Below the pieces are notes generated by a model, which saw only the letters and a program-made list of their open reading frames with translations, was not told the DNA's origin and searched no databases. A stretch of DNA of 64,000 nt from NCBI RefSeq assembly GCF_000424625.1, contig NZ_AUKG01000001.1, positions 310,001-374,000 on the forward strand, written 5' to 3'. This document shows, piece after piece, positions 1-64,000 of this stretch (within the stretch, counting starts at the first letter, position 1; every line of letters starts with the position of its first letter). The translations under genes and the position numbers were made by a program. The stretch is from Conexibacter woesei Iso977N. Its GTDB lineage: Bacteria > Actinomycetota > Thermoleophilia > Solirubrobacterales > Solirubrobacteraceae.

Positions 1-49
1 CGCGCGTGTAAGTCAGCCCGATCTCGCGCGCCGCGGCACGGGCGGTCAT
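1..49 (-). CDS. Start of a further conjugal-transfer gene (partial, runs off left edge)
   Basis: An ATG at 49 overlaps the stop codon of the upstream TcpE-like gene (ATGA overlap) and opens a frame that stays open to the window edge, giving MTARAAAREIGLTYTR. Only 16 codons are visible, so the product cannot be identified from sequence. In actinobacterial and firmicute ICEs the gene after tcpE often encodes a VirB4/ConE-like transfer ATPase; that is inference from context only. Confidence 0.4.
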   Translation of the reverse strand, partial: MTARAAAREIGLTYTR

Positions 50-756
50 GGACGCAACTCCAAGCGCTCGCCGATCGCGAGCTCGACGGTCTCGACCATC
101 GCGCCGCGCACCCGCCCAGCAGTGGCGACCGGCGTCGCCGCCGCACGCCCGCGGCGCCGGCGGTGAAGCACGACCGGCTCGGCGAACCGGACCCGGCACG
201 GGCCTGCGACGCGGCCGCGGACGACCGTCGGGCGGTGCTCGTCGCGCGCGATCCGGACCGCGGCGCGGGTGACCGTCTGCTGGCCGCGCACCGGCAGCGC
301 CTCGCCGACGCGGCGCCGGCCCGCGATCCGGACCTGCGCCAGAGACCAGAGGTGGCGGTGCAGGCTGCGCCCGTCGGGCGTGATCTGCGACAGCGCCGTC
401 GCCGCGACCGCGGGCACGACGACGAACCGCGTGGGCCAATCGAGAACCCCAACAACCCACCCCACGATCGTCAGCGTGCTGCCGACGACCGCGGCGCGAG
501 TCGCGCCCTCCAACCGACGGCCGAGCCGGGCGCCCGACATGTAGGCCAACACCGCGCCCACGAGCGCGACCACCGGGCTGCGCCCGGCGATCACCGCCAC
601 TCCCGCCGCCACCGTGGCGGCGTAGGCCAACCAGCGCAGCGGCACGCCGCCGGGCACCGGGATCGTCCGGCCGTCGATCGCGTAAATCCGCCGGTCCGGG
701 CGGAACACGCGTTGATAGCTGCGCACGACCGCGCGCCGCTGCTGCTGGGACATCAA
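46..756 (-). CDS. TcpE family conjugal transfer membrane protein
   Basis: 236-residue membrane protein of the TcpE type, a component of the mating-pair channel of Gram-positive conjugative elements. Residues about 15-45 carry the family hallmark: an aromatic/basic stretch ending in YAID-GRTIPVPGGVPLRWL. Paired hydrophobic segments follow (about 40-75 and 90-125), then the conserved TPDGRSLHRHLWSLAQV segment. The C-terminal 90 residues are Arg-rich and probably cytoplasmic. It lies 17 bases after the TcpD-like gene and its stop overlaps the next start, so it is one link of a leftward transfer operon. The long C-terminal tail exceeds the core family domain. Confident of the family; the element itself is out of view. 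Confidence 0.75.
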   Translation of the reverse strand: MMSQQQRRAVVRSYQRVFRPDRRIYAIDGRTIPVPGGVPLRWLAYAATVAAGVAVIAGRSPVVALVGAVLAYMSGARLGRRLEGATRAAVVGSTLTIVGWVVGVLDWPTRFVVVPAVAATALSQITPDGRSLHRHLWSLAQVRIAGRRRVGEALPVRGQQTVTRAAVRIARDEHRPTVVRGRVAGPCRVRFAEPVVLHRRRRGRAAATPVATAGRVRGAMVETVELAIGERLELRP

Positions 757-773
757 TCCGCTCCCGGTCCCGG

Positions 774-1076
774 CTAGAGGATCTGGTTGCCGAGCGACCG
801 CGCCGTCTTGGCGATCTGGTCAGGACTGAAGACCAGCCACGCCACCACGATCGCCGCCATCAAGAACGTGGCCAGCTCGCGGTAGCGACGGTTGGCCAAG
901 AACCCCAGGCCGAAGATCGCCACCACGCCCGTGTACAGCTCGGCGGCGTAGTGGCGCATCAACTTGCTGACGTTGGCCCCGACGTCGTTGCCCGCCGCCC
1001 ACGCAAAGGCAGGGAAGACCAACAACACCAACAAGGCGCACGCCACAACGACGACGGCTCGGCGCTTCAGACGCAT
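774..1076 (-). CDS. TcpD-like small membrane protein of a conjugation module
   Basis: 100 residues with an N-terminal signal-like segment (about residues 7-28, ending AFAWAAG), a second transmembrane helix (about 47-60) and a third (about 67-84). Small proteins with this layout sit directly upstream of TcpE in Gram-positive conjugative elements (TcpD family) and are thought to belong to the transfer channel. The start overlaps the 3' end of the ArsR-like gene by 10 bases and the TcpE gene follows within 17 bases. The family call rests on topology and position rather than on a catalytic motif. Confidence 0.6.
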   Translation of the reverse strand: MRLKRRAVVVVACALLVLLVFPAFAWAAGNDVGANVSKLMRHYAAELYTGVVAIFGLGFLANRRYRELATFLMAAIVVAWLVFSPDQIAKTARSLGNQIL

Positions 1077-1495
1077 GACGTCGGCTCCTCGCCATCCGCG
1101 TCGTCGGCCGCGTCCTCAAGGACGCGTTGGCGTAGGCGGAAGGCGAGTTGATCGAGCACCCAGAGACTCGGCCAGTCGACCAGCTCGTAGACCGCCCGAT
1201 CGCCGTCCTCCACGCGCCGGACGATCCCGGCGCGAAAGAGGACGGCGAGGTGGGCGTGGACCGCGACGTCGGGTTCGCCGACATCGCCGACGAGCCGATC
1301 GAAGGTCTTCGGACGCCCGTCGAGCGCCTGAAGGATCCGGATCCGCGTCGGGTGGCCGAGCATGCGCAGCCGCGTCGCGACGACGTCGGTGCCCAGCTCG
1401 GTGAGATGCGTAGACGCGGCCGACGGGTGACGCCGCGTGTGACGAGGCAGCCGAGGGCCGACCTCACGTTCATGCCTGCGAGAAGAAGTGCTCAT
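1067..1495 (-). CDS. ArsR-family winged-helix regulator heading the transfer operon
   Basis: 142-residue protein with a winged HTH of ArsR type at about residues 30-115: LTELGTDVVATRLRMLGHPTRIRILQAL, a recognition helix around PDVAVHAHLAVLFRAG and a wing VRRVEDGDRAVYEL. No Cys pair typical of metal-sensing ArsR proteins is visible in the domain; one Cys sits at the very C-terminus. AAGGAGGT lies immediately before the ATG. Its overlap with the TcpD-like gene suggests it controls the conjugation genes, and an imperfect inverted repeat upstream (1533-1579) could be its operator. Confidence 0.75.
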   Translation of the reverse strand: MSTSSRRHEREVGPRLPRHTRRHPSAASTHLTELGTDVVATRLRMLGHPTRIRILQALDGRPKTFDRLVGDVGEPDVAVHAHLAVLFRAGIVRRVEDGDRAVYELVDWPSLWVLDQLAFRLRQRVLEDAADDADGEEPTSCV

Positions 1496-1532
1496 ACCTC
1501 CTTCTCAGGCCACCGCCCGCAGATCCGGTCAA

Positions 1533-1579
1533 GGACTACATGTCGCGTGTCCTCGTCTGGACAAATCGAGATGTAGTTC
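1533..1579. promoter_or_regulatory. Imperfect inverted repeat upstream of the ArsR-like gene
   Basis: GGACTACATGTCG (1533-1545) is repeated in inverted form as CGAGATGTAGTTC (1567-1579), with 11 of 13 positions pairing and 21 bases between. It lies 38-84 bases upstream of the regulator start, where an autoregulatory operator would be expected. Assignment to the ArsR-like protein is inference. Confidence 0.4.
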
Positions 1580-1711
1580 TTGGTCGGGACCCCGCGCGCT
1601 CAATACCATCGCCTAGCTCGGCGCGCGTCACGGCACGCCGAGCCTGCAGCGGCGCATCCGTCCCGCAGGAAACGCCGCCTCCAGGCGCACCGCGGGGCAA
1701 TCTCCAAAGAA

Positions 1712-1975
1712 CTATAACTTCTTGTACCGCACGTAGGCGGCAGCAAAGCCGGCCGGCACACCGAGCACGCCGCCGATGGCAGCACTGGCGATCGGGGCGT
1801 CGAAGAGGCTCCCGAGGAACCCGAACGCGACCGTGAGGATGACGAAGACGGCAAGCGCCGTCAGGCCCGCGTCTGTCGCGTCGGTCACGCCCGATCGGGG
1901 CGCAGGACGTGGTTGCGGCGACCGGGGTGCCGCGACGGGGATGGGGTCGTCGTCAGGCGGCCGAAGAGCCGACAC
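1712..1975 (-). CDS. Two-TM membrane protein, AtpZ/AtpI-like
   Basis: 87 residues: a Pro-rich cytosolic N-terminus (1-30) and two hydrophobic helices (about 34-55 and 60-82) ending in a basic AYVRYKKL tail. The helix-Gly-rich-turn-helix layout, with LGSLFDAPIASAAIGGVLGVPAGF, resembles AtpZ/AtpI-type proteins, but no ATP synthase gene is nearby. The GTG start lies three bases after the stop of the collagen-like protein gene, so the two are probably cotranscribed. An unrelated two-helix membrane protein is an equally fair reading. Confidence 0.55.
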   Translation of the reverse strand: MSALRPPDDDPIPVAAPRSPQPRPAPRSGVTDATDAGLTALAVFVILTVAFGFLGSLFDAPIASAAIGGVLGVPAGFAAAYVRYKKL

Positions 1976-1978
1976 GGC

Positions 1979-2581
1979 TCAGCAGGCGACGATCAGGTAG
2001 AAGGACCGGTCGACCGGGTTGCCTGCGGTGTCGTAGAGCTGGACGCCGACCTTGCCGCCGTCGTCGCGGACAGTCGCGTAGCCGGGCGGAGCGCTGGTCG
2101 CGTCGAAGCCACCCAACGTGACCGAGTAGGCGCAGTTGGAAACGCTGGTCGGGAAGCCAACGGTGTAGCTTCCAGAATTGATCGCGGTGTGCGCGCCGGT
2201 CACGCCCGGGTTGGCGGGGCGGACGATCTGGCCCGCGCCGTTGACGGCTGCGAAGTAGCTGACGGTCGCGGGACCGGCAGGGCCGGCCGGTCCTTGCGGA
2301 CCCGCGTCACCCTTGGCTCCGCGCAGCTTCTTCAGGGTTGGCGTGGAGATGTCGGCCGAGACGATCGAGTGGTTCTTGATCTCGCGCGAGCCCACGGCGC
2401 TGGGACGGATCTGCGCGGCGCCCACCGAGTTGCGCGGCAGCTTGACGGCCGCGTAGGCGACCCCGCCGCCGCTGATTGAGATGATGATCGCCGTGATCGC
2501 CAGGAGGTCGGACCTCGTCAGCTTGGACCTCCGCTGCGCCTGCGGTTCATCGGCGCGTGCTTGCTGTTTGCGTCCCCACAT
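1979..2581 (-). CDS. Membrane-anchored collagen-like surface protein
   Basis: 200 residues. A short basic cytosolic segment precedes one transmembrane anchor (about residues 27-45, LAITAIIISISGGGVAYA). The neck LPRNSVGAAQIRPSAVGSREIKNHSI follows; it recurs in many surface proteins of Solirubrobacterales. Then comes a short Gly-X-Y stretch (GDAGPQGPAGPAGPA, about 95-108) and a C-terminal globular domain of about 90 residues that ends in Cys. The collagen-like part is too short for a long fibre and may only trimerise the head. The gene is cotranscribed with the small membrane protein downstream. Head-domain function is unknown. Confidence 0.75.
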   Translation of the reverse strand: MWGRKQQARADEPQAQRRSKLTRSDLLAITAIIISISGGGVAYAAVKLPRNSVGAAQIRPSAVGSREIKNHSIVSADISTPTLKKLRGAKGDAGPQGPAGPAGPATVSYFAAVNGAGQIVRPANPGVTGAHTAINSGSYTVGFPTSVSNCAYSVTLGGFDATSAPPGYATVRDDGGKVGVQLYDTAGNPVDRSFYLIVAC

Positions 2582-2620
2582 GTCGGATGCTCCTGGCCTG
2601 GTTGAGTTGTCGATGTCCTA

Positions 2621-4834
2621 CTACCGCGTGACGACGACCGTTGTGATCGGCGTCTTTCCGGTGACGAATGGATAGCCGGCGTCGGGTGGGATGATCGCTC
2701 GGAGCCTGTACCGCTCGGGGCGGCCCTTGAAGACGAAGATGCGCGTCCAGGATCCGTTCGGCCTGGCGCGTGCGTCTCCGAACAGTTGCCAGTCGCCGTT
2801 GACCTTGACCCACAGCTGCACCAGCTTGTTCGGCGTCACATAGCCGCCGCGTAGGGTGCCGCTGAACCGCACGCCGTGCCTGGTCCTGACCCGTCCCGCT
2901 CGGAAGTGCCTGCCGCTGAGGCGCAGGGTCGTTGAGGCCTCGACGCCGAGGTGAACGTCGACATAAGACGGCCGCACGGTCGGTGTGCCCTCGTAGCGGA
3001 TACGAAGGGTTCGCGATGGTCCGCGCTTGGCTGTCCGGAAGCTGAATGAACCTGACTTGGTCGTCTTGATGGTCCGGACCGGCGTCCAGTCCCTCGCGCC
3101 GTCGATCAGCTGGGTGATGGCGATCGAGGTTCCGGCCATCGACTTGTTGTCCTTGTCGGCCAGCCGCCCCGACAGCCGAGTGCGCGTCGCGTAGCGCAGC
3201 CGGACGCGGGTCGCGAGGTACGTCACCCGCTTTCGGTGGGAATGCCGTGTCTGACGACGGCCGCCGGCGAGGCGAGTCGGAGAACGCAGCGGCAGCGTGA
3301 CGGTCATCGGCGTTCCGCCGGCCAGCGTGGTGGTCGTCTTCTCGTTGCCGGCCGCGTCGACTGCCTGCGCTCGCAAGTCGTAGGGGCCGTCGGGCATCGT
3401 CTCGTCTGGGAGGTTGACCGACATGCGGCCGCCGTCGATCTTCGCGGGGAGGCTGGTCCAATCGGTGACGCCTACGGGCTTGTAGTCGATCGAGCCTGAG
3501 GCCAGGCCGCTCGTGGCGTCGTCAGCTTGCACGACGATCCTGGTGGGATCGGTCGGATCGATCGGCGAGAAGACCGGATTTGGCGGCACGCGGTCTAGGC
3601 GCAGATGCAACTTGATGGCATTGCTCTGCGTGTTGTTGCCGGCCGCGTCTCGCAGCCAGAGGGCCAAGATCCAGTCGCCGTCGTCGTGGACTTGAAGGCC
3701 GTTGAGCGCGGCGATCTGCCCATCTGCGCTGGCGGCTGTGCATTTGCTTTGCGCTCCTGCGGCTGGGCAGAGCTGCCAGTTGATCCCCGCCAGAGGTGCG
3801 ATGCCGACTTGCGGGTTGGTCCAGTTGATCGTAAACCCGTCCGTCGAGTACCACGTGGTGTCGATCTGGTCGCCGTTGACCGTGGCAGGCCCCGGAGGGC
3901 CGGGCGGCGTGTTGTCCACCAACTCGGTCACGGGGTCTGTCGTCGTCGTGTTGCCCGCCGAGTCCGTGACCTGGACTGCGACGTGATGGACGCCTTCTGG
4001 CTGCGTGAGGGTGAAGGTGTCGACGCCGTTCGGGCACGGCACCGACTGACTGTAGTTACAGGCGCGATCCCTGCTCCCGGCGACGCTGCCATCGATGATC
4101 AAGGCGGTATGGCGGATCCCGGAGTTGTCGGAGGCGTCCACCGCGAGGGTCTGCTCGCCGCTGACCCAGGCGCCCGTCCACAGCGCGCCGGTGACGGAGT
4201 TGATCGTTGGCGCTGAGTCGTCCTCGAGACGTACGGTCGCTGCGACCAGTCGCGACCACGCCGCGACGTTGCCGTGCGTTGCGTCGTTCGAGCTCAGCGG
4301 ACACGTCGTGTTCTCTGGGCAGAACACGTCGAGGTACACCGTCCTGGTCGACGGCGGGATGCACTCAAACGACGACGATCCCGTGCAGAGCGGGAGCCAA
4401 CGGTTGGTACCGGTGAAACTGCAGCCGTCGACGCCGCCCGATCCGCAGCCGAGGATCACCGCGCTGCCATTTGACAGCGCGGTCTCCCACGTGTGGTCAG
4501 AGCGAAAGAAGTCATAGGTCGCCAGCATCCCGGCGATCGACGTACCTGCCGGCGCGTCGAACTGCAACCGCGCGTGCAGCGGACCCGTCGCGCTCCCTCC
4601 CCCACCCGGGTTCAGCGAGTTGCGCGCGATCATCCCCCGACTCGGATCGTTGTTGGTGGGACAGGCCGCCGAAGCGGTCGCGTGACTGGTGTCGACGTCG
4701 ACGTGCCACGATCCGCTGGGCCCGCCCGCGGCATCGCACGCCGTCACATCGTAAGTACCCGCTCGGGCCAGCGGCGCCAAGAGCAGCAGAGCGAGCACGG
4801 CACCCGTGAGGAGGAATGACCTATAACTACTCAC
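2621..4834 (-). CDS. Large secreted Ig-like-domain protein, coupled to the ECF sigma gene
   Basis: 737 residues from a GTG at 4834. This start is chosen because it overlaps the sigma-factor stop by eight bases, has GGGAG upstream, and is followed at once by a signal peptide (YRSFLLTGAVLALLLLAPLARA). Frame extension upstream would run inside the sigma gene. The mature part begins with a Cys-containing domain (about 30-230). Two or three Ig-like beta-sandwich repeats of bacterial surface type follow (VDASDNSGIRHTALIIDG, VQVTDSAGNTTTTDP, LRAQAVDAAGNEKTTT), then a basic linker and two C-terminal beta domains that contain no Cys. No catalytic motif or sortase signal was seen. Its coupling to the sigma factor suggests it is that factor's co-expressed surface product. 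Confidence 0.75.
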   Translation of the reverse strand: MSSYRSFLLTGAVLALLLLAPLARAGTYDVTACDAAGGPSGSWHVDVDTSHATASAACPTNNDPSRGMIARNSLNPGGGGSATGPLHARLQFDAPAGTSIAGMLATYDFFRSDHTWETALSNGSAVILGCGSGGVDGCSFTGTNRWLPLCTGSSSFECIPPSTRTVYLDVFCPENTTCPLSSNDATHGNVAAWSRLVAATVRLEDDSAPTINSVTGALWTGAWVSGEQTLAVDASDNSGIRHTALIIDGSVAGSRDRACNYSQSVPCPNGVDTFTLTQPEGVHHVAVQVTDSAGNTTTTDPVTELVDNTPPGPPGPATVNGDQIDTTWYSTDGFTINWTNPQVGIAPLAGINWQLCPAAGAQSKCTAASADGQIAALNGLQVHDDGDWILALWLRDAAGNNTQSNAIKLHLRLDRVPPNPVFSPIDPTDPTRIVVQADDATSGLASGSIDYKPVGVTDWTSLPAKIDGGRMSVNLPDETMPDGPYDLRAQAVDAAGNEKTTTTLAGGTPMTVTLPLRSPTRLAGGRRQTRHSHRKRVTYLATRVRLRYATRTRLSGRLADKDNKSMAGTSIAITQLIDGARDWTPVRTIKTTKSGSFSFRTAKRGPSRTLRIRYEGTPTVRPSYVDVHLGVEASTTLRLSGRHFRAGRVRTRHGVRFSGTLRGGYVTPNKLVQLWVKVNGDWQLFGDARARPNGSWTRIFVFKGRPERYRLRAIIPPDAGYPFVTGKTPITTVVVTR

Positions 4835-6137
4835 CGAGAAAGCTCCCGTTCCCGGAGCTGGTCGACGACGAGGTCCTCGACCTCGACGCAGACCCCCCGG
4901 TCGTCCCAGACGGCGGCGTAGCCGTTCCGGTGCCTGCGCTCCTCGGCTGCGAGAGAGTCGACGTCGTCGACGCCCTCGAGCCGCCCGGCCTGGCCGCAGC
5001 GTAGTGCGCTCGCCTGCGTGCCCTGTGCCGAGGTCTCGTCCTGTGCGCCGGAACGACAACCGCCGGCTCGGGCCGCCCCATGGTTGTGGTTACGCCCGCC
5101 AACCCTGCGGACACGACAGGCGACGGACCCGCGTGCTCGACAGGCAGTCCGTTGACCTGGCCAATCACCGCGACCGCGCCGCCACCGATCGCCAGCACGC
5201 CCATCACCGCCGCTGCGGCCTTCGCGGCTCCCGGCTGAGCAAACAGTCCCGGCCCGACGCCGCTGCCGACCACCGCGAGCTTCGTCGGCGCACGCTTGGC
5301 CAGCAATCGCGCCCCGAAGACGAACGGCAGCGGCGACAGGATCTGAACCGCGACGCGCTGGAACTTCAACTGCTCGCGCTCAAGCTGCTGACAGGCGTCG
5401 CAATGGCGCAGGTGGCGCTGCACCTCGCGCTTCTCCCTCCCGCTCAGCTCACCGGCCAGCAGTGCCGCCAACCGGCCGCGCTCCTCATCACCGACCTCGA
5501 CGCCGACCGCATGGTGAATCAAGGAGTAGAACAACCTCCGCGCGTCGTGCAACCTGCGCCGCAGCGTGCGGGCGCTCATGCCGAGCTGCTCAGCTAGGCG
5601 CTCCTGATCCCAGTCGAGGTGATCGACGGCCAGCAGCACGACCGCCTCCTGCTCGTCGAGCGCGCGCAGGCCGCCGACGACGATCGCGCGGTCCAGCACG
5701 GCTTTGGCGTCCGGACCGCCGTCGTCGCACAGCTCGTTGGCCATCGTCCCAAGGACCTGGGCCTCGAACTCGCGCTCGGCCATCGAGCGATCGGTGCCGG
5801 CCGCTCCGATCGCCGCGAAGTCCACCGAGATCAGCCGTGGCCGCTTCGGCCCATCGCGACGTCCGTGTTCGGCACGCAGCGCCTGAACCGCGGCGTCGCG
5901 CAGGTACCGGTACAGAAGCCGGTTGCGCTCCTCGTCGGCAAGTTCCTGCAGCGCCGCCCAGTTCTCATAGACCCGCATGAGCGCTTCCTGCAGCGCGTCC
6001 TCGACGCCGATCCGCCCGCCGCGGCCCTCACCCTGCCGGCCGAGCACGCCACGGAGGTAGGCACCAAATCGGTCGGTGTACTCAGCGACGAACTGCTCGT
6101 AGGAGCGCTCTACCGGTTCGGACGTAATCGCGGCCAT
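4827..6137 (-). CDS. ECF-type sigma factor fused to zinc-finger anti-sigma-like domain and TM segment
   Basis: 436 residues. Residues about 10-95 form sigma region 2 (VEDALQEALMRVYENWAALQEL) and about 155-210 region 4 (LDEQEAVVLLAVDHLDWDQERLAEQLGMSARTLRRRLHDAR). The protein continues into a zf-HC2-like anti-sigma module, LLAGELSGREKREVQRHLRHCDACQQ (HxxxCxxC at about 237-244), a hydrophobic helix (about 300-325) and a low-complexity Thr/Ser/Arg-rich tail of about 100 residues. Sigma and zinc-finger anti-sigma are normally separate adjacent genes; here they form one chain. The tail would lie outside the membrane and could sense the surface. The downstream secreted-protein gene is translationally coupled. 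Confidence 0.8.
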   Translation of the reverse strand: MAAITSEPVERSYEQFVAEYTDRFGAYLRGVLGRQGEGRGGRIGVEDALQEALMRVYENWAALQELADEERNRLLYRYLRDAAVQALRAEHGRRDGPKRPRLISVDFAAIGAAGTDRSMAEREFEAQVLGTMANELCDDGGPDAKAVLDRAIVVGGLRALDEQEAVVLLAVDHLDWDQERLAEQLGMSARTLRRRLHDARRLFYSLIHHAVGVEVGDEERGRLAALLAGELSGREKREVQRHLRHCDACQQLEREQLKFQRVAVQILSPLPFVFGARLLAKRAPTKLAVVGSGVGPGLFAQPGAAKAAAAVMGVLAIGGGAVAVIGQVNGLPVEHAGPSPVVSAGLAGVTTTMGRPEPAVVVPAHRTRPRHRARRRAHYAAARPGGSRASTTSTLSQPRSAGTGTATPPSGTTGGSASRSRTSSSTSSGNGSFLGE

Positions 6138-6424
6138 CGATACCTACTCAGACGAAACGGGTCGCCGGACGGCCACCCAATGTCCTCCCGCAAACACATC
6201 CGGTGAGTCACGCCGTTCGCTGAGCACACCTACCCAAGCGGGGCGATTCTGTACCCCCGCTCAGAATTTGCAGAGCTACCCACCGCAAAGCTCCACTTGA
6301 GGGGCCGGTTCGTCACAACCAACTTTGCTGCGCGTCTCGCCGTCCTCGTTGAGACAGCCCTCAGCACCTACCCGGGACGCCCGCTCGCTCCACCTCTTCC
6401 CACCGGGACCCCTCGCCTGCCAGG
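6138..6424. promoter_or_regulatory. Upstream region of the ECF gene with a direct repeat
   Basis: This gap lies upstream of the leftward ECF sigma gene. On the minus strand it contains two copies of TGGGTAGNTNTGC (6224-6236 and 6270-6282), 46 bases apart and 11 of 13 identical, and TACAGAAT between them. The copies may be promoter or regulator elements. No open reading frame of any merit is present. Confidence 0.3.
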
Positions 6425-6928
6425 TCAGCCCCAGCGCACGGGCAGCGGGACGCCGCCCGCGGCGTGGCTGACGGCGCGGGCGGTCGTGGCGAAGGTGTCG
6501 GCGCGATGCTCGGCGGCTTCGGCCACCGTCGTGAGCAAGGACATCATGTTGGTGAGGCTCGGGGCATCCTGGTGGGACAGGTGCTCCAGGAGCTGCGGGT
6601 CCCAGCCGCCGACGCCGGTGGTCATCAGCGTCTCGCCCCGCCGCGTGATCTCCAGGCCGACGTCGCGGCGGTCGCTCGCGTTGACGTTGCGAGTGATCAG
6701 CTGGGCTGCGACGATCCGGCGGATCACGCCGTTGGTCCCGCCCGCCGTCAGCTGCATCTCGCGGGCCAGCTGCCCGGGCGCGATCCGGCCGGCGCGGCGG
6801 ACGATGTCGAGCGCGAGCAGGTCGGTGGCGTTGACGTCGCGGCGCGTCGCGGCCGCCGCCGCGCGCTGACGCGCGGCGGCGGCGACGAGGCGGTCCAGGG
6901 CGTCGGCGATCTCAGCGGCGCTCGCCAT
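6425..6928 (-). CDS. MarR-type winged-helix regulator
   Basis: 167 residues from the ATG at 6928. The frame extends further upstream but only as an Arg/Trp-rich shadow of the IclR gene. The wHTH lies at about residues 30-110: LLALDIVRRAGRIAPGQLAREMQLTAGGTNGVIRRIVAAQLITR, then wing NASDRRDVGLEITRRGE. The Ala-rich N-terminal helix and the C-terminal helix (about 125-150) would form the dimer interface. The start lies 17 bases inside the 3' end of the IclR gene, so the two regulators and the small gene before them form one operon. Ligand unknown. Confidence 0.75.
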   Translation of the reverse strand: MASAAEIADALDRLVAAAARQRAAAAATRRDVNATDLLALDIVRRAGRIAPGQLAREMQLTAGGTNGVIRRIVAAQLITRNVNASDRRDVGLEITRRGETLMTTGVGGWDPQLLEHLSHQDAPSLTNMMSLLTTVAEAAEHRADTFATTARAVSHAAGGVPLPVRWG

Positions 6929-7664
6929 CGGCCAGGTCCTGGGTGAGGTCGCGCGCGGCGCGCAGGACGTGCGGCAGCACGGCGTCGATGTCCAGCCGGC
7001 GCCCCGACGCGCTGACCGCCGCGACGACCTCGCCGTCGAAGACCACCGGCGCGGCGACCGCGCGCACGCCGGCCTGGTACTCACCGTCCTCGATCGCGTG
7101 CCCGTCGGCCCGGATCTGCACGAGCTCCTCGTCCAGCTGCGCGGCCTCCGTGATCGTCCGGTCGGTGTGCGGCGCCAGCCCCGCCGCGACCAGCGACCTG
7201 CGCCAGCCGTCGCGGTGGGCCAGCAGCAGCTTGCCGCCCGCGGTCGCGTGTGCCGGGACCAGCTCGCGCAGGTGCGGGTGCTCGTCCTGGGACCCGAGCG
7301 CGGCGTGGCACAGGCACACGACCGACCCGTACGACGGCGCCACCAGGTGCGCCGCCATCCGCGACCGCTCGTGCAGCAGCTCCACGTACGGCCGCCCGCG
7401 CCGCGCGACCGGCGAGTGCTCCAGCACCTGCGCGGCCAGCGCCACCAGCCGCATCGTCGGCGCGTAGATCCGCCGCGTGTCGCCGCTGCGCTGCACGTAG
7501 CCCTCGACCACAAGCCTCTCCAGCACCCGCCGCATCGTCCGCGGATGGGTGTCGATCGTCGCCGCCAGCTGCGGGGCACTCAGCGGCGACAACGCGAGCA
7601 TCTCCAACGCCCGCATCGTTCTGGCCACATGCCACGCATCGCCGGCCGGGTCGGCCGCGCTCAC
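6912..7664 (-). CDS. IclR-family transcriptional regulator
   Basis: 250 residues. The N-terminal wHTH (about 10-75) contains LALSPLSAPQLAATIDTHPRTMRRVLERLVVEGYVQRSGDTRRIYAP. The C-terminal effector domain (about 80-245) keeps the IclR signatures AHATAGGKLLLAH, DGEYQAGVRAVAAPVVFDGEVVAAVSASG and a final dimerisation helix. IclR proteins usually control catabolic genes in response to small aromatic or carbohydrate-derived acids, but no catabolic gene is adjacent, so the target cannot be named. The ATG overlaps the stop of the preceding gene by four bases. Confidence 0.85.
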   Translation of the reverse strand: MSAADPAGDAWHVARTMRALEMLALSPLSAPQLAATIDTHPRTMRRVLERLVVEGYVQRSGDTRRIYAPTMRLVALAAQVLEHSPVARRGRPYVELLHERSRMAAHLVAPSYGSVVCLCHAALGSQDEHPHLRELVPAHATAGGKLLLAHRDGWRRSLVAAGLAPHTDRTITEAAQLDEELVQIRADGHAIEDGEYQAGVRAVAAPVVFDGEVVAAVSASGRRLDIDAVLPHVLRAARDLTQDLADGERR

Positions 7665-8044
7665 GCCGGCTGCTCCGGCGGGTGCAGTTGCTCACGCCGG
7701 GCGATCGCTGCATCGCGTAGCTCGATCAGCTCCCGGCAGATCCCGATGCGCGCGACGAAGGCGTCGAGATCCTCCAACGCGTGGGGCGCCGGCACGCTGT
7801 CGTCGAAGAGCAGGGTGATCGCGCGATCGGCGAGCCGGCCGATCTGCTCGGGCGCCAGGCCGAGAAGGTCAAACGCCTCCACGACGCGGGCGGCCTCCAG
7901 GATCCGGGTTCGGATCTCGTCGTTCCATTCTCCGCCGGTGTCGCAGGCGCGCTCGAGCTCGTCCTCGGCGGCCTCTCGCAGCCGCGCTAAGACGTGGTCG
8001 GGCACGTCGAGATGCTCGGGCCAGGTACGGTCCGAAGTGCTCAT
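7661..8044 (-). CDS. Hypothetical protein, first gene of the IclR/MarR operon
   Basis: 127 residues, largely helical and acidic, without signal peptide, membrane helix or recognisable motif. It begins MSTSDRTWPEHLDVPDHVLARLREAAEDELERACDTGG. Amphipathic helices through about residue 110 suggest an all-alpha cytosolic protein. It overlaps the IclR start by four bases (ATGA), which supports it as a real gene and as part of the same transcript. Function unknown; a cofactor or partner of the regulators is possible but unproven. Confidence 0.6.
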   Translation of the reverse strand: MSTSDRTWPEHLDVPDHVLARLREAAEDELERACDTGGEWNDEIRTRILEAARVVEAFDLLGLAPEQIGRLADRAITLLFDDSVPAPHALEDLDAFVARIGICRELIELRDAAIARREQLHPPEQPA

Positions 8045-8363
8045 GGAGTTCGCGCTCCTTGGGCCATGCCCCCGGCCGGTCGCACGGCGCGGGGGCGCTC
8101 AATTTCCCGGACCCGCAGGCCCGGCCGACTTCGTATGCCCACCGATCCCCGGCAGTCCGCCGCGAATCAGGGGTCGGCGGCGACGCTAGCTCGCTGACCG
8201 AGAAAGGGGAAGCGAGCCAGCCGAGCGCCTCGCGAGGTGGGGCCACACAGTTTTGCTCATCCGACGCACAAAGGTTCCGATCTATCTGTGCCGTCCGGGT
8301 GCTCATCCGATGGCAGGGGTCGCTGATTGCGTTGGTGTCCGTGAGCGGGCGTAGCGTGCGCGC
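8045..8363. other. Divergent intergenic region carrying one copy of a dispersed repeat
   Basis: This gap separates the leftward regulator operon from the rightward unknown module. 8176-8218 matches 47448-47490 at most of 43 positions, including cgagaaagg-g/t-gaagcgagcc. The 11-mer TGCTCATCCGA occurs twice (near 8253 and 8301). No gene was seen in it. Confidence 0.45.
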
Positions 8364-8708
8364 ATGCTGTTCGAGCTGACCGAGCGCGAGGCGATCCGCA
8401 GCTACCTGCGCGCCGTGCGCCGTGAGCAACTTCGCGCCCGCGTCCTGGGCCGCGAGGAGCAGGTCGTTGACCTGCTCGCCGCCCAGGTCATCGCCGTCGA
8501 CGCCGGCCCCGAGGACTACTACCAAGCCGTTGCGGCACCGTTGGACTACATGTTGTCCTTGCTCGACCGGCCGCAGCTACGTGACCGGGTCTCGCGCGTC
8601 GAAGTGGATCTCGACGCCCTCGACGATGATGCTCGCGCGTTGCTGGAATCCCTGCTCGCACGCGCCGGCGCGATCGTGCGGCTGCGGGGTTCCCGCGCCG
8701 GGGGCTGA
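8364..8708 (+). CDS. Hypothetical acidic helical protein, partner of the broken nuclease-like gene
   Basis: 114 residues from ATG at 8364: MLFELTEREAIRSYLRAVRREQLRARVLGREEQVVDLLAAQVIAVDAG, then three further predicted helices. No known motif is visible. It ends 19 bases before the GTG of the nuclease-like reading frame, so the two look like a two-gene unit. The pairing of a small helical protein with a nuclease-fold protein is seen in toxin-antitoxin and restriction-like modules, but nothing in this sequence proves that role. Confidence 0.5.
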   Translation: MLFELTEREAIRSYLRAVRREQLRARVLGREEQVVDLLAAQVIAVDAGPEDYYQAVAAPLDYMLSLLDRPQLRDRVSRVEVDLDALDDDARALLESLLARAGAIVRLRGSRAGG

Positions 8709-8727
8709 CCGCCCGGAGCGCGGCACC

Positions 8728-9201
8728 GTGAGCTACAGCCCGGGCGACCGCTCGACGCCCGAGCTGCTGGGCGACTGGGCGGCGATCATGCGCGAGCTGC
8801 GCGACCGCGACGTCATCCGCACCGACAACAACCCGGTCGGCGACATCGCTGAGGTGATCGTCGCCGGCATGCGCGGTTCCTTCAGCCAGGCCGGCTGGGA
8901 CGTGCTGACCGCTGCGGGTGAGCGCATCCAGGTCAAGGCGGTGCGCGTCACCGCCACGACCAAGCGCCGGTCGCTGAGCCCGATCCGCGACAGCGCCTAT
9001 GACTCTGTCGTGGTCGTGATGCTTGACGAGGACTTCCAGGTCACCTAGGGCCTCGAGCTCGACCGAGCGCTCGTCGAGGAGCTCTTCGCCCACCGCGCCT
9101 ACGTCAACGGTCGCGTCATCACCGTCACCCGGGCGCTACGCGCCCACCCGCAGGTCACGACGGTCGACCTCGCGCCGGCCGCCACACGGCTCGGCACCTG
9201 A
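8728..9201 (+). pseudogene. PD-(D/E)XK nuclease-like gene interrupted by in-frame TAG
   Basis: The frame opens at GTG 8728 (MSYSPGDRSTPELLGDWAAI) and reads GDIAEVIVAG, then FSQAGWDVLTAAGERIQVKAVRV, a layout (Glu helix, Asp strand, QVK strand) typical of PD-(D/E)XK nuclease-fold proteins. TAG at 9046-9048 stops it after DEDFQVT. Without any shift the same frame continues GLELDRALVEELFAHRAYVNGRVITVTRAL to TGA at 9199-9201, and the residues read as ordinary protein. The intact gene would give 157 residues. Either a nonsense mutation truncated the C-terminus or the shorter 106-residue form is used. All putative catalytic residues lie before the stop. Confidence 0.6.
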
Positions 9202-9218
9202 ACCCGCGCCGAGCCCGG

Positions 9219-9857
9219 CTAGTAGAAGACGTAGCGGAACTTCGTGCCGCTGCAGAAGCGGCGCAGCTTCAGGCCCATGGTCGATCCGTGGGAGCGGTTC
9301 TCGGCAGAGGGCACCAGCGCGACGTCGGCACGCCAGCCCATCGGGTTGCTGCCGCGCGTCAGGCCCGGACCGCGCCCGCGCGCGACGGCGGGCGGATACT
9401 CGTCGCGGTCATAGCCGGGCTTGGTCGCCACGCCTTCCAGCAGGCGGGCGCGGCGCCGTGCTGCGCCGGGGCGGTTGAGGACTAGCGTCCGCGGCCAGCC
9501 CCTGCGCAGCGCGCGGAGGAAGTGCCTGCGGATGTTGGGGTACTTGGTCTTAGAGAACGTGACGTCCTGCACGCCGGGCGGGGTCCTGCACCTGGCCGGG
9601 TCCGCCGCGCTCTCGGCAGGTGCTGTTGACGAACTTGTCGTGTCGGGCGCCACGGTCGAGCAGGCGCAGGGCAGCGACTCGCAGTAGATGCCGTCGCCGT
9701 CGGGGTCGCGGGTGTCGCCCGCGGCCTGCGCGGCGGCTTGGTTGGGGTAGTCAGAGCACGCTGCAGCGTGAGCGAGCGTGGGCGTCCGGCCGGAGAGGCC
9801 GGCGGCAAAGACGCCGGCCAAGACGATCGTGAGCAGCAGGATCCGAAGAGGCGACAC
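9219..9857 (-). CDS. Secreted NucA/NucB-type DNase with Excalibur-like domain
   Basis: 212 residues from GTG 9857. Signal peptide at about 1-32 (LRILLLTIVLAGVFAAGLSG...AHAAA). An Excalibur-type Ca-binding motif follows, DPDGDGIYCESLPC (about 52-65), then a Ser/Thr/Ala-rich linker. The C-terminal part has the NucA/NucB hallmarks RDEYPPA (about 148-154) and SAENRSHGSTMG (about 185-196), which in the family include the catalytic Asp-Glu and the Glu/Asn/His set. It is predicted to be an extracellular, metal-dependent non-specific DNase. The nearby nuclease-like remnant is unrelated in fold. A small putative gene ends 12 bases upstream. Confidence 0.8.
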   Translation of the reverse strand: MSPLRILLLTIVLAGVFAAGLSGRTPTLAHAAACSDYPNQAAAQAAGDTRDPDGDGIYCESLPCACSTVAPDTTSSSTAPAESAADPARCRTPPGVQDVTFSKTKYPNIRRHFLRALRRGWPRTLVLNRPGAARRRARLLEGVATKPGYDRDEYPPAVARGRGPGLTRGSNPMGWRADVALVPSAENRSHGSTMGLKLRRFCSGTKFRYVFY

Positions 9858-9869
9858 GCCGACAGCACC

Positions 9870-10121
9870 CTAGCCCGGCGCCCGGGCGCCGCCTCGCTGG
9901 CGCCTGGGCCGAGGGCCGGAATCGTCTCGTTCGAGCAGGCGATCGGGCCAGAGCGCGAGCGCAAGCTGCATGGCCGCAATGACCAAGCTGCAGGTCGGGT
10001 GGTGGGTGGCGAGGCAGCCGATCGCTCGGAGCAGTGCTGTGAGGCGGGTCCGCAGGACGCGGGCGGAGTGGTTGTTGGGCTCGAGGCTCGCTCGATCATC
10101 AGGTGAGGAGAAATCAGGCAT
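9870..10121 (-). CDS. Small hypothetical protein upstream of the NucB-like gene
   Basis: 83 residues from ATG 10121, which is preceded by AGAGGAGCAG, a good ribosome binding site. One hydrophobic stretch (about 45-58, SLVIAAMQLALALW) may be a membrane helix; the C-terminus is Arg/Pro-rich. No family is recognised. Support is the ribosome binding site and the 12-base gap to the next gene; composition is compatible with a chance frame. Confidence 0.35.
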   Translation of the reverse strand: MPDFSSPDDRASLEPNNHSARVLRTRLTALLRAIGCLATHHPTCSLVIAAMQLALALWPDRLLERDDSGPRPRRQRGGARAPG

Positions 10122-10239
10122 CTGCTCCTCTAGCCAGTCAGAGAGCCCAATTCACCCCCCTCGCGCAAAATTCTCCCGGTCGCCGACCTCCTCCTGGCTG
10201 TATCGGCGCTCGGTCGCGCGGCGGGCCGGTCGACCGAGC

Positions 10240-10527
10240 TCACCCCGATCGCGACAACGGGTGACGCGGGTTAGGGTGAGGCGGCGCCATGACGACCCGT
10301 TCTGACCGTGGCGACCACTTCACGCCGTCAAACAGCTCGGCCATCGTCACGCCGAGCCCGCGAGCGATCCTCTCTAGCGAGGAGGTCCGGGCATCGACCT
10401 CGTCGCGCTCTATCCGGCTGAACACCGCGGGAGCCATCTCGCACGACCTTGCGAGCTGCTCCTGCGACAGATGGAGCCCCATGCGCAGCGACCAGACCCG
10501 GTACCCGATCGTGATCTCGACCGCCAT
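10240..10527 (-). CDS. XRE/Cro-type HTH regulator
   Basis: 95 residues from ATG 10527 (earlier in-frame starts exist at 10554, 10560 and 10563). HTH of XRE type: GYRVWSLRMGLHLSQEQLARSCEMAPAVFSRIERDEVDARTSSLERIARGLGVTMAELF, about residues 6-70. Such single-domain regulators are common in mobile regions and control promoters nearby. It is followed only by a short basic/Pro tail. Its target is not evident; the AT-richer stretch 10564-10689 upstream is a likely autoregulated promoter region. Confidence 0.75.
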   Translation of the reverse strand: MAVEITIGYRVWSLRMGLHLSQEQLARSCEMAPAVFSRIERDEVDARTSSLERIARGLGVTMAELFDGVKWSPRSERVVMAPPHPNPRHPLSRSG

Positions 10528-10689
10528 GCACGCAGCGTCCACCAAGAGCCGCATGCGCACCACAACCGCGAAGTTACGAAAAGTCTTGCGGAATCCTAAC
10601 TGATCTGTAATCGCATGCGGGTAAGACTTGCTGTTATGCGTCCGGAAGTGCGAACTTCTTGCTCTCGCCGTCCCTTGACTCCGACATTC

Positions 10690-12030
10690 TCATCCCCCAT
10701 CGCTACGCCACTTAGAGAGGACAGCAAGTGGCTGAGCGCGCAGCGTGGCGGTCGCGACAACGCCACGACTCGTCCCGCGAGCGAGCGCCGACGCGAACGT
10801 CCCGACGGTGGCGACGGCGGTCGCGTCGCGGAGGATCACTCCGCACGGCACGGCGCAGGTCCACCACCAACGGGCGACACACCATGCTAAGACACGTGGC
10901 GCCGTCCGCCACCGCTCCGACGTGAAACGCGGTCCAGCAGCCAGCACTGCGACGCCGGCGATCACGTAGCCGGCGCCTGCCGTGAGGACAAGTGCAAGCG
11001 CAAACGCCAGGGCTGTGTCCGACGGCACCGCTGCGAACGGGAGCCCGAGTGCGGCGCCGAAGAGCGCTGGGCCGGGCACCCAGGCCGCGAGCCGCGCAAG
11101 CTCCAGCCCGCGCAACACGCGTACCGCTCGACCCTCCGCGGCAGCGGGTCGCCGCAGCGCGGTAATCGAACCTGACCACCAGACCCGGTTTCGCCGTGCC
11201 GTCTCACCCACGCCCGGCTTCGTGTCGGTCGTCGCAACGGAACGGACCGGGGCGATCGCGCGGCCCGCACGCGAGAGGTCATAGCCGAGCGTGATGTCCT
11301 CCGAAGGCTCCTCAAAGCCAGCGGCGGCGACGTCTGCGCGGATCGCCACACAGCAGCCCACGGCGTACGACAGCGGAGCCCAACGACGGCGTTCGACGGA
11401 GCCGCGCCGATACCCGAGTCGCAGAAGCGTCAGCTCGAATCCGAGCCGCCAGCGCGTGTGGAGCAGAGCGTCGGCCCGGACAGGCCAGGCGCTGCCGGGC
11501 GGTGCCGCGGACACGACGAGCGGCTGCAGGACGTCCGGCCATACCGCACGGTCAGGTCCAGCCGCCGCCACCACCGCCTCAAGCATGCCCGCTTCGACCT
11601 GCGTGTCGCTATCGACCATGATGATGTAGTCGGCGGTACCGGTCGCGAGTCCCGTCTGCGCCATTGCCAGGTTGAAGCGGGCCGGCTTGGTGTTGATCGC
11701 GGCCGGCGTGCGGATCGCCGTGACGCGCCTGCTGCGCGGCGTGGGTACGTCCGCGCCGACCACACAGATCCGCAGGCGGCAGCCCGCAGGCACGCGCGCG
11801 GCGAGAAGCGCTTCGACGGCGGCCGAGAGCGTCGGTTCGCCGGTCGTCGCGATGATCGCCAAGAAGCGACGCGGCCCTGCACCGCCAGCGAGATGGCTCG
11901 GGCGACGCAGCCACCGAGCGTTGACCACCGCGGCTGCGCTCACAATGAGACCCAGCAGAGTCCAAGCCCCCGCGAGCACGACGAGGGCAGCGGCGAGCGC
12001 CGGAAGGAGCGCGAAGGTCGCGGTGAGCAT
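10690..12030 (-). CDS. Membrane GT2-family glycosyltransferase
   Basis: 446 residues from ATG 12030, chosen because residues 1-40 then form the first two-helix hydrophobic stretch; upstream in-frame sequence looks non-coding, though GTG near 12092 is possible. The catalytic GT2 domain (about 55-290) shows ATTGEPTLSAAVEALLAARVPAGCRLRICVVGAD, a DxD-type MVDSDTQ motif at about 154-157, and EEPSEDITLGYDLSRAG in the position of the acceptor-binding ED. The final 120 residues hold several membrane helices. It is predicted to transfer sugars from nucleotide donors at the inner membrane face for cell-surface polysaccharide. It diverges from the ROK gene. Confidence 0.75.
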   Translation of the reverse strand: MLTATFALLPALAAALVVLAGAWTLLGLIVSAAAVVNARWLRRPSHLAGGAGPRRFLAIIATTGEPTLSAAVEALLAARVPAGCRLRICVVGADVPTPRSRRVTAIRTPAAINTKPARFNLAMAQTGLATGTADYIIMVDSDTQVEAGMLEAVVAAAGPDRAVWPDVLQPLVVSAAPPGSAWPVRADALLHTRWRLGFELTLLRLGYRRGSVERRRWAPLSYAVGCCVAIRADVAAAGFEEPSEDITLGYDLSRAGRAIAPVRSVATTDTKPGVGETARRNRVWWSGSITALRRPAAAEGRAVRVLRGLELARLAAWVPGPALFGAALGLPFAAVPSDTALAFALALVLTAGAGYVIAGVAVLAAGPRFTSERWRTAPRVLAWCVARWWWTCAVPCGVILRDATAVATVGTFASALARGTSRGVVATATLRAQPLAVLSKWRSDGG

Positions 12031-12257
12031 CCTGCGCCGGGACCGTACCGATCCTGGCGGCCGCTCGCCCGTACTCTGAGCGCACAGATACACATTGCGA
12101 TCAGCGCTACTGCGTTTCGCAGTGCACCTGATCGGCAAGACAACATCCCATCTGCCGCCTGGAGCAGCACTCGGCCGAACCAATAACCTAGTCATTCGGC
12201 AAGGACCACTCAAAAACAGCGTGCGCAATATACTTTCTGCCTGTAGGTTGCCGCGCT
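12031..12257. promoter_or_regulatory. Divergent promoter region between GT2 and ROK genes
   Basis: The gap is locally AT-richer than the surrounding genes. On the plus strand TATACT at 12229-12234 is a good -10 element, 24 bases before the ROK start codon, placing transcription initiation at about 12241. No convincing TTGACA-type -35 element precedes it at the usual distance, so an activator or another sigma factor may be involved. Confidence 0.4.
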
Positions 12258-13616
12258 ATGCCCGAGGCTGGCGAGGAGAAGGAGCCCGAAAAGGCGTCGC
12301 CGCAAAGCCGCGCGATCGCGTTCTGGACCGTTGCCGACCACGGTCCGCTCTCTCTCAGGGCGCTCGAGCAGAAAGCGCGCGCCGTCGGCTCTCGGAGCTC
12401 CGGTGATCGCACCCTTCGCAAGGCACGCCCGGAACTCGTCGACGAGGGCTGGCTGGAGAAGGTCAAGGGGCAGGGCAACCGCGACGATCAGTGGCGGCTC
12501 GGACCCCGCTCGTGGATCCTCGCCTTCGCCGTCGGACGTGAGGAACTCCGCTGCGCGCTCGTAGATGGCCACGGCCAACACCACTACGGCGAGGTCTGTC
12601 GCGCACTGGTGCTGCCGCTCTGGCGCTCTCGGGCGCACCCGCCGCTGTCCCCAGACGATCTGGTCACCGAGATGGCGGCCCTGACAAGAGCAGTGTTGGC
12701 CGGCGCAGCCGGCCACCCCAAGTTCTCTCCTCCGCAGACTGTGGCGTTGGCGTGGCCCGGCCAGATCGACGAGGAGGCCGGCGGTCCCGTCAAGTACGAG
12801 CGCAACGAGAACGGGTGGGAGCAGAGCGTCCGCCTTGATGAGCTTGTGGCGCGTGCAGTCGCCGAGGCTGGGATCACCGGCGCGCGTGTGTTGCTCACCA
12901 ACGACGCCGACTCTGAGTTCATCGCCGAGAGTCGATGGGGTGTCGCAAAAGGTGAGCACACTGTGATCGGAATCAAGCTCGCGGGTGGCATCGGCTGCTC
13001 GGTCCTGGTCGACGGTCGCGTCCACCGCGCCAAGACACGGACGGTTGGCGAGCTCGGGCATCTACCGGTTCGTGTCGACGAACCCATACCGTCGGACCTC
13101 GCGAAGTCCCCGCCGAACGGTGTCCTCGGGCTCGATGACCTCACCTACTGCTCGTGCGGGTCTAACGGCGCGCCACACCTCGAGCGGTGGGCCTCGGGCC
13201 GCGCGATGGTCGAGCGGCTCACGCCCCACCCCGCCGATCTCGCCGATGGCTATGAGCCAGCGCTAGAGCGGATCGATGCGGCGTCCGGCGACGCGATCTT
13301 TGTCTTCAGCCAGACGGCCGAACTGATGGCGCAGGCACTTGCGGCTCCGATCCTGCTTTTGGAGCCCGACTTGGTGGTGGTCTCCAGCGCGCTCAGCCCG
13401 GAGCGGATCGTCGCCCAGTTGTCAGGCAAACTGCCGGGCCGCCTCATGCGTGATGTGCGGATCCGCGCCGCCGAGCATCCCGGCGGTAACTGGGCTCCGG
13501 TGCTCGGAGCGGCCGCGCTGGCGTTCGAGCGGTGCGGATATTGGGAGACGGCGAACGACGGTCAAGCGCCTATGCGCCAAGAGTTCCGCGGAGAGCCCCC
13601 GAGGTCACCTACCTGA
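12258..13616 (+). CDS. ROK-family protein with N-terminal HTH (regulator or sugar kinase)
   Basis: 452 residues. Residues about 15-85 form an HTH-like region (SRAIAFWTVADHGPLSLRALEQKARA...TLRKARPELVDEGWLEK). A ROK/actin-like ATPase fold follows: VALAWPGQID (about 157-166), IGIKLAGGIGCSVLVDGRVHRAKTRTVGELGHLPV, and the zinc-binding CSCGSNGAPHLERWASG with Cys residues near 295-297. The canonical ROK motif has further Cys residues in place of Asn-Gly-Ala here, so metal binding may be weaker. ROK proteins with an HTH are usually sugar-responsive repressors. It diverges from a glycosyltransferase gene, a plausible target. Confidence 0.8.
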   Translation: MPEAGEEKEPEKASPQSRAIAFWTVADHGPLSLRALEQKARAVGSRSSGDRTLRKARPELVDEGWLEKVKGQGNRDDQWRLGPRSWILAFAVGREELRCALVDGHGQHHYGEVCRALVLPLWRSRAHPPLSPDDLVTEMAALTRAVLAGAAGHPKFSPPQTVALAWPGQIDEEAGGPVKYERNENGWEQSVRLDELVARAVAEAGITGARVLLTNDADSEFIAESRWGVAKGEHTVIGIKLAGGIGCSVLVDGRVHRAKTRTVGELGHLPVRVDEPIPSDLAKSPPNGVLGLDDLTYCSCGSNGAPHLERWASGRAMVERLTPHPADLADGYEPALERIDAASGDAIFVFSQTAELMAQALAAPILLLEPDLVVVSSALSPERIVAQLSGKLPGRLMRDVRIRAAEHPGGNWAPVLGAAALAFERCGYWETANDGQAPMRQEFRGEPPRSPT

Positions 13617-13932
13617 CGCTTGCCGCAGGCGCGGGCCAAACGCCGCTCGGATCGTTCCGCGTCGTCGGAACTTCGGCATTCGAACTGCCGCGGGTCGGAG
13701 GTTCTGTAAACGTGGATGTACCGGTGCTCGGCGACCCATCTCCCGGACGGATGCCGACCGGAGCCACGGCTCGTTTAGGGACTATCTCGGATGGGCTCCT
13801 TGGCGCCGGGGATCGGCTTGAAGAGCCCGCCCGAGCGGTTCTACCGTGCCGCCACTCGGTCGATGCGGGGCGCTCACCAAACGAAGGGTGCCGACGGGTC
13901 GATGTGGCTCTCCAAGCACGAAGGATCTGCAC
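13617..13932. other. Intergenic stretch, no gene seen
   Basis: Between the ROK gene and the Thr/Ser/Gly-rich membrane protein gene. No convincing coding sequence or strong hairpin was found. AAGGA at the 3' end is the ribosome binding site of the next gene. Confidence 0.4.
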
Positions 13933-15366
13933 ATGCTCATTGCCGAACCTCCCCGCCGGGATCGGGGAGACTTTCACGAAGAGCTCTCGCTCGGTGTGAC
14001 CGTAGACAACGTCTCGACCCGCGGGTTGCGGCGGGCGCTCAAGTTCGCCGCGATTGTCGTCGTCGCCGGCGCGTGCGGCGGGGCGGGCGCGCTGGTTGCG
14101 ACCGGAACGGTCGGCGTCTCGGTGCGCAACCGGAGCGCGGCGCAGGTGCCGGGCGCGGCACCCACCAGGAACCAGACGACCGGCGCCGACCGGCACGCCA
14201 CCCCCAAGCACGGCCACGGGACCGGCAGGGCCTCGTCGACGACGCCGAGGAGCAAGACGCACGACAAGCCGGGCTCCAAGCGCAGCTCGACGACGATCAA
14301 GCTCAGCGCCGGGACCTCCTGGAAGGGCGGCGCGAGCGGTGCGACCAAGACGAGCCCGGCGGCGGTGGCACCGGCGGCCGTGGCCCCGGGCACCGGGGCC
14401 AGCGGTACCAAGGCGAAGATCGTCCAGCACGCGGAGACGCACACGAGCGGGCGCAGGACCGGGGGCGGTTCCGGAACGACCTCGCGCCCGCCGAGCGGGT
14501 CGGGCACGGGGTCGGACACAAGTTCCGGAAAGGACGCCACGACGGACAGGGCCAGCAGGCCGAACTCCGGCGTCAGCCAGCAGGTGCACAGCGGCCGTGA
14601 CGCGACCGGGGCGCAGTCGGTCGACGGCACCGCTGGCGCGGCGAGCTCCGGCGGCACGGTCGTCCTGCACTCAGTGCAGCGCAAGGTGCCGGTCGCGCAT
14701 GCGGTCGCGCTCATTGCGAAGAAGAAGCCGGCCAAGCGCAAGTCGCACAAGGCCACCAAGAAGACGAAGAACAACAAGAAGAGGAAGCCGAAGCCGAAGG
14801 CCAGGCCGAAGGTCGGTCAGAGCGTCACCGCGGGCGGTGCGGCCACCACCGGTCAGACCGTCGGCTCAGGCTTCTCGGGCGCGGCGTCGACCGGCGGCAC
14901 TGTGCTCGGCCCTGGCGCCACCCAGGGCGGCGGTCCGACCGTCAGTGGCGGCGGGACGGCGGCGGGACACGACAACGCCCCGGTCACCGGCGCCAACGGC
15001 ACCACCGCCGGCAACGACAGCACCGCCATCGGTGGCGACAACGCCCCCGTCACCGGCGCCAGCGGGGCGACCGCCGGCAACGGCGGCACCGCGGTGGGCG
15101 GCGATGTGGGGTCGTCCTCCACGCAGGGCGCCGGCTCGCCGGCGGGGACGAACATCGGGTCAGGGGCGCAGTCGATCTCGACGGTGACCACGATCACCTC
15201 GACGACCACGACAACCTCGACCTCGTCGTCGGTCTCGAGTACCAGCACACAGACGGCCTCGACGGGGTCGGCGACGGTGACCGAGAGCACGAACGGCGGA
15301 TCGGCCACGTCAGGCAGCGTGACGCTCGGGGGCGGCAGCACGATCCTCATCGGCGTGCCGGCCTGA
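13933..15366 (+). CDS. Single-TM protein with long low-complexity Gly/Thr/Ser extracellular region
   Basis: 477 residues from ATG 13933, with AAGGA eight bases upstream; the frame extends 29 codons further up without a better start. A cytosolic segment of about 35 residues precedes one membrane helix (about 36-58, FAAIVVVAGACGGAGALVATG). The rest is disordered: Thr/Ser/Gly-rich, a very basic Lys block (about 270-300, KKKPAKRKSHKATKKTKNN), then two imperfect copies of a unit of about 24 residues containing DNAPVTGA and TAGN, and a Thr-run near 425-450. It looks like a wall-spanning or surface-decoration protein whose Lys block could bind teichoic acid or DNA; function is inferred from composition only. 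Confidence 0.6.
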   Translation: MLIAEPPRRDRGDFHEELSLGVTVDNVSTRGLRRALKFAAIVVVAGACGGAGALVATGTVGVSVRNRSAAQVPGAAPTRNQTTGADRHATPKHGHGTGRASSTTPRSKTHDKPGSKRSSTTIKLSAGTSWKGGASGATKTSPAAVAPAAVAPGTGASGTKAKIVQHAETHTSGRRTGGGSGTTSRPPSGSGTGSDTSSGKDATTDRASRPNSGVSQQVHSGRDATGAQSVDGTAGAASSGGTVVLHSVQRKVPVAHAVALIAKKKPAKRKSHKATKKTKNNKKRKPKPKARPKVGQSVTAGGAATTGQTVGSGFSGAASTGGTVLGPGATQGGGPTVSGGGTAAGHDNAPVTGANGTTAGNDSTAIGGDNAPVTGASGATAGNGGTAVGGDVGSSSTQGAGSPAGTNIGSGAQSISTVTTITSTTTTTSTSSSVSSTSTQTASTGSATVTESTNGGSATSGSVTLGGGSTILIGVPA

Positions 15367-15476
15367 GGTGACTAGGCGAGGCGACCCGGCCGTGGGGTCG
15401 CTGCGGACCCCACTTCGCGGCGCCCGACTCGCCGCCCCAGGCCTTGCTGTTGGGATCGGCTGACGAGTGTGTGAGG

Positions 15477-15505
15477 GCGGCCGGAGGATCACTTCCTCCG
15501 GCCGC
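15477..15505 (+). terminator. Hairpin downstream of the Thr/Ser/Gly-rich protein gene
   Basis: Perfect 12-bp stem (GCGGCCGGAGGA, 15477-15488, pairing with 15494-15505) around a 5-base loop, 111 bases after the stop codon. No U-tract follows, as is common for high-GC actinobacterial terminators. Confidence 0.6.
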
Positions 15506-15775
15506 TTCCCCTCAAGCCGGCGCCGGTAGCCGTTGCCGTCGTTGCGGTTCGGTGCCCAGGCGGCGGGGAGGCCTTGGCGGCCCCGTCACCCGGCGTGCCG
15601 AGCCACTGGCGAGCAGCGGGTCGTGCGTGAGCTTGAACGCGTCGGTGCGTCACCGTCGGGTTGTTCCTTCCGGGGCTCCGAGCGCGCCGTGCCCTTCGGT
15701 CGTCGGCCGGCGCGCGGCGATCATCAGCGTCGGCGTCCGCTCGGCGACGACGCTGGCGGCGGCAAGCCGCACCTC

Positions 15776-15807
15776 AGGGTCTTCGCGCGCGTGCGCGCGA
15801 AGACCCT
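15776..15807. repeat. Near-perfect 32-bp palindrome
   Basis: AGGGTCTTCGCGCGC (15776-15790) and its exact reverse complement (15793-15807) are separated by GT. It lies in the gap between two convergent genes, 169 bases before the leftward secreted-protein stop, so a bidirectional terminator is the simplest reading. A protein-binding dyad is also possible. Confidence 0.55.
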
Positions 15808-15975
15808 CAGATCGCGGGCGGTCGCGCTCGATAACCCCTAATTCCGGAAACCCCAGACGTCAGTCAGAAGGCCTCTCGGCCGTCGCTGCCTAAGAGTGCG
15901 CCAACGTCACGCTGCACCCGCGAAAGGTTGGTGTCGGGCGCTGCGTCCGATTCTAGGTCGCGCCCTTGCGCCGTC

Positions 15976-17418
15976 TCAGCGCCGAGGCGACACCGGGACC
16001 GTGATGGTCCGCGGACGCGTGGTCCCGGCGCCGTCGGAGAGCTGAGCCCGGAGCCAGACCTTAGTCGTCTTGCCAGCGATCCTGCGACGGAGCGCCTTCT
16101 TGACGGGAAGCGCAACGCTCGCTGACCGATCGGAGCTCGCGCGTCCGAGCAGCGCGCCGCGCGGGCCTCCCAGCCGGGCTGTCACGTGTGCGGCCTGGCA
16201 GTCGCTGAGCCCGCGACAGGAGAGGGCGATCGTCAGGTTCGCTCCCGACCAGCGGGGCCGGCGCTGCAGGATGAGAGCGCAGGACTTCGGGTTCGACACG
16301 TCGGTGGCCGGGCCGTCGGCCGAGGCTCGGACGAGGAGGGCCTTGTCGCAGCGGTTGGCGATCGCCGCGACGTTCTGGCCGTCGAAGGCAAACCGGTCCT
16401 GGCCGTAGGCGCCGACGCCGCGCAGGACCGTGTGGGCCCGCGTGCCGGCGGTGTCGGTGACGAGAACTTCGCCGCCGGTGACCGCGTTCGCTCCGCGCGG
16501 GACGACCAGCGTTGCGACGCGACCGTGCGCCAGGCGCGCGCCGGACAATGTGCTGCCCGCTGGGATCGGCAGCACCCGGGGGACCGGCTGTGCCGCAGTC
16601 GCGACGACGACCGCGACGGCGTTTGGCGAGTTGGGATCGACGTGGCCGAAGAGCGCCAGTGTGCCGTCAGGGTCCAGCGTGAGGCGAACGTCACCGTTGA
16701 CCAGCGCCACCGGGACGCGCAAAAGCTCTCGGCCCGTGGCGTCGGCAACGACCGCGGCGCCTGGGCCGGCGCCGTCGGGAGCGCCCGTCGGCTCAAGCCA
16801 CGCGGTCAGCGACCCGGCGACCACCACGGGCGAGACCGCCGTCGGCGGCAGGGCCCGGCGGGTCTGGCTGGCCACGTCGAGCACCTCCAGCGGACCGCAG
16901 CCCATCCCTTCGGTCGCCACCTGATCGCCGTCGGCGGACGGGTACGGCAGGTCCCGCGGGAACACGCAGGCCGCCGAGACCGCGGCCAACGGGCCGCCCA
17001 GACGGCCCGCCCACGTCCGGCTGAGGTGCTGGCCGGTATCGCCGGATCGGCCACCGCCAAGGTCGAAGACGGTCGTCACCGTCGCCACCAGCGTCGTGGG
17101 AGTCGCAGCGACCGCCGCCAAGACCCCGCGGCCGGTGAAGGAAGCTCCGTCCGTGCGCGCAGGCTCCCCGGACAGCCGCGCCAGCACGGTGCTATGCGCG
17201 CCCGCGGCCGCCTCGATGCGCACCGGGCCGGCTCCCGACTGGCGGGACGGAACGTAGACCAACCGCGATCCGCCCAGAACCGGCCCCTGCGCGGGCGCGT
17301 AGGGCACGGTGCCCACGACAACAGCCCGCGCCGCGGCACTCGTCACCACCGACAGCCCGGCAACGAGCACCAGCATGACCCCGAGCGTACGGCCTCTCAT
17401 GCTGCGTGAAACGCGCAC
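15976..17418 (-). CDS. Secreted hypothetical protein, propeller-like
   Basis: 480 residues from GTG 17418, which has GAGGGG just upstream; ATG 17400 is the alternative. Frame extension upstream lies inside the neighbouring giant gene and is Arg-rich shadow. A signal peptide is followed by AVVVGTVPYAPAQGPVLGGSRLVYVP. Repeating units of about 40-50 residues with V-x-x-G-x-L-hydrophobic pattern (for example GRVATLVVPRGANAVTGGEVLVTDTAGT) suggest a beta-propeller. The C-terminal 100 residues (LTIALSCRGLSDCQAAHVTARL) resemble an Ig-like cap with one disulfide. It begins 44 bases after the giant protein gene and is probably cotranscribed. Confidence 0.65.
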   Translation of the reverse strand: MRVSRSMRGRTLGVMLVLVAGLSVVTSAAARAVVVGTVPYAPAQGPVLGGSRLVYVPSRQSGAGPVRIEAAAGAHSTVLARLSGEPARTDGASFTGRGVLAAVAATPTTLVATVTTVFDLGGGRSGDTGQHLSRTWAGRLGGPLAAVSAACVFPRDLPYPSADGDQVATEGMGCGPLEVLDVASQTRRALPPTAVSPVVVAGSLTAWLEPTGAPDGAGPGAAVVADATGRELLRVPVALVNGDVRLTLDPDGTLALFGHVDPNSPNAVAVVVATAAQPVPRVLPIPAGSTLSGARLAHGRVATLVVPRGANAVTGGEVLVTDTAGTRAHTVLRGVGAYGQDRFAFDGQNVAAIANRCDKALLVRASADGPATDVSNPKSCALILQRRPRWSGANLTIALSCRGLSDCQAAHVTARLGGPRGALLGRASSDRSASVALPVKKALRRRIAGKTTKVWLRAQLSDGAGTTRPRTITVPVSPRR

Positions 17419-17462
17419 CGACCCCTCGTGTTGCGATCGACGCACGACAGAACCTCGGCCGG

Positions 17463-20400
17463 TCAGCATCCTGATGCCAGCGCGAGGGGGCTCTTGCCGT
17501 TGTCGGTGGCCCATTGGCGCACGCGGCAGAAAGCCGAGCGCGACTGCGGATTGTTCCAGGCCGGCGACGTGTTCGGGCCGACGCCATACGGTCGTTGCCC
17601 GTTTGGCTCCAGCAGCCGCGAACTGCCGAGCACACCGGTGTCGAAAGCCAGGCCGTCCCTTGTCTGCGCGCCGGCCGTCACAGCCGCCAGCGTGGGATAC
17701 GCCTCGTTGAGTTGCCAGAGCGTGAACATGCGGGCGCCGTTCTGCGCCGCCCGGTTCAGCGCGCTGGCCAGGAACGTCGCGCGCTGCGACTCGCTCCACG
17801 CCACCGGGCTGTGGCCAGCCCTAGCCACCCTCGACCCGTAGGGCACGTTCCAGTAGCCGAATTCTGTGATGTAGAGACCGGGCTTGTTCCCGGTCGGCGT
17901 TCGGAGCTGGCCGTTGTGGTACAGGTCGCTCAGGACGTCCTGGAAATGCCCGATGTCGTAGATGCCGGTGCCCTTGCTGTTCGTGCGTGGGCTGGAGCGA
18001 TGCTGGTAGGCGTGCCACGCGACGCCGTGAGCCACGAGGTGCGGTGAGGTGTCCACGACGTCCCTGAGGAAGCCGAGGGTCGTCTGCGACGTCCGATGAG
18101 CGTGGTCGCCGTTCCTGCAGCTGACGGGCTTGACGGGACGGGTGATCTCGGACAGCTCGCCCAGGTACACGATGGCACCCTGGTTGGCCGTCTTGGCGGC
18201 GCTGTAGCCGGCCGAGTACAGATTGCGGTAGAGCGTGCTGGTGTCTTTTTGGACCCTGTCGCACGTTCCGGCTGTCAGGAACGTAGCCAGGTTCGGCTCG
18301 TTCCAAAGGGAGAACCGATGGACGCCGAGCGGGTAGAACTCCGTGACGACAGCGCTGACCAGGCTGGCGAACTGCGCCGGGTCAGGATTGACGTTATGCC
18401 TCGTCGGATAGTCGTAGTCGGCGCTTTCGATCGTCATGTACGGCGTCAGCCTGGCCCGCTGGGCGCAGAACACGGCGTTGCGCAGGCCCTGGCGGTAGAC
18501 GTCCCTGTCTGGGGCATCCATGTAGCGCGACCAGTAGACGTTGATGCGGATGTAGGTCGCACCGCCTTGGCGCATGCGGTCGAGCGCCAGTTGGGGCGAC
18601 GCCGGGTCCGTGGCCGCTGCCAGCTGCGGCATGGCGCAGCGCACCGCAGGATCAGGCTCGTTCTCATCCTGCCTTTGCAGCGTTCCTGAGGTCAGGTCGT
18701 CGTCCGACCAGGCGATGGAGAGACCAGCGCTGCCGCTGACCGCCTGCGCCGATGGCGCGACCAGGCTGTGGGACCCGGTGTCGCCGTCAGGGTCCTCGGG
18801 CGTGTCCGTGTCTGGGGTCCAGGTGGTGTCGCTGACCGGGTAGGGCGCGGTGCCGAGGTGCACCGTGACCTGCGTGCCGGAGCGGCCGACGGCGTCGGCG
18901 CGCTCGTCCCCGTCGATGTCGCCGGTGGCGAACCCGTTCGCCACCGGCAGCACCGTCGTTTTCGCGGACGCGCCGAAGGCGGTGCCGCTGGAGGGCAGGT
19001 AGCTGACGGTGCCCGACGAGTCGCGGACGAGCAGATCGGCGGTGTCGTCGCCGTCGGCGTCGTCGATGACGAGATCGCCGGAGGGCGCGGCGCCCCAGTC
19101 CTGCATCGTGCTGAACGTGTTGGCGTCTGATGCGCGGACCTCGACCCGGCCGGCCCGGACCAGCACGAGGTCGGCGAGACCGTCGCCCGTGACGTCGCCG
19201 AGTTGCGGCTGGCTGCCGGAAGGCAGGGAGGCCCAGGTGGCCAACTCGTCGAACACTCCGCCGTCGGCGTAAGCCGACTTGACCGTGCCGTCGCTCTGCA
19301 CCAGCAGGAGGTCGTCGGTCCCCGAGCCATCGACGTCAGCCGTCTCGAGCCTACCGGCGGGCGCGCCAGCTAGCCACACGGCGGGCGTCCCGAACGAGTC
19401 GCCGCTGGAGAGCGCGACGCGGACGTCAGCATCACCGGAGTTGCGCGCCACGAGGTCTTGGTCGCCGTCGCCGTCGACGTCTGCCAGCGCGACGTCAGAC
19501 GCGTCGACCCCGCTCCATGTCGACCATACCGCCCCCGTTTCGAAGCCGGCCGCGCCGTCGGACGCGAACACCTTGATCACGCCATCCGTGGAGACCGTCA
19601 CGAGATCGTCCGTGCCACTGCCGTCGACGTCACCGACGAGAGCTACATCCGTAGCCCCGATGGTCGTGGTGATACGAGAGACCGTCACGGTCCAACTCGC
19701 AGAAACCGAGGTGTTGCCCGCAAGATCCTGAGCCACTTCTCTGAAGGTATGTGCCCCGTCCGTCAGCGTCGTCTCGTCGAGATCGACCTCTTGACTGACG
19801 CCTTGCGGGCACGTGCGCGGCGGGCTGTCAGGTGTGGAGCAGGTGGATGCCGCTGCGATTTGAACCGGTCCGCCGTCGATTTCGAGCGCGACGCGGCGAA
19901 TGCCAGAGATGCGTCCGCTAGATCCGGCGAGGTCAGTGGCGCTCAAGGTCACGCTCGTCGTTCCCTCACCGTCAAGGGAGCCATTCGCCAAGTCATGGAG
20001 CGCCCCGCTTGGCGCGCTGTCGGGCCGCGTGGTGTCCCAGTTGGCGTCGGATGCCGCCCAGGCCGGTGACGCGGGCAGAGCCGAGGTCCTTGGGCTGGCG
20101 GTGGCGACATGCTGGTACTTGTCGTAGGTGTAGGTCGTCTGGCCGTCGTCGGTGGGTGTGGCGGTGGCGTTGCCGGCGGGGTCGGTGACGATGGTGGTGC
20201 GCGTGGTGGTGTTGTAGGTGTAGGTGGTGGTGGGGTTCTTGGTGGTGTCGGTCGGGTGGGCGGCGTCGAGGAGGCGGACGACCTTGGTCACGCGGGGGTT
20301 GCCGATCGCCGGGGTCTCCCAGGTGATGAGGGTCTGGCGCCCGGAGGGGTCGGTGATCCTGGTGAGCAGGTTGTTGGTGTAGGCGTACTGGGTGGTACCG

Positions 20401-22556
20401 CCGCCGGTGCCGGGTGCGGTGGCGGAGTTCAGGACGGTGCCGTCGCTGCCGCCGTAGTTGTAGGTCCAGGTGTGACTGCCGTCGCCGGTGCTGGCGGCCA
20501 TGCCGTTTGAGTTGTTGGGCTGGGTGATCGCGCGGCTGGCGTTGGCGGTGATCGTCGTGCTGCCGCTGGTCTGCACGGTGTTGACGACGTTTCCGTGGCT
20601 GTCGACGACGGCGCGCTGCTGGCCGGTGTCGTAGAACAGGTAGCTGGTGTTGGTGGTGGTGTCTGTCAGCCGGTAGGGCAGGTTGGAGAAGCCGCTGGAT
20701 GAGCAGCCGGTCCACGACGTCTTGCACAGGGTCAGGTTCGGCGCCCCGGCGGGCGAGTTGTAGGAGTTGCCGGCGCCGGGGGTGAAGCGGAAGGACGACC
20801 CGCCGGGTGAGACCCAGTTGACCGAGCCGTCGTCTTCGGGCCAGAGGCTGGAGATCGTCGCGCCGTCATACCAACCGCGGCCGTAGTGGCCCCAGCCGGA
20901 GGCCATCGCCGAGCGCCAGGAGCGCGTGACGCGCACGTCGTCAGCCCCCGACGCCGAAAGTGAGGCGTCGCGCTCGGTGTAGGTCAGGCCGCCGTTTGAG
21001 ACGTTGACCGCCAGCTGGCTGTGGTCCGACAGCGCCTGGCTGTCGTTGGTGTAGGGGCCGTCGAGACCGCGCGGGTCCTCCCAGTCGATGTCGACCGCCG
21101 GCCACTGGGCCTGGTTGCCCTCGGTCGAGACGAAGGAGTAGACCTGCTGGGGTGCGCCGGCATCGGCGGCCAGCTGGATGCCGTTGTCGATGCTGTCGCC
21201 CCAGGCCCAGCTCTGGATCGCTTCGGTCGGGACGTCGAAGTAGTACCAGTAGCCCTGGTGGCCGACCGACGTGGCGATCCCCGGGGTGCCGGTGGTGTCG
21301 CCGCCCGGCGTGGTCCAGCTCGTGCTTCCGTCGCGGGTGTTCCACGTCGCCGCGCCGGTCCACCCCGCGCCCATCGCGCGGACGCGCAGGTTGGAGCTCG
21401 ACTGCGCCGCCGTGCCCGGATCGAACAGCGACAGCGTCGCGTCGTAGATGACCGCGTCCTGCGGGATCGCCGAGCGCACGTTGAAGTACAAGTTGCTGCG
21501 GTAGTTGTGCGACGCGTCATGGCCGACCCTCAGCGTCGGATCGGCGCACAGGCTCGTGGCCGCCGACGACCCGTCAGCCAGCGTGCAGTCCAGCTGCGCG
21601 CCATGGAAACGCAGACCGGAATCCGACCAGTACACGTCGGGATCGACGGTGACCGGGAAGGTGCGGTCCGGGTTGGTCAGCCAGTCGTGGTCGACGGCGA
21701 GCGTCAGCGTCCAGCCGTCGCCATCCGCCGCCGCGGCGATGTGCAGCGTCGTTGCATGCGAGACCGCCGCGGGCTGCGCGCTGTCCCACACGACGGGCGC
21801 CCCGAGGCGGAACGCGACCGCGCCATCTCCGTTGCGGAAGGTGATCGAACCGTCGGCCTCGTCGGTCGGCGACAGCCCGGCACCGGCCCTGATCCTGTAG
21901 GTGAACACCGAGCGCGCCGAGGCGTCAGCCAGCGTCAGCTGCTCACGAAGGCCGCCATTGATCGCCTGATACTCGGCATCGACCCCGTCGGCCACGCCGT
22001 CATACGTCGCATGATCGCCATCGACCGACGCCGTGGCGTCGGCGCCCTGCATCTGGATCGACAGCGAATCGCCGTCGTGGCTGAACCTGAACGGGTCGTC
22101 GAGGCTGCTCGGGATCTGCGCATCGCCATCGTTGGCACGCCGGTGCACGTAGCCGGAGTCACCGGAGACCAACGAGTTGTCGATCTCATGCCAGTCGCCG
22201 CCGTCCTGGTAGTGGACGGGCTCCGGATAGACGCGCGTCGTCAAGCTCCCGTCATCGCGCCGGAACGTCTTGGACTGCTCGGTGCGCAACCCGACGACCT
22301 CATCGTCGCCGGCCGGAGCCTGCTCCTGGGTTGGCGCGGCGACCGTCGGCGTATCCGCAGCCGACGACGAGTCGGCGTTCGTGGTCGACCCTGCGACCAA
22401 CGCCACCAACAACGCTCCTGCCGCGGCCCACAGAGAGACGAGCACCACCCAGCGCAACGAACGAACGCCCACGAAAAACCCCACCAGAATCGAGAAATGG
22501 ACCGACGCCGCGCAGGAGGAGAGCAAGCCGCGCAGCCGCTCAGCACCCAACATCAA
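17463..22556 (-). CDS. 1697-residue surface protein: DNRLRE/RHS-like modules, FG-GAP repeats and C-terminal GH-like barrel
   Basis: An N-terminal membrane helix (about 33-58) leads into a secreted chain. About 300-500: DNRLRE-type region. About 510-830: RHS/YD-type beta modules (YTYDKYQH, YAYTNNLLTRITDPSGRQ). About 850-960: Ig-like unit with a Cys pair. About 965-1240: six FG-GAP/VCBS Ca-binding repeats (GDVDGSGTDDL, ADVDGDGDQDL, GDVTGDGLADL and others). The last 370 residues form a glycoside-hydrolase clan-A-like barrel, with Glu1420 in LWNEPN as probable acid/base and Glu1565 in ITEFGYW as probable nucleophile. RHS proteins usually end in a toxin; here an enzyme-like barrel takes that place. 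No immunity gene is obvious. Confidence 0.75.
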   Translation of the reverse strand: MMLGAERLRGLLSSCAASVHFSILVGFFVGVRSLRWVVLVSLWAAAGALLVALVAGSTTNADSSSAADTPTVAAPTQEQAPAGDDEVVGLRTEQSKTFRRDDGSLTTRVYPEPVHYQDGGDWHEIDNSLVSGDSGYVHRRANDGDAQIPSSLDDPFRFSHDGDSLSIQMQGADATASVDGDHATYDGVADGVDAEYQAINGGLREQLTLADASARSVFTYRIRAGAGLSPTDEADGSITFRNGDGAVAFRLGAPVVWDSAQPAAVSHATTLHIAAAADGDGWTLTLAVDHDWLTNPDRTFPVTVDPDVYWSDSGLRFHGAQLDCTLADGSSAATSLCADPTLRVGHDASHNYRSNLYFNVRSAIPQDAVIYDATLSLFDPGTAAQSSSNLRVRAMGAGWTGAATWNTRDGSTSWTTPGGDTTGTPGIATSVGHQGYWYYFDVPTEAIQSWAWGDSIDNGIQLAADAGAPQQVYSFVSTEGNQAQWPAVDIDWEDPRGLDGPYTNDSQALSDHSQLAVNVSNGGLTYTERDASLSASGADDVRVTRSWRSAMASGWGHYGRGWYDGATISSLWPEDDGSVNWVSPGGSSFRFTPGAGNSYNSPAGAPNLTLCKTSWTGCSSSGFSNLPYRLTDTTTNTSYLFYDTGQQRAVVDSHGNVVNTVQTSGSTTITANASRAITQPNNSNGMAASTGDGSHTWTYNYGGSDGTVLNSATAPGTGGGTTQYAYTNNLLTRITDPSGRQTLITWETPAIGNPRVTKVVRLLDAAHPTDTTKNPTTTYTYNTTTRTTIVTDPAGNATATPTDDGQTTYTYDKYQHVATASPRTSALPASPAWAASDANWDTTRPDSAPSGALHDLANGSLDGEGTTSVTLSATDLAGSSGRISGIRRVALEIDGGPVQIAAASTCSTPDSPPRTCPQGVSQEVDLDETTLTDGAHTFREVAQDLAGNTSVSASWTVTVSRITTTIGATDVALVGDVDGSGTDDLVTVSTDGVIKVFASDGAAGFETGAVWSTWSGVDASDVALADVDGDGDQDLVARNSGDADVRVALSSGDSFGTPAVWLAGAPAGRLETADVDGSGTDDLLLVQSDGTVKSAYADGGVFDELATWASLPSGSQPQLGDVTGDGLADLVLVRAGRVEVRASDANTFSTMQDWGAAPSGDLVIDDADGDDTADLLVRDSSGTVSYLPSSGTAFGASAKTTVLPVANGFATGDIDGDERADAVGRSGTQVTVHLGTAPYPVSDTTWTPDTDTPEDPDGDTGSHSLVAPSAQAVSGSAGLSIAWSDDDLTSGTLQRQDENEPDPAVRCAMPQLAAATDPASPQLALDRMRQGGATYIRINVYWSRYMDAPDRDVYRQGLRNAVFCAQRARLTPYMTIESADYDYPTRHNVNPDPAQFASLVSAVVTEFYPLGVHRFSLWNEPNLATFLTAGTCDRVQKDTSTLYRNLYSAGYSAAKTANQGAIVYLGELSEITRPVKPVSCRNGDHAHRTSQTTLGFLRDVVDTSPHLVAHGVAWHAYQHRSSPRTNSKGTGIYDIGHFQDVLSDLYHNGQLRTPTGNKPGLYITEFGYWNVPYGSRVARAGHSPVAWSESQRATFLASALNRAAQNGARMFTLWQLNEAYPTLAAVTAGAQTRDGLAFDTGVLGSSRLLEPNGQRPYGVGPNTSPAWNNPQSRSAFCRVRQWATDNGKSPLALASGC

Positions 22557-23030
22557 ACAAACCCATTACGTCAAGCAACGGACCGTTCAATGTCCACCAA
22601 GAGACCGTTGAACAGATGTACGAGGTTTGAGTGCTGCATTCGCGGGTATCAGTGTCGGCTTCCGCCTGGGAAGCCGACTAACCCACAACGGCCTCCTGCG
22701 CCCGCATACCGGCTCTCCGATCACACCGAGACCGACAACGGCGCCGCCGCGCTCGCCCAGCCCGGCGCTGGTCGCCTGGTACCAGCGCAGCCACCACCAC
22801 GCCATCGCGCCGCAGACCGCGAACCCTCGCGTCGACGGCACCTTCACCGCACCACCCACCCGCTACGCCGTCCCAGACTTCGGCCGTGACCCGCTACTCG
22901 TCGCCGACCCCGCCGACGTCGTGTTCGCCACCCCGGAAGGCTGGCTCGTCCACGCAGCGCCATGATCGAACCGACAACATGTAGGCGTCGATTTCAGCGC
23001 TCCTCCGCGGGAACGCCGACCCATGGAGAC
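22557..23030. other. Intergenic stretch upstream of the giant surface-protein gene
   Basis: About 470 bases. Short frames exist on both strands (22627-22965 plus; 22587-22859 minus), but neither has a ribosome binding site or a recognisable family. The segment next to 22557 (ATTACGTCAAGCAACGG) is AT-richer and probably holds the promoter of the giant gene. Confidence 0.35.
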
Positions 23031-23855
23031 TCAGCGATCAGCCATATCCGCAAAGCCCTGCTCGACCAGCGCTCCCGGCCGATAGAGGATCTCCGACAGC
23101 TCCGCGCGCGCGGACTCGAGCAGCGCGGCAGCCGCTGGGTCGACCTCAACCGTGCTGTAACCGACCAGCCGGACCGGTGGAGCAGCGAACCAGCGCTCCG
23201 GCTCGGCATGAGCCAGCAGCGTCGCGTCACCGATCGGCTCGCGGCGCCAGCGGCCAGCCGCCTCACCATCGAACGTCAACCGACCGCCATAGCCGGGCCC
23301 GAGCAGTTGGAGACCGAAGGCGTCGGGCGCGAAGAAGTCTTCGAAGGCCACGGTCGTCGCGGCGTTGCCCCGTGGCCGGTAGCCGGGCCGCACCGGCCAA
23401 TCGCCGGGAAGACCCAGATCGTCATACAGAGCCATCGCCGGTTTCCAGCCGCGACGGACCGAGGCGTATACGAGGTCGTTAGCCGTCGCGCGCAGCAGCT
23501 CGCTGAGCTCCTCGATTTCCCGGTCCCAAGCTTCCTCGACTCCGTGACCGGCGACGATCAGCGCGATGCCGCCTCGCGCGTGAGCCGAGATGGCGCGAAA
23601 GCCGTCGGCGTCGACACAGGCCGAGGCGACCGAACCACCGCGGGCCGTCTCACGCACCATGGCCGCCACGATCTCGCTGCCCAGATCGGCAGGGACGACC
23701 CACCCCGTCCCGGTCGCGCTCACCGCCGTCGGCGCCGCCGCTTGTGCTCTGGCACGTGACCACCGTTCGCCGGCTCGCAAAGCCTCCGTGAAGGCGGTCC
23801 CGTCGGCGTCCCCCGAGAACCGGCTTCTCGAGCGGTCCGAAATTGGCTTTCCCAA
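23031..23855 (-). CDS. Hypothetical protein
   Basis: 274 residues with even alpha/beta composition and no signal peptide or membrane helix. Segments such as GRLTFDGEAAGRWRREPIGDATLLAHAEPERWFAAPPVRLVGYSTVEVDPAAAALLESARAEL read as genuine folded protein. The C-terminal 100 residues have a strand-rich core and a final helix. No family was recognised. It diverges from the coiled-coil protein gene; the 400 bases between them are lower in GC than usual here. A role together with that neighbour is possible but unproven. Confidence 0.6.
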   Translation of the reverse strand: MGKPISDRSRSRFSGDADGTAFTEALRAGERWSRARAQAAAPTAVSATGTGWVVPADLGSEIVAAMVRETARGGSVASACVDADGFRAISAHARGGIALIVAGHGVEEAWDREIEELSELLRATANDLVYASVRRGWKPAMALYDDLGLPGDWPVRPGYRPRGNAATTVAFEDFFAPDAFGLQLLGPGYGGRLTFDGEAAGRWRREPIGDATLLAHAEPERWFAAPPVRLVGYSTVEVDPAAAALLESARAELSEILYRPGALVEQGFADMADR

Positions 23856-24256
23856 TTCGGTGCTTGCCCGAGCATCCAGCGCACGCTCAAAGCTCAGCTA
23901 CGAGAGAACGCTACAGCCTGTTTCAGCGCTCTGCGCTAGCGTCAGCGCCCCATGCGCCAGCGCAACTCTCCAGCCCGACCGACATGCTTGGCGAACGCCG
24001 CGTCGACCGCGCCCTCACCCGCGCAACGTAACGCTCAGGACGGCTCAGTCAATACACCGCGCCAGGTTCTCACTGACGGCCGGCGCCGGGACGGTCTGCG
24101 TGCGTCGTGTCAGCCCGCTACGCCCGTGCTCCGAGCCATCTCCTCGACAGCAGCCGGTCCGCCGCGCGGCGAACGCGTGCCGTGCGGCCGCAACCGACGC
24201 CACCCTCCAGGGCAGTACAGGATGGGCTGCTCGAGCACGCGGGTGGTAGGTCAGTA

Positions 24257-25873
24257 GTGCGCGCCTATACCAACGACCTGAGCTTTGCGCCCGGCACGGT
24301 GGCCGAAGATGTCAGCCAGGTCGTGGCCGCCTGGCGCGGCAGGCACTCAGGGCTTCCGGCCGACTGCGGGCGGGTCTGGACGCCGGGCACCGATGCCTAC
24401 GAACTGGCCGACGGCAAGTCCACGGTAGAGATCAACGTGCTGGAGGCCGCCGAGGGGCGGCTCTGGCAGTTCGAGCTGCGCCACCCACACGCCGAGGACC
24501 CGGCAACAGAGGTGGTGGCGCGTGTAACCGTCGGCGACGTGGCAGAGCGTGTCAGCGCCTCGGTGCTGCTGCATACCGAACTGCGCCGCCATCAGATCAC
24601 CGACGAGCGCCAGCCCATTCACGCACCGCGCGTGGTGGCTGACCTGCTGCGCCGCTTCGAGGTGCTCGACGCCGGCCAGCGGCTGACGCCGGGCCCGGCC
24701 GTTCTGGCCTCAGGCGAGGTCGACAGCTTCATCGACGAATTGCTGCTCTCGCCGGACCGCACCCGCCCTGTGCTCTTGGCCTCCGACAACCCGCTCACCC
24801 TGGCGCCGGCCGTCGATCCGGTCCGTCTGGCCAAGGAGACCGCTGGACTGGCCCACACTTTCTTCACGCTCTACGGATTGCCGGGCGCGGCCCTACACCG
24901 ACGGCTGGGCGGTCTGGGCTGTCCACCTGGAGCGGTGCGGCTTTGGTGGCCGGGCATGACGCTCGACGACGACCCGCTGCGCCACCCACTGTGGTCGCTT
25001 GAGCGCCTGCGGGCTTGGCGCGGGCGCCGACAGCCCATCACGGTGATCGCCGAGCGTATCGGGGCCGCGGCGGCGGTAGTGGCCGCACCTGCCGACCACA
25101 GCCGCATCCGCCGTAAGGCAAAAATCGCCTCGTTGACGCGCACCGGCGACGGCACCACCGACGAGTGGCTGGCCGACTACGACCGTACGCTCAAGACCCT
25201 CGACGAGACGCGCGACGACCTGCAAGAGATGCGCGAGCAGCGTGACGTCGCACGCGCCGAGCTTGAGGACGCACAGGAGCAGATCGACGCGCTACGGCGC
25301 CAGATCGAAGAGGAGCGCCGCAACACGGGGCTGGCGCTGGCCCAAGCTGTCCGACCGGCCGACGCGCCTCAGGCCGAGCCGGGCTCAGACGCCGACGACG
25401 ACCGTGAGTTGGCCGTACCCGGCGACGTCGCCGAGGCGCTGGCCATCGCCGAGGAGCGCTGCCCGCACCTAGTGGTCACTCGTCGCGCTCGCGAATCGGC
25501 AGCCGACAGCCCCTTCGAGCAGCCAGCTGAGATCCTCGATGTGCTGCTGCGCCTAGAGCGGTTAGCTGCGCTGTGGGCGCGCGAGGGCGGCATCGGCAAG
25601 TCGATCGCCGATAAGGCGCGCGAGCTAGGACTCGCCTGGCGAGGCGACGTGAGCATGAGCACGCGCCCAGGTGGCAGCCGCGCCGACCAGTACGAGTTCT
25701 CCCACGACGGCCAGACCTGGACGATGGGCCCACACGTGGCACTGGGCTCGGGCTCGGGCGCGGGAAAGGTCGCACGGATCTACTTTTCCTTCGATGATCA
25801 ATCGGCGGACAAGACCGAGTGGCGCTTTGTGCTCGGGCAGGTCGGTCGCAAGCTCGAGGACTCGACCACGTAG
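24257..25873 (+). CDS. Long coiled-coil protein with C-terminal RIYF domain, possible defence protein
   Basis: 538 residues from GTG 24257 (VRAYTNDLSFAPGTVAEDV); earlier in-frame codons are Arg-rich and unlike coding sequence. Residues 1-280: mixed alpha/beta, beginning as a self-contained domain. About 305-375: heptad-rich coiled coil (TLDETRDDLQEMREQRDVARAELEDAQEQIDALRRQIEEERR). About 400-450: acidic linker and helices. About 460-538: strand-rich domain QYEFSHDGQTWTMGPHVALG...ARIYFSFDD...WRFVLGQVGRKLEDS. That last part resembles domains ending RIYF...IGxxGRHL that I associate with defence-island coiled-coil proteins; this is memory-based and needs a profile search. It stands alone, with no operon partner on its strand. 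Confidence 0.65.
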   Translation: MRAYTNDLSFAPGTVAEDVSQVVAAWRGRHSGLPADCGRVWTPGTDAYELADGKSTVEINVLEAAEGRLWQFELRHPHAEDPATEVVARVTVGDVAERVSASVLLHTELRRHQITDERQPIHAPRVVADLLRRFEVLDAGQRLTPGPAVLASGEVDSFIDELLLSPDRTRPVLLASDNPLTLAPAVDPVRLAKETAGLAHTFFTLYGLPGAALHRRLGGLGCPPGAVRLWWPGMTLDDDPLRHPLWSLERLRAWRGRRQPITVIAERIGAAAAVVAAPADHSRIRRKAKIASLTRTGDGTTDEWLADYDRTLKTLDETRDDLQEMREQRDVARAELEDAQEQIDALRRQIEEERRNTGLALAQAVRPADAPQAEPGSDADDDRELAVPGDVAEALAIAEERCPHLVVTRRARESAADSPFEQPAEILDVLLRLERLAALWAREGGIGKSIADKARELGLAWRGDVSMSTRPGGSRADQYEFSHDGQTWTMGPHVALGSGSGAGKVARIYFSFDDQSADKTEWRFVLGQVGRKLEDSTT

Positions 25874-26127
25874 CTCACGACCCCGCACAGTGCCGCATCA
25901 CGGACAGGTCTTCGTCGTCCCGCGGCATGAGCGCCAGACGCCGACTCATCAGATGTAGACCCCGCCGTCAAGTTGTCCTCATTGATCCCGGGACAGCCAT
26001 CGGTGTGCTCGGACGCTCCGTGTGCGGCCGGTGAAGAACGATCGCAAGCCACGCCCGATAACGCCCAGCTACGGAAACCACCCCGCGCGTCAAAGTCCGT
26101 CGGCTGAGGGCCAGGACCGCGTGCGCT

Positions 26128-26757
26128 TCATCGCGGCTGGCCGTCAACGCAGCGTCGGGCAGACCCCGTCGCCTCGAACGCGCTGAAGGTGTAGGTGAAC
26201 CTGCCGGGCAGGATCGCCACCGCTTCCAGGGTGATCGGGGCGTTGACCGGCGCCCGGGTGCCTGGCAGCGGGCATTGCGCGCTGACGCGCGCCACCGATG
26301 CCAGTGAGCCACGTCGTGGGTGTGACACCTTGCGCGTGCCGAAGCCCGCGCAGTCCAAGGTGTAGGAGAAGCCCGCCGCCACGGCGCGGCGCGTCGCTGT
26401 GCGGATGCCGAGGTCGCGCAGGTCGGGCACGACGCGCGTGCGCCCGGGTGGCGGTGTGGTGGCCCCGGCGCAGAAGTGCGCCGGCCCGTAGCTGCGGTCA
26501 AAGCATATTCCGCGGCCATAGCGCCGGCGCAGATAGTCGAGGTTCGGCGCCGTCGGGTTGACGACCTCTACCGCGACGCACGTCGCGGCCTGCCCGGTCG
26601 CCGTCACGTAGATCCCGGAGCGGGCGAGGGCTGTGATGTCGCGCTCGATGCGCCGCTGCAGCAACCCGCGATCGACCGACGCCGGCCTTCCGCCGCGGCC
26701 GTCGCCCGAACCGAGCGCCAGCGCGGCGGCCACAGTGACCGCCGCCGCGACGACCAC
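26128..26757 (-). CDS. Membrane-anchored or secreted hypothetical protein
   Basis: 209 residues from GTG 26757, the only start after an in-frame stop. A hydrophobic N-terminus (VVVAAAVTVAAALALG) lacks preceding basic residues, so export is likely but not certain. The rest contains five Cys residues in two clusters (CVAVEVVN...GICFDRSYGPAHFC and DCAGFGT...QCPLPGT), suggesting disulfides outside the membrane. No family was recognised. It diverges from the WGR-DUF4132 gene, from which it is separated by about 200 bases. Confidence 0.5.
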   Translation of the reverse strand: MVVAAAVTVAAALALGSGDGRGGRPASVDRGLLQRRIERDITALARSGIYVTATGQAATCVAVEVVNPTAPNLDYLRRRYGRGICFDRSYGPAHFCAGATTPPPGRTRVVPDLRDLGIRTATRRAVAAGFSYTLDCAGFGTRKVSHPRRGSLASVARVSAQCPLPGTRAPVNAPITLEAVAILPGRFTYTFSAFEATGSARRCVDGQPR

Positions 26758-26963
26758 GGCGCCGACGCCCAGCGCCGCGCGTCGCGCGTCGCTCCAGGAG
26801 CCTCATGTCGCCAAGACAACACAGGCTGGCCCGTCCGCGTCAACCCCGCGGTCGGCTACGAAATCGCCGGGGCCGCCGCGACGGGGACGATGATGACCTA
26901 TCGGTTCGTCGAGGCCATGGGCGTTTCGGGATACGCTGCTGTGCGGTGACGACGGGGGAGTGA

Positions 26964-29900
26964 ATGGGAACGCTTGAGCAACGGTCGCTGGTGTTCGACC
27001 AGGGCACGTCCGACAAGTTCTGGACGATTCGCGTGGACGGGTCGCAGCACACAGTGCACTACGGGCGCACCGGCACCGCGGGGCAGGTCAAGACGAAGGA
27101 CTTCCCGTCGGCCGACAAGGCGGCGAGCGACGCCGAGCGCCTGATCGCGGAGAAGCTGCGCAAGGGCTACCGCGACGCGACGAGCGCGACGCCGATGCCT
27201 GCGCCGGAACCCGAGCCCGCGCCCGCGCCGCAACCCGCACCGCAACCCGCACCGGCGTCCGACGCCGCGGTCGCCGCCGGCGCGTCCCCGTCCCCGGCGC
27301 CCGCACTCGACGACCGGCCGCCGCTGGACCTCCGCCCGCACGAGTGGTCGCTGGCCACCTGGCGCCCGCTGCACGATCCGCCCGCCGACGAGCCCGTGCC
27401 GTTCGACCCCAGGCGCCTGCGCGCAGCGATGAGGGCCGCCACCAGCGAGTGGGCGCTGCGCTGGCCCGCGTCGCCGATCCCCTTCCCCATCACGCGCGAG
27501 GAGGCCGCCTACTGGCTCCGCGCCGGCCAGCCGGTGCGCTGGGGCGACACCGCACTGAGGCGCCACGCCGCGGTGATCGACCAGCCGCCGGACCTCACGG
27601 CCGATGCGGCGATCGCGCTGGCCCGCACGAGCCAGCTCCCCGGCGGCGAGGCGATGGCGCCGCTGGTGACGCTGCTCGGCCCGGAGCGAACGCTCGACCT
27701 GCTCCTGGCCCCGCGCGCGAAGCCCGGCAACGAGAGCCCGGTGCTCGGCCTGTTTGCGGGCGTGCGCGCCTACCTGCTGCCCGCCCTGTCGAGGGCCGAC
27801 CGCGACCGCCTGCGCGAGCGCGCGCGCACGTGGCTGACCGACGAGCTGCGCGACCCGGGCTACCAGCTCGGCGATGCCGCGCTGCTCGCGGCGCAGGTCG
27901 GCGGGCTCGACGCGCTTGTCCAGGAGCTGTGCGACCGCTGGCCCGACGGCTGGTTCGCGGACTCGGGCAGCGCCGGCTCCTGGGCGACGATCGCCTTCGG
28001 CGTCGGCTCCGCGCAGGCCTTCGAGGACGTGGTGGAGCGCACCGGCATGCGCTTCGCCGAGGAGCATGAGATCGCCGGGTTCCTCGCCCACACCGAGCTG
28101 CGGCGGCTGGACCGGCTCGTCGCGTCGGCGTTGCGCCAGGAGTCCCGGGACGCGGCCGCGACCGCCATCGGCGCGTTCGCCGCCCGCGTCCACGCGCTCG
28201 AGGCCGCACCCGGCATGCTCGAGCTGATGGTCGGCTCGCGGGCGCCGTCGGTCGCGCGCGACTGGCTCAACGACCATCCGCGCCAGACCGCGCGCGGGCT
28301 CGCGCCGCTGCTCTCCCGCTCCGGCCGCCTCGCCGACGCGGCGGTCGACCAGCTCAAGCGCATGGCCCGCGGCCCGTCGCGACCCGTGCTGGAGGAGCTG
28401 GCCGCCGAGCTGGCGCCCGGCGCCGAGCGCGACCGCCTCCAGGACCGCGTCCTGGACGCCGCCCTGCCCGCCGGCCCCGAGCTGGACGACGCACCACCGT
28501 GGCTGGCCGACGCCGAAGCGCGCCTGGCCAGGACCGCGCTCCCCGCCTGGCTGGACGTCACCGCCCTCCCGCCGCTGGAGGTCGACGGCGGCAGCCTCGG
28601 CGCCCGGCACCTGCCGACCGTCCTGCGGATTCTGCGCGCGAGCGCCGACGACCCCGACCCGGCGATCGGCCCGCTGCGCGCGGCGATCGGCCCGGGCAGC
28701 CCCGCGGCAGAGGAGCTCGCCTGGTCGCTGTTCGACGCGTGGTCGGCCGCCGACGCGCCGACCAGGGACAGGTGGGCGCTCGTCGCGATGGGCCATCTCG
28801 GCGGCGACCGTTGCGCGCTGCGTCTCGCGCCGCTCATCCGCGCCTGGCCGGGCGAGAGCCAGCACAGGCGCGCCGTCGTCGGCCTCGGCGTGCTGCGCGG
28901 CATCGGCACCGACGTCGCGCTGCTGCAGCTGAACGGCATCGCGCAGAGGCTGAGGTTCAAGGCCCTGCAGGCGCGGGCGCGCGAGGCGATGGAGGAGATC
29001 GCCCGGGACCGCGGCATGACCAAGAGCGAGCTCGAGGACCGGATCGTCCCCGACTGCGGCCTGGACGAGCACGGCAGGCGGGTCTTCGACTTCGGCCCGC
29101 GCCAGTTCGAGTTCGTGCTCGGCCCCGGGATGAAGCCGATGCTCCGCGACGGCACCGGGAAGCTGCGGACCTCGCCACCGAAGCCCGGCGTCAGGGACGA
29201 CGCGGCGCTGGCGACGGCAGCCGTCGCCGACTGGAAGGTCGTGCGCAGGACGGTGGCCGACGTGGCCAAGGTCCAGGGCGCGCGTCTGGAGCAGGCGATG
29301 GTCGGGGGCCGCCGCTGGCCTGTCGCCGACTTCGAGGCCCTGATCGTCCGCCACCCGCTGCAGCGCCACATCGTCGCGCCGCTGGTGCTCGGGACCTACG
29401 CGGCCGACGGCGCGCTGACGGCCACCTTCCGGCTGACCGACGAGGGCGACTACGCCGATGCCGGCGACGAGCCGTTCGCCCTGCCCGGCGACGCCCGGGT
29501 CGGCATCGTTCACCCGATGGCGCTCGACGACGCCACCCGTGCCGCGTGGGGCGAGGTGCTCGCCGACTACGAGCTGGTGCCGCCGTTCCCGCAGCTGGGA
29601 CGGCCCGTCTACGAGCTCGAGCCCGAGGACCGCGACGCGCGCGTCCTCACGCGCTTCAAGGCCTATGAGATCGGGCCGGGCGCCCTGGTGCGGATCCTCG
29701 AGAACCTGGACTGGACCCGCGGCGTGCCACAGGACGCCGGGATGTTCCACCTGCACAGCAAGTACTTCCCGGACGCCGACTGCACGGCGGTCGTCCAGTA
29801 CGAGGGCGGCATCCCCGCCGGCTACATCGTCGAGGCCGAGGACCAGCGCGTGACCATGGTGTACGTGATCTCCGGGCGCGGCGACGCGTGGGACTTCGGC

Positions 29901-30023
29901 TACGGCCTCGACGACGGCCGCCGCGACAGACGCCAGCTCCTGCGCTGGGGCGACGTCGAACCGGTGATGCGCAGCGAGGTCCTCTCCGACGTTCAGCACC
30001 TGGTCGCGAAGGCCAAGCCGTGA
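26964..30023 (+). CDS. WGR-DUF4132 protein (YehI/MolR-like), first gene of five-gene MoxR-VWA operon
   Basis: 1019 residues; ATG 26964 is preceded by GGGGGAG. An N-terminal WGR domain (about 5-75: FWTIRVDGSQHTVHYGRTGTAGQ) is joined by a Pro/Ala linker (about 78-118) to a long HEAT-like helical region. A C-terminal DUF4132 domain follows (about 790-1000: AAWGEVLADYELVPPFPQLGRPVYELEP...GMFHLHSKYFPDADCTAVVQYEGGIPAGYI). The WGR fold binds nucleic acid in PARP proteins, but its role in this family is unknown. This order of domains is that of E. coli YehI/MolR. Its stop overlaps the ATPase GTG by four bases, so it is made with the machine and may act as client adaptor or effector. Confidence 0.85.
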   Translation: MGTLEQRSLVFDQGTSDKFWTIRVDGSQHTVHYGRTGTAGQVKTKDFPSADKAASDAERLIAEKLRKGYRDATSATPMPAPEPEPAPAPQPAPQPAPASDAAVAAGASPSPAPALDDRPPLDLRPHEWSLATWRPLHDPPADEPVPFDPRRLRAAMRAATSEWALRWPASPIPFPITREEAAYWLRAGQPVRWGDTALRRHAAVIDQPPDLTADAAIALARTSQLPGGEAMAPLVTLLGPERTLDLLLAPRAKPGNESPVLGLFAGVRAYLLPALSRADRDRLRERARTWLTDELRDPGYQLGDAALLAAQVGGLDALVQELCDRWPDGWFADSGSAGSWATIAFGVGSAQAFEDVVERTGMRFAEEHEIAGFLAHTELRRLDRLVASALRQESRDAAATAIGAFAARVHALEAAPGMLELMVGSRAPSVARDWLNDHPRQTARGLAPLLSRSGRLADAAVDQLKRMARGPSRPVLEELAAELAPGAERDRLQDRVLDAALPAGPELDDAPPWLADAEARLARTALPAWLDVTALPPLEVDGGSLGARHLPTVLRILRASADDPDPAIGPLRAAIGPGSPAAEELAWSLFDAWSAADAPTRDRWALVAMGHLGGDRCALRLAPLIRAWPGESQHRRAVVGLGVLRGIGTDVALLQLNGIAQRLRFKALQARAREAMEEIARDRGMTKSELEDRIVPDCGLDEHGRRVFDFGPRQFEFVLGPGMKPMLRDGTGKLRTSPPKPGVRDDAALATAAVADWKVVRRTVADVAKVQGARLEQAMVGGRRWPVADFEALIVRHPLQRHIVAPLVLGTYAADGALTATFRLTDEGDYADAGDEPFALPGDARVGIVHPMALDDATRAAWGEVLADYELVPPFPQLGRPVYELEPEDRDARVLTRFKAYEIGPGALVRILENLDWTRGVPQDAGMFHLHSKYFPDADCTAVVQYEGGIPAGYIVEAEDQRVTMVYVISGRGDAWDFGYGLDDGRRDRRQLLRWGDVEPVMRSEVLSDVQHLVAKAKP

Positions 30024-31114
30024 GCGCGCCCGAGAGCCGCCAGCGGCCGCCGGCCGAGGAGCTGCACGCCGAGGAGCTCGCGCGCCTGGTCGCGCTCGAC
30101 GCCGACGTCCAGCGCCCGCCCGGCTGGCGGATGACCCCGGCCTCGGCCGTGCGCTTCATCGCCGGCGACGCGAAGCTCGGGATCGCGCCGAAGTTCGTGG
30201 GCGAGCGCGCGTTCGTCGAGCGCTGCGTGGTCGCGCTGGCGACCAACCGAGGGTTGATGCTCATCGGCCGGCCGGGCACGGCCAAGAGCCTGCTGTCGGA
30301 GCTGCTGGCCGCCGCGGTCAGCGGCGACTCGACGCTGACGATCCAGGGCAGCGCCGCGACCACCGACGACGCGATCAAGTACTCGTGGAACTACGCGCTG
30401 CTGCTGGCCGAGGGGCCGTCGGAGCGCTCCCTGGTTCCCGCGCCTCTGCACACCGGCATGCGCGAGGGCCGGATCGTGCGCTTCGAGGAGATCACGCGCT
30501 GCCCGATCGAGGTCCAGGACGCGTTGCTCTCGGTCCTCTCCGATCGCGTGCTCGTCGTGCCCGAGCTGGACGACGAGCAGCGCACGGTCTTCGCCGCCCA
30601 CGGCTTCAACCTGATCGCCACGGCCAACACGCGCGACCGCGGGACCAACGAGATGAGCGCCGCGCTCAAGCGCCGCTTCAACTTCGAGACGGTGCTCCCG
30701 ATCGCCGACCTCCAGGACGAGATGGCGCTCGTGCAGCGCGAAACCGCGCAGATGCTCGCGCGCGTCGGCATCGCGGCGCGGCTGGACGACGACCTCACCG
30801 AGGTGCTCGTCACGACGTTCGCCGAGCTGCGGACGGGCAGGACCGCGGGCGACAAGGCGATCGAGCCGCTGGCCAGCGCGATGTCGACGGCCGAGGCCGT
30901 GTCGGTCGGCTACGCGGCCTGCGTGCAGGCGCACTACTTCGGCGGCGGGCGCGCGGCGGGTGCGGGCGACGTCGCCCAGCACCTGATCGGCACGGCGATC
31001 AAGGACGACCCCGACGACGTCAAGAAGCTGCGCCACTACGTCGAGCAGGAGGTCCGCGGCCGCAAGGGCAAGGCCTGGAAGGACCTCTACGCGGCGCGCG
31101 GCCATCTGCGGTGA
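30020..31114 (+). CDS. MoxR-type AAA+ ATPase (YehL-like)
   Basis: 364 residues from GTG 30020, which overlaps the previous TGA. Walker A GRPGTAKS (83-90), Walker B-like IVRFEEI with the catalytic Glu, sensor-1 LIATANTRDRGTNE, and an arginine finger in AALKRRFNFE. A C-terminal helical lid spans about 245-364. Length and features match MoxR-family ATPases, which with VWA partners remodel or activate metalloproteins and other client proteins; the closest architectural match is E. coli YehL. It sits between DUF4132 and DUF5682 genes with exact four-base overlaps at both ends, implying balanced synthesis. Confidence 0.9.
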   Translation: MSAPESRQRPPAEELHAEELARLVALDADVQRPPGWRMTPASAVRFIAGDAKLGIAPKFVGERAFVERCVVALATNRGLMLIGRPGTAKSLLSELLAAAVSGDSTLTIQGSAATTDDAIKYSWNYALLLAEGPSERSLVPAPLHTGMREGRIVRFEEITRCPIEVQDALLSVLSDRVLVVPELDDEQRTVFAAHGFNLIATANTRDRGTNEMSAALKRRFNFETVLPIADLQDEMALVQRETAQMLARVGIAARLDDDLTEVLVTTFAELRTGRTAGDKAIEPLASAMSTAEAVSVGYAACVQAHYFGGGRAAGAGDVAQHLIGTAIKDDPDDVKKLRHYVEQEVRGRKGKAWKDLYAARGHLR

Positions 31115-33372
31115 ACCCGCGCGTCCACCTCTTCGGCGTCCGGCACCACAGCCCGCAGGCGGCGCGCATGGTCCTCCGGCTGATCGAGGAGGTCGCTCCC
31201 GCGGCGGTGCTCGTCGAGGGACCGGCCGACTTCCAGGCCCAGGTCGGCGAGCTGGGCCTGGACCACCGCGCGCCGGTGGCGATCTACAGCTCGGTCGCGC
31301 GCGACGGTCAGCGGCGCGCCGCGTACTACCCGTTGTGCGAGTACTCGCCGGAGTGGCAGGCGATCCGGGCCGGGCTGCGAGCGGGCGTTGTTGTAGGCCT
31401 CATCGACCTGCCGTGGGTCGCGCTCGTCGACGCCGAGGCGCCCGAGGAGCGCAATCTCTACGGCGACCAGGAGCTGCACCGCTCGCCGGCGCTGCCCGCG
31501 CTACTGGAGCGCCTCGGCGTCGATGGCTTCGACGACGCCTGGGACCTGCTGGTCGAGGTCGACCCGGACCTCACGCTCGCCGACTACCGCGCGCGGGTCG
31601 ACGCGCTCTGCCGGGAGCTGCGCGGCCCCGAGGAGCATGTTGGTGTGGAAGACGCGCGGCGCGAGCGCTTCATGGCCGCGCAGGTGCGCAGGACGCTCGC
31701 GACGGTCGACGGGCCGGTCGTGGTCGTCACCGGTGGCTTCCACACGGAGGGGCTGCGGCGGCTGCTGCACGATGACGCGCAGGCCGCGCCGGCCGAGGCG
31801 CTGCCCGAGCCGCGCGCCGGCGACGGGCGGGTCGTCGCGTTGACGCCCTACTCCTACGCGGCGCTCGACGCGCTGACCGGCTACGCGGCGGGGATGCCGA
31901 ACCCCGGCTTCTACGACCTGGTCTGGCGGGCGCGGACCACCGACGCCGGCGCGGATGAGCGACCGGCCGACGTCGCGCTGGCGCGCATCGTCGCGCGCCT
32001 GCGCGAGCTCGACCAGCCCGTCAGCCCCGCCGACCTGATCGGGCTGCGCGTCACCGCCGAGGGGCTGGCGGCGCTGCGCGGGCACGCCGAGGTCTGGCGC
32101 CGGGACCTCGTCGACGGCATCCGCGGCGCGCTGGTCAAGGACGAGCTCGAGGCCGGGATCGTGCACCCGATGCTCGCGGCGTGCTTCGAGGTCCTGCGCG
32201 GCGACGCGCTCGGGAGGCTGGCCGACGAGGCGCGGCGCCCGCCGTTCGTCACCGACCTGGAGGAGCGCCTACGGGCGCTCGACCTGGAGCCCGCGGCGCA
32301 GCGCCGCGGCGTCACGCTCGACCTCCGGATCCCGCGCGAGCTGGAGCGCAGCCGCCTCCTGCACGGGCTGGCGGTGCTCGCGCTGCCGGGCTTCGAGGCC
32401 GCCGACGTCGTCGCCCGGCCGCAGGACGGCGCGCTGCAGGAGCGCTGGACGGTGTGGCGCGCCGTGGGCCTGCCGGGCGCGGCGATCGAGGCCGCGGCCT
32501 ACGGCGCCAGCGTCCCGGCCGCCGTCGCCGGCCGCCTGCTGGAGCTGGCTGGCCGGCTCGCCCACGACGCGGCGGGCGCGGCCCGGCTGCTGCAGGACGC
32601 GCTGCTGGCCGGCGCCGGCGACGTCGCCGGGCCGCTCGTCGCCCGGGTCGGTGAGCTGATCGGCGCCGATCCTGATGTCGCGTCGGTCGGCGACGCCGCC
32701 GCGTCGCTGCTGCACCTGTTCCGCTATGAGTCGGTGCTCGGCACGGCCGGCGACGCCGGTGCGGGCGCGCTGCTGGCGGCCGCCTATGAGCGGTTGTTGT
32801 GGTTGTTGGATCCGGGCGGCGGCGCGGCGCCCGCCGAGGACGCCGGCGTCGAGGCGATCGCCCAGGCGATCGAGGTCCTGGAGCGCGCGGGCGACGCGCT
32901 CGGGCTCGGCCGCGAGGAGCTGCTCGGCGTCCTGGAGCGCCTCGACGCCGACGACGCGGCGGCGCCCGGCCTGCGCGGCGCGGCGCTCGGCGCACGCTGG
33001 GTGCTGGACGCGGTCGACCCCGAGGCGCTGGACGCCGCGCCGCTGCGCTTCGCCGATCCGGCCGCACTGGGCGACTTCTTGTATGGGTTGCTGCGCCTCG
33101 CCCGCGAGGCGGCCCAGCGCCGGCCGGAGCTGCTGCACGCGATCGACCGCGTGCTCGTCGGGTGGGAGCCCGCGGCGTTCTTGGAGGCCTTGCCCGCGCT
33201 GCGCCGGGCGTTCGGCGCGCTGGCGCCGCGCGAGAAGGACCGGGCGGCGCGGATCGTCCTGGGCGAGGCGCTGGAGCGCGTCGCCGACCCGGCCGAGGCC
33301 GAGGCGCTCGCGCGCCTGGAGGCGTCGCTGGCCGGCGTCCTGAGTCGCTTCGGGCTGCGGGGTGCGGCATGA
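31111..33372 (+). CDS. DUF5682 family protein (YehM-like)
   Basis: 753 residues from GTG 31111, close in length to E. coli YehM. The N-terminus HLFGVRHHSPQAARMVLRLIEEVAPAAVLVEGPADF resembles the GxxH...EGP signature of the TraB/ChaN/erythromycin-esterase-like fold, and VVTGGFHTEGLRRLL (about 208-222) supplies another conserved His. That suggests a hydrolase-like or metal-binding N-terminal domain (about 1-260). The C-terminal 400 residues are Ala/Leu-rich helical repeats with an LARIVARLREL-like pattern. Function has not been established for the family. Overlaps of four bases at both ends place it in the MoxR-VWA operon. Confidence 0.85.
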   Translation: MNPRVHLFGVRHHSPQAARMVLRLIEEVAPAAVLVEGPADFQAQVGELGLDHRAPVAIYSSVARDGQRRAAYYPLCEYSPEWQAIRAGLRAGVVVGLIDLPWVALVDAEAPEERNLYGDQELHRSPALPALLERLGVDGFDDAWDLLVEVDPDLTLADYRARVDALCRELRGPEEHVGVEDARRERFMAAQVRRTLATVDGPVVVVTGGFHTEGLRRLLHDDAQAAPAEALPEPRAGDGRVVALTPYSYAALDALTGYAAGMPNPGFYDLVWRARTTDAGADERPADVALARIVARLRELDQPVSPADLIGLRVTAEGLAALRGHAEVWRRDLVDGIRGALVKDELEAGIVHPMLAACFEVLRGDALGRLADEARRPPFVTDLEERLRALDLEPAAQRRGVTLDLRIPRELERSRLLHGLAVLALPGFEAADVVARPQDGALQERWTVWRAVGLPGAAIEAAAYGASVPAAVAGRLLELAGRLAHDAAGAARLLQDALLAGAGDVAGPLVARVGELIGADPDVASVGDAAASLLHLFRYESVLGTAGDAGAGALLAAAYERLLWLLDPGGGAAPAEDAGVEAIAQAIEVLERAGDALGLGREELLGVLERLDADDAAAPGLRGAALGARWVLDAVDPEALDAAPLRFADPAALGDFLYGLLRLAREAAQRRPELLHAIDRVLVGWEPAAFLEALPALRRAFGALAPREKDRAARIVLGEALERVADPAEAEALARLEASLAGVLSRFGLRGAA

Positions 33373-34517
33373 GCGACGACGACGTCCGACGAGCGCGTTG
33401 GCGCCTGGTCCTCGGCGCGGAGGCCGCCGCGGCGTGCGCGGTCCCGGGTGGCGGCACGGGCGACGCCGGCGAGCCGCTGAGCGACGAGCAGCTCGCCCAG
33501 GACCGCGCGCTGACGTTCCTCTACGAGCGCGAGACCGGCAGCGACCGTCGCAGCGGGGGCCTCGGCGGCGGCGACGGGCTGACCGTGTCGGCCTGGATCA
33601 ACGACGTGCGGGAGCTGTTCCCGCGCCGCGTCGTCGAGCGCCTCGAGCACGACGCGCTCGACCGCTACGGGTTGCTGGAGCTGGTGACCGACGCCGAGGT
33701 GCTGCGTCAGGCGCAGCCGAGCATGACCATGTTGAAGGCCGTGCTCTCGACCAAGCACCTCATGAAGGGCGAGGTCCTCGATGAGGCGCGGCGCATCATC
33801 CGGGCGGTCGTCGACGAGCTGCGCGAGCGGCTGGCGCGCGAGGTCGTCTCGCCCTTCGCCGGCACGCTGGACCGGCGCCGTCCCACGCGCCACAAGGTGG
33901 CCGCGAACTTCGACGCCAAGGCGACCATCCGGCGCAACCTGAAGCACTTCGACCTCGCGAGCGGCCGGATCGTCATCAACCAGCCGCTGTTCTCCTCGCG
34001 CGTGCGCCGCCACGTCGACCGCTGGCAGGTCATCGTCCTGGTCGACCAGTCGGGCTCGATGGTCGACTCGGTCATCCACGCGGCGGTCACGGCCTCGGTG
34101 TTCACGGCGCTGGGCACGTTGATGGACACGCACCTGGTCGTCTTCGACGACAGGGTCGTCGACCTCACCGAGCGCGCCGGCGACCCCGTCGAGACGCTGC
34201 TGGCCGTCCAGCTCGGCGGCGGGACCGACATCGCGCAGGCGATGGCCTACGCCGCGCAGCTGGTGACGCGGCCCGACCGCGCGCTGGTCGTGCTCATCAC
34301 CGACTTCTGCGAGGGCGGCGCCGTCGGGCCGCTGCTGGCGACGACCAAGGCGCTGATCGAGTCGGGCGTGACCGTCCTGGGCCTGGCCGCGCTGGACGCC
34401 GACGCGGTGCCGGGCTACGACCGTGGGACGGCGTCGCGGATCGCCGCGCTCGGCGCGCACGTGGGCGCGATGACGCCGCACGAGCTCGCCGTCTGGGTCG
34501 CGGAGCGGGTGGCGTGA
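33369..34517 (+). CDS. VWA-domain protein (YehP-like), MoxR partner
   Basis: 382 residues from ATG 33369. The N-terminal half is helical (SDEQLAQDRALTFLYERETG...STKHLMKGEVLDEARRIIRAVV). The C-terminal half is a von Willebrand A domain (about 218-370) with an intact metal site: D226xSGS230 (VLVDQSGSMVDS), the conserved Thr in GGGTDIAQAM, and Asp in VLITDFCEGG. VWA proteins of this type dock onto MoxR ATPases and present clients to them. It lies fourth in the operon and overlaps both neighbours by four bases. Confidence 0.9.
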   Translation: MSDDDVRRARWRLVLGAEAAAACAVPGGGTGDAGEPLSDEQLAQDRALTFLYERETGSDRRSGGLGGGDGLTVSAWINDVRELFPRRVVERLEHDALDRYGLLELVTDAEVLRQAQPSMTMLKAVLSTKHLMKGEVLDEARRIIRAVVDELRERLAREVVSPFAGTLDRRRPTRHKVAANFDAKATIRRNLKHFDLASGRIVINQPLFSSRVRRHVDRWQVIVLVDQSGSMVDSVIHAAVTASVFTALGTLMDTHLVVFDDRVVDLTERAGDPVETLLAVQLGGGTDIAQAMAYAAQLVTRPDRALVVLITDFCEGGAVGPLLATTKALIESGVTVLGLAALDADAVPGYDRGTASRIAALGAHVGAMTPHELAVWVAERVA

Positions 34518-36493
34518 GCCGAACCGACCTGATGGCCTTGACGGGCGAGGACCTCGTCCTGCTGGCCAACCGCGGTGTCGTCCGGCGCGCCGAACGCGAG
34601 GTCGCGGCGGGCGCGGAGCTCGAGGTCGCCGAGGACGAGGCGGGGACCGTCACGGTGACCGGCGCCGACGCGACGACGACGCTGCCGGCGGGGGCGCGGC
34701 TGGAGGACTCGCGCTGCACGTGCGCGGCGGCCGGGCTGTGCCGGCACGTGGTCCGGGCGGTGCTGGCCTACCAGGCCGCGGACAACGGTGCAGCGAGCGC
34801 CGCCGTCGGCGCGGCCGACGCCGCGTGGGACCCCGGCGCGATCGGTGACGAGGTGCTGGACGCCCACGTCCCCAGGGCCACCCGCGCCCGGGCGCGCACC
34901 CGGGCGAAGACCGGCGTCGCGGTGTCGCCCACGCGATCGGCCAGGCCGCTCGCGCAGATCCACGACGACGACGTGGTCGTGCGCTTCCTGGTCCCCGGCG
35001 ACCTCAGCTACGCGCGTTGCTCCTGCGCGCAGCCGGCGCCGTGCGAGCACGCGGTCCTCGCGGTGCTCGCGTTCCGCGCGCTGCCGGACGGCGCCGACGC
35101 CGGGCTGGTGGAGCTCGGCTCGCCGCCGCCGGTCGATGCGAGGGCGCGCGCCGAGGTCGAAGACGCGGTGGCGCTGGTCGCCGAGGCCGGCGTCGCCTCT
35201 GGCCGCCAAGGGACGGTCCGCGTCCTGGAGCACGCGTCCGCCCACGCACGGGACGCCGGCTGGGCGTGGCCGGCGGCGGCGCTGGACGACCTGGCCGAGG
35301 CATGCCGCCGCCACGCCGCGGCCGACCCGGCGTTCGCGCCTGCCGAGGTCCCGCGCCTGGCCGGCGAGGTCCTTGCGCGCCTGGACGCGATCGCCGGCGG
35401 CACGGTGCCGCGCGGGGTCGTCGCGGGCGGGCCGCGGCGCGCCGACGTCGAGGTGCGCGGCGGCCTGCTGATCGGGCTGGGGACGCGGGTGCGCCGCGCC
35501 GGCGCGACGTCGCATATCGACGCGTTGATGTACGACACCAACAACGCGCGCGTCGTCGCGATCGGGCGCAGCCTCGCCGACGGCGACGGAGGTCCCATGC
35601 CGTTCGCCCGCCTGGCCGCGGGGTCGGTCCGCAAGGGCATCACCTACGCCGACCTCGGTCGCGGCCAGCTCGTGGCCACCGGCGCCAGGATCTCGGCCGG
35701 CGGCCGGGTGTCTCTCGGACGGCGCCCCGCGTCGTCGAGCCCGCAGCGGCTGGACTGGGCGACGTCGCTCGGTGGTCTCGTCGCGGAGTCGTTCGCGGAG
35801 GCGCGGGCGCTCTCGTCCCACAGGCTCCCGCCCGCGCTGGCCGCCCGGACGCCGGCGGAGAGCTTCGCGGTCGTCGCCGTCGAAGGGGTCCAAGACGCCG
35901 GGTGGGACCCAGCCGAGCACGCGGTCGTCGCGACGCTGCACGACGGCGCAGGCGGCACCGCGACGATGGTGCACCCCTACACCGCGCCGGGCGCCGCCGG
36001 CGTCGAAGCGCTGCTGGCCGGCCTGGACCACGCGGCTGCCGTGCGCTTCGTCGCCGGCTACCTCACGAGGTCCGGGCTGCGGCCCACGGCCGTCGTGGTT
36101 GAGGACGACGCCGGGCAGCGCACGATGCTCCAGCCCTGGGTCGACGCGGCCGGCGCGCCCGCCACCGACCGCTCGGCGCTCCTCGACACGGAGCCCACGA
36201 CGGTGCTCACCGAGCTTTCCGGCGCTCTCGCCGACCTCCTCACCGCCGGCGTCGCCCGGCCCGACGCCCTGACCCGGGACCGCTGGGCCGACCTCACCGA
36301 GCGCCTCGACGGCGCCGGAAGCACCGTGCTCCTCCGGCCTGTCCGCACCCTCTCCGAAGCCCTCGGCCGCTCCCTGCGCGCTCCACACGATGCGACCTCT
36401 GACGCCGTCGATGCCGCCCTCAAGCTCGCCGTCCTGCTCGCCGTCGCCGATGGGCTCGACACGTACACCGACACGGCTTCAAGTTCGCCGTAG
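34514..36493 (+). CDS. SWIM zinc-finger protein (YehQ-like)
   Basis: 659 residues from GTG 34514. A SWIM motif CxCxnCxH is formed by C68, C70, C76 and H78 (CTCAAAGLCRHVV). A second CxC...CxH set lies at C169, C171, C177 and H179 (CSCAQPAPCEHAV), so two zinc-binding units are likely. The remaining 450 residues are mixed alpha/beta with no named domain. SWIM fingers bind DNA or protein. Size and double finger match E. coli YehQ. It is the last gene of the operon; a repeat-bearing gap follows. Confidence 0.85.
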   Translation: MSRTDLMALTGEDLVLLANRGVVRRAEREVAAGAELEVAEDEAGTVTVTGADATTTLPAGARLEDSRCTCAAAGLCRHVVRAVLAYQAADNGAASAAVGAADAAWDPGAIGDEVLDAHVPRATRARARTRAKTGVAVSPTRSARPLAQIHDDDVVVRFLVPGDLSYARCSCAQPAPCEHAVLAVLAFRALPDGADAGLVELGSPPPVDARARAEVEDAVALVAEAGVASGRQGTVRVLEHASAHARDAGWAWPAAALDDLAEACRRHAAADPAFAPAEVPRLAGEVLARLDAIAGGTVPRGVVAGGPRRADVEVRGGLLIGLGTRVRRAGATSHIDALMYDTNNARVVAIGRSLADGDGGPMPFARLAAGSVRKGITYADLGRGQLVATGARISAGGRVSLGRRPASSSPQRLDWATSLGGLVAESFAEARALSSHRLPPALAARTPAESFAVVAVEGVQDAGWDPAEHAVVATLHDGAGGTATMVHPYTAPGAAGVEALLAGLDHAAAVRFVAGYLTRSGLRPTAVVVEDDAGQRTMLQPWVDAAGAPATDRSALLDTEPTTVLTELSGALADLLTAGVARPDALTRDRWADLTERLDGAGSTVLLRPVRTLSEALGRSLRAPHDATSDAVDAALKLAVLLAVADGLDTYTDTASSSP

Positions 36494-36540
36494 AGCTCCT
36501 CGCTCAGCCGGTCAAACAATCTCCCGCCCAGCGCCGCTCT

Positions 36541-36565
36541 AGGCACTGGAACGGCGCCAGTGCCT
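36541..36565. repeat. Dispersed palindrome AGGCACTGG...CCAGTGCCT
   Basis: A 9-bp stem AGGCACTGG (36541-36549) pairs with CCAGTGCCT (36557-36565) over a 7-base loop, 47 bases after the SWIM gene. The same arms recur at 47525-47546 and 48191-48216, and half-copies at about 47776, 53664 and 61220. In this position it may end transcription of the five-gene operon. Confidence 0.6.
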
Positions 36566-36634
36566 GGATCGCCCGGAATGATCACTAATCGGCTGGTATC
36601 CGAGTCCAGAACTGGAAACAGGGTCGCCGGGAAA

Positions 36635-36690
36635 CCCCTGCAAATCGGTCGCTTTGATGGCGCAGGCTTCTTGCATCGCACTCGGGAGGT
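36635..36690. repeat. Dispersed repeat module matching 47617-47673
   Basis: A 22-base stretch (36660-36681, beginning GCGCAGGCTTCTTGCATC) is identical to 47642-47663, and flanking bases (ctgcaaa-cgg-cgctt before; ggaggtc after) also match. In the second copy it runs into the 3' end of a tRNA gene; here it does not. The rest of the gap 36494-36961 shows no gene. Confidence 0.55.
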
Positions 36691-36961
36691 CATAGACCTC
36701 GAAGAAGTGCCGATTTCCAGGAACTTCTCGTCAAGATCGAGTGCCCTCTTGGAGATTGTCCAAGAGGTCGCGCACACCAGAACGAGCGCGTTCGTTCGAG
36801 GATTGCCTAGCGATCAGGGCGTCCCGCGATAACGCGGTATTTCGGAGCGCCGCGGCGACCAAACCGATCGTTTGACTCCGAGCCCGGCGCCCGTACCGAC
36901 GTCATCCCGACCGCGGTCAAGGCCACAGCCCGAGCGTCGCTGTGGTCATCAGGCGACCGAC

Positions 36962-36990
36962 GCGGCCGGGAGCGTTGTGCTCCCGGCCGC
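36962..36990 (-). terminator. Terminator hairpin of the quinone oxidoreductase gene
   Basis: A perfect 12-bp stem GCGGCCGGGAGC (36962-36973, pairing with 36979-36990) with a 5-base loop, eight bases after the leftward stop codon. It has no U-tract. Confidence 0.65.
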
Positions 36991-36997
36991 CCGATGT

Positions 36998-37978
36998 CTA
37001 ACCCGTCGCCAGGATCAACCGCCCCGTGTTCGTGCGCGCTTCCAGATGCCGGTGGGCCTCGGCCGCCTGCGCAAGCGCGAGCGTCTGGATCGGCACGCTG
37101 ATGGTGCCGTCGGCGACCAGCGGCGAGACGGCGTCGAGGGCCGGCTGCGCCCGGGTGGGGTCGGTCTGGAGGAACGTGCCGACGACGAAGCCGGTGGCGC
37201 CGACGCTGCGGCCCCAGAGGTCGTCACCGGTGAACGGCTGGTCTGGGTTGGGGCTGGCGTGGCCCATGATCAGCAGCCGGCCCTCGGGCGCGAGGACGTC
37301 GAGGCTGGCCTTGCGCAGCTCGCCGCCCACGGGATCGACGATGATCGCGACCTGCTCGCCGTCCAGCCCGTCCGGGAACTGGTCGCCGCGGATCACCTTG
37401 TCGTGGCCGAGCGCGAGCGCAGCCTCGACGTGCGCGTCGGCGACGACCGTGCCGATCAGCCGCTCGGCGCCGAGCGCGCGGGCGACGGCCGGGAACGCGG
37501 CGGCCAGCCCGCCGGTCGCGCCGTGGACCAGCACGGTCTCCCCGCCCCGGATCGACACGGCGTGCGTGAGCGCGAGGTGCGCGGTCACCGCGTTGGGGAG
37601 TGAGGCGAGCGCCTGGTCGGTCTCGACGTCGACGCCCTCCAGCGAGACGGTGCGCGCCGCGTCGGCGAGCGCCACGGTCGCGTAGCCGCCCAGCTCGACG
37701 AGCGACAGGGTGACGACGCGCTCGCCGACCCGGAACTGCTCGACGCCGGCGCCGAGCTCGCGCACGAGGCCGGCGACCTCGATGCCGGGCACGAACGGCG
37801 GGGGCGGGAAGCGGTCGTCGTCGGCGTGGTCGCCGCGGCGGAAGATGACGTCGATCATCCCCACGGCGGCGTGGGTGACGTCGATGGCGATCTGCCCGGG
37901 CCCCGGACGGGGATCGGGAAGCTCGGCCTCGGTGAGGACGTCGGGATCGCCGAACCGGCTGATGGTGATGGCGTGCAT
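36998..37978 (-). CDS. Zinc-free MDR-family NADPH:quinone oxidoreductase
   Basis: 326 residues from ATG 37978, with AAGGAG upstream. GroES-like N-terminal domain (FVPGIEVAGLVRELGAGVEQFRVGERVV, about 60-90) and a Rossmann domain with NADPH-binding motif VLVHGATGGLAAAF (about 147-160). The structural- and catalytic-zinc Cys residues of alcohol dehydrogenases are absent, so a quinone oxidoreductase/enone reductase activity is expected. The last residues EAHRHLEARTNTGRLILATG are typical of the family C-terminus. It lies 32 bases after the aldehyde dehydrogenase gene on the same strand, so the two probably work together in detoxifying reactive carbonyls. Confidence 0.85.
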   Translation of the reverse strand: MHAITISRFGDPDVLTEAELPDPRPGPGQIAIDVTHAAVGMIDVIFRRGDHADDDRFPPPPFVPGIEVAGLVRELGAGVEQFRVGERVVTLSLVELGGYATVALADAARTVSLEGVDVETDQALASLPNAVTAHLALTHAVSIRGGETVLVHGATGGLAAAFPAVARALGAERLIGTVVADAHVEAALALGHDKVIRGDQFPDGLDGEQVAIIVDPVGGELRKASLDVLAPEGRLLIMGHASPNPDQPFTGDDLWGRSVGATGFVVGTFLQTDPTRAQPALDAVSPLVADGTISVPIQTLALAQAAEAHRHLEARTNTGRLILATG

Positions 37979-38010
37979 GCTGTGAGGCTCCTTGTGTGGG
38001 CGTTGTTGGG

Positions 38011-39426
38011 TTACTTGCTGAAGACGGTCTGGGTCTCGAGGTACGCGGCGATGCCGTAGCGGCCGAACTCCCGGCCGATCCCCGACAACTTGAAGCCGCC
38101 GAAGGGCGCATCGGGCGCGTCGATGACCTCGTTGACCATCACCCGCCCGGAGCGGATCCGACGGGCCACCGCGCGACCGTGCTCGACGTCGCCGGTGGCG
38201 ACGTAGCCGTGCAGGCCGTAGGGCGAGTCGTTGGCGATCGCGATCGCCTCGTCCTCGTCGCGGTAGGTGATCAGCGTGAGCACCGGGCCGAAGATCTCCT
38301 CCTGCGCGATGGTCATGTCGTTGGTCGCGGCGAACAGCGTCGGCTTGACGTAGTTGCCGTCGCCCAGTCCCTCGGGGCGCCCCTCCCCGCCGGCCAGCAG
38401 CTCGGCGCCCTCCGCGATGCCCGTGCGGATGTAGCCCTGGATGGTTTCGTACTGGTCCTCGTCGAGGACTGGGCCGACCACGGTGGCGTCGTCGTGCGGG
38501 TCGCCGACGTTGATCGCCGCGATCCCCGCGACGAGCGCCTCCCGGATCTCGTCGATCCGGCTCTCCGGCGCCAGGATCCGGGTCCCGGCGATGCACGCCT
38601 GGCCGTTGTTGAACAACCCGGCCCGGAGCGCGAACGGCACGGCCTGGGCGAGGTCGGCGTCTTCGAGGATGATCGTCGGCGACTTGCCGCCGAGCTCCAG
38701 GGTGACGCGCTTCATGGTCTCGATCCCGTTGCGCGCGATCGCCTTGCCGGTGGCGGTCGAGCCGGTGAGCGAGACCTTGTCGACGTGCGGATGGCCGGTG
38801 AGCACGTTGCCGACGGGCTGGCCGCGGCCGAAGACGAGGTTGATCACGCCGTGGGGCAGGCCGGCTTCGCTGATGGCCTGCATCACCGGCCAGGCCTGCC
38901 AGATGCCGCGCTCGCTGGGCTTGAGCACGACCGTGCAGCCGGCCGCGAGTGCGACGCTGGCCTTCATCGCCATGAACCAGCTGGCGCCGTTCCACGGGGT
39001 GATCAGGACGGCGACGCCGACCGGGACGTAGTTGACGGTGGCGTGGCCGACCTGCTCGGTGAACGTGTCCTCGGTGACGAGCTTCTGCGCCTCGACGAAC
39101 CAGTCGCGCGACTGGTCGACGATGTAGGCGGCCGTCGGCCGCGTCGTCCCGAACTCCTCGACCAGCCCGAGGATCATGTCCTCGCGCCGGTTCTCGAAGG
39201 CGTCGGCGAGCTTCTGCAGGTAGCCGCGTCGCTCCTCGAGGCTGGTCGCCGACCAGCCGGGCAGCGCGCGCTTGGCCGCCGCGACGGCCTGCTCGGCGTC
39301 GACCTCGTCGCCGAGGACCGCCTCGGCGATCTGCTCCCGGGTGATCGCGCTGTTGACGGCGTACACGTCGCTGCCGTGCGACGGCACGAGCTTCCCGTCG
39401 ATGAACTGCTGATCCAGGACTTGCAT
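38011..39426 (-). CDS. NAD(P)-dependent aldehyde dehydrogenase
   Basis: 471 residues of the ALDH superfamily. Signatures in order: ITPWNGASWFMAMKASVALAAGCTVVLKPSE (cofactor cleft), LTGSTATGKAI, LELGGKSP with general base Glu244, NNGQACIAGTR with nucleophile Cys278, and EEIFGPVLTLITY. The length is normal. The substrate cannot be told from sequence. It heads a leftward pair with the quinone oxidoreductase. Confidence 0.9.
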   Translation of the reverse strand: MQVLDQQFIDGKLVPSHGSDVYAVNSAITREQIAEAVLGDEVDAEQAVAAAKRALPGWSATSLEERRGYLQKLADAFENRREDMILGLVEEFGTTRPTAAYIVDQSRDWFVEAQKLVTEDTFTEQVGHATVNYVPVGVAVLITPWNGASWFMAMKASVALAAGCTVVLKPSERGIWQAWPVMQAISEAGLPHGVINLVFGRGQPVGNVLTGHPHVDKVSLTGSTATGKAIARNGIETMKRVTLELGGKSPTIILEDADLAQAVPFALRAGLFNNGQACIAGTRILAPESRIDEIREALVAGIAAINVGDPHDDATVVGPVLDEDQYETIQGYIRTGIAEGAELLAGGEGRPEGLGDGNYVKPTLFAATNDMTIAQEEIFGPVLTLITYRDEDEAIAIANDSPYGLHGYVATGDVEHGRAVARRIRSGRVMVNEVIDAPDAPFGGFKLSGIGREFGRYGIAAYLETQTVFSK

Positions 39427-39512
39427 TGTTCGGCCTTTCCGCTTGTTGTGGAGTTGACCGCTACAACGTCCCAGCCGCGGCGCGCCATCGCGCCTGGCAG
39501 ATGCCCTGGACT

Positions 39513-40103
39513 TCAGGCGACGGGCAACCAGGCCCGGACGACGGTGCCGTCGACCGCGAGCCGGCCGCCGTTCGCCGTGAGGCGATCGCGGAGCGCGGCG
39601 AGCCCGGGTCCCGCGAGCAGGTGGCGACCGCCGTCGCCGCCGCGCACCTCAACCTCCAGGACGCCGTCGGCGACGCGGGCCCGGACCCGCACGCGCGTGA
39701 CGGCGCCGGCCAGCGCCTCGGCGACGACGAGGTAGGCCGTGGTCTCCAGGCTTCGGTCGTCCAAGCGCGGGACGGCGATGTCGATGTCGACCGCGACGCC
39801 GAGTTCCGCGGCGAGCGAGTCGACGCCGGCCCGGAGGCCTTCGCGCCCGAGCGCCGACGGCATGATCGCGTGGACGACCGCGCGCAGCTCGGCGAGCCCG
39901 CGTTGGGCGTGGGTCAGCGCCTCGTCGACCAGCGTGACCGCGGGCCCGTCCTGCTCGCCGAGCGCTGCCCTGGCCAGCTTCAGCGTGATGACGGTCTGCA
40001 CGAGGCGCTGCTGCGCGCCGTCGTGGAGGCGTCGCTGCAACCGGCGGCCCTGCGCGTCGGAGGCCGCGACCAGCCGGCGCCCGAGCGCGGCGTCGCCGGT
40101 CAC
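39513..40103 (-). CDS. Short histidine-kinase-like protein with degenerate ATP site
   Basis: 196 residues. The HisKA_3 dimerisation helix keeps the phospho-acceptor His27 (RRLQRRLHDGAQQRLVQTVITLKLA). The ATPase domain (about 100-190) aligns with that of the GAF kinase at 43036-45486. Where that kinase has EALTNVVKHA and DDGVGG, this one has EALAGAVTRV and RGGDGGRH, so the N-box Asn and G1-box Asp are missing. ATP binding is therefore doubtful, though phosphate transfer from another kinase is possible. No sensor domain is present. Its start overlaps the response-regulator stop by four bases. Confidence 0.75.
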   Translation of the reverse strand: MTGDAALGRRLVAASDAQGRRLQRRLHDGAQQRLVQTVITLKLARAALGEQDGPAVTLVDEALTHAQRGLAELRAVVHAIMPSALGREGLRAGVDSLAAELGVAVDIDIAVPRLDDRSLETTAYLVVAEALAGAVTRVRVRARVADGVLEVEVRGGDGGRHLLAGPGLAALRDRLTANGGRLAVDGTVVRAWLPVA

Positions 40104-40807
40104 CGCGCCGCGCCGCTGCGGACGTAGGCGAGCACCGCGTGCACCCGGCGATGCTCACTGCTCACCATCCCGATCTCCAGCTTGCGCAGGATCGCGGTGA
40201 CGTGCTTCTCGACGGCCGCCTCGGTGACGCTCAGCGCGCTGCCGATCCCGGTGTTGGACTTGCCCTCGGCCATCACGCCGAGCACCTCGAGCTCGCGTGG
40301 CGTGAGCCGGGCGAGCGGATCGTCGCCGCCGCGGCGGCCGAGCATCCGGCTGACGACCTCGGGGTCCAGCGCGCTGCCGCCTGCGGCCACGCGGCGGACG
40401 GCGTCCACGAAGGCGCTGACGTCCCCCACCCGCTCCTTGAGCAGGTAGCCGACGCCCTCGGCGCGCTCGCCGATCAGCTGCAGCGCGTAGCCGGCCTCGT
40501 AGAACTGCGACAGCACGAGCACGCCGGTCTCGGGCATCCGGCGGCGGACCTCGATCGCCGCGAGCAGCCCGTCGTCCTCATGGCGCGGCGGCATCTGGAC
40601 GTCGACGATGACCACGTCGGGCTTGTGCGCGAACGCCTTGCGCAACAGGTCCTCGGCGTCGCCGGCCTGGGCGACGACGTCGAACCCGGCCTCGGCCAGG
40701 AGGCGCGCCATGCCCTCGCGCAGCAGGACGTCGTCCTCGGCGAGGACCACGCGCAGCGTGGTGGCGGCATCGCGCGAGAACCGCACAGCGCCGTTGCTCG
40801 TCCGCAT
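40100..40807 (-). CDS. NarL/LuxR-type response regulator
   Basis: 235 residues from ATG 40807. The receiver domain (about 17-135) has the acidic pair E24-D25-D26 and phospho-acceptor Asp69 (VVIVDVQMPP). The C-terminal LuxR HTH (about 165-230) reads LARLTPRELEVLGVMAEGKSNTGIGSALSVTEAAVEKHVTAILRKLEI. It is cotranscribed with the degenerate kinase. Its promoter lies in the divergent gap to a TetR gene and contains two copies of a palindrome, so TetR control is likely. Confidence 0.85.
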   Translation of the reverse strand: MRTSNGAVRFSRDAATTLRVVLAEDDVLLREGMARLLAEAGFDVVAQAGDAEDLLRKAFAHKPDVVIVDVQMPPRHEDDGLLAAIEVRRRMPETGVLVLSQFYEAGYALQLIGERAEGVGYLLKERVGDVSAFVDAVRRVAAGGSALDPEVVSRMLGRRGGDDPLARLTPRELEVLGVMAEGKSNTGIGSALSVTEAAVEKHVTAILRKLEIGMVSSEHRRVHAVLAYVRSGAAR

Positions 40808-40833
40808 GTCGCAGCCCACCTTCCTGAAGGTAA

Positions 40834-40848
40834 CGCACAAGCAGTGCG
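40834..40848. promoter_or_regulatory. TetR operator candidate 1 (CGCAC-N5-GTGCG)
   Basis: CGCAC AAGCA GTGCG lies 27 bases upstream of the response-regulator start, on the leftward promoter. An identical arm pair occurs 53 bases to the right at 40887-40901. Confidence 0.6.
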
Positions 40849-40886
40849 ATAGGCCGACAGTAGCGCGGAGCGGGCCGCAACGCAAG

Positions 40887-40901
40887 CGCACATCCTGTGC
40901 G
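40887..40901. promoter_or_regulatory. TetR operator candidate 2 (CGCAC-N5-GTGCG)
   Basis: CGCAC ATCCT GTGCG ends five bases before the TetR start codon. With site 1 it forms a pair centred 53 bases apart. The outer sequence GGTAACGCACA (40829-40839) is also repeated in inverted form at 40896-40906. Confidence 0.6.
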
Positions 40902-40906
40902 TTACC

Positions 40907-41566
40907 GTGCGGCGCGTGGATTACTACCAGCGCGCACGCTCCCCGGAGCGCAAGGCCGAGCGCGCCCAGGCGCTTGTCGAGGCCGCCCGCGAGCTAGCGA
41001 CCGAGCGCGGGGTGCGGAGCGTGACGCTGACGGCGATCGCCGGTCGCGCCGGACTGCACCACTCAGCGATGCGGCGCTACTTCAGCTCGCACAAGGAGGT
41101 GCTGCTGCGCCTCGCCGGCGAGGGCTGGACGGACTTCGCTGCGACCGTCCGCGCCGACCTCGCCGCAAAGGACCAGGTCGACGCCGCAGGACTCGCGGGC
41201 ACGCTCGTCGGCGGGCTGGTTCGGGATCCGCTGTTCTGCGATCTCCTCGGCAACTCCCGCAACCTCGAAGAGGACGTCGACATCGCCTACGTCCGCGAGT
41301 TCCAGCACATCGGCCTCGTCGCGGTCGAGGACCTGGTCGCGTCGATGACGCAGGCGATGCCCGCCCTCAGCGCGGCCGGCGCGATCGACATGGTGGCGGC
41401 CGTGCACAGCGTCGCCGGGACGCGGTGGCAGGTCACCCACCCGCCCGAGCAACTCGCCCGCCTCTACGACGACGACCCCGACCTCAAGGCGCTGGCCGGG
41501 GAGTTCGTCCCGTCGGTCACCCGGCTGCTCACCGCCGTCGGCATCGGGCTCACCGCGCCGGGCTGA
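40907..41566 (+). CDS. TetR-family regulator
   Basis: 219 residues from GTG 40907 (GTG 40916, VDYYQRARS, is possible). The TetR HTH (about 18-65) reads RAQALVEAARELATERGVRSVTLTAIAGRAGLHHSAMRRYFSSHKEVLLRL. The C-terminal ligand domain is all helical. A pair of CGCAC-N5-GTGCG palindromes fills the gap to the divergent response-regulator gene, and one adjoins this start, so autoregulation and control of the neighbour are likely. Ligand unknown. Confidence 0.85.
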   Translation: MRRVDYYQRARSPERKAERAQALVEAARELATERGVRSVTLTAIAGRAGLHHSAMRRYFSSHKEVLLRLAGEGWTDFAATVRADLAAKDQVDAAGLAGTLVGGLVRDPLFCDLLGNSRNLEEDVDIAYVREFQHIGLVAVEDLVASMTQAMPALSAAGAIDMVAAVHSVAGTRWQVTHPPEQLARLYDDDPDLKALAGEFVPSVTRLLTAVGIGLTAPG

Positions 41567-41575
41567 GCGGCGTGC

Positions 41576-41935
41576 TCAGCCGCCCTCGATCAACCGCCGC
41601 AACAGCGCACCCGGCAGGTCGTCTTTGGGGACGAACCCGACCGCGCCCGCGCGCAAGGACGCCGGTCCGTTGACCGGGTCGGAGTCCGACGAGATCAGCA
41701 CGACGCGCGGCGCAGACGGCAGCGCGGCGAGCGCGACGGTCAGCGCGAACCCGTCGCCGTCGGGCAGGCCGATGTCGGCGAGCACGACATCCGGCCCCAG
41801 GTCCGAGGCCCTCGCGACGGCCTCGGCGAACGTCCCCGCCTCGCCGACCACGACGTGGCCCCAGGACGCCAGGACGCGGGCGGCCAGGTGTCGGAAGGAG
41901 GCGTCGTCGTCGACGACGAGGACCGTACGGGCCAT
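41576..41935 (-). CDS. Stand-alone response-regulator receiver protein
   Basis: 119 residues from ATG 41935 (MARTVLVVDDDASF). A complete CheY-like receiver: acidic pocket DDD at 9-11, phospho-acceptor Asp in VVLADIGLPDGDGF, Ser in VLISSDSD, and Lys in GFVPKDDLP. No output domain follows, so it must act through a partner, or as a phosphate sink for a kinase such as the one at 43036-45486. It is convergent with the TetR gene and divergent from the LuxR-type gene. Confidence 0.8.
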   Translation of the reverse strand: MARTVLVVDDDASFRHLAARVLASWGHVVVGEAGTFAEAVARASDLGPDVVLADIGLPDGDGFALTVALAALPSAPRVVLISSDSDPVNGPASLRAGAVGFVPKDDLPGALLRRLIEGG

Positions 41936-42068
41936 CAGGCGTCGATGCTCGCAGACGTCGGACGCGGCGATGGTGGGGCCACCCATAGCATCGCCCGGGG
42001 AGGTCGCCGCCGTGATCGTCTGGCTCGTGGGGATGGGCACCGCGGCGTTTCGCCGGGATCGTGCTCCC

Positions 42069-42842
42069 ATGTCCATCGCAACGCTCCATCTCCACGATCG
42101 TGCAGCGCCGCTGACCGAAGGCTCGGCGCTCGTTCTCCACGCTGCGGCCGCCTTCTACAACGGCCTAGGCCACTACGAGCAGGCGCTGCGAGCGGCGGAG
42201 CTGGCCGCCGCACATCCGGACGGCTGGGGGGACACGGCGCTGCTCGTGCTCCCGGAGCTGGTCGAGGCGGCCAGCCGCTGCGGCGAGGCCGAGCGGGCCC
42301 TCGGAGCGCTGGAGCGGCTCGCGCGGCTGGCGCAAGCTGGCGGCACCGACGCGGATCTCGGGATGGAGGCTCGCTCGCGGGCCCTGGTCGATGCCGGGCC
42401 GGCCGCCGAGGGTCTCTACCGCGAGGCCATCCGGCGGCTCGGGGACGCGCGGATGCCGATGGCGCTGGCCCGCGGCCATCTGCTCTTCGGTGAGTGGCTG
42501 CGCCGCGAGGGCCGGCGGGTGGATGCCCGGGTCCAGCTGCGCACCGCGCAGCGGATGCTGAGCGAGCTGGGCCTTGAGGACTTCGCCGCCCGCGCCCGTC
42601 GCGAGCTTTCGGCCACCGGGGAGACCGCGCGCAAGCGCACGACGGAGGGCGACTACGCCCTCACCGCCCAGGAGGCCCGGATCGCGCGGCTCGCCGGCGA
42701 CGGCCACACCAACCCTGAGATCGGCCGCGAGCTGTTCCTCAGCCCGCGCACGGTCGAATGGCACCTGCGCAAGGTCTTCTTCAAGCTCGACATCGGCTCC
42801 CGCAGGCAGCTGCGCGACGCGCCGCTGGAGCGCGTGGCATGA
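42069..42842 (+). CDS. LuxR-type regulator resembling the C-terminal third of a LAL (MalT-like) protein
   Basis: 257 residues from ATG 42069. Residues about 15-180 are TPR-like helices (LHAAAAFYNGLGHYEQALRAAELAAAHPDGWGDTALLVLPELVEAASRCG) of the sort seen just before the HTH in large ATP-binding LuxR regulators. The LuxR HTH is intact at about 190-250 (YALTAQEARIARLAGDGHTNPEIGRELFLSPRTVEWHLRKVFFKLDI). The N-terminal ATPase and most TPRs of a typical protein of about 900 residues are absent and not visible upstream. It may be a functional short regulator or a relic. The next small gene overlaps it by four bases. Confidence 0.8.
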   Translation: MSIATLHLHDRAAPLTEGSALVLHAAAAFYNGLGHYEQALRAAELAAAHPDGWGDTALLVLPELVEAASRCGEAERALGALERLARLAQAGGTDADLGMEARSRALVDAGPAAEGLYREAIRRLGDARMPMALARGHLLFGEWLRREGRRVDARVQLRTAQRMLSELGLEDFAARARRELSATGETARKRTTEGDYALTAQEARIARLAGDGHTNPEIGRELFLSPRTVEWHLRKVFFKLDIGSRRQLRDAPLERVA

Positions 42843-43039
42843 CGCCAAGGCGCGATGCGAACGCGACGCGCCGCGAGCTGGAGGTCATCGACCGGCTCGA
42901 CAAGCTGCGGGTGATCCTGCCGGCGATGGCGCTGGAGACCGCTACGGCGCGCCGCGAGACGGTGCGGCTGCGCGCCGAGAACGCGCGCCTGACGCGTCGG
43001 CTGGCCGAGATCGAGCCGCCCGCGGACGCGTCGCGCTAG
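42839..43039 (+). CDS. 66-residue coiled-coil protein
   Basis: The ATG overlaps the LuxR stop (ATGA), with a frame MTPRRDANATRRELEVIDRLDKLRVILPAMALETATARRETVRLRAENARLTRRLAEIEPP. Residues about 12-55 form one amphipathic, charged coiled coil. It may dimerise with or modulate the LuxR protein. Its stop overlaps the convergent GAF-kinase stop by four bases. The coupling and clean heptads support it as real. Confidence 0.6.
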   Translation: MTPRRDANATRRELEVIDRLDKLRVILPAMALETATARRETVRLRAENARLTRRLAEIEPPADASR

Positions 43040-45486
43040 CCGGCGCCGACGGGCAGCGCGACCCGCAGCGCCGTCCCGGCGCCCGGCGGGCTGACGATCG
43101 CCAGCGTGCCCTCGCCGGCTTCCACACGGTCCAGGAGACCGGTGAGGCCTGTGCCACCGCTGGGATCTGCGCCGCCGACGCCGTCGTCGCAGACGTCGAT
43201 CACCAGCTCGCCGGTCTCCAGGTCGACCGCGACCGCGACGCGCGCGTGGCTCGCGCGCGCGTGCTTGACCACGTTGGTCAGCGCCTCGGCGACGAGGAAG
43301 TAGGCGGTGGTCTCGATCTCGGCGGCCAGGCGCGCGCCGGTGACGTGCAGGTCGACCGGCAGGCTCAGGCCGGCGACGAGCGATTCGAGTCCGGGTCGCA
43401 GGCCGCCGCGGGTCAGTGAGGCGGGCAGGATCCCGCGTACGAGATCGCCGAGCTCGGCCGTGGCCTGCTGGGCGTGGCGCAGGGACTCCTCGACCAGCTC
43501 GGCGGCCGGGCCGCCGTCCTCTCCGAGCACCGCGCTGGCGAGCTTGAGCGTGATGACGGTCTGCACGAGCTGCTGCTGGGCGCCGTCGTGGACGTCGCGC
43601 TGCAGGCGCCGTCGCGTCTCGTCGGCGGTGGCCACCACACGAGCGCGTGAAGCGGTCAGCAACGCTCGCGCGTCCGCGCTGGCGATCGCCGCGGCGGCGA
43701 TCTCGGCGAACTGATTGAGACGGTGCTCGGTCGCGGGCGGCAGCGAGCGCCTGGCGGTGGCGTAGAGCACGCCCCAGAGGTCGTCGCCGACCGTGATCGG
43801 CACGGCGACGCAGGCCACCGGGCCGTCGACGCGCGCTGGGCGGCGCGTGGCCCGGACCCGGGCGATGACACCGGCGGGCTCGGCGGTGACCCGTGTGCCT
43901 GCCGGGAACGATCCATCGGAGACCGCGACGACGACGTGGCGCCCGTCTGCCTCCAGGCGCGTCAAGGTCATGGTTTCGTCGGCGACGAGGTTGGAGGCCT
44001 CGGTCGCGACCGCGTCGAAGACCGCCTCGGGCGCCGCGCCGCGGGCGGCCAGCTCGGCGACGCGCCGCAGCGCGGCCTGCTCGTCGGCCAGCTGCTGGAC
44101 CTCGGCGCGCGCCTGCACGTTGGCCAGCGCGGCGGCGATCAGGTCGGCGAACTGCTTGAGCCGCTGCTCGACGTCGGGCGGCAGCTCCCGATCCGGCGTG
44201 GTGATGCCCAGCACGCCCCAGATCCGGTCGTCGACGAAGATCGGAACCGCGACGCAGGAGCCGACGCCGAAGTCGTCGTGCGCCCAGGCGCGCCCCGAGA
44301 CCGGGGAGTAGTCGTCCAGCCGGGCCGGGCGGCCGGTGCGCAGGATCTGGGCGACGATCCCCTCGTCGTCGGCAGCGATGTCGACCCGGCGGCCGATCGG
44401 CACTGGGCCGCCGCTGCTCGCCGCGACGAGCGTGCCGCCCGCGTCGTCGTCGACGCGGAAGAGGCTGGCAGCCTCGTCCTCGATCAGGCGCGACGCCTCG
44501 TCGGCGACCGACGCGAACAGCTCCTCCTCTCCGACGCCGCGGGCGACGAGCTCGGCGACGCGCCGCAGCGCGGCCTGCTCGGCGGCCAGCTCGCGCAGCC
44601 GCAGCTGGGAGCGGGTCCCGGCGATGACCGTGCCCAGCAGCGTCGCGAACTCGGCGAGCCGGAGCTCGATGCCGGGCGCCAGCGGGCGGTGCAGCGCGGT
44701 CGCGATGAGCACGCCCCAGAGGTGGCCGTCGATGAAGATCGGCACGCCGGCCGAGCCGCGCATGTTGAGGTGGCGCGGCAGTTCAGGCCCGCCTCCAGGC
44801 AGCGACTTGTAGTCGTCGATCCGGCTCGGCCGGCCTGTCTGCCAGACCCGGTCGACGACCCCGTCGCCGCCCTTCTGGCGCCGCCCGACCGTCATCTCCG
44901 GCGTGTGGACGCCGTGCACGGCGACGATCACCCCCGTCCCGTCGGGCTCGTAGCGCCCCAACAACGCCACGTTGACGGCGAGCACGCGGGAGACCTCGAG
45001 CACCACCGCTCCGAACGCCTCCTCCGGTGTGCCGCCGCGTGCGGCGAGCTCGGCCAGCCGGCGCAGCGCGGCCTGCTCGTCGGCGGTCCGGGCACCGCAG
45101 GACGGGATCTCGCCGGCGACCGTCCGGTCGTCGGCGTGCGCCACGTAGTGGCGGTGAGCCGCGGTGATCCGACCGTCGCAGACCTCGACGATCTCGTGAA
45201 CCAGGCCGCCGAGGTACCACGTGCCCACCGCGTCCGCCGCGGCCCGCTCGGCCGCCTCCGGGTTGACCAGGCGCAGCTCGGTCACGATCGCGCCGGGCGT
45301 CTCGGCGACGGTCCGCTGCGGCACCAGGATCACGCCCGGGAAGCGCTCGAGGAGGTCGTGGGAGGCGGTGATCGCCGACGCGTCGTCGAGTACCTGCGCG
45401 AGGGCGTCCATGTCCCGGGCGTTGAACGCCGTGTGGTACCGGAGCGCCAGCGAGCGAGCGTCGGCGGCGAGGGCCGATCGGGGCAT
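43036..45486 (-). CDS. Histidine kinase with SnoaL-like N-terminus and three GAF domains
   Basis: 816 residues, no membrane helix: a soluble sensor. About 1-115: SnoaL-like/NTF2 fold (ALRYHTAFNARDMDALAQVLDD). GAF1 about 135-290, GAF2 about 300-455 and GAF3 about 465-595, each introduced by the same RTADEQAALRRLAELAARG-type helix, showing internal duplication. HisKA_3 has phospho-acceptor His633 (QRDVHDGAQQQLVQ). HATPase has N-box ALTNVVKHA and G1 CDDGVGGAD, both intact. GAF domains bind small ligands, haem or cyclic nucleotides; none can be named here. Likely partners are the lone receiver at 41576-41935 or the NarL-type regulator at 40100-40807. Confidence 0.85.
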   Translation of the reverse strand: MPRSALAADARSLALRYHTAFNARDMDALAQVLDDASAITASHDLLERFPGVILVPQRTVAETPGAIVTELRLVNPEAAERAAADAVGTWYLGGLVHEIVEVCDGRITAAHRHYVAHADDRTVAGEIPSCGARTADEQAALRRLAELAARGGTPEEAFGAVVLEVSRVLAVNVALLGRYEPDGTGVIVAVHGVHTPEMTVGRRQKGGDGVVDRVWQTGRPSRIDDYKSLPGGGPELPRHLNMRGSAGVPIFIDGHLWGVLIATALHRPLAPGIELRLAEFATLLGTVIAGTRSQLRLRELAAEQAALRRVAELVARGVGEEELFASVADEASRLIEDEAASLFRVDDDAGGTLVAASSGGPVPIGRRVDIAADDEGIVAQILRTGRPARLDDYSPVSGRAWAHDDFGVGSCVAVPIFVDDRIWGVLGITTPDRELPPDVEQRLKQFADLIAAALANVQARAEVQQLADEQAALRRVAELAARGAAPEAVFDAVATEASNLVADETMTLTRLEADGRHVVVAVSDGSFPAGTRVTAEPAGVIARVRATRRPARVDGPVACVAVPITVGDDLWGVLYATARRSLPPATEHRLNQFAEIAAAAIASADARALLTASRARVVATADETRRRLQRDVHDGAQQQLVQTVITLKLASAVLGEDGGPAAELVEESLRHAQQATAELGDLVRGILPASLTRGGLRPGLESLVAGLSLPVDLHVTGARLAAEIETTAYFLVAEALTNVVKHARASHARVAVAVDLETGELVIDVCDDGVGGADPSGGTGLTGLLDRVEAGEGTLAIVSPPGAGTALRVALPVGAG

Positions 45487-45566
45487 GTGCGGTCATCGTG
45501 GCAGCTTCCGGGTCGGCCGATGGTGGGGCCAGCCAGAGCATGTCGCCGCCGGCCGTGATCCGGCGA

Positions 45567-46238
45567 TCAATCCTGGCTGAACAGGTTCAGGAGCGACAGG
45601 AAGATGTTGACGATCGAGACGAAGATCCCGGTCGCGAGCACCACGACGTCGTCCTCGGTGCCGTGCTGGCGCAGGTAGTTGAAGTCCACGAGGATGAGCA
45701 CGGCCGAGATGCCGCCGATCGCGATGCTGATCAGGGGGCTGCCGCCGCTGCCCAGGAGAACGAGCAGGAGGCTCGCGAGCAGGACGCCGAAGATCGCGTA
45801 GGTCAGTGGGCGCAGCCAGCCGGCGAGGTCGCGGTCGATGGCCAGGCCGCCGGCGCCCATCGCGGCGACGACCAGCGCGGTCACGGCCGCGGCCTGGGTC
45901 ACGGCGGCGGAGTCGGCGTTGGCGTAGGAGCGCAGGACCGGCCCGAGCCCGAGGCCGATCACCAGTGCGACGGCGAACAGCCAGCCGATCGCGAAGCTTC
46001 CGATCCGGAACCGCTCGCCGCCGAAGGACTGCAGGAGCAGCATCCCGAAGCCGATCAGCGACAGGACGATCGCCTGGCCGGAGGAGAGGTCGCGGCCGGC
46101 GAAGCAGCCGGCGGCGAGGAAGCCGACCGCCGCGGCCACGAGGAACATCACCGCTCCGAGCAGCGCGGCGGTGGTCAGCGTGCGTTCGGCGGTCGGCTGG
46201 GACGGCAGGACGCTGGGAATGGGCTGGTCGGTAGGCAT
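45567..46238 (-). CDS. Bax inhibitor-1/YccA family membrane protein
   Basis: 223 residues from ATG 46238. Seven hydrophobic helices, ending with FNYLRQHGTEDDVVVLATGIFVSIVNIFLSLLNLFSQD, a form of the BI-1 C-terminus (FN...D...A...L..D..N.FL.LL). Bacterial relatives include pH-sensitive calcium leak channels and YccA, a modulator of FtsH. Which of these applies is unknown. The universal-stress-protein gene ends 52 bases upstream on the same strand. Confidence 0.8.
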   Translation of the reverse strand: MPTDQPIPSVLPSQPTAERTLTTAALLGAVMFLVAAAVGFLAAGCFAGRDLSSGQAIVLSLIGFGMLLLQSFGGERFRIGSFAIGWLFAVALVIGLGLGPVLRSYANADSAAVTQAAAVTALVVAAMGAGGLAIDRDLAGWLRPLTYAIFGVLLASLLLVLLGSGGSPLISIAIGGISAVLILVDFNYLRQHGTEDDVVVLATGIFVSIVNIFLSLLNLFSQD

Positions 46239-46290
46239 AGGACAAGCTTCGTCGCCGCGGGCATCGCTCGCGCCGGGGAGAACCACCGGT

Positions 46291-46770
46291 CTAGGCTCGC
46301 GCGGAGGCGATCTCGCGTCGTTCGCCCTGCGGCGGGTGGACCACGAGCACCGGCACGGCGGCGGCGCGCAGCACGTGGTGGCTGACGCTGCCGAACAGCA
46401 GTGAGCGAAGCTGACCACGTCCGCGGCAGCCCATCACGATGAGGTCGTGTCCGCCGCGCCTGCCCTCGCGGACGATCGCGGGTCCGGCCCGGCCGTGGGC
46501 GAGCTTGCGGGTGACGGTGAGCTCGACCGGGACGCTGTGCGCCGCCGCGTCGAGCTGGATCTCGTAGGCGCGTTCGAGCTCCAGGCGGTCAGCCGGCGTC
46601 TCGACGACGGTGCCCTCCGCGGCCGCGGCCGCGGCCCACTGGCTCGCGTCCGGCACCACCGTCATGAGCGTCAGCTCGGCACCGTCGGAGCGGGCGATCG
46701 CGATCGCCTCGTCCAAGGCGCGTTGTGCCTCAGACGAGTGGTCGAACGCGACGAGGATGCGCCGGAACAT
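46291..46770 (-). CDS. Universal stress protein (UspA family)
   Basis: 159 residues from ATG 46770 (MFRRILVAFDHSSEAQRALDEAIAIA); an upstream in-frame ATG at 46827 would add 19 residues. Rossmann-like Usp fold with the ATP-binding signature GCRGRGQLRSLLFGSVSHHVLRAAAVPVLVVHP (G-2x-G-9x-G-S), so a nucleotide-binding Usp. These accumulate under starvation, oxidative or redox stress. It probably shares a transcript with the BI-1 gene. Confidence 0.85.
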   Translation of the reverse strand: MFRRILVAFDHSSEAQRALDEAIAIARSDGAELTLMTVVPDASQWAAAAAAEGTVVETPADRLELERAYEIQLDAAAHSVPVELTVTRKLAHGRAGPAIVREGRRGGHDLIVMGCRGRGQLRSLLFGSVSHHVLRAAAVPVLVVHPPQGERREIASARA

Positions 46771-46943
46771 CAGGCCGCGACCAGGACGTTCGCGGTGAGT
46801 TGGATCGTGGACATGCGGTTGCTCCATGGGTCGGCGTGGGAAGTGCTACGCCTACGTTCCCGCTCCCGGGCCGCGGCGCCCAGCCCCCTGGCCCCACACT
46901 TCGCACGAGGGCAGGCCCCGGGTCGGGTAGGGCTGGCCCGCCC

Positions 46944-47282
46944 TCAGACGAGGACGTCGGCCGCGAGACAGACGACCAGCGCGACGAGAGCGACGGCGAT
47001 GAGGACGCCGGCCAGCACCCGTGAGGGCGCGTCGCCCGCGGCCCGTTCGGGGACTAGTGCTGGTCCATCGCGTTGCGGCAGCGTGTCCCGGGCGGCCTGT
47101 GCTTGCCCTGGTCCGACGAGGATGTCGCGGGGGCCGGCGGCCAGGAAGTCGGGGACGTCGAAGCCGGGCGCGCGCTGGACGATCGAGGGGATGCCTGCGG
47201 CGCGCAGCAGCTCCTGGAGGGCGTCGGCCTGCACCTGGTCCTGGGCGTGGGCGACCTTGACGAGGGGCTCGGGGGTCGGCAT
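46944..47282 (-). CDS. DUF2007-like protein with C-terminal membrane helix
   Basis: 112 residues from ATG 47282. An N-terminal DUF2007/PII-like small domain (LVKVAHAQDQVQADALQELLRAAGIPSIVQRAPGFDV...ILVGPGQAQAARDTL, about 5-75) is followed by a linker and one helix (about 92-110). The frame remains open upstream but that part is antisense to repeats and a tRNA remnant, so the short start is chosen. DUF2007 proteins are predicted signal transducers; the anchor here would hold the domain at the membrane. Confidence 0.65.
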   Translation of the reverse strand: MPTPEPLVKVAHAQDQVQADALQELLRAAGIPSIVQRAPGFDVPDFLAAGPRDILVGPGQAQAARDTLPQRDGPALVPERAAGDAPSRVLAGVLIAVALVALVVCLAADVLV

Positions 47283-47447
47283 CGCCCGACGATCGCAGCG
47301 TCGGGCGGGCGTCGCGCCCGGGGCGCCGACTGGTCTCGGCGCCGCCGCCGATCCCGCGCGCGGCGATCTGCCGCCGCTCTTGGCACATCGACATCGCCAG
47401 CTCGGCGGCCACCCGGCCGCGCCGGTGGCACGCAACGGGCAGGCGGC

Positions 47448-47554
47448 GGCGGAGACGCCAGCTCCGCCGTCGAGAAAGGTGAAGCGAGCCCCGCAGCGGG
47501 CCGCGCCAGGCACTGACCCCTTCGGGCACTGGGATTCCCCAGTGCCTGGAACCC
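47448..47554. repeat. Composite dispersed repeat: module a plus palindrome
   Basis: 47448-47490 matches 8176-8218. It is followed by a first arm GCCAGGCACTG (near 47506) and then the palindrome GGCACTGGG (47525-47533) / CCCAGTGCC (47538-47546). The 26 bases from the palindrome loop into AACCCCCAG are identical in the copy at 48201-48226. Confidence 0.55.
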
Positions 47555-47661
47555 CCAGGATCCCCGGTAATCCCCGACGATCCGCGCGACGGGCCGACGA
47601 CAAAGCACCACAGAAGTCCCTGCAAAACGGCCGCTTCTGCCGCGCAGGCTTCTTGCATCGC

Positions 47662-47698
47662 ACCCAGGAGGTCGGGGGTTCGAGTCCCCCTAGCTCCA
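47662..47698 (+). other. 3' end of a tRNA gene without its 5' half
   Basis: The T-arm GGGGG TTCGAGT CCCCC (47674-47690), variable-loop-like AGGTC before it, acceptor strand TAGCTCC and discriminator A (47691-47698) are intact. No matching GGAGCTA or GGGGCTA acceptor strand or D-arm exists upstream, so this is a fragment and not a working tRNA gene. The acceptor end resembles that of alanine tRNAs. Integrative elements typically leave such ends. Confidence 0.55.
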
Positions 47699-47708
47699 CT
47701 CGGTCGAA

Positions 47709-47729
47709 GCCCCTGCATACGCGGGGGTT
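47709..47729 (+). terminator. Hairpin downstream of the tRNA 3' fragment
   Basis: CCCCTGC pairs with GCGGGGG across the loop ATAC and is followed by TTTCGTCGTT. The same hairpin, in the same relation to a tRNA 3' end, occurs at 53601-53620, so it is inherited tRNA-gene terminator sequence. Confidence 0.55.
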
Positions 47730-47939
47730 TCGTCGTTCAGGGCATGCCCTTGATTCGCCCCGAGTGCCGCTCCGTTTCAGGCACCAGTGCCTTTATTCCG
47801 AGATATGTGACTGGTTCGCCGGGGATTACCGGCGATCCGGGCGCTGTGTGGCCGGGGCGCCGGGGTCCGGGCTTGCCATTTGTGACGATCCGCGCGACCC
47901 TTCGGTGAGCAGCCCTGTTCAACTTCCCGGAGGACCGTC

Positions 47940-48101
47940 ATGCCGCAGGCCATCTACGCGATCGTCCTCGTGCTCCTCGTGGCCTTCATGGTCGACGCTG
48001 TCCGTCGGGGCACCTGGTACGGAACCTGGTGCGCCTCCGGGAAGCGCGCGAACGGCTCCCAGTTCCCGGGCGGCCCCCACCGCGATCCGGGCCGCTTCTA
48101 G
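47940..48101 (+). CDS. 53-residue single-TM protein
   Basis: ATG 47940 is preceded by CCGGAGGACCGTC, a strong ribosome binding site. The frame reads MPQAIYAIVLVLLVAFMVDAVRRGTWYGTWCASGKR and ends ...GRF. Residues about 5-20 are a membrane helix; the Trp/Tyr/Cys/Gly-rich remainder is cytosolic or periplasmic. No family was recognised. It sits between two copies of the palindromic repeat. Confidence 0.55.
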   Translation: MPQAIYAIVLVLLVAFMVDAVRRGTWYGTWCASGKRANGSQFPGGPHRDPGRF

Positions 48102-48190
48102 CTCGCGCCGTCCGCCGCCGGCGGCATCCTTCGCCAGCCGTTCTCCCCACCGGCTGGCACTCCACCAACGCGCCAGGCACTGGGCCCCTT

Positions 48191-48229
48191 CAGGCACTGG
48201 GATTCCCCAGTGCCTGGAACCCCCAGAAT
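48191..48229. repeat. Dispersed palindrome, copy with 11-bp arms
   Basis: CAGGCACTGGG (48191-48201) and its exact complement (48206-48216) enclose ATTC. A preceding left arm, GCCAGGCACTGGG, begins near 48172, and AACCCCCAGAATCGCC follows as in the 47525 copy. Confidence 0.6.
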
Positions 48230-48238
48230 CGCCGGTAG

Positions 48239-48305
48239 CGCGTCGTCCTGGCCCGTGCGCTGGTCATGCAGCCGAAGGTCCTGCTCCTCGACGAGCCGCT
48301 CGACC
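48239..48305 (+). pseudogene. Fragment of an ABC transporter ATPase gene
   Basis: In one frame the DNA reads RVVLARALVMQPKVLLLDEPLD, the segment just after the ABC signature motif up to and including Walker B of an ABC ATPase (consensus QRVALARAL...LLLDEP). Homology ends at both sides: on the left it abuts the dispersed repeat within about ten bases, and on the right it drifts into unrelated codons. This is a remnant of a disrupted transporter gene. Confidence 0.6.
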
Positions 48306-48399
48306 TGCCCGCGGTACGGCTCCGCCGCGTCTACCGGTACCGGCTTGACCGCCGTGGAGGAGTTCGAGCGGCGCGGCGGCCCGCGTCGGGGATGGACCG

Positions 48400-49161
48400 C
48401 TACGGCCCGATCGTGAGCGGACCCACCAAGACCGGCGGCGACGTCGTCGGGACCAGGTTCACCAGCGAGTCGCCGGCGTGAACGCCGGTCGCGACGAGGC
48501 AGTTCCCGGTGCCGGTGTCGACGGCGTAGTACGTCGGAGCGGCGGCCGGCACCGTGCTCGTCGACCCCGCCCGCCAGACGTCGGCCGTGAAGAGGTGGGT
48601 CTCGACGTACCGGTAGGTGGACCGGTCCAGCGTCGCCGCGTAGCGCTGCGGCAGCGTGATCACGGGCTGGCCCGTGCAGGCGGCGTCGGTGTACACCGGC
48701 CCGCCGGCGACGTCCAGGTACGCGGCGGAGTTCGAGAGGCCCCCCTCCGGCACGTAGGTGTAGAGGCCGCCGTCGACCATCACCGAGTAGGCGTTGAACT
48801 GGACGTTGCCCCCGGCGAGCCCCGCGAACTGCCCGAGCACCCGGCCGGCCGGCCCGTAGACGTTGAGCGGCGCGTTCGTCCCGTTGGTGCCGTTCGTCCC
48901 GTTGGTCCCGTTCTTCGACGATCCGTTCGCGCCGCTGGAGCCGTCGGCGCCCGCGCGGCCGGGAACGTTCCACGTCACCTTCTTCGCGCCCTTGGGGCAC
49001 TTCTTCTTCTGGGCCTTGGCGGTCGTGAGGATCTTCACGGCGCCGGTCTTCGTCGTCACGCAGGCGGTGATCGTGGACGTCGCCGCCGCGTGCGCGCCCG
49101 CGGCGCCACCGCCCGCGATGGCGAGGGCGACGAGCGCCGCGATGAGGGCTCGCGCGCGCAT
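48400..49161 (-). CDS. Secreted GTN-repeat protein B
   Basis: 253 residues from ATG 49161, whose A is also the last base of the upstream stop (TGATG). Signal peptide to about residue 26; then TSTITACVTTKTGAVKILTTAKAQKKKCPKGAKKVTWNVPG (about 28-68), a Cys-paired module. A collagen-like Gly-X-Y run SSGANGSSKNGTNGTNGTNGTN follows (about 74-97), then a C-terminal domain of about 150 residues with Cys pairs. It is a paralogue of the gene just upstream, with the same layout but a different head. It probably forms trimeric surface stalks like BclA-type proteins; partner unknown. Confidence 0.75.
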   Translation of the reverse strand: MRARALIAALVALAIAGGGAAGAHAAATSTITACVTTKTGAVKILTTAKAQKKKCPKGAKKVTWNVPGRAGADGSSGANGSSKNGTNGTNGTNGTNAPLNVYGPAGRVLGQFAGLAGGNVQFNAYSVMVDGGLYTYVPEGGLSNSAAYLDVAGGPVYTDAACTGQPVITLPQRYAATLDRSTYRYVETHLFTADVWRAGSTSTVPAAAPTYYAVDTGTGNCLVATGVHAGDSLVNLVPTTSPPVLVGPLTIGP

Positions 49162-49931
49162 CACGCCACCGTCAGCGGGCCGGGGACGTCCGCCGGCACG
49201 GCCACCGGCGTCAGGCTGAAGAGCGGGTCGCCGGGGTTCGCGATGTACGGCGAGCAGAGCCCGGCGAAGTCCTGGCTGTAGTACGTCTGCCCGGCCTGCT
49301 GCGTGCCGGCGGCGACGCCGAGCTTCCACGCCCGGGGCGTCCCGTAGGCGCCGGTGACGGTGTCGATGGGGCGCAGGACCAGCCGGTACTGGCTCGCGAC
49401 GAACGCGGCGTTGACGGCGTCGATGGCGAGTGAGGGCTGGCCGCTGCACGCGGGGTCCGTGAACAGCACGGGTGACGCGACCATGGAGGGGAACAGCTGC
49501 CCGTTCCCGGCGTAGGTCCAGATGCCCCCGTCGGCGAGCACGTAGTAGAGCGAGATGGGGCCGGCGGACAGCAGCCCGAGCTGGAGGCCGACGACGTCGC
49601 CGGTCGCGCTGCGCACGGCCGCCGGCGTGCCGTTCGTGCCGTTGGTCCCGTTCGTGCCGTTGGTCCCGTTGACGCCGTTCGTGCCGTTGGTGCCGTTCTT
49701 GCCGTTCTGGCCCGCGACGCCGGTCGTCACCCAGGTCATCTTCTTGTAGCCCTTCGCGCACTTCTTCTTCTTGGCCTTCGCGGTGGTGAGGACCTTGACC
49801 GCGCCCGTCTTCGTCTTCACGCAGGCGGTGATCGTGGTCGGCGACGCTGCGTGGGCGGGGCCGGCGGCGAGCAGCGCGATTGCGGCGGCGGCTGCGGCTG
49901 CGGCGAGCGTCGGCGTGAGCTTGCTGAACAT
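49161..49931 (-). CDS. Secreted GTN-repeat protein A
   Basis: 256 residues. Signal peptide (LTPTLAAAAAAAAIALLAAGPAHA), the same neck as protein B (SPTTITACVKTKTGAVKVLTTAKAKKKKCAKGYKKMTWV), then a longer Gly-X-Y run (NGKNGTNGTNGVNGTNGTNG..., about 77-101) and a beta-rich head. The run is encoded by near-identical 9- and 18-base DNA repeats (about 49625-49690), so its length can change by slippage. It is the first gene of the pair; the start of protein B overlaps its stop by one base. Confidence 0.75.
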   Translation of the reverse strand: MFSKLTPTLAAAAAAAAIALLAAGPAHAASPTTITACVKTKTGAVKVLTTAKAKKKKCAKGYKKMTWVTTGVAGQNGKNGTNGTNGVNGTNGTNGTNGTNGTPAAVRSATGDVVGLQLGLLSAGPISLYYVLADGGIWTYAGNGQLFPSMVASPVLFTDPACSGQPSLAIDAVNAAFVASQYRLVLRPIDTVTGAYGTPRAWKLGVAAGTQQAGQTYYSQDFAGLCSPYIANPGDPLFSLTPVAVPADVPGPLTVA

Positions 49932-50051
49932 GGCGTCCTTCAGGACTGAGGCGGCGGACAGGGCACGGAGACGCTACTTGGTCCGGGGACGGACACCGGC
50001 CGGATGCCGGCAGTCGTTTCTTCGCCTCGTTGCGCAGACCAGCCGATCGAG

Positions 50052-50969
50052 CTAGAGCCGGCCGGGCGGCGACGCGGCCGGAGCCTCCCAGGAAAGCGCA
50101 CGGGCGACCGCAAGGAACGCATCCCGGGCGGGGCTCGCGCGGGCCGGGTTCCACATGAAGTCGGTCCGCTGCTCCAGCACGCCGCCCGCCAGCGCGACCC
50201 AGCGGAGGCCGGGCGGGAGCGACGCGCGGACCGCGGCCGACGCCAGCACGACGCCGCGTCCCTCCGCGACGTCGGCGAACGTGGGGTCGAACGACAAGCG
50301 GGGGGTCACGAGGCGCGCGGCGAACCCGGCCGCCGCGCAGGCGGCCAGGACCGCGTCGTAACGGGCGGGCAGTGCGCCTCGCTCGTGCATGAGGAGGCTG
50401 CGATCGGCGAGCTCGCCCAGCTCGAGCTCGGGCCGGTCGGCCAGCGGGTCGTCGGCACGCAGGACGACCCCCGTCGCGCGGCGAGCCAGCTCCTGCACGA
50501 ACAGGCCCTCGGTGTCGGCCGTCCAGCGTGCGAGCGCGACGTCGATCCGCCCATCGCGCAACGCCTGCGGCAGGTCGGGGGACGGCAGCTCGGACGTCTC
50601 GATCCGCACGTCGGGATGGGCGTCGGCCATGGCCGCGACCAGGCGTGGCGCGGCGTCGAAGGCCGCCGAGCGGCCGAAGCCGAACCGCAGGACGCCCGCT
50701 TGGCCGGTGCCGCGGCGTCGTAGGTCCTCCCAGAGCTCATCGACCTCGCGCAGCAGCGCTCGCCCCCGCCCTGCCACCGCGGCGCCGGCGTCCGTGAGCC
50801 TGACCTCGCGCGTGCTGCGGTCGAAGAGCCTGACGCCCAGCTCGTCCTCGAATTGCCGGATCTGCGCGCTCAGCACCTGCTGAGAGACGCCCTCACGCGC
50901 TGCGGCGCGCGTGAAGTTGAGCTCGTCGGCGACGGCGACCGCATAGCGAAGGTGGCGCAGCTCGGGCAC
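50052..50969 (-). CDS. LysR-type transcriptional regulator
   Basis: 305 residues. The N-terminal wHTH (1-65) reads MPELRHLRYAVAVADELNFTRAAAREGVSQQVLSAQIRQFEDELGVRLFDRSTREVRLTDAG; a linker helix and periplasmic-binding-protein-like effector domain follow (about 90-295). It is divergent from the ABM-domain gene at 51041, the usual arrangement between a LysR regulator and its target. A TTGT-N6-ACAA dyad lies between them. Confidence 0.85.
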   Translation of the reverse strand: MPELRHLRYAVAVADELNFTRAAAREGVSQQVLSAQIRQFEDELGVRLFDRSTREVRLTDAGAAVAGRGRALLREVDELWEDLRRRGTGQAGVLRFGFGRSAAFDAAPRLVAAMADAHPDVRIETSELPSPDLPQALRDGRIDVALARWTADTEGLFVQELARRATGVVLRADDPLADRPELELGELADRSLLMHERGALPARYDAVLAACAAAGFAARLVTPRLSFDPTFADVAEGRGVVLASAAVRASLPPGLRWVALAGGVLEQRTDFMWNPARASPARDAFLAVARALSWEAPAASPPGRL

Positions 50970-50978
50970 GGCAGCTGA

Positions 50979-50992
50979 TTGTGACGTGACAA
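50979..50992. promoter_or_regulatory. LysR-box candidate
   Basis: TTGTGACGTGACAA fits the T-N11-A dyad rule for LysR regulators (TTGT arm, ACAA arm). It lies 10 bases from the LysR start and 49 bases from the divergent ABM gene. Confidence 0.45.
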
Positions 50993-51040
50993 CCGCCGGC
51001 TGTTTCTCCTCGAGGCCCGCTCCACATACCGTCGGCGCCC

Positions 51041-51340
51041 ATGACGGACTTCGAGGTCATCGCCCTCTTCACGCCCGCCGACGGTCAGGCCGATGCCGTG
51101 CACGCCGGGCTCGCAGCCCTCGTCGCGCCGTCGCGCGCCGAGCCGGCCAACCGCGGCTACACCGTGCGGCGCATCAGCGCGACGCCGCCGCGTTACGCGG
51201 TCTTCGAGCGCTACCGCGACGCGGCCGCATTCGAGGCCCACCGCACGGCCCCGCACACGTCCGCCTTCCTCGAGCGAGCCGGCGAGCTGCTCGCCGAGCG
51301 GCCCGAGGTGCTCGTCTTCGAGCCCGGAGAGGTCAGCTGA
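51041..51340 (+). CDS. ABM (antibiotic biosynthesis monooxygenase) domain protein
   Basis: 99 residues of dimeric alpha+beta-barrel type: MTDFEVIALFTPADGQADAVHAGLAALVAPSRAEPANRGYTVRRISATPPRYAVFERYRDAAAFEAHRTAPHTSAFL. The pattern (EP...GY, FERYRDxxAFxxH, H) is that of ABM/YgiN quinol or polyketide monooxygenases. It is likely a LysR-controlled small oxidoreductase; substrate unknown. The next gene overlaps its stop. Confidence 0.8.
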   Translation: MTDFEVIALFTPADGQADAVHAGLAALVAPSRAEPANRGYTVRRISATPPRYAVFERYRDAAAFEAHRTAPHTSAFLERAGELLAERPEVLVFEPGEVS

Positions 51341-51696
51341 CGCGGGCTCGCGCGCACGCCGACCGCTGGCTGGCCGCCTGGAACGCGCACGACCTCGAGG
51401 CGATCCTCGCCTCCTATGCCGAGGACGTCGAGCTCGTCGCGCCGACCGTCGTGCGCCGATGGGGCCGTCCCGACGGCCGGCTCGGCGGGCGCCAGGAGCT
51501 CCGCCGCCACTTCGCGCTCGGCCTCGAGCTGGCGCCGGACCTCACGATGACCGAGGAGCGGCTGCTGACGACGCCCGGCGGCTATGCGCTCCTCTACCGG
51601 CGCGAGAACGGCAACACCGCGCTGGACGCGGTGCAGCTCGACGACCACGGCTTTGCCCGCCGTGTGCACGCCTACTACGAGCGCACGCAGGACTGA
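51337..51696 (+). CDS. SnoaL-like (NTF2-fold) protein with probable CTG start
   Basis: 119 residues: TRARAHADRWLAAWNAHDLEAILASYAEDVELVAP...GRLGGRQELRRHFALGLELAPDLTMTEERLLTTPGGYALLYRRENGN. A typical SnoaL-like fold. No ATG, GTG or TTG lies at a sensible place. CTG at 51337 overlaps the upstream TGA as CTGA and has GGAGAGG about five bases before it, so translation by coupling from CTG is the best reading. It is cotranscribed with the ABM gene; the pair may act on one aromatic or polyketide-like substrate. Confidence 0.7.
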   Translation: MTRARAHADRWLAAWNAHDLEAILASYAEDVELVAPTVVRRWGRPDGRLGGRQELRRHFALGLELAPDLTMTEERLLTTPGGYALLYRRENGNTALDAVQLDDHGFARRVHAYYERTQD

Positions 51697-51730
51697 CGCG
51701 CGCCTGCTTCCGCGCAGGCTCAAGACGAAG

Positions 51731-51788
51731 ATACGTGACACGTCATTGACTTCGGTCCGCGGGTCTGCCAATTTACGTGACATGTCAT
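51731..51788 (+). promoter_or_regulatory. Promoter of the lactonase operon flanked by two MarR-type operators
   Basis: Operator-like cores GTGACACGTCAT (51735-51746) and GTGACATGTCAT (51777-51788) differ at one base. Between them TTGACT (51746-51751), a 17-base spacer and CAATTT (51769-51774) form a sigma-A-type promoter. Initiation would fall near 51781-51782, at the ATG, giving a leaderless transcript. The same core recurs before the MarR gene at 53064-53075. Confidence 0.65.
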
Positions 51789-52651
51789 CTATCACCTTGG
51801 ACAACGGCATCACCATCCACCCCATCCAGACCGGCACCGTCGCCATCCGCAAGCGCCAGACCGACGGCGCGGGCCGCAAGCGCACGAGCTTCGCCCGCGT
51901 CCTGTCCGACAGGAACTGGACCGAGCCGCTGCCGATCCTCACCTGGCTGATCGAGCACCCCGAGGGCCTGATCCTGGTCGACACCGGCGAGACCCCACGG
52001 GTCAAGGAGCCCGGCTACTTCACCTCTTGGCACCCGTTCTTCCGCCTCGGGCTGAAGGAGTGGGTCGAGCCCCAGGAGGCCGTCGGCGCCCAGATCGAGC
52101 GCCTCGGCTTCTCTCGGGAGGACGTGCGCTACGCCTTGGTCACCCACTTCCACACCGACCACGCGGGCGGCATCAACGACCTGTCGGCCAGCGAGATCAT
52201 CGCCTCGAAGAAGGACTACGACTACTCCAAGGGCTTCCTCGGCAAGGCGCGGGGCTTCCTTCCGCAGCACTGGCCGGCGGGCTTCGCGCCCCGGCTGATC
52301 GAGTTCGACGACGGCCCGTTCGGCCCGTTCGCCGCGTCCACGACGCTGACCTCGGCCGGCGACGTTCACCTCGTGCCGACCCCCGGCCACACTCCTGGGC
52401 ACTTCTCGGTCGTCGTCGAGGACGGCGACACCGCGCTCTTCTTCGCGGGCGACACGAGCTACACCGAGAAGCTGATGCTCGACGGCGTGGTCGACGGCGT
52501 GAGCGCCGACGTCGCCGCGGGCCACGACTCGCTGGCCCGCATCCAGCGGCTGACCGCCGAGCGCCCAACGATCTACCTCCCCACGCACGACCCCCTCGCG
52601 CCGGCCCGGCTGGCCCGCCGCCAGGTCACGACCGCGAAGGCGGTCGTGTGA
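51782..52651 (+). CDS. Metallo-beta-lactamase-fold hydrolase, AHL-lactonase-like
   Basis: 289 residues from ATG 51782. The HxHxDH site is H122, H124, D126 and H127 (THFHTDHAGG). The further ligands are H203 (GHTPGH), D224 (FFAGDTSY) and a His in LPTHDP near the C-terminus, a complete dinuclear zinc site. Overall layout and length match the N-acyl homoserine lactonase group (AiiA/AttM-like), though other lactones are possible substrates. It is the first gene of an operon with an SRPBCC protein and a MarR regulator, and its promoter carries two candidate MarR sites. Confidence 0.8.
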   Translation: MSSITLDNGITIHPIQTGTVAIRKRQTDGAGRKRTSFARVLSDRNWTEPLPILTWLIEHPEGLILVDTGETPRVKEPGYFTSWHPFFRLGLKEWVEPQEAVGAQIERLGFSREDVRYALVTHFHTDHAGGINDLSASEIIASKKDYDYSKGFLGKARGFLPQHWPAGFAPRLIEFDDGPFGPFAASTTLTSAGDVHLVPTPGHTPGHFSVVVEDGDTALFFAGDTSYTEKLMLDGVVDGVSADVAAGHDSLARIQRLTAERPTIYLPTHDPLAPARLARRQVTTAKAVV

Positions 52652-53067
52652 TGCGCGTCCAGGTCACCCAGCACTACCCGCAGGCGCCGGAGACGGTGTA
52701 CGCCTACATGTCGGACCCGCGCAACATGCCGGCATGGAACTCCGCCGTCACCAGCGTCGAGCCGCTCGACGGGGGCACGCGTTACGTGATGCGGCGTGAT
52801 CTGCCATCCGGAGCTGCCACCAACGAGCTGGACGTCGTCTGCAGCGTCCCACCATCCGCGCTGACGATCCGCACGCTCACCGGTCCGACCCCGTTCACCT
52901 ACCACTACACGCTGGAGAGCGCCGCCGGCGGCACGACGCTGCGCCTCGACGGCGAGGTCGAGCTGGGCAGCGTGATCGCGCTCGCCGGACCGCTGGCGAC
53001 GCGGTTCGTCGAGCGCGGCATCGCGGCGAACCTCGCGACGCTGGGGCTGATCCTCGACGCTCGGTGA
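52651..53067 (+). CDS. SRPBCC (polyketide cyclase-like) protein
   Basis: 138 residues from ATG 52651, which shares its A with the upstream stop (TGATG). A START/SRPBCC fold: MRVQVTQHYPQAPETVYAYMSDPRNMPAWNSAVTSVEPLDGGTRYVMR, a central sheet and a long C-terminal helix (GPLATRFVERGIAANLATLGLIL). Such proteins bind hydrophobic ligands. Tight coupling to the lactonase suggests it handles the same compound or its product. Confidence 0.8.
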   Translation: MRVQVTQHYPQAPETVYAYMSDPRNMPAWNSAVTSVEPLDGGTRYVMRRDLPSGAATNELDVVCSVPPSALTIRTLTGPTPFTYHYTLESAAGGTTLRLDGEVELGSVIALAGPLATRFVERGIAANLATLGLILDAR

Positions 53068-53083
53068 CACGTCATGTAACGTG
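53064..53083 (+). promoter_or_regulatory. Operator-like site before the MarR gene
   Basis: GTGACACGTCAT (53064-53075) is identical to the site at 51735-51746. CACGT at 53068-53072 also pairs with ACGTG at 53079-53083. It overlaps the SRPBCC stop codon and lies 15 bases before the MarR ATG. Confidence 0.6.
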
Positions 53084-53089
53084 GTGCCC

Positions 53090-53539
53090 ATGGAGGCCGT
53101 CGAGGAGCTGCGGTACCTGATCCTCGGCGCCCAGCGGGAGGGCGCGCGGGTGTTCGCCGAGCTGCTCAAGCCGCTCGGCCTGACCGCCGCCCAGGCCGAG
53201 GTGCTCGCGGTCCTCCGCGACGCCGACGAGCCGCTCACCGTCCGCGAGATCGGCGAGCGGCTGGTGTGCGAGAGCGGCAGCCCCAGCCGCCTGGTCGCCA
53301 CCGTCGCCGACGCCGGGCTCATCGAACGCGGCACGCGCGAAGGCGATCGTCGCGCCGTCGAGCTGACGCTCACGCCCGCGGGCGCCCGCGCGGCCCAGCA
53401 GGTCGCCAGCGCCGAGCAGGCGCTGCATGCCAGCCTGGCCGCCTCGCTCACCGACCGCCAGGTCGATGCGCTGGTCAGCGGCCTGCGCAAGCTCGTGGAC
53501 CAGCGCGCGGCCGGCGCAGCAATCGCCCATCGCCGATGA
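53090..53539 (+). CDS. MarR-family regulator of the lactonase operon
   Basis: 149 residues from ATG 53090 (GTG 53081 and 53084 are possible). wHTH at about 30-100: LTAAQAEVLAVLRDADEPLTVREIGERLVCESGSPSRLVATVADAGLIERGTREGDRRAVELTLTPAG; the DRR wing is typical. The N- and C-terminal helices form the dimer. It is placed at the end of the operon whose promoter carries two copies of the site found before this gene, so it probably represses both and is relieved by a phenolic or lactone ligand. Confidence 0.85.
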   Translation: MEAVEELRYLILGAQREGARVFAELLKPLGLTAAQAEVLAVLRDADEPLTVREIGERLVCESGSPSRLVATVADAGLIERGTREGDRRAVELTLTPAGARAAQQVASAEQALHASLAASLTDRQVDALVSGLRKLVDQRAAGAAIAHRR

Positions 53540-53571
53540 GCCACGGCGACGACATACACCAATCCGCCAGG

Positions 53572-53620
53572 TCGAGTCCCCCTAGCTCCACTCGGTAGAA
53601 ACCCCCGCAATCGCGGGGGT
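53572..53620 (+). repeat. Second tRNA 3' fragment plus terminator hairpin
   Basis: 25 bases (53572-53596, beginning TCGAGTCCCCCTAGCTCCA) are identical to 47680-47704, the T-arm/acceptor end of the tRNA remnant. ACCCCCGC-AATC-GCGGGGGT (53601-53620) then forms a perfect 8-bp hairpin as in the first copy. The stem-forming 5' part of the T-arm is lacking here. The following bases also carry a half-palindrome (CAGGCACCAGTGCC). Confidence 0.6.
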
Positions 53621-53747
53621 CTCGTCGTTCATCGGACGGCGCCCTGATCGGCCGAAGTCGCGCTCCCTTTCAGGCACCAGTGCCAGGCGCGCCCCGCAGG
53701 CCAGGCGGCAGCGATGCCGACGGCGGCTCAGCGCCGACGGCTGGCTC

Positions 53748-56700
53748 CTAGCCGTGGACCGTAAGCGTCTTGCTCATCGTCAGGACCTTCTTCGACCCGG
53801 CCGGTGCGAACGTGACCTTGACCCGCACACGCACGTCGCGGCCGTGGGCGATCTTGGTCTGGTTGGCCCTGCTGAGCTTCGCCTGGATCATCGCGGTGGT
53901 CGACGAGGCGAGCGTCTTCGTCGTCTTCACGAGGCCGCCGCCTGAAACCGTCAGCTTGCCCGCGCCGAGACCGCTGAGCGTGAGCTTGAGCGACGTCGCC
54001 GTGTGCGAGGACTTGACGATCGCGAGCTTGCACGGTGTTCCGAGCGTGACGCTCGCCTTGGACTGCTTGCCGCTGTGAGCGGTCGCGACCTGCTGGGCCA
54101 CCTGCGTCGACTTGCAGATGTCGACACCCGAGACCACCAGGATGCCCTTCTTGCCGCCGTTGAGGTTGAGCTGGAAGTCCGACACCGGGGCGTCGGGGAT
54201 CTTGTCGAACGTCGCCACCAGGTGGTTGTCGACCACCTGCGAACTCGCCCGGATCACCAGGGTGATGCCGCCACCCTGCAATGGGATGGCCAGCGCCGGC
54301 AACGTCCGGATCTGACGGCCCGTCTTGGGGTCGGTGCGGACGTTCTTGACGAAGTACACCGGTCCCCTGAGCGGCTCGTTGAGCAGCGGCGTCGTCGCGG
54401 TCGCCCTGCCTACGATCGAGCGCGCCGGGCACTCGGGCAGCGTCTTGAACCCGGACGCGAACTCGCACAGGTCGTTCGACTGCGAGTTCGTGGTATCGAG
54501 CGCGAGCGACAGCGGCAGCGTCACCGAGACCTTCTTGAGGTTCGCGCCTGCTGCGGGCATCTTCAGCGTCGCGCTGAACGACGGATGCTTGCCGTCGGTC
54601 GTCTGACCCCTGCCCGCCAGGCCGATCGCGAGCTTCGGCAAGAAGCCGAGCGCCTGGCAGTCGCCGACCTGGAACCGGCTGACGACGTCCTTTGAGGCGC
54701 CCTGGGCCGACGTCACCGTGCCGGTGATCTGCATCGGGTCGCAGGACGTCGGCGACACCATGAAGCCTGGGCGGTTCATGTTCACCGTGATCCGCTGGAT
54801 GTCGAGAGGGATCCCTTGCAGGATCGTTGGAATCGGGTCGCTCTTGACCGTGACGTGCGCGTCGACCGGATCGACGTACAGCGCGGCCCGCACGATCACG
54901 ACGCCGAGATCCAACGGCCCAGCCTGCGCCGGCACCACGATGCTCAGCGAGTACGGCGCACCCTTGTACGGACCCGCGAGGTACACCGCCGTCGGCGCTT
55001 TGCCCGCCATCGGGATCGACAACGGGCTACTACCCGCGCCGGCCGAGACGGTCGTGGTGCCGACCTGCGACTCCGCCGAGCACGTGCCTGCGTTCGCCTG
55101 GGCGTCCGGGCACAGCGGGACCGTGCCGACGTGCGCGAGGAGCCCCGGCGGCAGCCTCGTGGTCAGCCCGTTGATGTCCTGCTCGCCATCCGGCCGCGAC
55201 AGGTTGAGCACGAAGCTCGACGAGCCGCCCGCTGCCGGGTTGGTCAGACCGGCGTCGAGCGTCGGCTCGAACTTCCCGGGCAGGTCGCAGGCCGAGTTGA
55301 TCGTGAACGAGCTGTCACTCGAGACCGGCGTGGGCGACGCCCACGACGTCATCTCGGCGTGCGTGATGTAGGTGCCGCAGCCCTTGGGCGTGCGGAGCGG
55401 AGCCCGAACGCCCGCCTTGAACTGCAGGTGCAGGTTGCTGAACGGGAGTTGCGGGCTGTTGTCGACCGTTGTCGTCAGCTGCCCCGTGGCGGGGTCAGCC
55501 TCGATCTTGCCCGGCAGCTTGATGACGACGCCCTGACCGTCGGCCACGATGTACATGGCCAGAAGCGAGTGGAACGGGTTGTCGTTCTGCGTAGCAAGGT
55601 AGATCGAGCCCTCGATCGGGTCCGGCAGCACCGGCGTGTCGATCTTGACCGAGCCGATCTTGGCGGCATCCGGGCAGTGAGCCGGATCCGGACTGGTGAG
55701 CGCGACGTCGGACAGGGCACAGCCGACGAGGCCGTCACCGCCGCCGGCGGCGACGGTCATGCCTACGGGCAGTTTGACGACGGCCTTCTTCAGGGGAGGC
55801 GTCGCGAGCCCCGTCGGGTTGTCGTTCTGGGGGATCCCGAGGTCCACGGCGAGGCCGGATGGGGCGCCTGCCTTCGATACGACGGGTTTCGCCGTCAGCG
55901 TTGGCTGGAACTTGAGGCGGTCACACGAGTCGACGCCTGCAGGGGTTCCATCCGAGAGGTGCGAGACGACCTCGGCCGTCTTGACCTCGTCCGGGTGCTG
56001 CCACGAGGTGGCAGAGACCTTCGTGGTCAACGGTCCGGCCGAGCAGTCCGACGGGTTCGTCAGGAACGGCAGCGGGGCCAAGCCGGAGGAGCCCGGAACG
56101 TTGCCGGCAGCCCCCGGGTTGCAGAAGAACGGCACGAACGGGGGGATCTCGACGCAGTACTGACCGCGGTGCACGTCGTGACTCGCATCCGCGGGCACCC
56201 CCCACAGAGTGATCGTCGTACCCAGCACGGCCGTCGGCTGCGGGATGTCGCGCAGGTTGAACGAGAGACCGTAGTCGCCGCCGGTGCGCACCGACACGCG
56301 CGACGTCACTGGGAACAGGCCGGCCGTGAACCCGAACTCCGCGGGCGTGCCCGGCGACGTCTCCATGTTGAAGAGCGGCTGCGTGAGCGTGCCGACGGTC
56401 GTCCCGCCGAGTGCCTGGCGGATGGCGACGGTCCCGACCTGGGAGCCCATCGGGCACTGCACTGTCGCACCGGCGGTGGCTTGGGCGAGCTCGTCGTCGG
56501 TGCACTTGGGGCCGATCGTCGGATCACCCGCGAAGCCCACCGGCAGATCGACCCGAAGGTCCTTGAGGTTCTCCTCCGGCTTGACGGTGCCGGAGCTGTC
56601 GGTCACCGTCGGGAAGTCGATCGCCGTGGTGAGATCGTAGGGATGGACCCCAGCTCCGGTCTCGACCGTGCCGTCCGCCTTCAACGAGCTGTTGTCGAAG

Positions 56701-56867
56701 CTCGTGATCCCGAACTCGGCCTGCGCGGGGGTGGCGCCCACCAAGACCAGCAGGGACAGCGCCATCGCCAAAGCGCTCAGCAGCCCGAACGCTGCGCCGC
56801 GCGCACTATTGCCATGCACCCTGGACTCCATCCTCCGAGCAGTGTCGAGACTCACCGGCGACATCAC
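53748..56867 (-). CDS. 1039-residue secreted protein of repeated beta modules
   Basis: A signal peptide (about 23-50, LLSALAMALSLLVLVGATPAQAEFGI) precedes repeated modules of about 150-200 residues. Each has a LPxGLxxxxGxVPLCPDAQA...CxxxSQVGTxTV element followed by PVYLAGPYKGAPYSLSIVVPA or close variants (at about 120, 390, 600 and 820). The C-terminal 100 residues are an Ig-like cap with LTLSGLGAGKLTVSGGGLVKT. Length and arrangement match large secreted proteins that recur in Solirubrobacterales genomes. Function unknown. Its start overlaps the stop of the PD40 protein gene by four bases (ATGA). Confidence 0.75.
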   Translation of the reverse strand: MMSPVSLDTARRMESRVHGNSARGAAFGLLSALAMALSLLVLVGATPAQAEFGITSFDNSSLKADGTVETGAGVHPYDLTTAIDFPTVTDSSGTVKPEENLKDLRVDLPVGFAGDPTIGPKCTDDELAQATAGATVQCPMGSQVGTVAIRQALGGTTVGTLTQPLFNMETSPGTPAEFGFTAGLFPVTSRVSVRTGGDYGLSFNLRDIPQPTAVLGTTITLWGVPADASHDVHRGQYCVEIPPFVPFFCNPGAAGNVPGSSGLAPLPFLTNPSDCSAGPLTTKVSATSWQHPDEVKTAEVVSHLSDGTPAGVDSCDRLKFQPTLTAKPVVSKAGAPSGLAVDLGIPQNDNPTGLATPPLKKAVVKLPVGMTVAAGGGDGLVGCALSDVALTSPDPAHCPDAAKIGSVKIDTPVLPDPIEGSIYLATQNDNPFHSLLAMYIVADGQGVVIKLPGKIEADPATGQLTTTVDNSPQLPFSNLHLQFKAGVRAPLRTPKGCGTYITHAEMTSWASPTPVSSDSSFTINSACDLPGKFEPTLDAGLTNPAAGGSSSFVLNLSRPDGEQDINGLTTRLPPGLLAHVGTVPLCPDAQANAGTCSAESQVGTTTVSAGAGSSPLSIPMAGKAPTAVYLAGPYKGAPYSLSIVVPAQAGPLDLGVVIVRAALYVDPVDAHVTVKSDPIPTILQGIPLDIQRITVNMNRPGFMVSPTSCDPMQITGTVTSAQGASKDVVSRFQVGDCQALGFLPKLAIGLAGRGQTTDGKHPSFSATLKMPAAGANLKKVSVTLPLSLALDTTNSQSNDLCEFASGFKTLPECPARSIVGRATATTPLLNEPLRGPVYFVKNVRTDPKTGRQIRTLPALAIPLQGGGITLVIRASSQVVDNHLVATFDKIPDAPVSDFQLNLNGGKKGILVVSGVDICKSTQVAQQVATAHSGKQSKASVTLGTPCKLAIVKSSHTATSLKLTLSGLGAGKLTVSGGGLVKTTKTLASSTTAMIQAKLSRANQTKIAHGRDVRVRVKVTFAPAGSKKVLTMSKTLTVHG

Positions 56868-59104
56868 GAGCGACCCTTCTTCTTGCTGACGGCCGGCTTG
56901 AAGGTCAGCGACACGTGTGTCGTCGACGCCGACCCCTTGCTCGGCTTGAACGCGACGCGCGCGACGAGCTTGAGCGAGCTGTGCTGCTTGAGCCGCGCGA
57001 TGGACCGTTTGCTGAGCTGAACCGTCACGGTCACGGTCTGCGCCTTCGTGGCCGCCTTCTTGGTGGTATGCAGGCCTTCACCAGAGACGCTCACCGCGCC
57101 CTTGGCCGGGACCTTGACCTTCAACGTCGTCTTCGTGCCTCGCACGGTCTTGGGCTTGGTGACGCTGACCTTCCTGGTGGCGGTCGCCGTGTCATCCGCC
57201 GGGGCGACGTTCCCGATGCCGAAGAACGTGACGGTCGCCGCAGGCACCAAAGGCGCAACCGCTGCCGGATCGCCCTGACACGCATCGGCGATGCATGGCT
57301 CGTCGGGGGTGGGTGGCGGTGGGAACCCGCCGCCCACGCGTGCGTCGTAGAGATCGGCTCGGGTATCGATGTCCTGCCCGACCAGTTGCTCCTGGGTCGA
57401 GAACAGCACGTCGCTGCCGCTGGGGGTCGCATCCTGGAACGTGGCGTCGAAGCCACTCGTCCCGGTCGACACGAGCGCGGGACCGCTGTCGGACCACTCG
57501 TAGACGTCCTGGTGGCCGTTCGTGTCCTCGCGGACGACCGCGTCGGTGGTGTCGAAGAAGACATGTTGTCCGTCGGACGTGATGTTCCGCTGCGTGGGGC
57601 TGAACAGCGCGTTCGCGGGCGGAGTGATCCTTGCATCACCCGAGGGCGGGGAACCGTCGACCCGACACGACACACACACCAGGTTCTCGTCGTCCGCGGA
57701 GTAGCGGTAGATCTCGCCTCTCGGCGTGCCGCTCAGCGGATCGGTGTTGTCATAGCTCGTCAGGCGGCCCACGGACAGCAGCAAGGCGAACCGGCCGTCC
57801 GGCGTGACGCGCGAGGTGACACCGAGCGGACCGTTCGGCGCTGAGCTCCAGTTCGCCGCGTCGGTGGGATCGAGCGTCGCGATGAACTTCGTCGTGCCGG
57901 CGTGCAACACGTACAGATTCATGGCTCCCGACGTGGCGCCGTCGGCGAGCGCGCCCTGTGCCACAACGTAGATGTACGAGCCGTCGTCCGACGCGCCGAC
58001 GACGCCCTGGACGGCCGCGCCGGTAGCCGAGTCTGCGGAGTTCGCGTCCACCGTCAGATCCGTGAGGTGCCCCGATGCCACGTCAAACGCGTAGAGGTCG
58101 TTCCCGGCGTCAGTGGTGCCGCCCGATCCGTCGTCGCCGGTCGTGGCGTCATCAGTGAGCTCCACTGGACTGGTGAAGTACACGGTACTGCCATCCGCCG
58201 TGGCCGCCCAGAAGGTCGCCGCGCCCGGTCCGAGCGGATCCGGGACCGTGCGTTGCGAGGCGCTCACGGCCTTGGTGGAACTGCCATCGATGCGAACGTA
58301 GAGTGCGCCGGACTCGGAGAAGAAAATTCGCCGCCCGTCGTCGGAAACCGCGTGCGACACTCGCCCCCCAAGTGCCGCACCGCCTCCTAAGATCGCGGTA
58401 TCAGCGGGGGTGCCGTCTGGCCGGATCCCGACGTTCCGAAGCTGGCCGTCGACCCACTCGTACGTCCCTACCGTGGCGGTCGCGGGCGCGTCGGGAAGCA
58501 ACTGGTCCTGTGCCTCGAAGACCAGATGAGAGAAGTCCTTCGAGGCCCCCCCGAATCTGGCGAAGCTGCCGTAGTCGCCCGTCACCGGCCCCTTGGTCAG
58601 CAGCCGGTAGGAGTCGTTGCCGATATCTTGGAGATAGAGGTTGGCAAGACCGGGGGTCGCGTCGGGCGTCAAGGCCGGACGGGCGGTGAGAATGACCGCC
58701 TTGCCGAGATCCGGCGAGAACGCTTGGGTGAGCGGATAGCCAAACCCGCCCGGCAGAGGCTCCTGAGGTGGGCTAATCGACTTCGACGTCCAGCCCGCGG
58801 AAGTTCGTTGCCCGATCGACATGTTCTCGAACGCGGCGCTCACCGCTCCCGGCATCGGACCGAACGTGTCGAACGCCACCTTCGAACCATCGTCGTTGAC
58901 CACCGCGATGTCTCTGGCGAACTGCCCGAAGCCGAAGTCCTTGTCGACGGGCGTCACCTGCTCGTACTCGCGGCCACCCGCGGTCGCGGCGCCCGCCGCC
59001 GCCGCCGGATACGCCGCTACCGCAAGGGTGGCCATGCCGGCCAACACGGCCCGTGTCATCCGGACCGGGACCGCCGATCGGAGGTCCCTCTGGCTCTTGC
59101 TCAT
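56864..59104 (-). CDS. Secreted PD40/WD40-type beta-propeller protein
   Basis: 746 residues. Signal peptide at about 16-40 (MTRAVLAGMATLAVAAYPAAAAGA), then GGREYEQVTPVDKDFGFGQFARDIAVVNDDGSKVAFDTFG, the first of about ten PD40-like blades (SPDLGKAVILTA, SDDGRRIFFSESGALYVR, TADGSTVYFTSP, TSDGQHVFFDTTDAVV). A Cys pair at VCVSCRVDG, a proline-rich spacer (PPPPTPDEPC) and a C-terminal Ig-like domain (VSVTKPKTVRGTKTTLKVKVPAKGAVSVSGEGL) follow. The C-terminal domain resembles the cap of the downstream protein, so both may dock to the same surface structure. Translational coupling supports joint function. Confidence 0.75.
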   Translation of the reverse strand: MSKSQRDLRSAVPVRMTRAVLAGMATLAVAAYPAAAAGAATAGGREYEQVTPVDKDFGFGQFARDIAVVNDDGSKVAFDTFGPMPGAVSAAFENMSIGQRTSAGWTSKSISPPQEPLPGGFGYPLTQAFSPDLGKAVILTARPALTPDATPGLANLYLQDIGNDSYRLLTKGPVTGDYGSFARFGGASKDFSHLVFEAQDQLLPDAPATATVGTYEWVDGQLRNVGIRPDGTPADTAILGGGAALGGRVSHAVSDDGRRIFFSESGALYVRIDGSSTKAVSASQRTVPDPLGPGAATFWAATADGSTVYFTSPVELTDDATTGDDGSGGTTDAGNDLYAFDVASGHLTDLTVDANSADSATGAAVQGVVGASDDGSYIYVVAQGALADGATSGAMNLYVLHAGTTKFIATLDPTDAANWSSAPNGPLGVTSRVTPDGRFALLLSVGRLTSYDNTDPLSGTPRGEIYRYSADDENLVCVSCRVDGSPPSGDARITPPANALFSPTQRNITSDGQHVFFDTTDAVVREDTNGHQDVYEWSDSGPALVSTGTSGFDATFQDATPSGSDVLFSTQEQLVGQDIDTRADLYDARVGGGFPPPPTPDEPCIADACQGDPAAVAPLVPAATVTFFGIGNVAPADDTATATRKVSVTKPKTVRGTKTTLKVKVPAKGAVSVSGEGLHTTKKAATKAQTVTVTVQLSKRSIARLKQHSSLKLVARVAFKPSKGSASTTHVSLTFKPAVSKKKGRS

Positions 59105-59527
59105 ATCCGGTCAACTCCTGCTGCTCTTGCCGCATTGACGGCCGATGCCAAAACGTTCGCTTTTCGAGAAGGCGCCGGAGAAGCCTAAGGCGCGACGCGC
59201 GCGTGAAGGGACACCAATCCGCGTCACTCTGCCATCCGAATGGCTGAGTGCCAATGACCGATGGGCTCCTCCGAGCCTCGGCGCGACTGTAAATGGCCAC
59301 GTGTGCCAAAGTCAACACGCCGTGACATGTCGGGATGGGTTGGGCAAGAATCGAGCGAGGCGGCGGCCAACCATCGCCATCACTCCGTCGCGCGTGCGAC
59401 CGTGTCAACGCCCGCTGCTTGCACGTAAGACCTCGCCTTTGCGTCTGTGACGTACAGCGGCTTCGGTGAGGACACCGTGTACCTGGCGGTAAGCCTCGCG
59501 GTGATCGAGCCACTTGCTTAGTTACGC
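59105..59527. other. Upstream region of the secreted-protein operon
   Basis: About 420 bases with no supported gene. It should hold the promoter of the leftward PD40/1039-residue operon; no clear -35/-10 pair could be singled out. Confidence 0.3.
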
Positions 59528-59905
59528 TCAGTGTGCCGAGCAACAACGGGTTCGGCGCTTCGACCGTGCATGTGGCGAGAAGCTCGCAGGGCCGATCGGG
59601 TATAGGCCGCCGCTCAGCGAGGTGAGTAGCGCATTGACGAGTGCCATACGAGCAGGTGATGTCTCGCCGACCCCGATCGGGCACGTGAACACCACGGTCG
59701 GAGCGGTCACGGTAGGAGTCCCGTTCAAGCCGCTGGTCCACCTGAAGCTGGCGGCCGTCGGAAGGCCCGTCCCGCCACCGACCGTCGAGACCGGTCAAAT
59801 AGTGGTCGGGTTGATGAACCCCGCCCGCGCAGATTGCCTGCGCAGTGGGCGCCCGCACCCATCGCGAACAACGGCAGTGGATCAATCGTCACCTCCTGTG
59901 TGCCG
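59528..59905 (-). pseudogene. Decayed duplicate of the secreted protein at 60105-60761
   Basis: Reverse-strand segments match the intact gene in shifting frames: VTAPTVVFTCPIGVGETSP against VTAPTVTFTCPNPLGGTIT, LSGGLYPIGP against LSGGLCPPTT, and ITCSYGT in another frame. The leader segment 59846-59905 matches 60866-60925, but it joins almost directly to codons for GGFINPT, so the start, signal peptide and about 45 further codons are deleted. Frameshifts and stops prevent one product. Confidence 0.65.
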
Positions 59906-60010
59906 TGGGGCAGCAACCCCGACGCCATCAGCTCGCAAGTCGCTCTGTCGGTCACCCGCGGTCGAAACGACGACGCCGAGCGTCTCGCTGCGTGGTGTGG
60001 ACATACGAAA

Positions 60011-60042
60011 GCGGGGTGGTGATCTTAAGATCACCACCCCGC
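60011..60042 (-). terminator. Perfect 32-bp palindrome downstream of the secreted-protein gene
   Basis: GCGGGGTGGTGATCTT (60011-60026) is followed at once by its exact complement (60027-60042). It lies 63 bases after the leftward stop codon and is followed on that strand by TTTCGTATG. A rho-independent terminator is likely. Confidence 0.7.
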
Positions 60043-60104
60043 GTGCCGGTTAGGCCACGTTCAGCACAGCTGGCTGCACGCGTCGTCCCTTTCGAAAGGT
60101 GCTA

Positions 60105-60761
60105 TCAGGGACCGAACAGGTACAGCGAGGCCGGCGAGTCGACCTGGTACGTAGCCGTCCACCTGGTGGTGGGCGGGCACAGGCCGCCGCTCAGCGACCT
60201 AATCGGCACGCCGTTGAAGCTCACCGTCGCCGGCGTGTTGCCGGTGAACGACCCCGAAACGGTGCCCGTGCCGTACGAGCAGGTGATGGTCCCGCCCAGC
60301 GGGTTCGGGCACGTAAACGTCACGGTCGGAGCGGTCACGCTGAGAGTACCGTTGCCACCGCTTGTCCACGTCAGGCTGCCGGACGTCGGAAGGCCCGTAA
60401 CGGTGGCCGACGCGGAGCAACCGCTTGGATTCGTGCTCGTACAAGACGAGAACGTCAACCCGGTCAGGTTGCCGGTGACCGGCCTGCCGGTGCCGCCCGC
60501 GCTGGTGGTCCTAAGGGTCACGGACGAGGCCGCGCACGAGAGGGTCGGGTTGATGAACCCGCCCGACGTCTGCAGGACAGCGCTCGACCCAGTCCTCAGC
60601 CTGGCCGAAATGGTCGTGCCGGAGGCCACGATGTTGCCCGTCGGGCACGGGTTGGTATTGACGTTACAGAGCACGTCCGCGGAGGCCGTTGAGGCTCCAG
60701 CAAACGCGACGAGGGCGAAGACCGCGATCATGGCCACGCCGAGGGTCTTGATGTGTCGCAT
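60105..60761 (-). CDS. Secreted Ser/Thr/Gly-rich protein
   Basis: 218 residues from ATG 60761, chosen because TTGGAGG lies at ideal distance and a signal peptide follows at once (MRHIKTLGVAMIAVFALVAFAGASTASA). The mature chain has paired Cys residues (CNVNTNPCPTG, CAAS, CTSTNPSGC, FTCPNP, ITCSYGT) and beta-rich, Ser/Thr/Gly-rich sequence. An in-frame TTG at 60902 also has a strong AGGAGG and would add 47 residues before the signal peptide, which is improbable for an exported protein. A decayed copy lies just downstream. Confidence 0.7.
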   Translation of the reverse strand: MRHIKTLGVAMIAVFALVAFAGASTASADVLCNVNTNPCPTGNIVASGTTISARLRTGSSAVLQTSGGFINPTLSCAASSVTLRTTSAGGTGRPVTGNLTGLTFSSCTSTNPSGCSASATVTGLPTSGSLTWTSGGNGTLSVTAPTVTFTCPNPLGGTITCSYGTGTVSGSFTGNTPATVSFNGVPIRSLSGGLCPPTTRWTATYQVDSPASLYLFGP

Positions 60762-60864
60762 GGATAATCCTCCAAAACTTGACGGTTGCACACCGTCAGT
60801 GACTTGGGTAAGCGCATTGATTACTGCGCTGTGATGCGTGAACTTCCCTCTCTCGGATCGCCGG

Positions 60865-60925
60865 GCGTCCGCACCCATCGCGGACGACCAGCGTGGACTC
60901 AATCTTCACCTCCTGTGTGCGCGGT
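60865..60925. repeat. Leader segment duplicated at 59846-59905
   Basis: About 60 bases containing, on the minus strand, CACACAGGAGGTGA-a/c-GATTGA and further on GCGATGGGTGCGG are shared with the pseudogene leader. The conserved AGGAGG-to-TTG spacing in both copies suggests that a short upstream frame or an RNA element may once have mattered. Confidence 0.5.
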
Positions 60926-61290
60926 TGACGGCTTCCGCGGTGCGCGGCATGAGCGCAGCGCCGGAGCCCAAGAAGCAGACGAGCGTCACAGCTTCGGCCC
61001 ACGGGTTGCTGCGTCGAGCGCTGCTTATTTGGTATGAGTCAGCGTTACTAATCGCTTTGTCATAGTTGAAGTTCAGCGATGCAACGAACATAGATCAGGC
61101 TTAGGGGACGGTCAAGACGACGTCACAGCCAGTTGGCTCCGGGAGCGTCAGGGCGACGCCACCCGCCATGACCCGACTGGATCACGCCTGGCGCTAGCCC
61201 CTTCAGCCCTGCGATCGCGAGTGCCTGGAACCACCGGGATCGCTTTCCCACGACCACTCCGTTCCGTTGGTTGACCGTCCGGCGCTATGT

Positions 61291-61346
61291 ACACCGATCG
61301 GGGCGGTTGACGTAGCGGCCGCGAGGCTAAGCACACCGACCGGTAC
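61291..61346. promoter_or_regulatory. Two operator-like sites upstream of the TetR gene
   Basis: ACACCGATCGGGGC (61291-61304) and ACACCGACCGGTAC (61333-61346) are 42 bases apart. Both resemble the perfect dyad ACACCGATTGGTGT before the reductase gene (62555-62568), and the second shares the flank TAAGCACACC with it. The second site ends nine bases before the TetR start. Confidence 0.55.
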
Positions 61347-61355
61347 CCTGAGGCC

Positions 61356-61925
61356 ATGACGGAGTTGGAGAAGGGACCACGCGGCCTGCGCCGCGGCCGG
61401 GGCGCACGGGAGCGCATCCTCGGCGCGTCGTCGCAGCTGTTCCGCGAGCAGGGCATCAACACCACGGGCATGGACCAGCTGTGCGCGGTCGCCGAGGTCT
61501 CCAAGCGCACGCTGTACCAGCACTTCTCCGGCAAGGACGAGCTGATCGCCGAGCACCTGCGCCGGTTCGACCCCAACATCCTCCCCGAGGTCTTCGACCG
61601 CACCGACCTCACCCCCCGCGAGCGGCTCCTCGCCGCCTTCGAGATCCACGCGCCCCTGTGCCCGTTCATCGCGGCGGCCGTGGAGATCCAGGACCCGGAC
61701 CACCCGGCGCGCGTCTACGCCGCCGAGTACAAGCGGGCGTTCGCAGCGCGACTCACCGAGGCGGCCCGCGAGGCCGGCGCCGCCGACCCCGAGCAGCTCG
61801 GAGAGCAACTGGCGCTGCTCCTGGACGGCGCCTCGGCCCGCAGTCGCGTCCTGAACACCGACGCCTTCTCGACCGCCGCCGGCATCGCGGCCGTCCTCAT
61901 CGACGACGCGCTCAGCGGGCGTTGA
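61356..61925 (+). CDS. TetR-family regulator, probably of the adjacent reductase
   Basis: 189 residues. TetR HTH at about 15-62: RERILGASSQLFREQGINTTGMDQLCAVAEVSKRTLYQHFSGKDELIAEHL. The C-terminal helical domain contains a Cys in HAPLCPFIAAAVEIQDPDHPARVYAAEYKRAF, which may sense electrophiles. It is convergent with the reductase gene and the two overlap by 14 bases. The shared operator motif in both promoters suggests that it represses both. Confidence 0.85.
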   Translation: MTELEKGPRGLRRGRGARERILGASSQLFREQGINTTGMDQLCAVAEVSKRTLYQHFSGKDELIAEHLRRFDPNILPEVFDRTDLTPRERLLAAFEIHAPLCPFIAAAVEIQDPDHPARVYAAEYKRAFAARLTEAAREAGAADPEQLGEQLALLLDGASARSRVLNTDAFSTAAGIAAVLIDDALSGR

Positions 61926-62532
61926 CGCCGAGCGAGAAGTCGAGGTTCCCCACGCCGTTGCGGGCCAGGCCCACCGACAGCAGGCCGGCGCCCTCGAGCC
62001 AGTGCGCCATGCTGAGGTCGCCGACGTCCCGCGGGGTCAGCCCGAGGCTCTCGATGAACGCCGACACCCTTGCCTTGGCCTGCGCGTCGTCGCCGGCCAG
62101 GAAGACGTCCAGCGGGCCGCCCGCGGCCAGGACGTCGCGGAAGAGGGTGTTGAACGCTTTGACCACGTGAGCGGTCGCGGGCGCGGCCGCGGCGATCAAC
62201 TGCGCGTTGGACGTGCCGTCCGGGGTGGCCAGCCCGGTGGCGGTGGCGTTGAAGGGGTTGGTGATGTCGACGAGCACCTTGCCGTCCAACGCGTCGCCGA
62301 ACTGGCCGACGACGTCGACCGCGCTCTCGAACAGCACGGCGAGGACGACCACGTCGCCCGCCGGAGCGGCGCCCCACGCCCCGGCCGTCGCGCCGTCGCC
62401 GAGCTGCTGGGCCAAGGACTCCGACTTGGCCGCGTCGCGACCGATGACCTCGACGGCGTTGCCGCCCCTGAGGGCCAGGCCGCCGATGGCGCTGGTCATG
62501 TTCCCCGAGCCGATGATGCTGATGGTGCTCAT
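61912..62532 (-). CDS. NADP-binding reductase, F420-dependent NADP reductase family
   Basis: 206 residues from ATG 62532, with AAGGAG upstream. N-terminal Rossmann motif IGSGNMTSAIGGLALRGGNAVEVIGRD (G-x-G-x-x-x-x-x-G), then VLAVLFESAVDVVGQFGDALDGKVLVDITNPFN, VVKAFNTLF and a C-terminal LEGAGLLSVGLARNGVGN. It matches the Npd/FNO-like NADP-binding family; F420 use is not proved by sequence. The dyad ACACCGATTGGTGT lies 23 bases before the start. Confidence 0.8.
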   Translation of the reverse strand: MSTISIIGSGNMTSAIGGLALRGGNAVEVIGRDAAKSESLAQQLGDGATAGAWGAAPAGDVVVLAVLFESAVDVVGQFGDALDGKVLVDITNPFNATATGLATPDGTSNAQLIAAAAPATAHVVKAFNTLFRDVLAAGGPLDVFLAGDDAQAKARVSAFIESLGLTPRDVGDLSMAHWLEGAGLLSVGLARNGVGNLDFSLGVNAR

Positions 62533-62554
62533 GTTGCGCTCCTTCTTGCTAGGT

Positions 62555-62568
62555 ACACCGATTGGTGT
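62555..62568. promoter_or_regulatory. TetR operator candidate before the reductase gene
   Basis: ACACC GATT GGTGT is a perfect 14-bp dyad that agrees with the two sites before the TetR gene at 61291 and 61333. On the minus strand it follows TAGGCTAAGC, a possible -10 region. Confidence 0.65.
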
Positions 62569-62603
62569 GCTTAGCCTACCCCGCACGGCCTGACCCATGC
62601 ACG

Positions 62604-62637
62604 ACGACGAGCCCCCGCTGGCGCAGGGGCTCGTCGT
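62604..62637 (-). terminator. Terminator hairpin of the 45-residue membrane protein gene
   Basis: ACGACGAGCCCC (62604-62615) pairs perfectly with GGGGCTCGTCGT (62626-62637) over a 10-base loop, 32 bases after the leftward stop. Confidence 0.6.
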
Positions 62638-62668
62638 GCTACGGAACGGCTGTTCGAGATGCCGCGGG

Positions 62669-62806
62669 CTAGACGGCGCGACCGCCACGGCCGTTGGCGA
62701 AGAACAACACGAGCGCCACGATCGCGAGCGCGAAGAGGAGCGGGTGGATGATGACGCCTCCGGCGATCGCGATGATCAGCAGGATGACGGCGAGGATCAG
62801 CAACAT
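62669..62806 (-). CDS. 45-residue hydrophobic membrane protein
   Basis: ATG 62806 is preceded by AGGAGA. The frame reads MLLILAVILLIIAIAGGVII, then HPLLFALAIVALVLFF and ends ANGRGGRAV. Two membrane helices are joined by an HP turn. This is the layout of small conserved actinobacterial membrane proteins of unknown role. A terminator follows. It lies between the reductase gene and the Crp-like gene on the opposite strand from the latter. Confidence 0.7.
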   Translation of the reverse strand: MLLILAVILLIIAIAGGVIIHPLLFALAIVALVLFFANGRGGRAV

Positions 62807-62933
62807 GGTGCGAGCTCTCCTGGTCGAAGGAAGGGCGAACGACCGTACGAACCCGCCGCGCCGGCGCCCAGCGGCCAGGTCGGGGCGTCGACGTCAGCAC
62901 TCCGACCTGCCGGTTCTGGGTACCTGAACACCC

Positions 62934-63662
62934 GTGGTCTCCACCATCAGCCTGATCGAGGCCGATCCGGACTTCGCCGACGGCCTGTCGCCCGAGGCGA
63001 TCGAGCGCGCCCGCAGCGAGACCCGGACCCGGCTGCAACGCCTGAGCCCGGGGCCGTGGGACGCCACCGCGGCGATGGAGCCCGAGGTCCACCACCGCGG
63101 CTTCCTCATCGTCGACGGCCTGCTGGCGCGCGACGTCGAGGTGCTCGGCCGCGCCTGCACCGAGCTGCTCGGCCCGGGCGACGTGATGCGGCCCTGGCAG
63201 TGGGACCCCGAGGGCTCGCACGTCCAGGCCGAGGTGGGCTGGGAGGTCCTCGATCCGACCCGGTTGGCGGTGCTCGACCACTCGCTGATCCAGCGCCTGA
63301 CCCCGTTCCCGACGATCGGCGCCGAGCTGTTCAGCCGCGGCATCCGCCGGGCGCACGCACTGGCCGTCGCGTTGGCGATCAACCACCACCAGCGCGTCGA
63401 CGAGCGCCTCTGCCTGACCCTCTGGCACCTGGCCGAACGCTGGGGACGGGTCACGCCGGACGGCATCGTCGTGGAGCTGCCGCTCAACCACCAGCGGCTC
63501 TCGATGCTCGTCGGCGCCCATCGCCCGTCGGTGACCACCGCGATCGGCGACCTCGCCCGCGCCGGCAAGGTCAGCCGCCGCGACGATGGCTGCTGGATGG
63601 TGCACGGCGAGCCACCGGACCAGCTCCGCCACCACCGGCTCGCCGCCGCGCTCACGGGCTGA
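62934..63662 (+). CDS. Crp/Fnr-type transcriptional regulator
   Basis: 242 residues from GTG 62934. About 50-135: a cNMP-binding-like barrel (VHHRGFLIVDGLLARDVEVLGRACTELLGPGDVMRPW), lacking the Arg-Ser-type cAMP pocket motif and the Fnr Cys cluster. About 150-235: Crp-type wHTH (RVDERLCLTLWHLAERWGRVTPDGIVVELPLNHQRLSMLVGAHRPSVTTAIGDLARAGKV). The effector is thus unknown. It is preceded by the divergent 45-residue membrane protein gene. Confidence 0.8.
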   Translation: MVSTISLIEADPDFADGLSPEAIERARSETRTRLQRLSPGPWDATAAMEPEVHHRGFLIVDGLLARDVEVLGRACTELLGPGDVMRPWQWDPEGSHVQAEVGWEVLDPTRLAVLDHSLIQRLTPFPTIGAELFSRGIRRAHALAVALAINHHQRVDERLCLTLWHLAERWGRVTPDGIVVELPLNHQRLSMLVGAHRPSVTTAIGDLARAGKVSRRDDGCWMVHGEPPDQLRHHRLAAALTG

Positions 63663-63673
63663 AGGGCCGAGGC

Positions 63674-64000
63674 TCAGAAGAGCCGCGAGAACAGCGACCG
63701 GCCGTGATGCTCGTGGCCGCCGACCACCGTGGCGGAGACCACGCGATCGGCCGGCACGTCCTCGTAGCCCGTGCCGCTGACGACGAACCAGCCGGCATCG
63801 GTCCGCAGCAGCAGCACCCCTTCGCGGTGCTGACCGTTCTGGTCCGTCAACGTGACCTTGGGCAATGGTGTCGGGGAGACGAACGCGTCGGCGAGCAGGA
63901 ACGCGACGGTGAACGTCAGCAACAGCAGCGTCAGCGGCCTGTCGCCGCCGGCGCCTTGCGCCAAGACCAGCGTCAGCGTGATCGCGACCAGCAGCGTCAC
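63674..64000 (-). CDS. Membrane protein (partial, runs off right edge)
   Basis: 108 codons in view up to the edge; GTG at 64000 may be internal. Two hydrophobic helices (about 2-15 and 20-42) precede a beta-rich segment, VTLTDQNGQHREGVLLLRTDAGWFVVSGTGYEDVPADRVVSATVVGG, which is cytosolic or external. The stop is 12 bases after that of the convergent Crp-like gene. Family not recognised. Confidence 0.6.
   Translation of the reverse strand: MTLLVAITLTLVLAQGAGGDRPLTLLLLTFTVAFLLADAFVSPTPLPKVTLTDQNGQHREGVLLLRTDAGWFVVSGTGYEDVPADRVVSATVVGGHEHHGRSLFSRLF

What the first reader, a model, noticed from the sequence alone, without database searches (positions are those of the whole stretch)
17463..22556. 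RHS/FG-GAP scaffold ending in a glycoside-hydrolase-like barrel
One chain carries DNRLRE, YD-type, Ig-like and six Ca-binding FG-GAP units, then a barrel with both catalytic Glu residues in place (1420 and 1565). In polymorphic RHS systems the C-terminus is a toxin. A carbohydrase there suggests a surface enzyme for attacking neighbouring polysaccharide or peptidoglycan, or for self-wall remodelling.
Basis: partly seen in the sequence, partly recalled or inferred. Interest (0 to 1): 0.6.

Follow-up and report, generated by a model that had tools for sequence, protein, structure and literature searches.

The report
RHS-type scaffold with exchangeable sugar-cutting tip
A soil-type actinobacterium carries a very large exported protein whose front end resembles a bacterial weapon scaffold, but whose tip is a sugar-chain-cutting enzyme; in relatives the tip is swapped for proteases or toxins, and the gene directly behind it encodes an exported partner that may protect the owner.

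Summary
The minus-strand ORF at 17463-22556 is a Sec-type exported protein with a DNRLRE domain, a short YD/DUF6531 stretch, an Ig-like link, FG-GAP repeats and a C-terminal (beta/alpha)8 barrel. The barrel model is clan GH-A, closest to GH39 (BcGH39 Z 26.3, PslG Z 24.8). Glu1420 and Glu1565 sit after strands 4 and 7 and are invariant in 37 aligned barrels.

The same genome has four scaffold paralogues with other ends. Across Solirubrobacterales, 18 of 37 retrieved scaffold proteins keep an RHS core plus a short tip. Fourteen complete ones have no core; six of those end in hydrolase domains (three GH barrels, one matrixin, two trypsin-like).

New here: the gene overlaps (ATGCTGA) a downstream gene for an exported protein, probably a beta-propeller. 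All four FG-GAP+GH39 genes found overlap an exported next gene, an arrangement typical of toxin-immunity pairs.

Best reading: a cage-less RHS derivative that displays a glycan hydrolase outside the cell, with an exported cognate partner. Fold, active site and tip exchange are shown computationally. Antagonism, substrate and immunity are inferred. Peptidoglycan is an unlikely target.

The parts
17463..22556 (-). Whole gene for the scaffold + GH39-like tip protein (1697 codons from TTG 22556; likely real start GTG near 22472)
   Evidence: Open frame and translation; start judged from paralogue alignment
22383..22466 (-). N-terminal hydrophobic export signal / membrane segment (residues about 31-58)
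   Evidence: Hydropathy: hydrophobic segments only within residues 10-58; no LPXTG-like motif
20757..22304 (-). Scaffold N-terminal region used as profile A2 (residues 85-600)
   Evidence: Alignment of 13 relatives; found in 49 of 232 genomes of the order at E<=1e-10
21087..21587 (-). DNRLRE domain (residues 324-490)
   Evidence: NCBIfam NF033679 E 2.9e-19
20007..21008 (-). DUF6531/YD-type stub (residues 517-850), too short for a closed RHS cocoon (inference); no RHS-associated core
   Evidence: PF20148 20.9 bits, below cut-off; TIGR03696 absent but present in paralogues
19653..20006 (-). Ig-like link (residues 851-968), the point after which paralogues diverge; GC3 0.695 against 0.86-0.93 in the other parts
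   Evidence: Identity to L076 60-70% over residues 751-950, then 32%
18807..19652 (-). FG-GAP repeats (residues 969-1250), six calcium-type loops by eye
   Evidence: PF13517 five stretches, E 4.8e-14
17466..18746 (-). GH39-like (beta/alpha)8 barrel (residues 1271-1697)
   Evidence: AF2 pTM 0.85; 5jvk Z 26.3, PslG Z 24.8; profile vs PslG 9.6e-18
18297..18299 (-). Codon of Glu1420, predicted acid/base (NEPN, after strand 4)
   Evidence: Invariant in 37 of 37; position in model
17862..17864 (-). Codon of Glu1565, predicted nucleophile (TEFG, strand 7)
   Evidence: Invariant in 37 of 37; position in model
17463..17469 (-). Seven-base overlap ATGCTGA: start of the next gene within the end of this one
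   Evidence: Read from sequence
15976..17469 (-). Overlapping downstream gene, 497 aa, exported, probable beta-propeller: candidate cognate partner/immunity protein
   Evidence: Hydrophobic N-terminus; AF2 all-beta, pLDDT 64.8, pTM 0.65; Foldseek top hits propeller proteins such as TolB, low TM; homologue overlaps the FG-GAP+barrel gene of G203

Best explanation
An exported, multi-domain surface or secreted protein that began as an RHS/YD-type polymorphic scaffold but has lost the RHS cage. It now carries a GH39-like retaining beta-glycosidase at its tip on a calcium-binding FG-GAP stalk. It probably cuts an extracellular polysaccharide (matrix, capsule or envelope glycan) of nearby cells. The tip is an exchangeable module: relatives of the same scaffold carry cage+toxin ends or other hydrolases. 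The overlapping downstream gene makes an exported protein, probably a beta-propeller, that most likely binds the enzyme or shields the producer's own glycan. Shown computationally: anatomy, fold, active site, tip exchange, gene overlap in 4 of 4 FG-GAP+barrel loci. Inferred: secretion, activity, substrate, target, role of the partner.
For: Clan-A barrel with both Glu. Four N-terminal paralogues in the same genome at 55, 46, 34 and 30% identity with other ends. N-terminal tree: the window and two own paralogues form a 100/99 clade with three different ends (GH, unknown, RHS core+tip); its next neighbours carry trypsin-like and matrixin ends. 14 of 37 retrieved scaffold proteins are complete and core-less; 6 of the 14 end in hydrolase domains. 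Overlap with an exported-type next gene in window, G203, and both Siliceabacter loci. Comparable coupling for other core-less hydrolase tips: L135 GH (-4, exported) and L085 matrixin (-4, lipoprotein-like); and for L170, class level (+31, lipoprotein-like). The two DUF6973 tips have mutually similar small next genes. Cytosol-type next genes behind L079, L076 and L127 (SUFU).
Against: No activity data. Partners of the two Siliceabacter genes and of L135 are not detectably related to the window partner, and the propeller model is of modest confidence. Both Siliceabacter loci contain in-frame stops and one partner a frameshift: decay or draft errors. Three hydrolase-tipped genes (L087, L125, L088) show no coupled exported neighbour. 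A partner homologue in G109 is not next to a barrel gene, nor is the one in G231. G188 has the same partner behind a free secreted barrel, which fits an enzyme-accessory pair as well as immunity. Short gene overlaps are common in GC-rich genomes (general knowledge; no background rate was measured here beyond).
Confidence: 0.5

Rival explanations
1. A cell-attached digestive exoenzyme: the scaffold only displays a GH39 enzyme for using plant, fungal or dead-cell polysaccharide, and the propeller is a binding or processing partner. No conflict is involved.
For: Barrel relatives are common as free secreted enzymes: 107 of 201 genomes have a match. G188 has a free barrel plus the same kind of partner. 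G090 has a free barrel with FG-GAP repeats behind it (L028). Three of six hydrolase tips lack a coupled neighbour.
Against: Recurrent swapping with cage+toxin ends on one scaffold and gene overlap with a rare, fast-changing partner (5 of 232 genomes) are more typical of effector systems.
Confidence: 0.3
2. Self-matrix remodelling: the enzyme trims the producer's own exopolysaccharide or envelope glycan, as proposed for PslG and Psl in Pseudomonas, and the partner restrains it.
For: Nearest solved relative by sequence profile is PslG, a hydrolase tied to its own producer's biofilm polysaccharide (abstract starts).
Against: FG-GAP+barrel module in only 3 of 232 genomes of the order, so not a conserved housekeeping function; no polysaccharide-synthesis gene among the ten window ORFs scanned, though most window ORFs were not scanned.
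Confidence: 0.13
3. A decaying or chance fusion without function.
For: The related loci in G039 are broken; the Ig link has deviant GC3.
Against: 5.1 kb open, both catalytic residues kept, GC3 0.86 in the barrel, module conserved with its neighbour in G203.
Confidence: 0.07

Closest known systems
Glycoside hydrolase family 39, PslG (Pseudomonas aeruginosa) and BcGH39 (5jvk)
   Same: Clan-A barrel; acid/base Glu in NEPN and nucleophile Glu in TE(F/W)G at the same places (PslG Glu165/Glu276, passages of PMC11912335)
   Different: About 15-17% identity; fused to a 1270-residue scaffold; substrate unknown
RHS/YD polymorphic toxins (WapA-like, Rhs effectors, Tc toxins)
   Same: Sec-type N-terminus, DNRLRE, DUF6531/YD start, exchangeable C-terminus, overlapping downstream gene
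   Different: No RHS-associated core, hence no cocoon or autoprotease; the tip is a large folded exoenzyme rather than a small caged toxin; the partner is exported
Carbohydrate-acting polymorphic toxins listed by Zhang et al. 2012 (PMC3482391)
   Same: Polymorphic tips that act on glycans exist: a glucosaminidase and an aldo-keto reductase-type domain (passages); an immunity family with signal peptide and lipobox, Imm65, exists
   Different: No 'glycosyl hydrolase', 'matrixin', 'trypsin' or 'FG-GAP' in the text held (first 300,000 characters; term counts 0)
Free secreted GH39-like proteins of Solirubrobacterales
   Same: Same barrel family (A3 profile)
   Different: Typically about 360-560 aa, no scaffold; among the other barrel rows none has an overlapping exported neighbour that I recognised as propeller-like (by eye)

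Membership tests
GH39 (clan GH-A) | (beta/alpha)8 barrel of clan GH-A | tested here: met
   AF2 pTM 0.85, eight strands; GH39 and GH1 structures at Z 22-26
GH39 (clan GH-A) | Acid/base Glu after strand 4 and nucleophile Glu at strand 7 | tested here: met
   E150/E295 of the domain, invariant in 37 of 37 rows
GH39 (clan GH-A) | Sequence assignment to GH39 rather than another clan-A family | tested here: inconclusive
   PslG and GH39 xylosidases rank first by profile, but the single sequence gives E 0.036 and no Pfam model passes its cut-off; CAZy itself was not available
GH39 (clan GH-A) | Retaining beta-glycosidase activity | not testable with these tools
   Needs an assay
RHS polymorphic toxin | RHS-associated core with autoprotease motif | tested here: not met
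   TIGR03696 absent in the window protein; present in L077 8.9e-16, L078, L083
RHS polymorphic toxin | Conserved N-terminus with exchangeable C-terminus | tested here: met
RHS polymorphic toxin | Cognate immunity gene directly downstream | tested here: inconclusive
   Overlapping exported gene present; protection not tested
RHS polymorphic toxin | Toxicity to non-immune cells | not testable with these tools
   Needs a competition assay
FG-GAP repeat protein | Several FG-GAP units over the curated cut-off | tested here: met
   PF13517 53.1 bits against 26.9, five stretches

The most novel reading that the evidence does not exclude
A class of cage-less RHS effectors in Solirubrobacterales, possibly wider in Actinomycetota: the scaffold has dropped the RHS cocoon and exchanges whole exoenzymes (glycosidases, matrixins, serine proteases), each with an exported cognate protector. 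These would be polymorphic weapons aimed at the neighbour's extracellular matrix instead of its cytoplasm, and beta-propeller proteins would be a new type of exported immunity.
Probability: 0.3. Interest if true: 0.78.

Novelty: new variant of a known kind. Interest (0 to 1): 0.55.

Why it matters
RHS proteins are understood as cages that hide a small toxin until delivery. Here the same front end carries large folded hydrolases with no cage, and next genes that look exported. If the partners are immunity proteins, the place where the partner works (cytosol or outside) would report where the tip acts. That would open a testable class of matrix-directed competition in poorly studied soil and rock actinobacteria. 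It would also give a source of glycan hydrolases with built-in inhibitors.

Tried and rejected
Peptidoglycan hydrolase: no lysozyme- or amidase-like hit among the top rows; nearest solved folds are GH39 and GH1.

Recoding in Candidatus Siliceabacter: the three in-frame stops are TGA, TAG and TAA, so there is no single reassigned codon; decay or draft error is simpler.

The downstream propeller as a general RHS partner: rejected, 2 of 232 genomes by single-sequence search, 5 of 232 by profile, and a homologue in G109 stands apart from any barrel. The partners of the two G039 genes are not detectably related to it, so 'propeller' is claimed only for the window family.

Phylum survey: 26 of 396 genomes have the scaffold at E<=1e-40. 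From 18 fetched stretches I saw a metallopeptidase-like tip (L170), an SGNH-like tip (L175, by motif only, recalled), and multihaem-cytochrome-like ends (L172, L173, by CxxCH motifs, recalled). These are noted, not counted.

Rows left out of the count of 37 scaffold proteins: from the best-scoring rows, G128:C85 (cut by the contig end) and G073 (stop inside) were not fetched, and all weaker rows were not fetched. L136 was fetched but has no frame of 250 aa with the match. Four of the 37 are cut by the end of the contig or fetched stretch (L048, L084, L091, L122) and one, L124, continues as YD repeats in the next frame and holds an X; none of these five is among the 14 core-less ones. L117, also cut, is counted as core-bearing.

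The window start TTG 22556: kept as the ORF limit only.

The search for related loci with the single barrel found no relative; with alignment A1 it found 22 loci, of which only the two Siliceabacter ones are close.

Papers: search listings only; passages only for PMC3482391, PMC11912335, PMC8765631. The one search that joined YD/RHS repeat, FG-GAP and glycoside hydrolase found one paper with three of the four terms, not with FG-GAP; I did not read it. The papers were seen as listings except PMC3482391, so absence from print is not claimed.

Full report
WHAT IS THERE. The finding is one minus-strand gene, 17463-22556. It begins with the only hydrophobic stretch of the protein, ending at about residue 58, so it is most likely Sec-exported and either cut or membrane-anchored; there is no LPXTG-like motif. 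Then follow a beta-rich region, a DNRLRE domain (E 2.9e-19), a DUF6531/YD stretch (below cut-off), an Ig-like link, FG-GAP repeats (E 4.8e-14) and the barrel. Two refinements: the real start is probably the GTG near 22472, and the YD part is a stub of about 330 residues without the RHS-associated core.

WHERE IT COMES FROM. The genome (G000, 5.7 Mb) groups at family level with genomes that carry contigs of Candidatus Siliceabacter maunaloa (G039; same 8105- and 27981-base contigs) and Paraconexibacter antarcticus (G164; same 5,138,448-base contig). It is therefore a member of Solirubrobacterales, Actinomycetota (inference from these matches).

THE BARREL. The single sequence barely touches known families (PslG E 0.036; Cellulase E 0.14). 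An alignment of 37 relatives ties it to GH39: PslG 9.6e-18, then GH39 xylosidases and GH1 enzymes; both glutamate motifs align to PslG. The AlphaFold2 model (37 rows; mean pLDDT 77, pTM 0.85) has eight barrel strands, with Glu150 of the domain after strand 4 and Glu295 at strand 7. In full-length numbering these are 1420 and 1565. Foldseek ranks three PslG entries first; VIA-align 2 ranks the GH39 entry 5jvk (Z 26.3, rmsd 3.4, 294 aligned) and PslG (Z 24.8, rmsd 3.2, 299 aligned) at the top, with GH1 enzymes within a few units. I call it GH39-like, not a proven GH39.

THE TIP VARIES. In the own genome four other genes carry the same N-terminal scaffold at 55, 46, 34 and 30% identity. L077 and L078 have the complete RHS core (TIGR03696 E 8.9e-16 and 2.8e-15) and a short tip; L079 is a 3322-aa RHS protein with a weak Ntox24 match below cut-off; L076 has no core and a small tip of unknown kind. 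Identity between the window protein and L076 is 60-70% over residues 751-950 and then falls to 32% over residues 951-1000; against L077 it falls after residue 800. In the middle, residues 551-750, identity to both is only about 30-50%. So the exchange point lies at the end of the Ig link, and this link has the lowest GC3 of the gene (0.695 against 0.86-0.93).

Across the order (all 232 genomes held) the scaffold profile finds 49 genomes at E<=1e-10. I took the 37 best gene products, omissions listed under Tried and rejected. A core model built from seven of them hits 18. Four are cut before their end and one (L124) is a broken frame. Fourteen are complete and core-less. Their ends are: GH39-like barrel (window); two further clan-A-type barrels, L088 and L135 (profile-profile E 9.4e-8 and 8.1e-8 to the barrel alignment; a trypsin-like tip used as control gives 0.22); matrixin (L085, E 5.7e-7); trypsin-like (L125 over cut-off; L087 below cut-off with E 0.007, Rv1815-type E 5.4e-8 below cut-off); DUF6973 (L092, L130); Vps62-like (L118 over cut-off; L134 AHH nuclease over cut-off plus a weak Vps62 match); and four unknown (L076, L120, L123, L129). 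In the N-terminal tree (40 rows, which include phylum-level relatives) the window, L076 and L077 form a 100/99 clade, joined by L087 at 99/87 and L085 at 100/96. Five nearest neighbours thus carry five different ends. Many other branches of this tree are poorly supported (12 of 37 inner branches open).

THE MODULE MOVES WITHOUT THE SCAFFOLD. A profile of FG-GAP+barrel finds the two parts together in 3 of 232 genomes: the window genome, G203 (same genus) and G039 with two copies; all other matches listed at E<=1e-30 cover the barrel region only. In G039 one copy follows a different N-terminus with Ig repeats and no RHS signature. Both G039 copies are interrupted by stops (TGA and TAG; TAA). In G203 the N-terminus is lost at the contig end; the remaining 745 residues are 29% identical over 721.

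THE NEXT GENE. The stop codon of the window gene lies inside the start of the next one (ATGCTGA). That gene encodes 497 aa with an N-terminal hydrophobic helix. Its model is all-beta but of modest confidence (pLDDT 64.8, pTM 0.65), and its Foldseek hits are overwhelmingly propeller proteins, TolB among them, with low TM-scores. All four FG-GAP+barrel genes overlap an exported-type next gene: window by 7 bases, G203 by 10, the two G039 copies by 4. The G203 partner is a homologue of the window partner (profile E 1.5e-10); the two G039 partners are not detectably related to it, and the one beside the contig-65 barrel is itself frameshifted. In G188 a homologue lies 10 bases behind a free barrel gene. 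In a listing of 80 barrel frames in the loci at hand, module members included (not a clean gene set; 53 with any next frame in range), overlapping next frames with a hydrophobic start outside the module were two tandem barrels (L034, L149) and two that look like membrane proteins (L035, L104) (judged by eye).

The same logic appears in other scaffold genes: L135 (GH) and L085 (matrixin) overlap exported-type next genes by 4 bases. The two DUF6973 genes have similar small next genes (E 8e-8). L079, L076 and L127 have next genes without a signal, the last a SUFU protein (E 3.3e-16), SUFU being a known immunity fold (PMC3482391 passages). Against this, L087, L125 and L088 have no such neighbour.

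INTERPRETATION. RHS effectors hold a toxin inside a cocoon sealed by the core/autoprotease (PMC8765631 passages). A protein without core and with only a YD stub cannot do this (inference); its tip is folded and exposed, suited to act outside the cell. Tip exchange plus an overlapping, rare, exported partner is what one expects of an effector that acts on extracellular targets and needs an exported protector. An exported immunity family is on record (Imm65, passages). A nutritional or self-remodelling enzyme remains possible. I put the effector reading at 0.5.

NOVELTY. The parts are known kinds; the combination is a new variant: a cage-less RHS-derived scaffold exchanging whole exoenzymes with exported partners. 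In the text of Zhang et al. 2012 that is held, 'glycosyl hydrolase', 'trypsin', 'matrixin' and 'FG-GAP' do not occur, though that paper lists 23 peptidase clades and two carbohydrate-acting domains as toxins and mentions surface proteins with glycohydrolases next to ZU5 domains.

Noticed in passing
window 26964-30020 (+) and 30385-33369 (+): Neighbouring large genes with WGR+DUF4132 (E 5.6e-16, 3.5e-47) and DUF5682 (E 2.9e-113); from memory such sets occur with MoxR/vWA genes of possible conflict systems.
   Followed up: no
L077, L078, L090, L094 C-termini: Several RHS-core relatives end in short Gly/Ala-rich hydrophobic tips, some with cysteines, which look like pore-forming or glycine-zipper segments.
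   Followed up: no
L028 (G090:C1:5854823-5858614): A free barrel protein with FG-GAP repeats behind the barrel instead of in front: the two modules pair in either order.
   Followed up: partly
L092 7780-8190 and L130 5528-5884: DUF6973-tipped scaffold genes with mutually similar small next genes: a candidate toxin-immunity pair for DUF6973.
   Followed up: partly
L172, L173 (phylum-level relatives): Same kind of N-terminal scaffold ending in many CxxCH motifs, that is multihaem-cytochrome-like ends.
   Followed up: no
L082 7274-9379 (G000:C5): A 702-aa open frame of the same genome with FG-GAP repeats and no barrel.
   Followed up: no
window 13846-15366 (+): 506-aa low-complexity Ser/Thr/Gly-rich frame with repeats and a hydrophobic stretch, no Pfam match.
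   Followed up: no

Follow-up and report, generated by a model that had tools for sequence, protein, structure and literature searches.

The most likely reading of a short operon of Conexibacter woesei Iso977N, as far as its sequence allows one to judge, is that of a local, autoregulatory MarR-family repressor acting on a unit that consists of an MBL-fold lactonase-like enzyme and an SRPBCC protein. Three copies of an 18-bp palindrome lie in this operon, which is part of the 64,000-nucleotide stretch of DNA that was analyzed (here called the window, to which coordinates refer unless a contig or locus is named); the palindrome is conserved in relatives and coupled to the MarR gene. The genes and sites concerned are listed below, with G001 and G020 denoting relatives from the same genus and from another genus, respectively.

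51732-51749: operator 1, TACGTGACACGTCATTGA; overlaps the -35-like TTGACT; found at the same place in G001 and G020
51746-51774, + strand: candidate lactonase promoter, TTGACT-N17-CAATTT, with operators 1 and 2 on either side
51774-51791: operator 2, TACGTGACATGTCATCTA; covers the lactonase start codon; three genomes agree at 16 of its 18 positions
51782-52651, + strand: MBL-fold lactonase-like enzyme, 289 amino acids, ATG start; Pfam Lactamase_B, 6e-23
52651-53067, + strand: SRPBCC (Polyketide_cyc2) protein, 138 amino acids; Pfam Polyketide_cyc2, 4e-16; follows the lactonase gene also in G001 and G020
53061-53078: operator 3, TCGGTGACACGTCATGTA; overlaps the -10-like TAACGT (53077-53082) of marR; conserved in G001
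53090-53539, + strand: predicted MarR-family repressor, 149 amino acids; Pfam MarR_2, 7e-11

Operator sites and genes of the operon

The 12-mer GTGACA(C/T)GTCAT, on which the original prediction was built, is found without a mismatch at all three predicted positions (51735-51746, 51777-51788, and 53064-53075, + strand). Alignment with the sites of relatives refined it to an 18-bp palindrome, TANRTGACRYGTCAYNTA, in which TGAC/GTCA is nearly invariant and the outer T...A is kept, and the third copy turned out to hold the SRPBCC stop codon (TGA) as well. The 12-mer pattern, GTGACAYGTCAT, has exactly three exact matches in the whole genome (5,695,417 bases), all of them inside this 1.4-kb operon, and its reversed control has none. 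Within the window, scanning with at most one mismatch gave 3 matches versus 0.37 expected; at two mismatches, chance-like sites also appear. Since base composition alone would, by our own estimate, yield approximately 0.3 occurrences per genome, three sites within 1.4 kb are far beyond chance, and a chance origin was ruled out on the basis of the genome-wide count and the conservation described below. A search of the organism's own genome, by pattern and by protein, revealed no wider regulon: the relaxed 18-mer at one mismatch added a single site elsewhere (C2:1044401), with no visible link to MarR or to the enzyme.

MarR-type regulators typically recognize palindromes of 16 to 20 bp, and these frequently lie across -35 and -10 elements (PMC5401885); the sites reported here have such a length and such positions, over the -35 and -10 elements (placed by inspection) of both the target promoter and the regulator's own promoter. 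The last 4 bases of operator 1 are part of TTGACT (51746-51751), operator 2 begins on the last base of CAATTT (51769-51774), and the two operators are spaced 42 bp apart.

The winged-helix domain of the regulator scored above the Pfam gathering score (MarR_2, 42.7 versus 27 bits; MarR, 34.1 versus 24.6), and the AlphaFold2 model (mean pLDDT, 82) has the normal MarR topology, with alpha helices, a recognition helix (65-74), a beta wing (78-94), and C-terminal dimerization helices; the recognition helix opens with an invariant P-S-R-L. We placed the start of marR at ATG 53090, not at the upstream GTG 53081, and the orthologs begin MEPVEELRYLIL. A lone cysteine, Cys60 (53267-53269), sits in the loop that leads into the recognition helix; it is conserved in G000, G001, G020, G028, G116, and G288 but not in G212 and might conceivably mediate a response to redox changes or electrophiles. 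For the SRPBCC protein, a search of solved structures gave no match.

Directly upstream of the operon (50052-51696), a LysR gene (50052-50969) is divergent from ABM monooxygenase-like and SnoaL-like genes. These three were considered as parts of the system and rejected, as they were not detected at other MarR loci. Farther away, on the - strand, a secreted-looking protein with a collagen-like GTNGTNG repeat is encoded (49161-49931), followed on the same strand by another frame that carries this type of repeat (both within 48400-49931).

Conservation of the sites and their association with marR

In G001, the lactonase, the SRPBCC protein, and MarR are 70%, 59%, and 77% identical to those of the window, and all three operators occupy the same positions, including the 42-bp spacing. 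In G020 (lactonase, 62%; MarR, 73%), marR is transcribed divergently from the lactonase gene, and the intergenic region between them is filled by the same pair of operators at the same 42-bp distance. Operator 1 there also serves marR: read as its reverse complement, GTCAATGACGTGTCATGTATTGT, it is laid out like operator 3 of the window, GGTGACACGTCATGTAACGT. Across the three genomes, 15 of 18 positions of operator 1 are identical, besides the 16 of operator 2, with 4 of 30 identical upstream and 6 of 17 in the spacer, and the overlap between operator and lactonase start codon is conserved in both close relatives. Serine codons 2 and 3 of the lactonase (TCA TCT) are seldom used in these genes (2 and 4 of 133) but do not vary among the three genomes, and the letters GTCATCTA also occur in the noncoding site of a further relative, G116; therefore, selection seems to act on the DNA rather than on the peptide.

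More distant orthologs of MarR are found in other surroundings. G116 (MarR, 54% identical) has no lactonase gene beside marR but a divergent alpha/beta hydrolase gene instead, and the 80-odd bp separating the two genes contain two sites spaced by 21 bp. A divergent alpha/beta hydrolase gene is also present in G212 (another family; MarR, 43%), with one degenerate site between it and marR, at the first candidate ATG of the hydrolase, while in G288 (another family of the class; MarR, 48%) an MBL gene is followed by marR, and two degenerate sites, facing each other, lie upstream of a clear ribosome-binding site. Region shuffles put the chance probability of sites at one mismatch between <0.0005 and approximately 0.01; the stretch upstream of marR in G288 has no such site. 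The expectation that the motif would also precede orthologous operons was thus examined and not refuted, as the motif is present there. A search of the GTDB contig collection for relatives returned only distant MBL genes.

At the position that the -10 element of the divergent marR occupies in G020 (L044:337-391), operator 1 of the window, read as its reverse complement, still contains the hexamer TATCTT, which suggests that the gene arrangement of the window may derive from a divergent one. In G028 (L050, around position 2045), the operator is kept, but the operator-promoter region runs straight into codon ~46 of marR; the first 45 codons are missing, through decay or an assembly error, and the gene looks decayed.

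Among 399 genomes of the class, a MarR ortholog was found in 6, the 18-mer (at most one mismatch) in 10, and both in 5. The 18-mer is thus present in 5 of 6 genomes with a MarR ortholog versus 5 of 393 without (Fisher P, approximately 2e-8, or 6e-7 without the organism's own genome), a test that is partly circular, because the 18-mer, drawn from G000, G001, G020, and G116 (with G028 and G288 left out of the drawing), was defined after G001, G020, and G116 had been seen. The 12-mer, which had been fixed beforehand and whose co-occurrence with MarR orthologs had been proposed as a check, gave a weaker but concordant result. As the reversed 18-mer occurs in 4 of the 399 genomes, we regarded the 5 genomes with the 18-mer but without MarR as background. 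Similarly, the sites in G030, G036, G024, G106, G159, and G330 have no MarR, lactonase, or hydrolase relative within ~3 to 4 kb and, given the reversed control, were taken as background. Judging from these loci, the palindrome tracks the MarR gene and not the enzyme: the sites move with marR.

The lactonase-like enzyme and the start of its gene

The AlphaFold2 model of the enzyme (pLDDT, 92) has as its nearest solved structures the quorum-quenching lactonases AhlX, GcL, AiiA, and AiiB (Z, 27 to 29; root mean square deviation, 2.3 to 2.9 Å), closely followed by 4-pyridoxolactonase (Z, 27.1); methyl parathion hydrolase was less similar (Z, 25), and IMP beta-lactamases were much less so (Z, 17). 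All metal ligands, H-x-H-x-D-H plus H, D, and H, are present (H122, H124, D126, H127, H203, D224, and H269), as is the Tyr of the D-x-S-Y motif (Tyr194 in AiiA), with D-T-S-Y-T of the enzyme aligning with D-A-S-Y-T of AiiA. By modeled fold and metal ligands, then, this is predicted to be a member of the AiiA/AttM/pyridoxolactonase clade. The cut-offs of the NCBIfam equivalog models for AHL lactonases were all missed widely, i.e., those of AttM (80.8 of 390 bits), AiiA (73.3 of 375), AidB (51.3 of 360), AhlS (39.2 of 475), and YtnP (26.7 of 425), and so was that of 4-pyridoxolactonase (73.1 of 325). We therefore call the enzyme a lactonase-clade MBL rather than an AHL lactonase; of the AHL-lactonase-like enzyme in the original prediction, the clade held up by fold, while the narrower label finds no support in scores of about 73 to 81 bits against equivalog cut-offs of 325 to 390. 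A second lactonase-clade MBL gene (C2:1186215-1186982; 39% identical) is present in the organism's own genome, without these operators.

As to what the enzyme opens, we consider it fairly likely that the unit works as described but acts on another lactone or ester (pyridoxolactone-like, an aromatic or xenobiotic lactone, or a phosphotriester-like ester), which would make it a detoxification or catabolic switch apart from quorum signals. The 4-pyridoxolactonase model scores nearly as high as that of AiiA, with its structure nearly as close, and the orthologous MarRs pair with hydrolases nearest to the 3-oxoadipate enol-lactonase and C-C hydrolase families, not with AHL enzymes; the SRPBCC, ABM, and SnoaL neighbors hint at small hydrophobic or aromatic substrates. 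Against such a substrate speak the nearest solved structures, which are mostly AHL lactonases, and the retained Tyr of the AiiA motif. These same features, together with the metal ligands shared with AiiA and the precedent of QsdR, which is released by homoserine lactone in Rhodococcus (PMC6262395), would fit an AHL lactonase in an AHL-induced quorum-quenching operon, as originally proposed. That proposal seems rather improbable to us, given scores of approximately one-fifth or less of the cut-off for every AHL-lactonase family tested, an identity of only ~20% to known structures, and the replacement of the Tyr by Phe in the MBL of the MBL-marR pair of G288. Quorum quenching is accordingly one possibility among several.

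The predicted promoter element TTGACT-N17-CAATTT does lie between the first two sites, though it is weak as a sigma-70 promoter: TTGACT matches the consensus at 5 of 6 positions and CAATTT (versus TATAAT) at 2 of 6, and a consensus promoter scan at 9 of 12 reported no promoter at this place. The -35 element and the 17-nucleotide spacing are kept in G001 (TTGACA...CACTAT) and G020 (TTGACT...CAAGGT). The lactonase ATG (51782-51784) is located inside operator 2, 7 nucleotides past CAATTT, and no Shine-Dalgarno sequence precedes it in the window (G020 has AAGGTG at that place). Likewise, TAACGT lies 7 nucleotides before the marR ATG, and the marR start codons of G000, G001, G020, and G116 follow TAnnnT-type hexamers by 6 to 8 nucleotides, so that both promoters may be leaderless. 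Since 33% of transcripts in Corynebacterium glutamicum were reported to lack a 5' untranslated region (PMC5401885), this idea is reasonable for a high-G+C bacterium (G+C content, 71%). Leaderless initiation on the lactonase ATG is plausible and somewhat more likely than not: it fits both the spacing and the missing Shine-Dalgarno sequence in the window, while the weak -10 element, the alternative in-frame codons that G001 and G020 have at -9, and the leader of G288 call for caution.

Transcription might instead start upstream of the ATG, with translation from an in-frame codon before the operator (TTG 51746, or the ATG or GTG at -9 in relatives). The reading frame is open upstream of the lactonase ATG, an in-frame ATG (G001) or GTG (G020) is present at -9, the -10 element is weak, and the more distant G288 has a clear leader with a Shine-Dalgarno sequence. 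We nevertheless regard such a start as doubtful: apart from the TTG that forms the -35 element, the three near orthologs share no start codon except the ATG within the operator, and in all of them a -10-like hexamer lies 7 nucleotides from it; this ATG lacks a Shine-Dalgarno sequence in the window; and the lactonase structure model is confident from residue 1.

Proposed regulation and comparison with known systems

The proposal made at the outset, that the neighboring MarR uses these sites as its operators and also controls its own gene, is supported by the co-occurrence, conservation, and positions of the sites. On these sequence-based grounds, we consider it highly probable that MarR is paired with these sites and represses both promoters, and the pairing of regulator and operator in a switch of an ordinary kind is well supported. 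In the mechanism that we propose, MarR (53090-53539) would bind the 18-bp palindrome as a dimer, with one dimer on the -35 element of the lactonase promoter and one over its transcription start and start codon (operators 1 and 2, which bracket this promoter), and a third on the promoter of marR itself (operator 3). Unliganded MarR would then block RNA polymerase at both promoters, steric repression being the most economical reading. As 42 bp corresponds to four turns of 10.5 bp, and the 21 bp in G116 to two, the members of each pair should face the same side of the helix, so that cooperation between them would be possible; alternatively, the layout of the promoter may by itself account for the 42-bp spacing. 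MarR would be released by a small molecule, probably a compound of ester or lactone type that the enzyme uses as its substrate or a relative of that compound, so that the lactonase and the SRPBCC protein would be made on demand and MarR would limit its own level; with an inducer-destroying enzyme placed under an inducer-lifted repressor, the switch would be self-limiting.

A different regulator (e.g., the LysR protein encoded at 50052-50969) could in principle own the palindromes, leaving MarR a bystander, and G019 does carry an exact operator, ATGACACGTCAC (L076:3241-3252), just upstream of a distant MBL gene (~33 to 36% identical) with no MarR ortholog detected in that genome; we consider this very improbable, as MarR is the only gene common to the site-bearing loci (G116 and G212 do not even have the lactonase) and the G019 locus is the only one of 27 MBL-relative loci without MarR (L007 to L033) to have an exact site.

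Returning to MarR as the regulator, the finding that alpha/beta hydrolases close to enol-lactonase families take the place of the metallo-lactonase under some orthologs of MarR suggests a lactone or an ester as the sensed compound, although we would give about even chances to induction by such a compound. One might go further and speculate, tentatively, that a lineage-specific MarR served as a lactone or ester sensor whose ligand and 18-bp operator were kept while the hydrolase under its control was swapped for a nonhomologous enzyme, giving a metallo-lactonase in some species and an alpha/beta hydrolase in others, with the operator in the start codon region dictating the first codons.

The regulator-operator pair described here combines an 18-bp code that is sharply defined with a regulon of one locus, and it comes from a host group for which we found little regulatory work in the literature; our literature searches, partial in coverage, brought up no report of a lactonase under MarR control that has this site. 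MarR could serve as bait for the natural substrate of an uncharacterized lactonase-clade enzyme.

Among known regulators, Escherichia coli MarR belongs to the same family of winged-helix dimers and is the best-scoring PDB homolog (42 bits), but sequence similarity is low, and the regulator reported here has a private 18-bp operator, with the core TGACRYGTCA, and a single local regulon. In that respect it resembles CrtR of C. glutamicum (PMC5401885), a MarR-type regulator with a tiny regulon (the neighboring operon and its own gene), a site over promoter elements, and an own transcript reported to be leaderless. CrtR differs in controlling carotenoid genes, in its ligands (isoprenoid pyrophosphates), and in its TTAA motif; also, crtE transcription starts 114 nucleotides upstream of the start codon, whereas here one operator covers the start codon (PMC5401885). 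The enzyme, for its part, shares fold, dinuclear metal ligands, and the D-x-S-Y Tyr with AiiA, AttM, AhlX, GcL, and 4-pyridoxolactonase but is set apart from them by its low identity and by scores far below the equivalog cut-offs. Finally, QsdR, the repressor of the qsd lactonase operon of Rhodococcus erythropolis, binds between the qsdR and qsdA genes and dissociates in response to the ring of homoserine lactone (PMC6262395); both systems place a local repressor over an operon for a lactone-cleaving enzyme. However, QsdR is a TetR-family protein and the qsd operon includes an acyl-CoA ligase gene, whereas the operon described here has a MarR-family regulator and an SRPBCC partner. If the inducer is indeed a lactone, this MarR would be a counterpart of QsdR.
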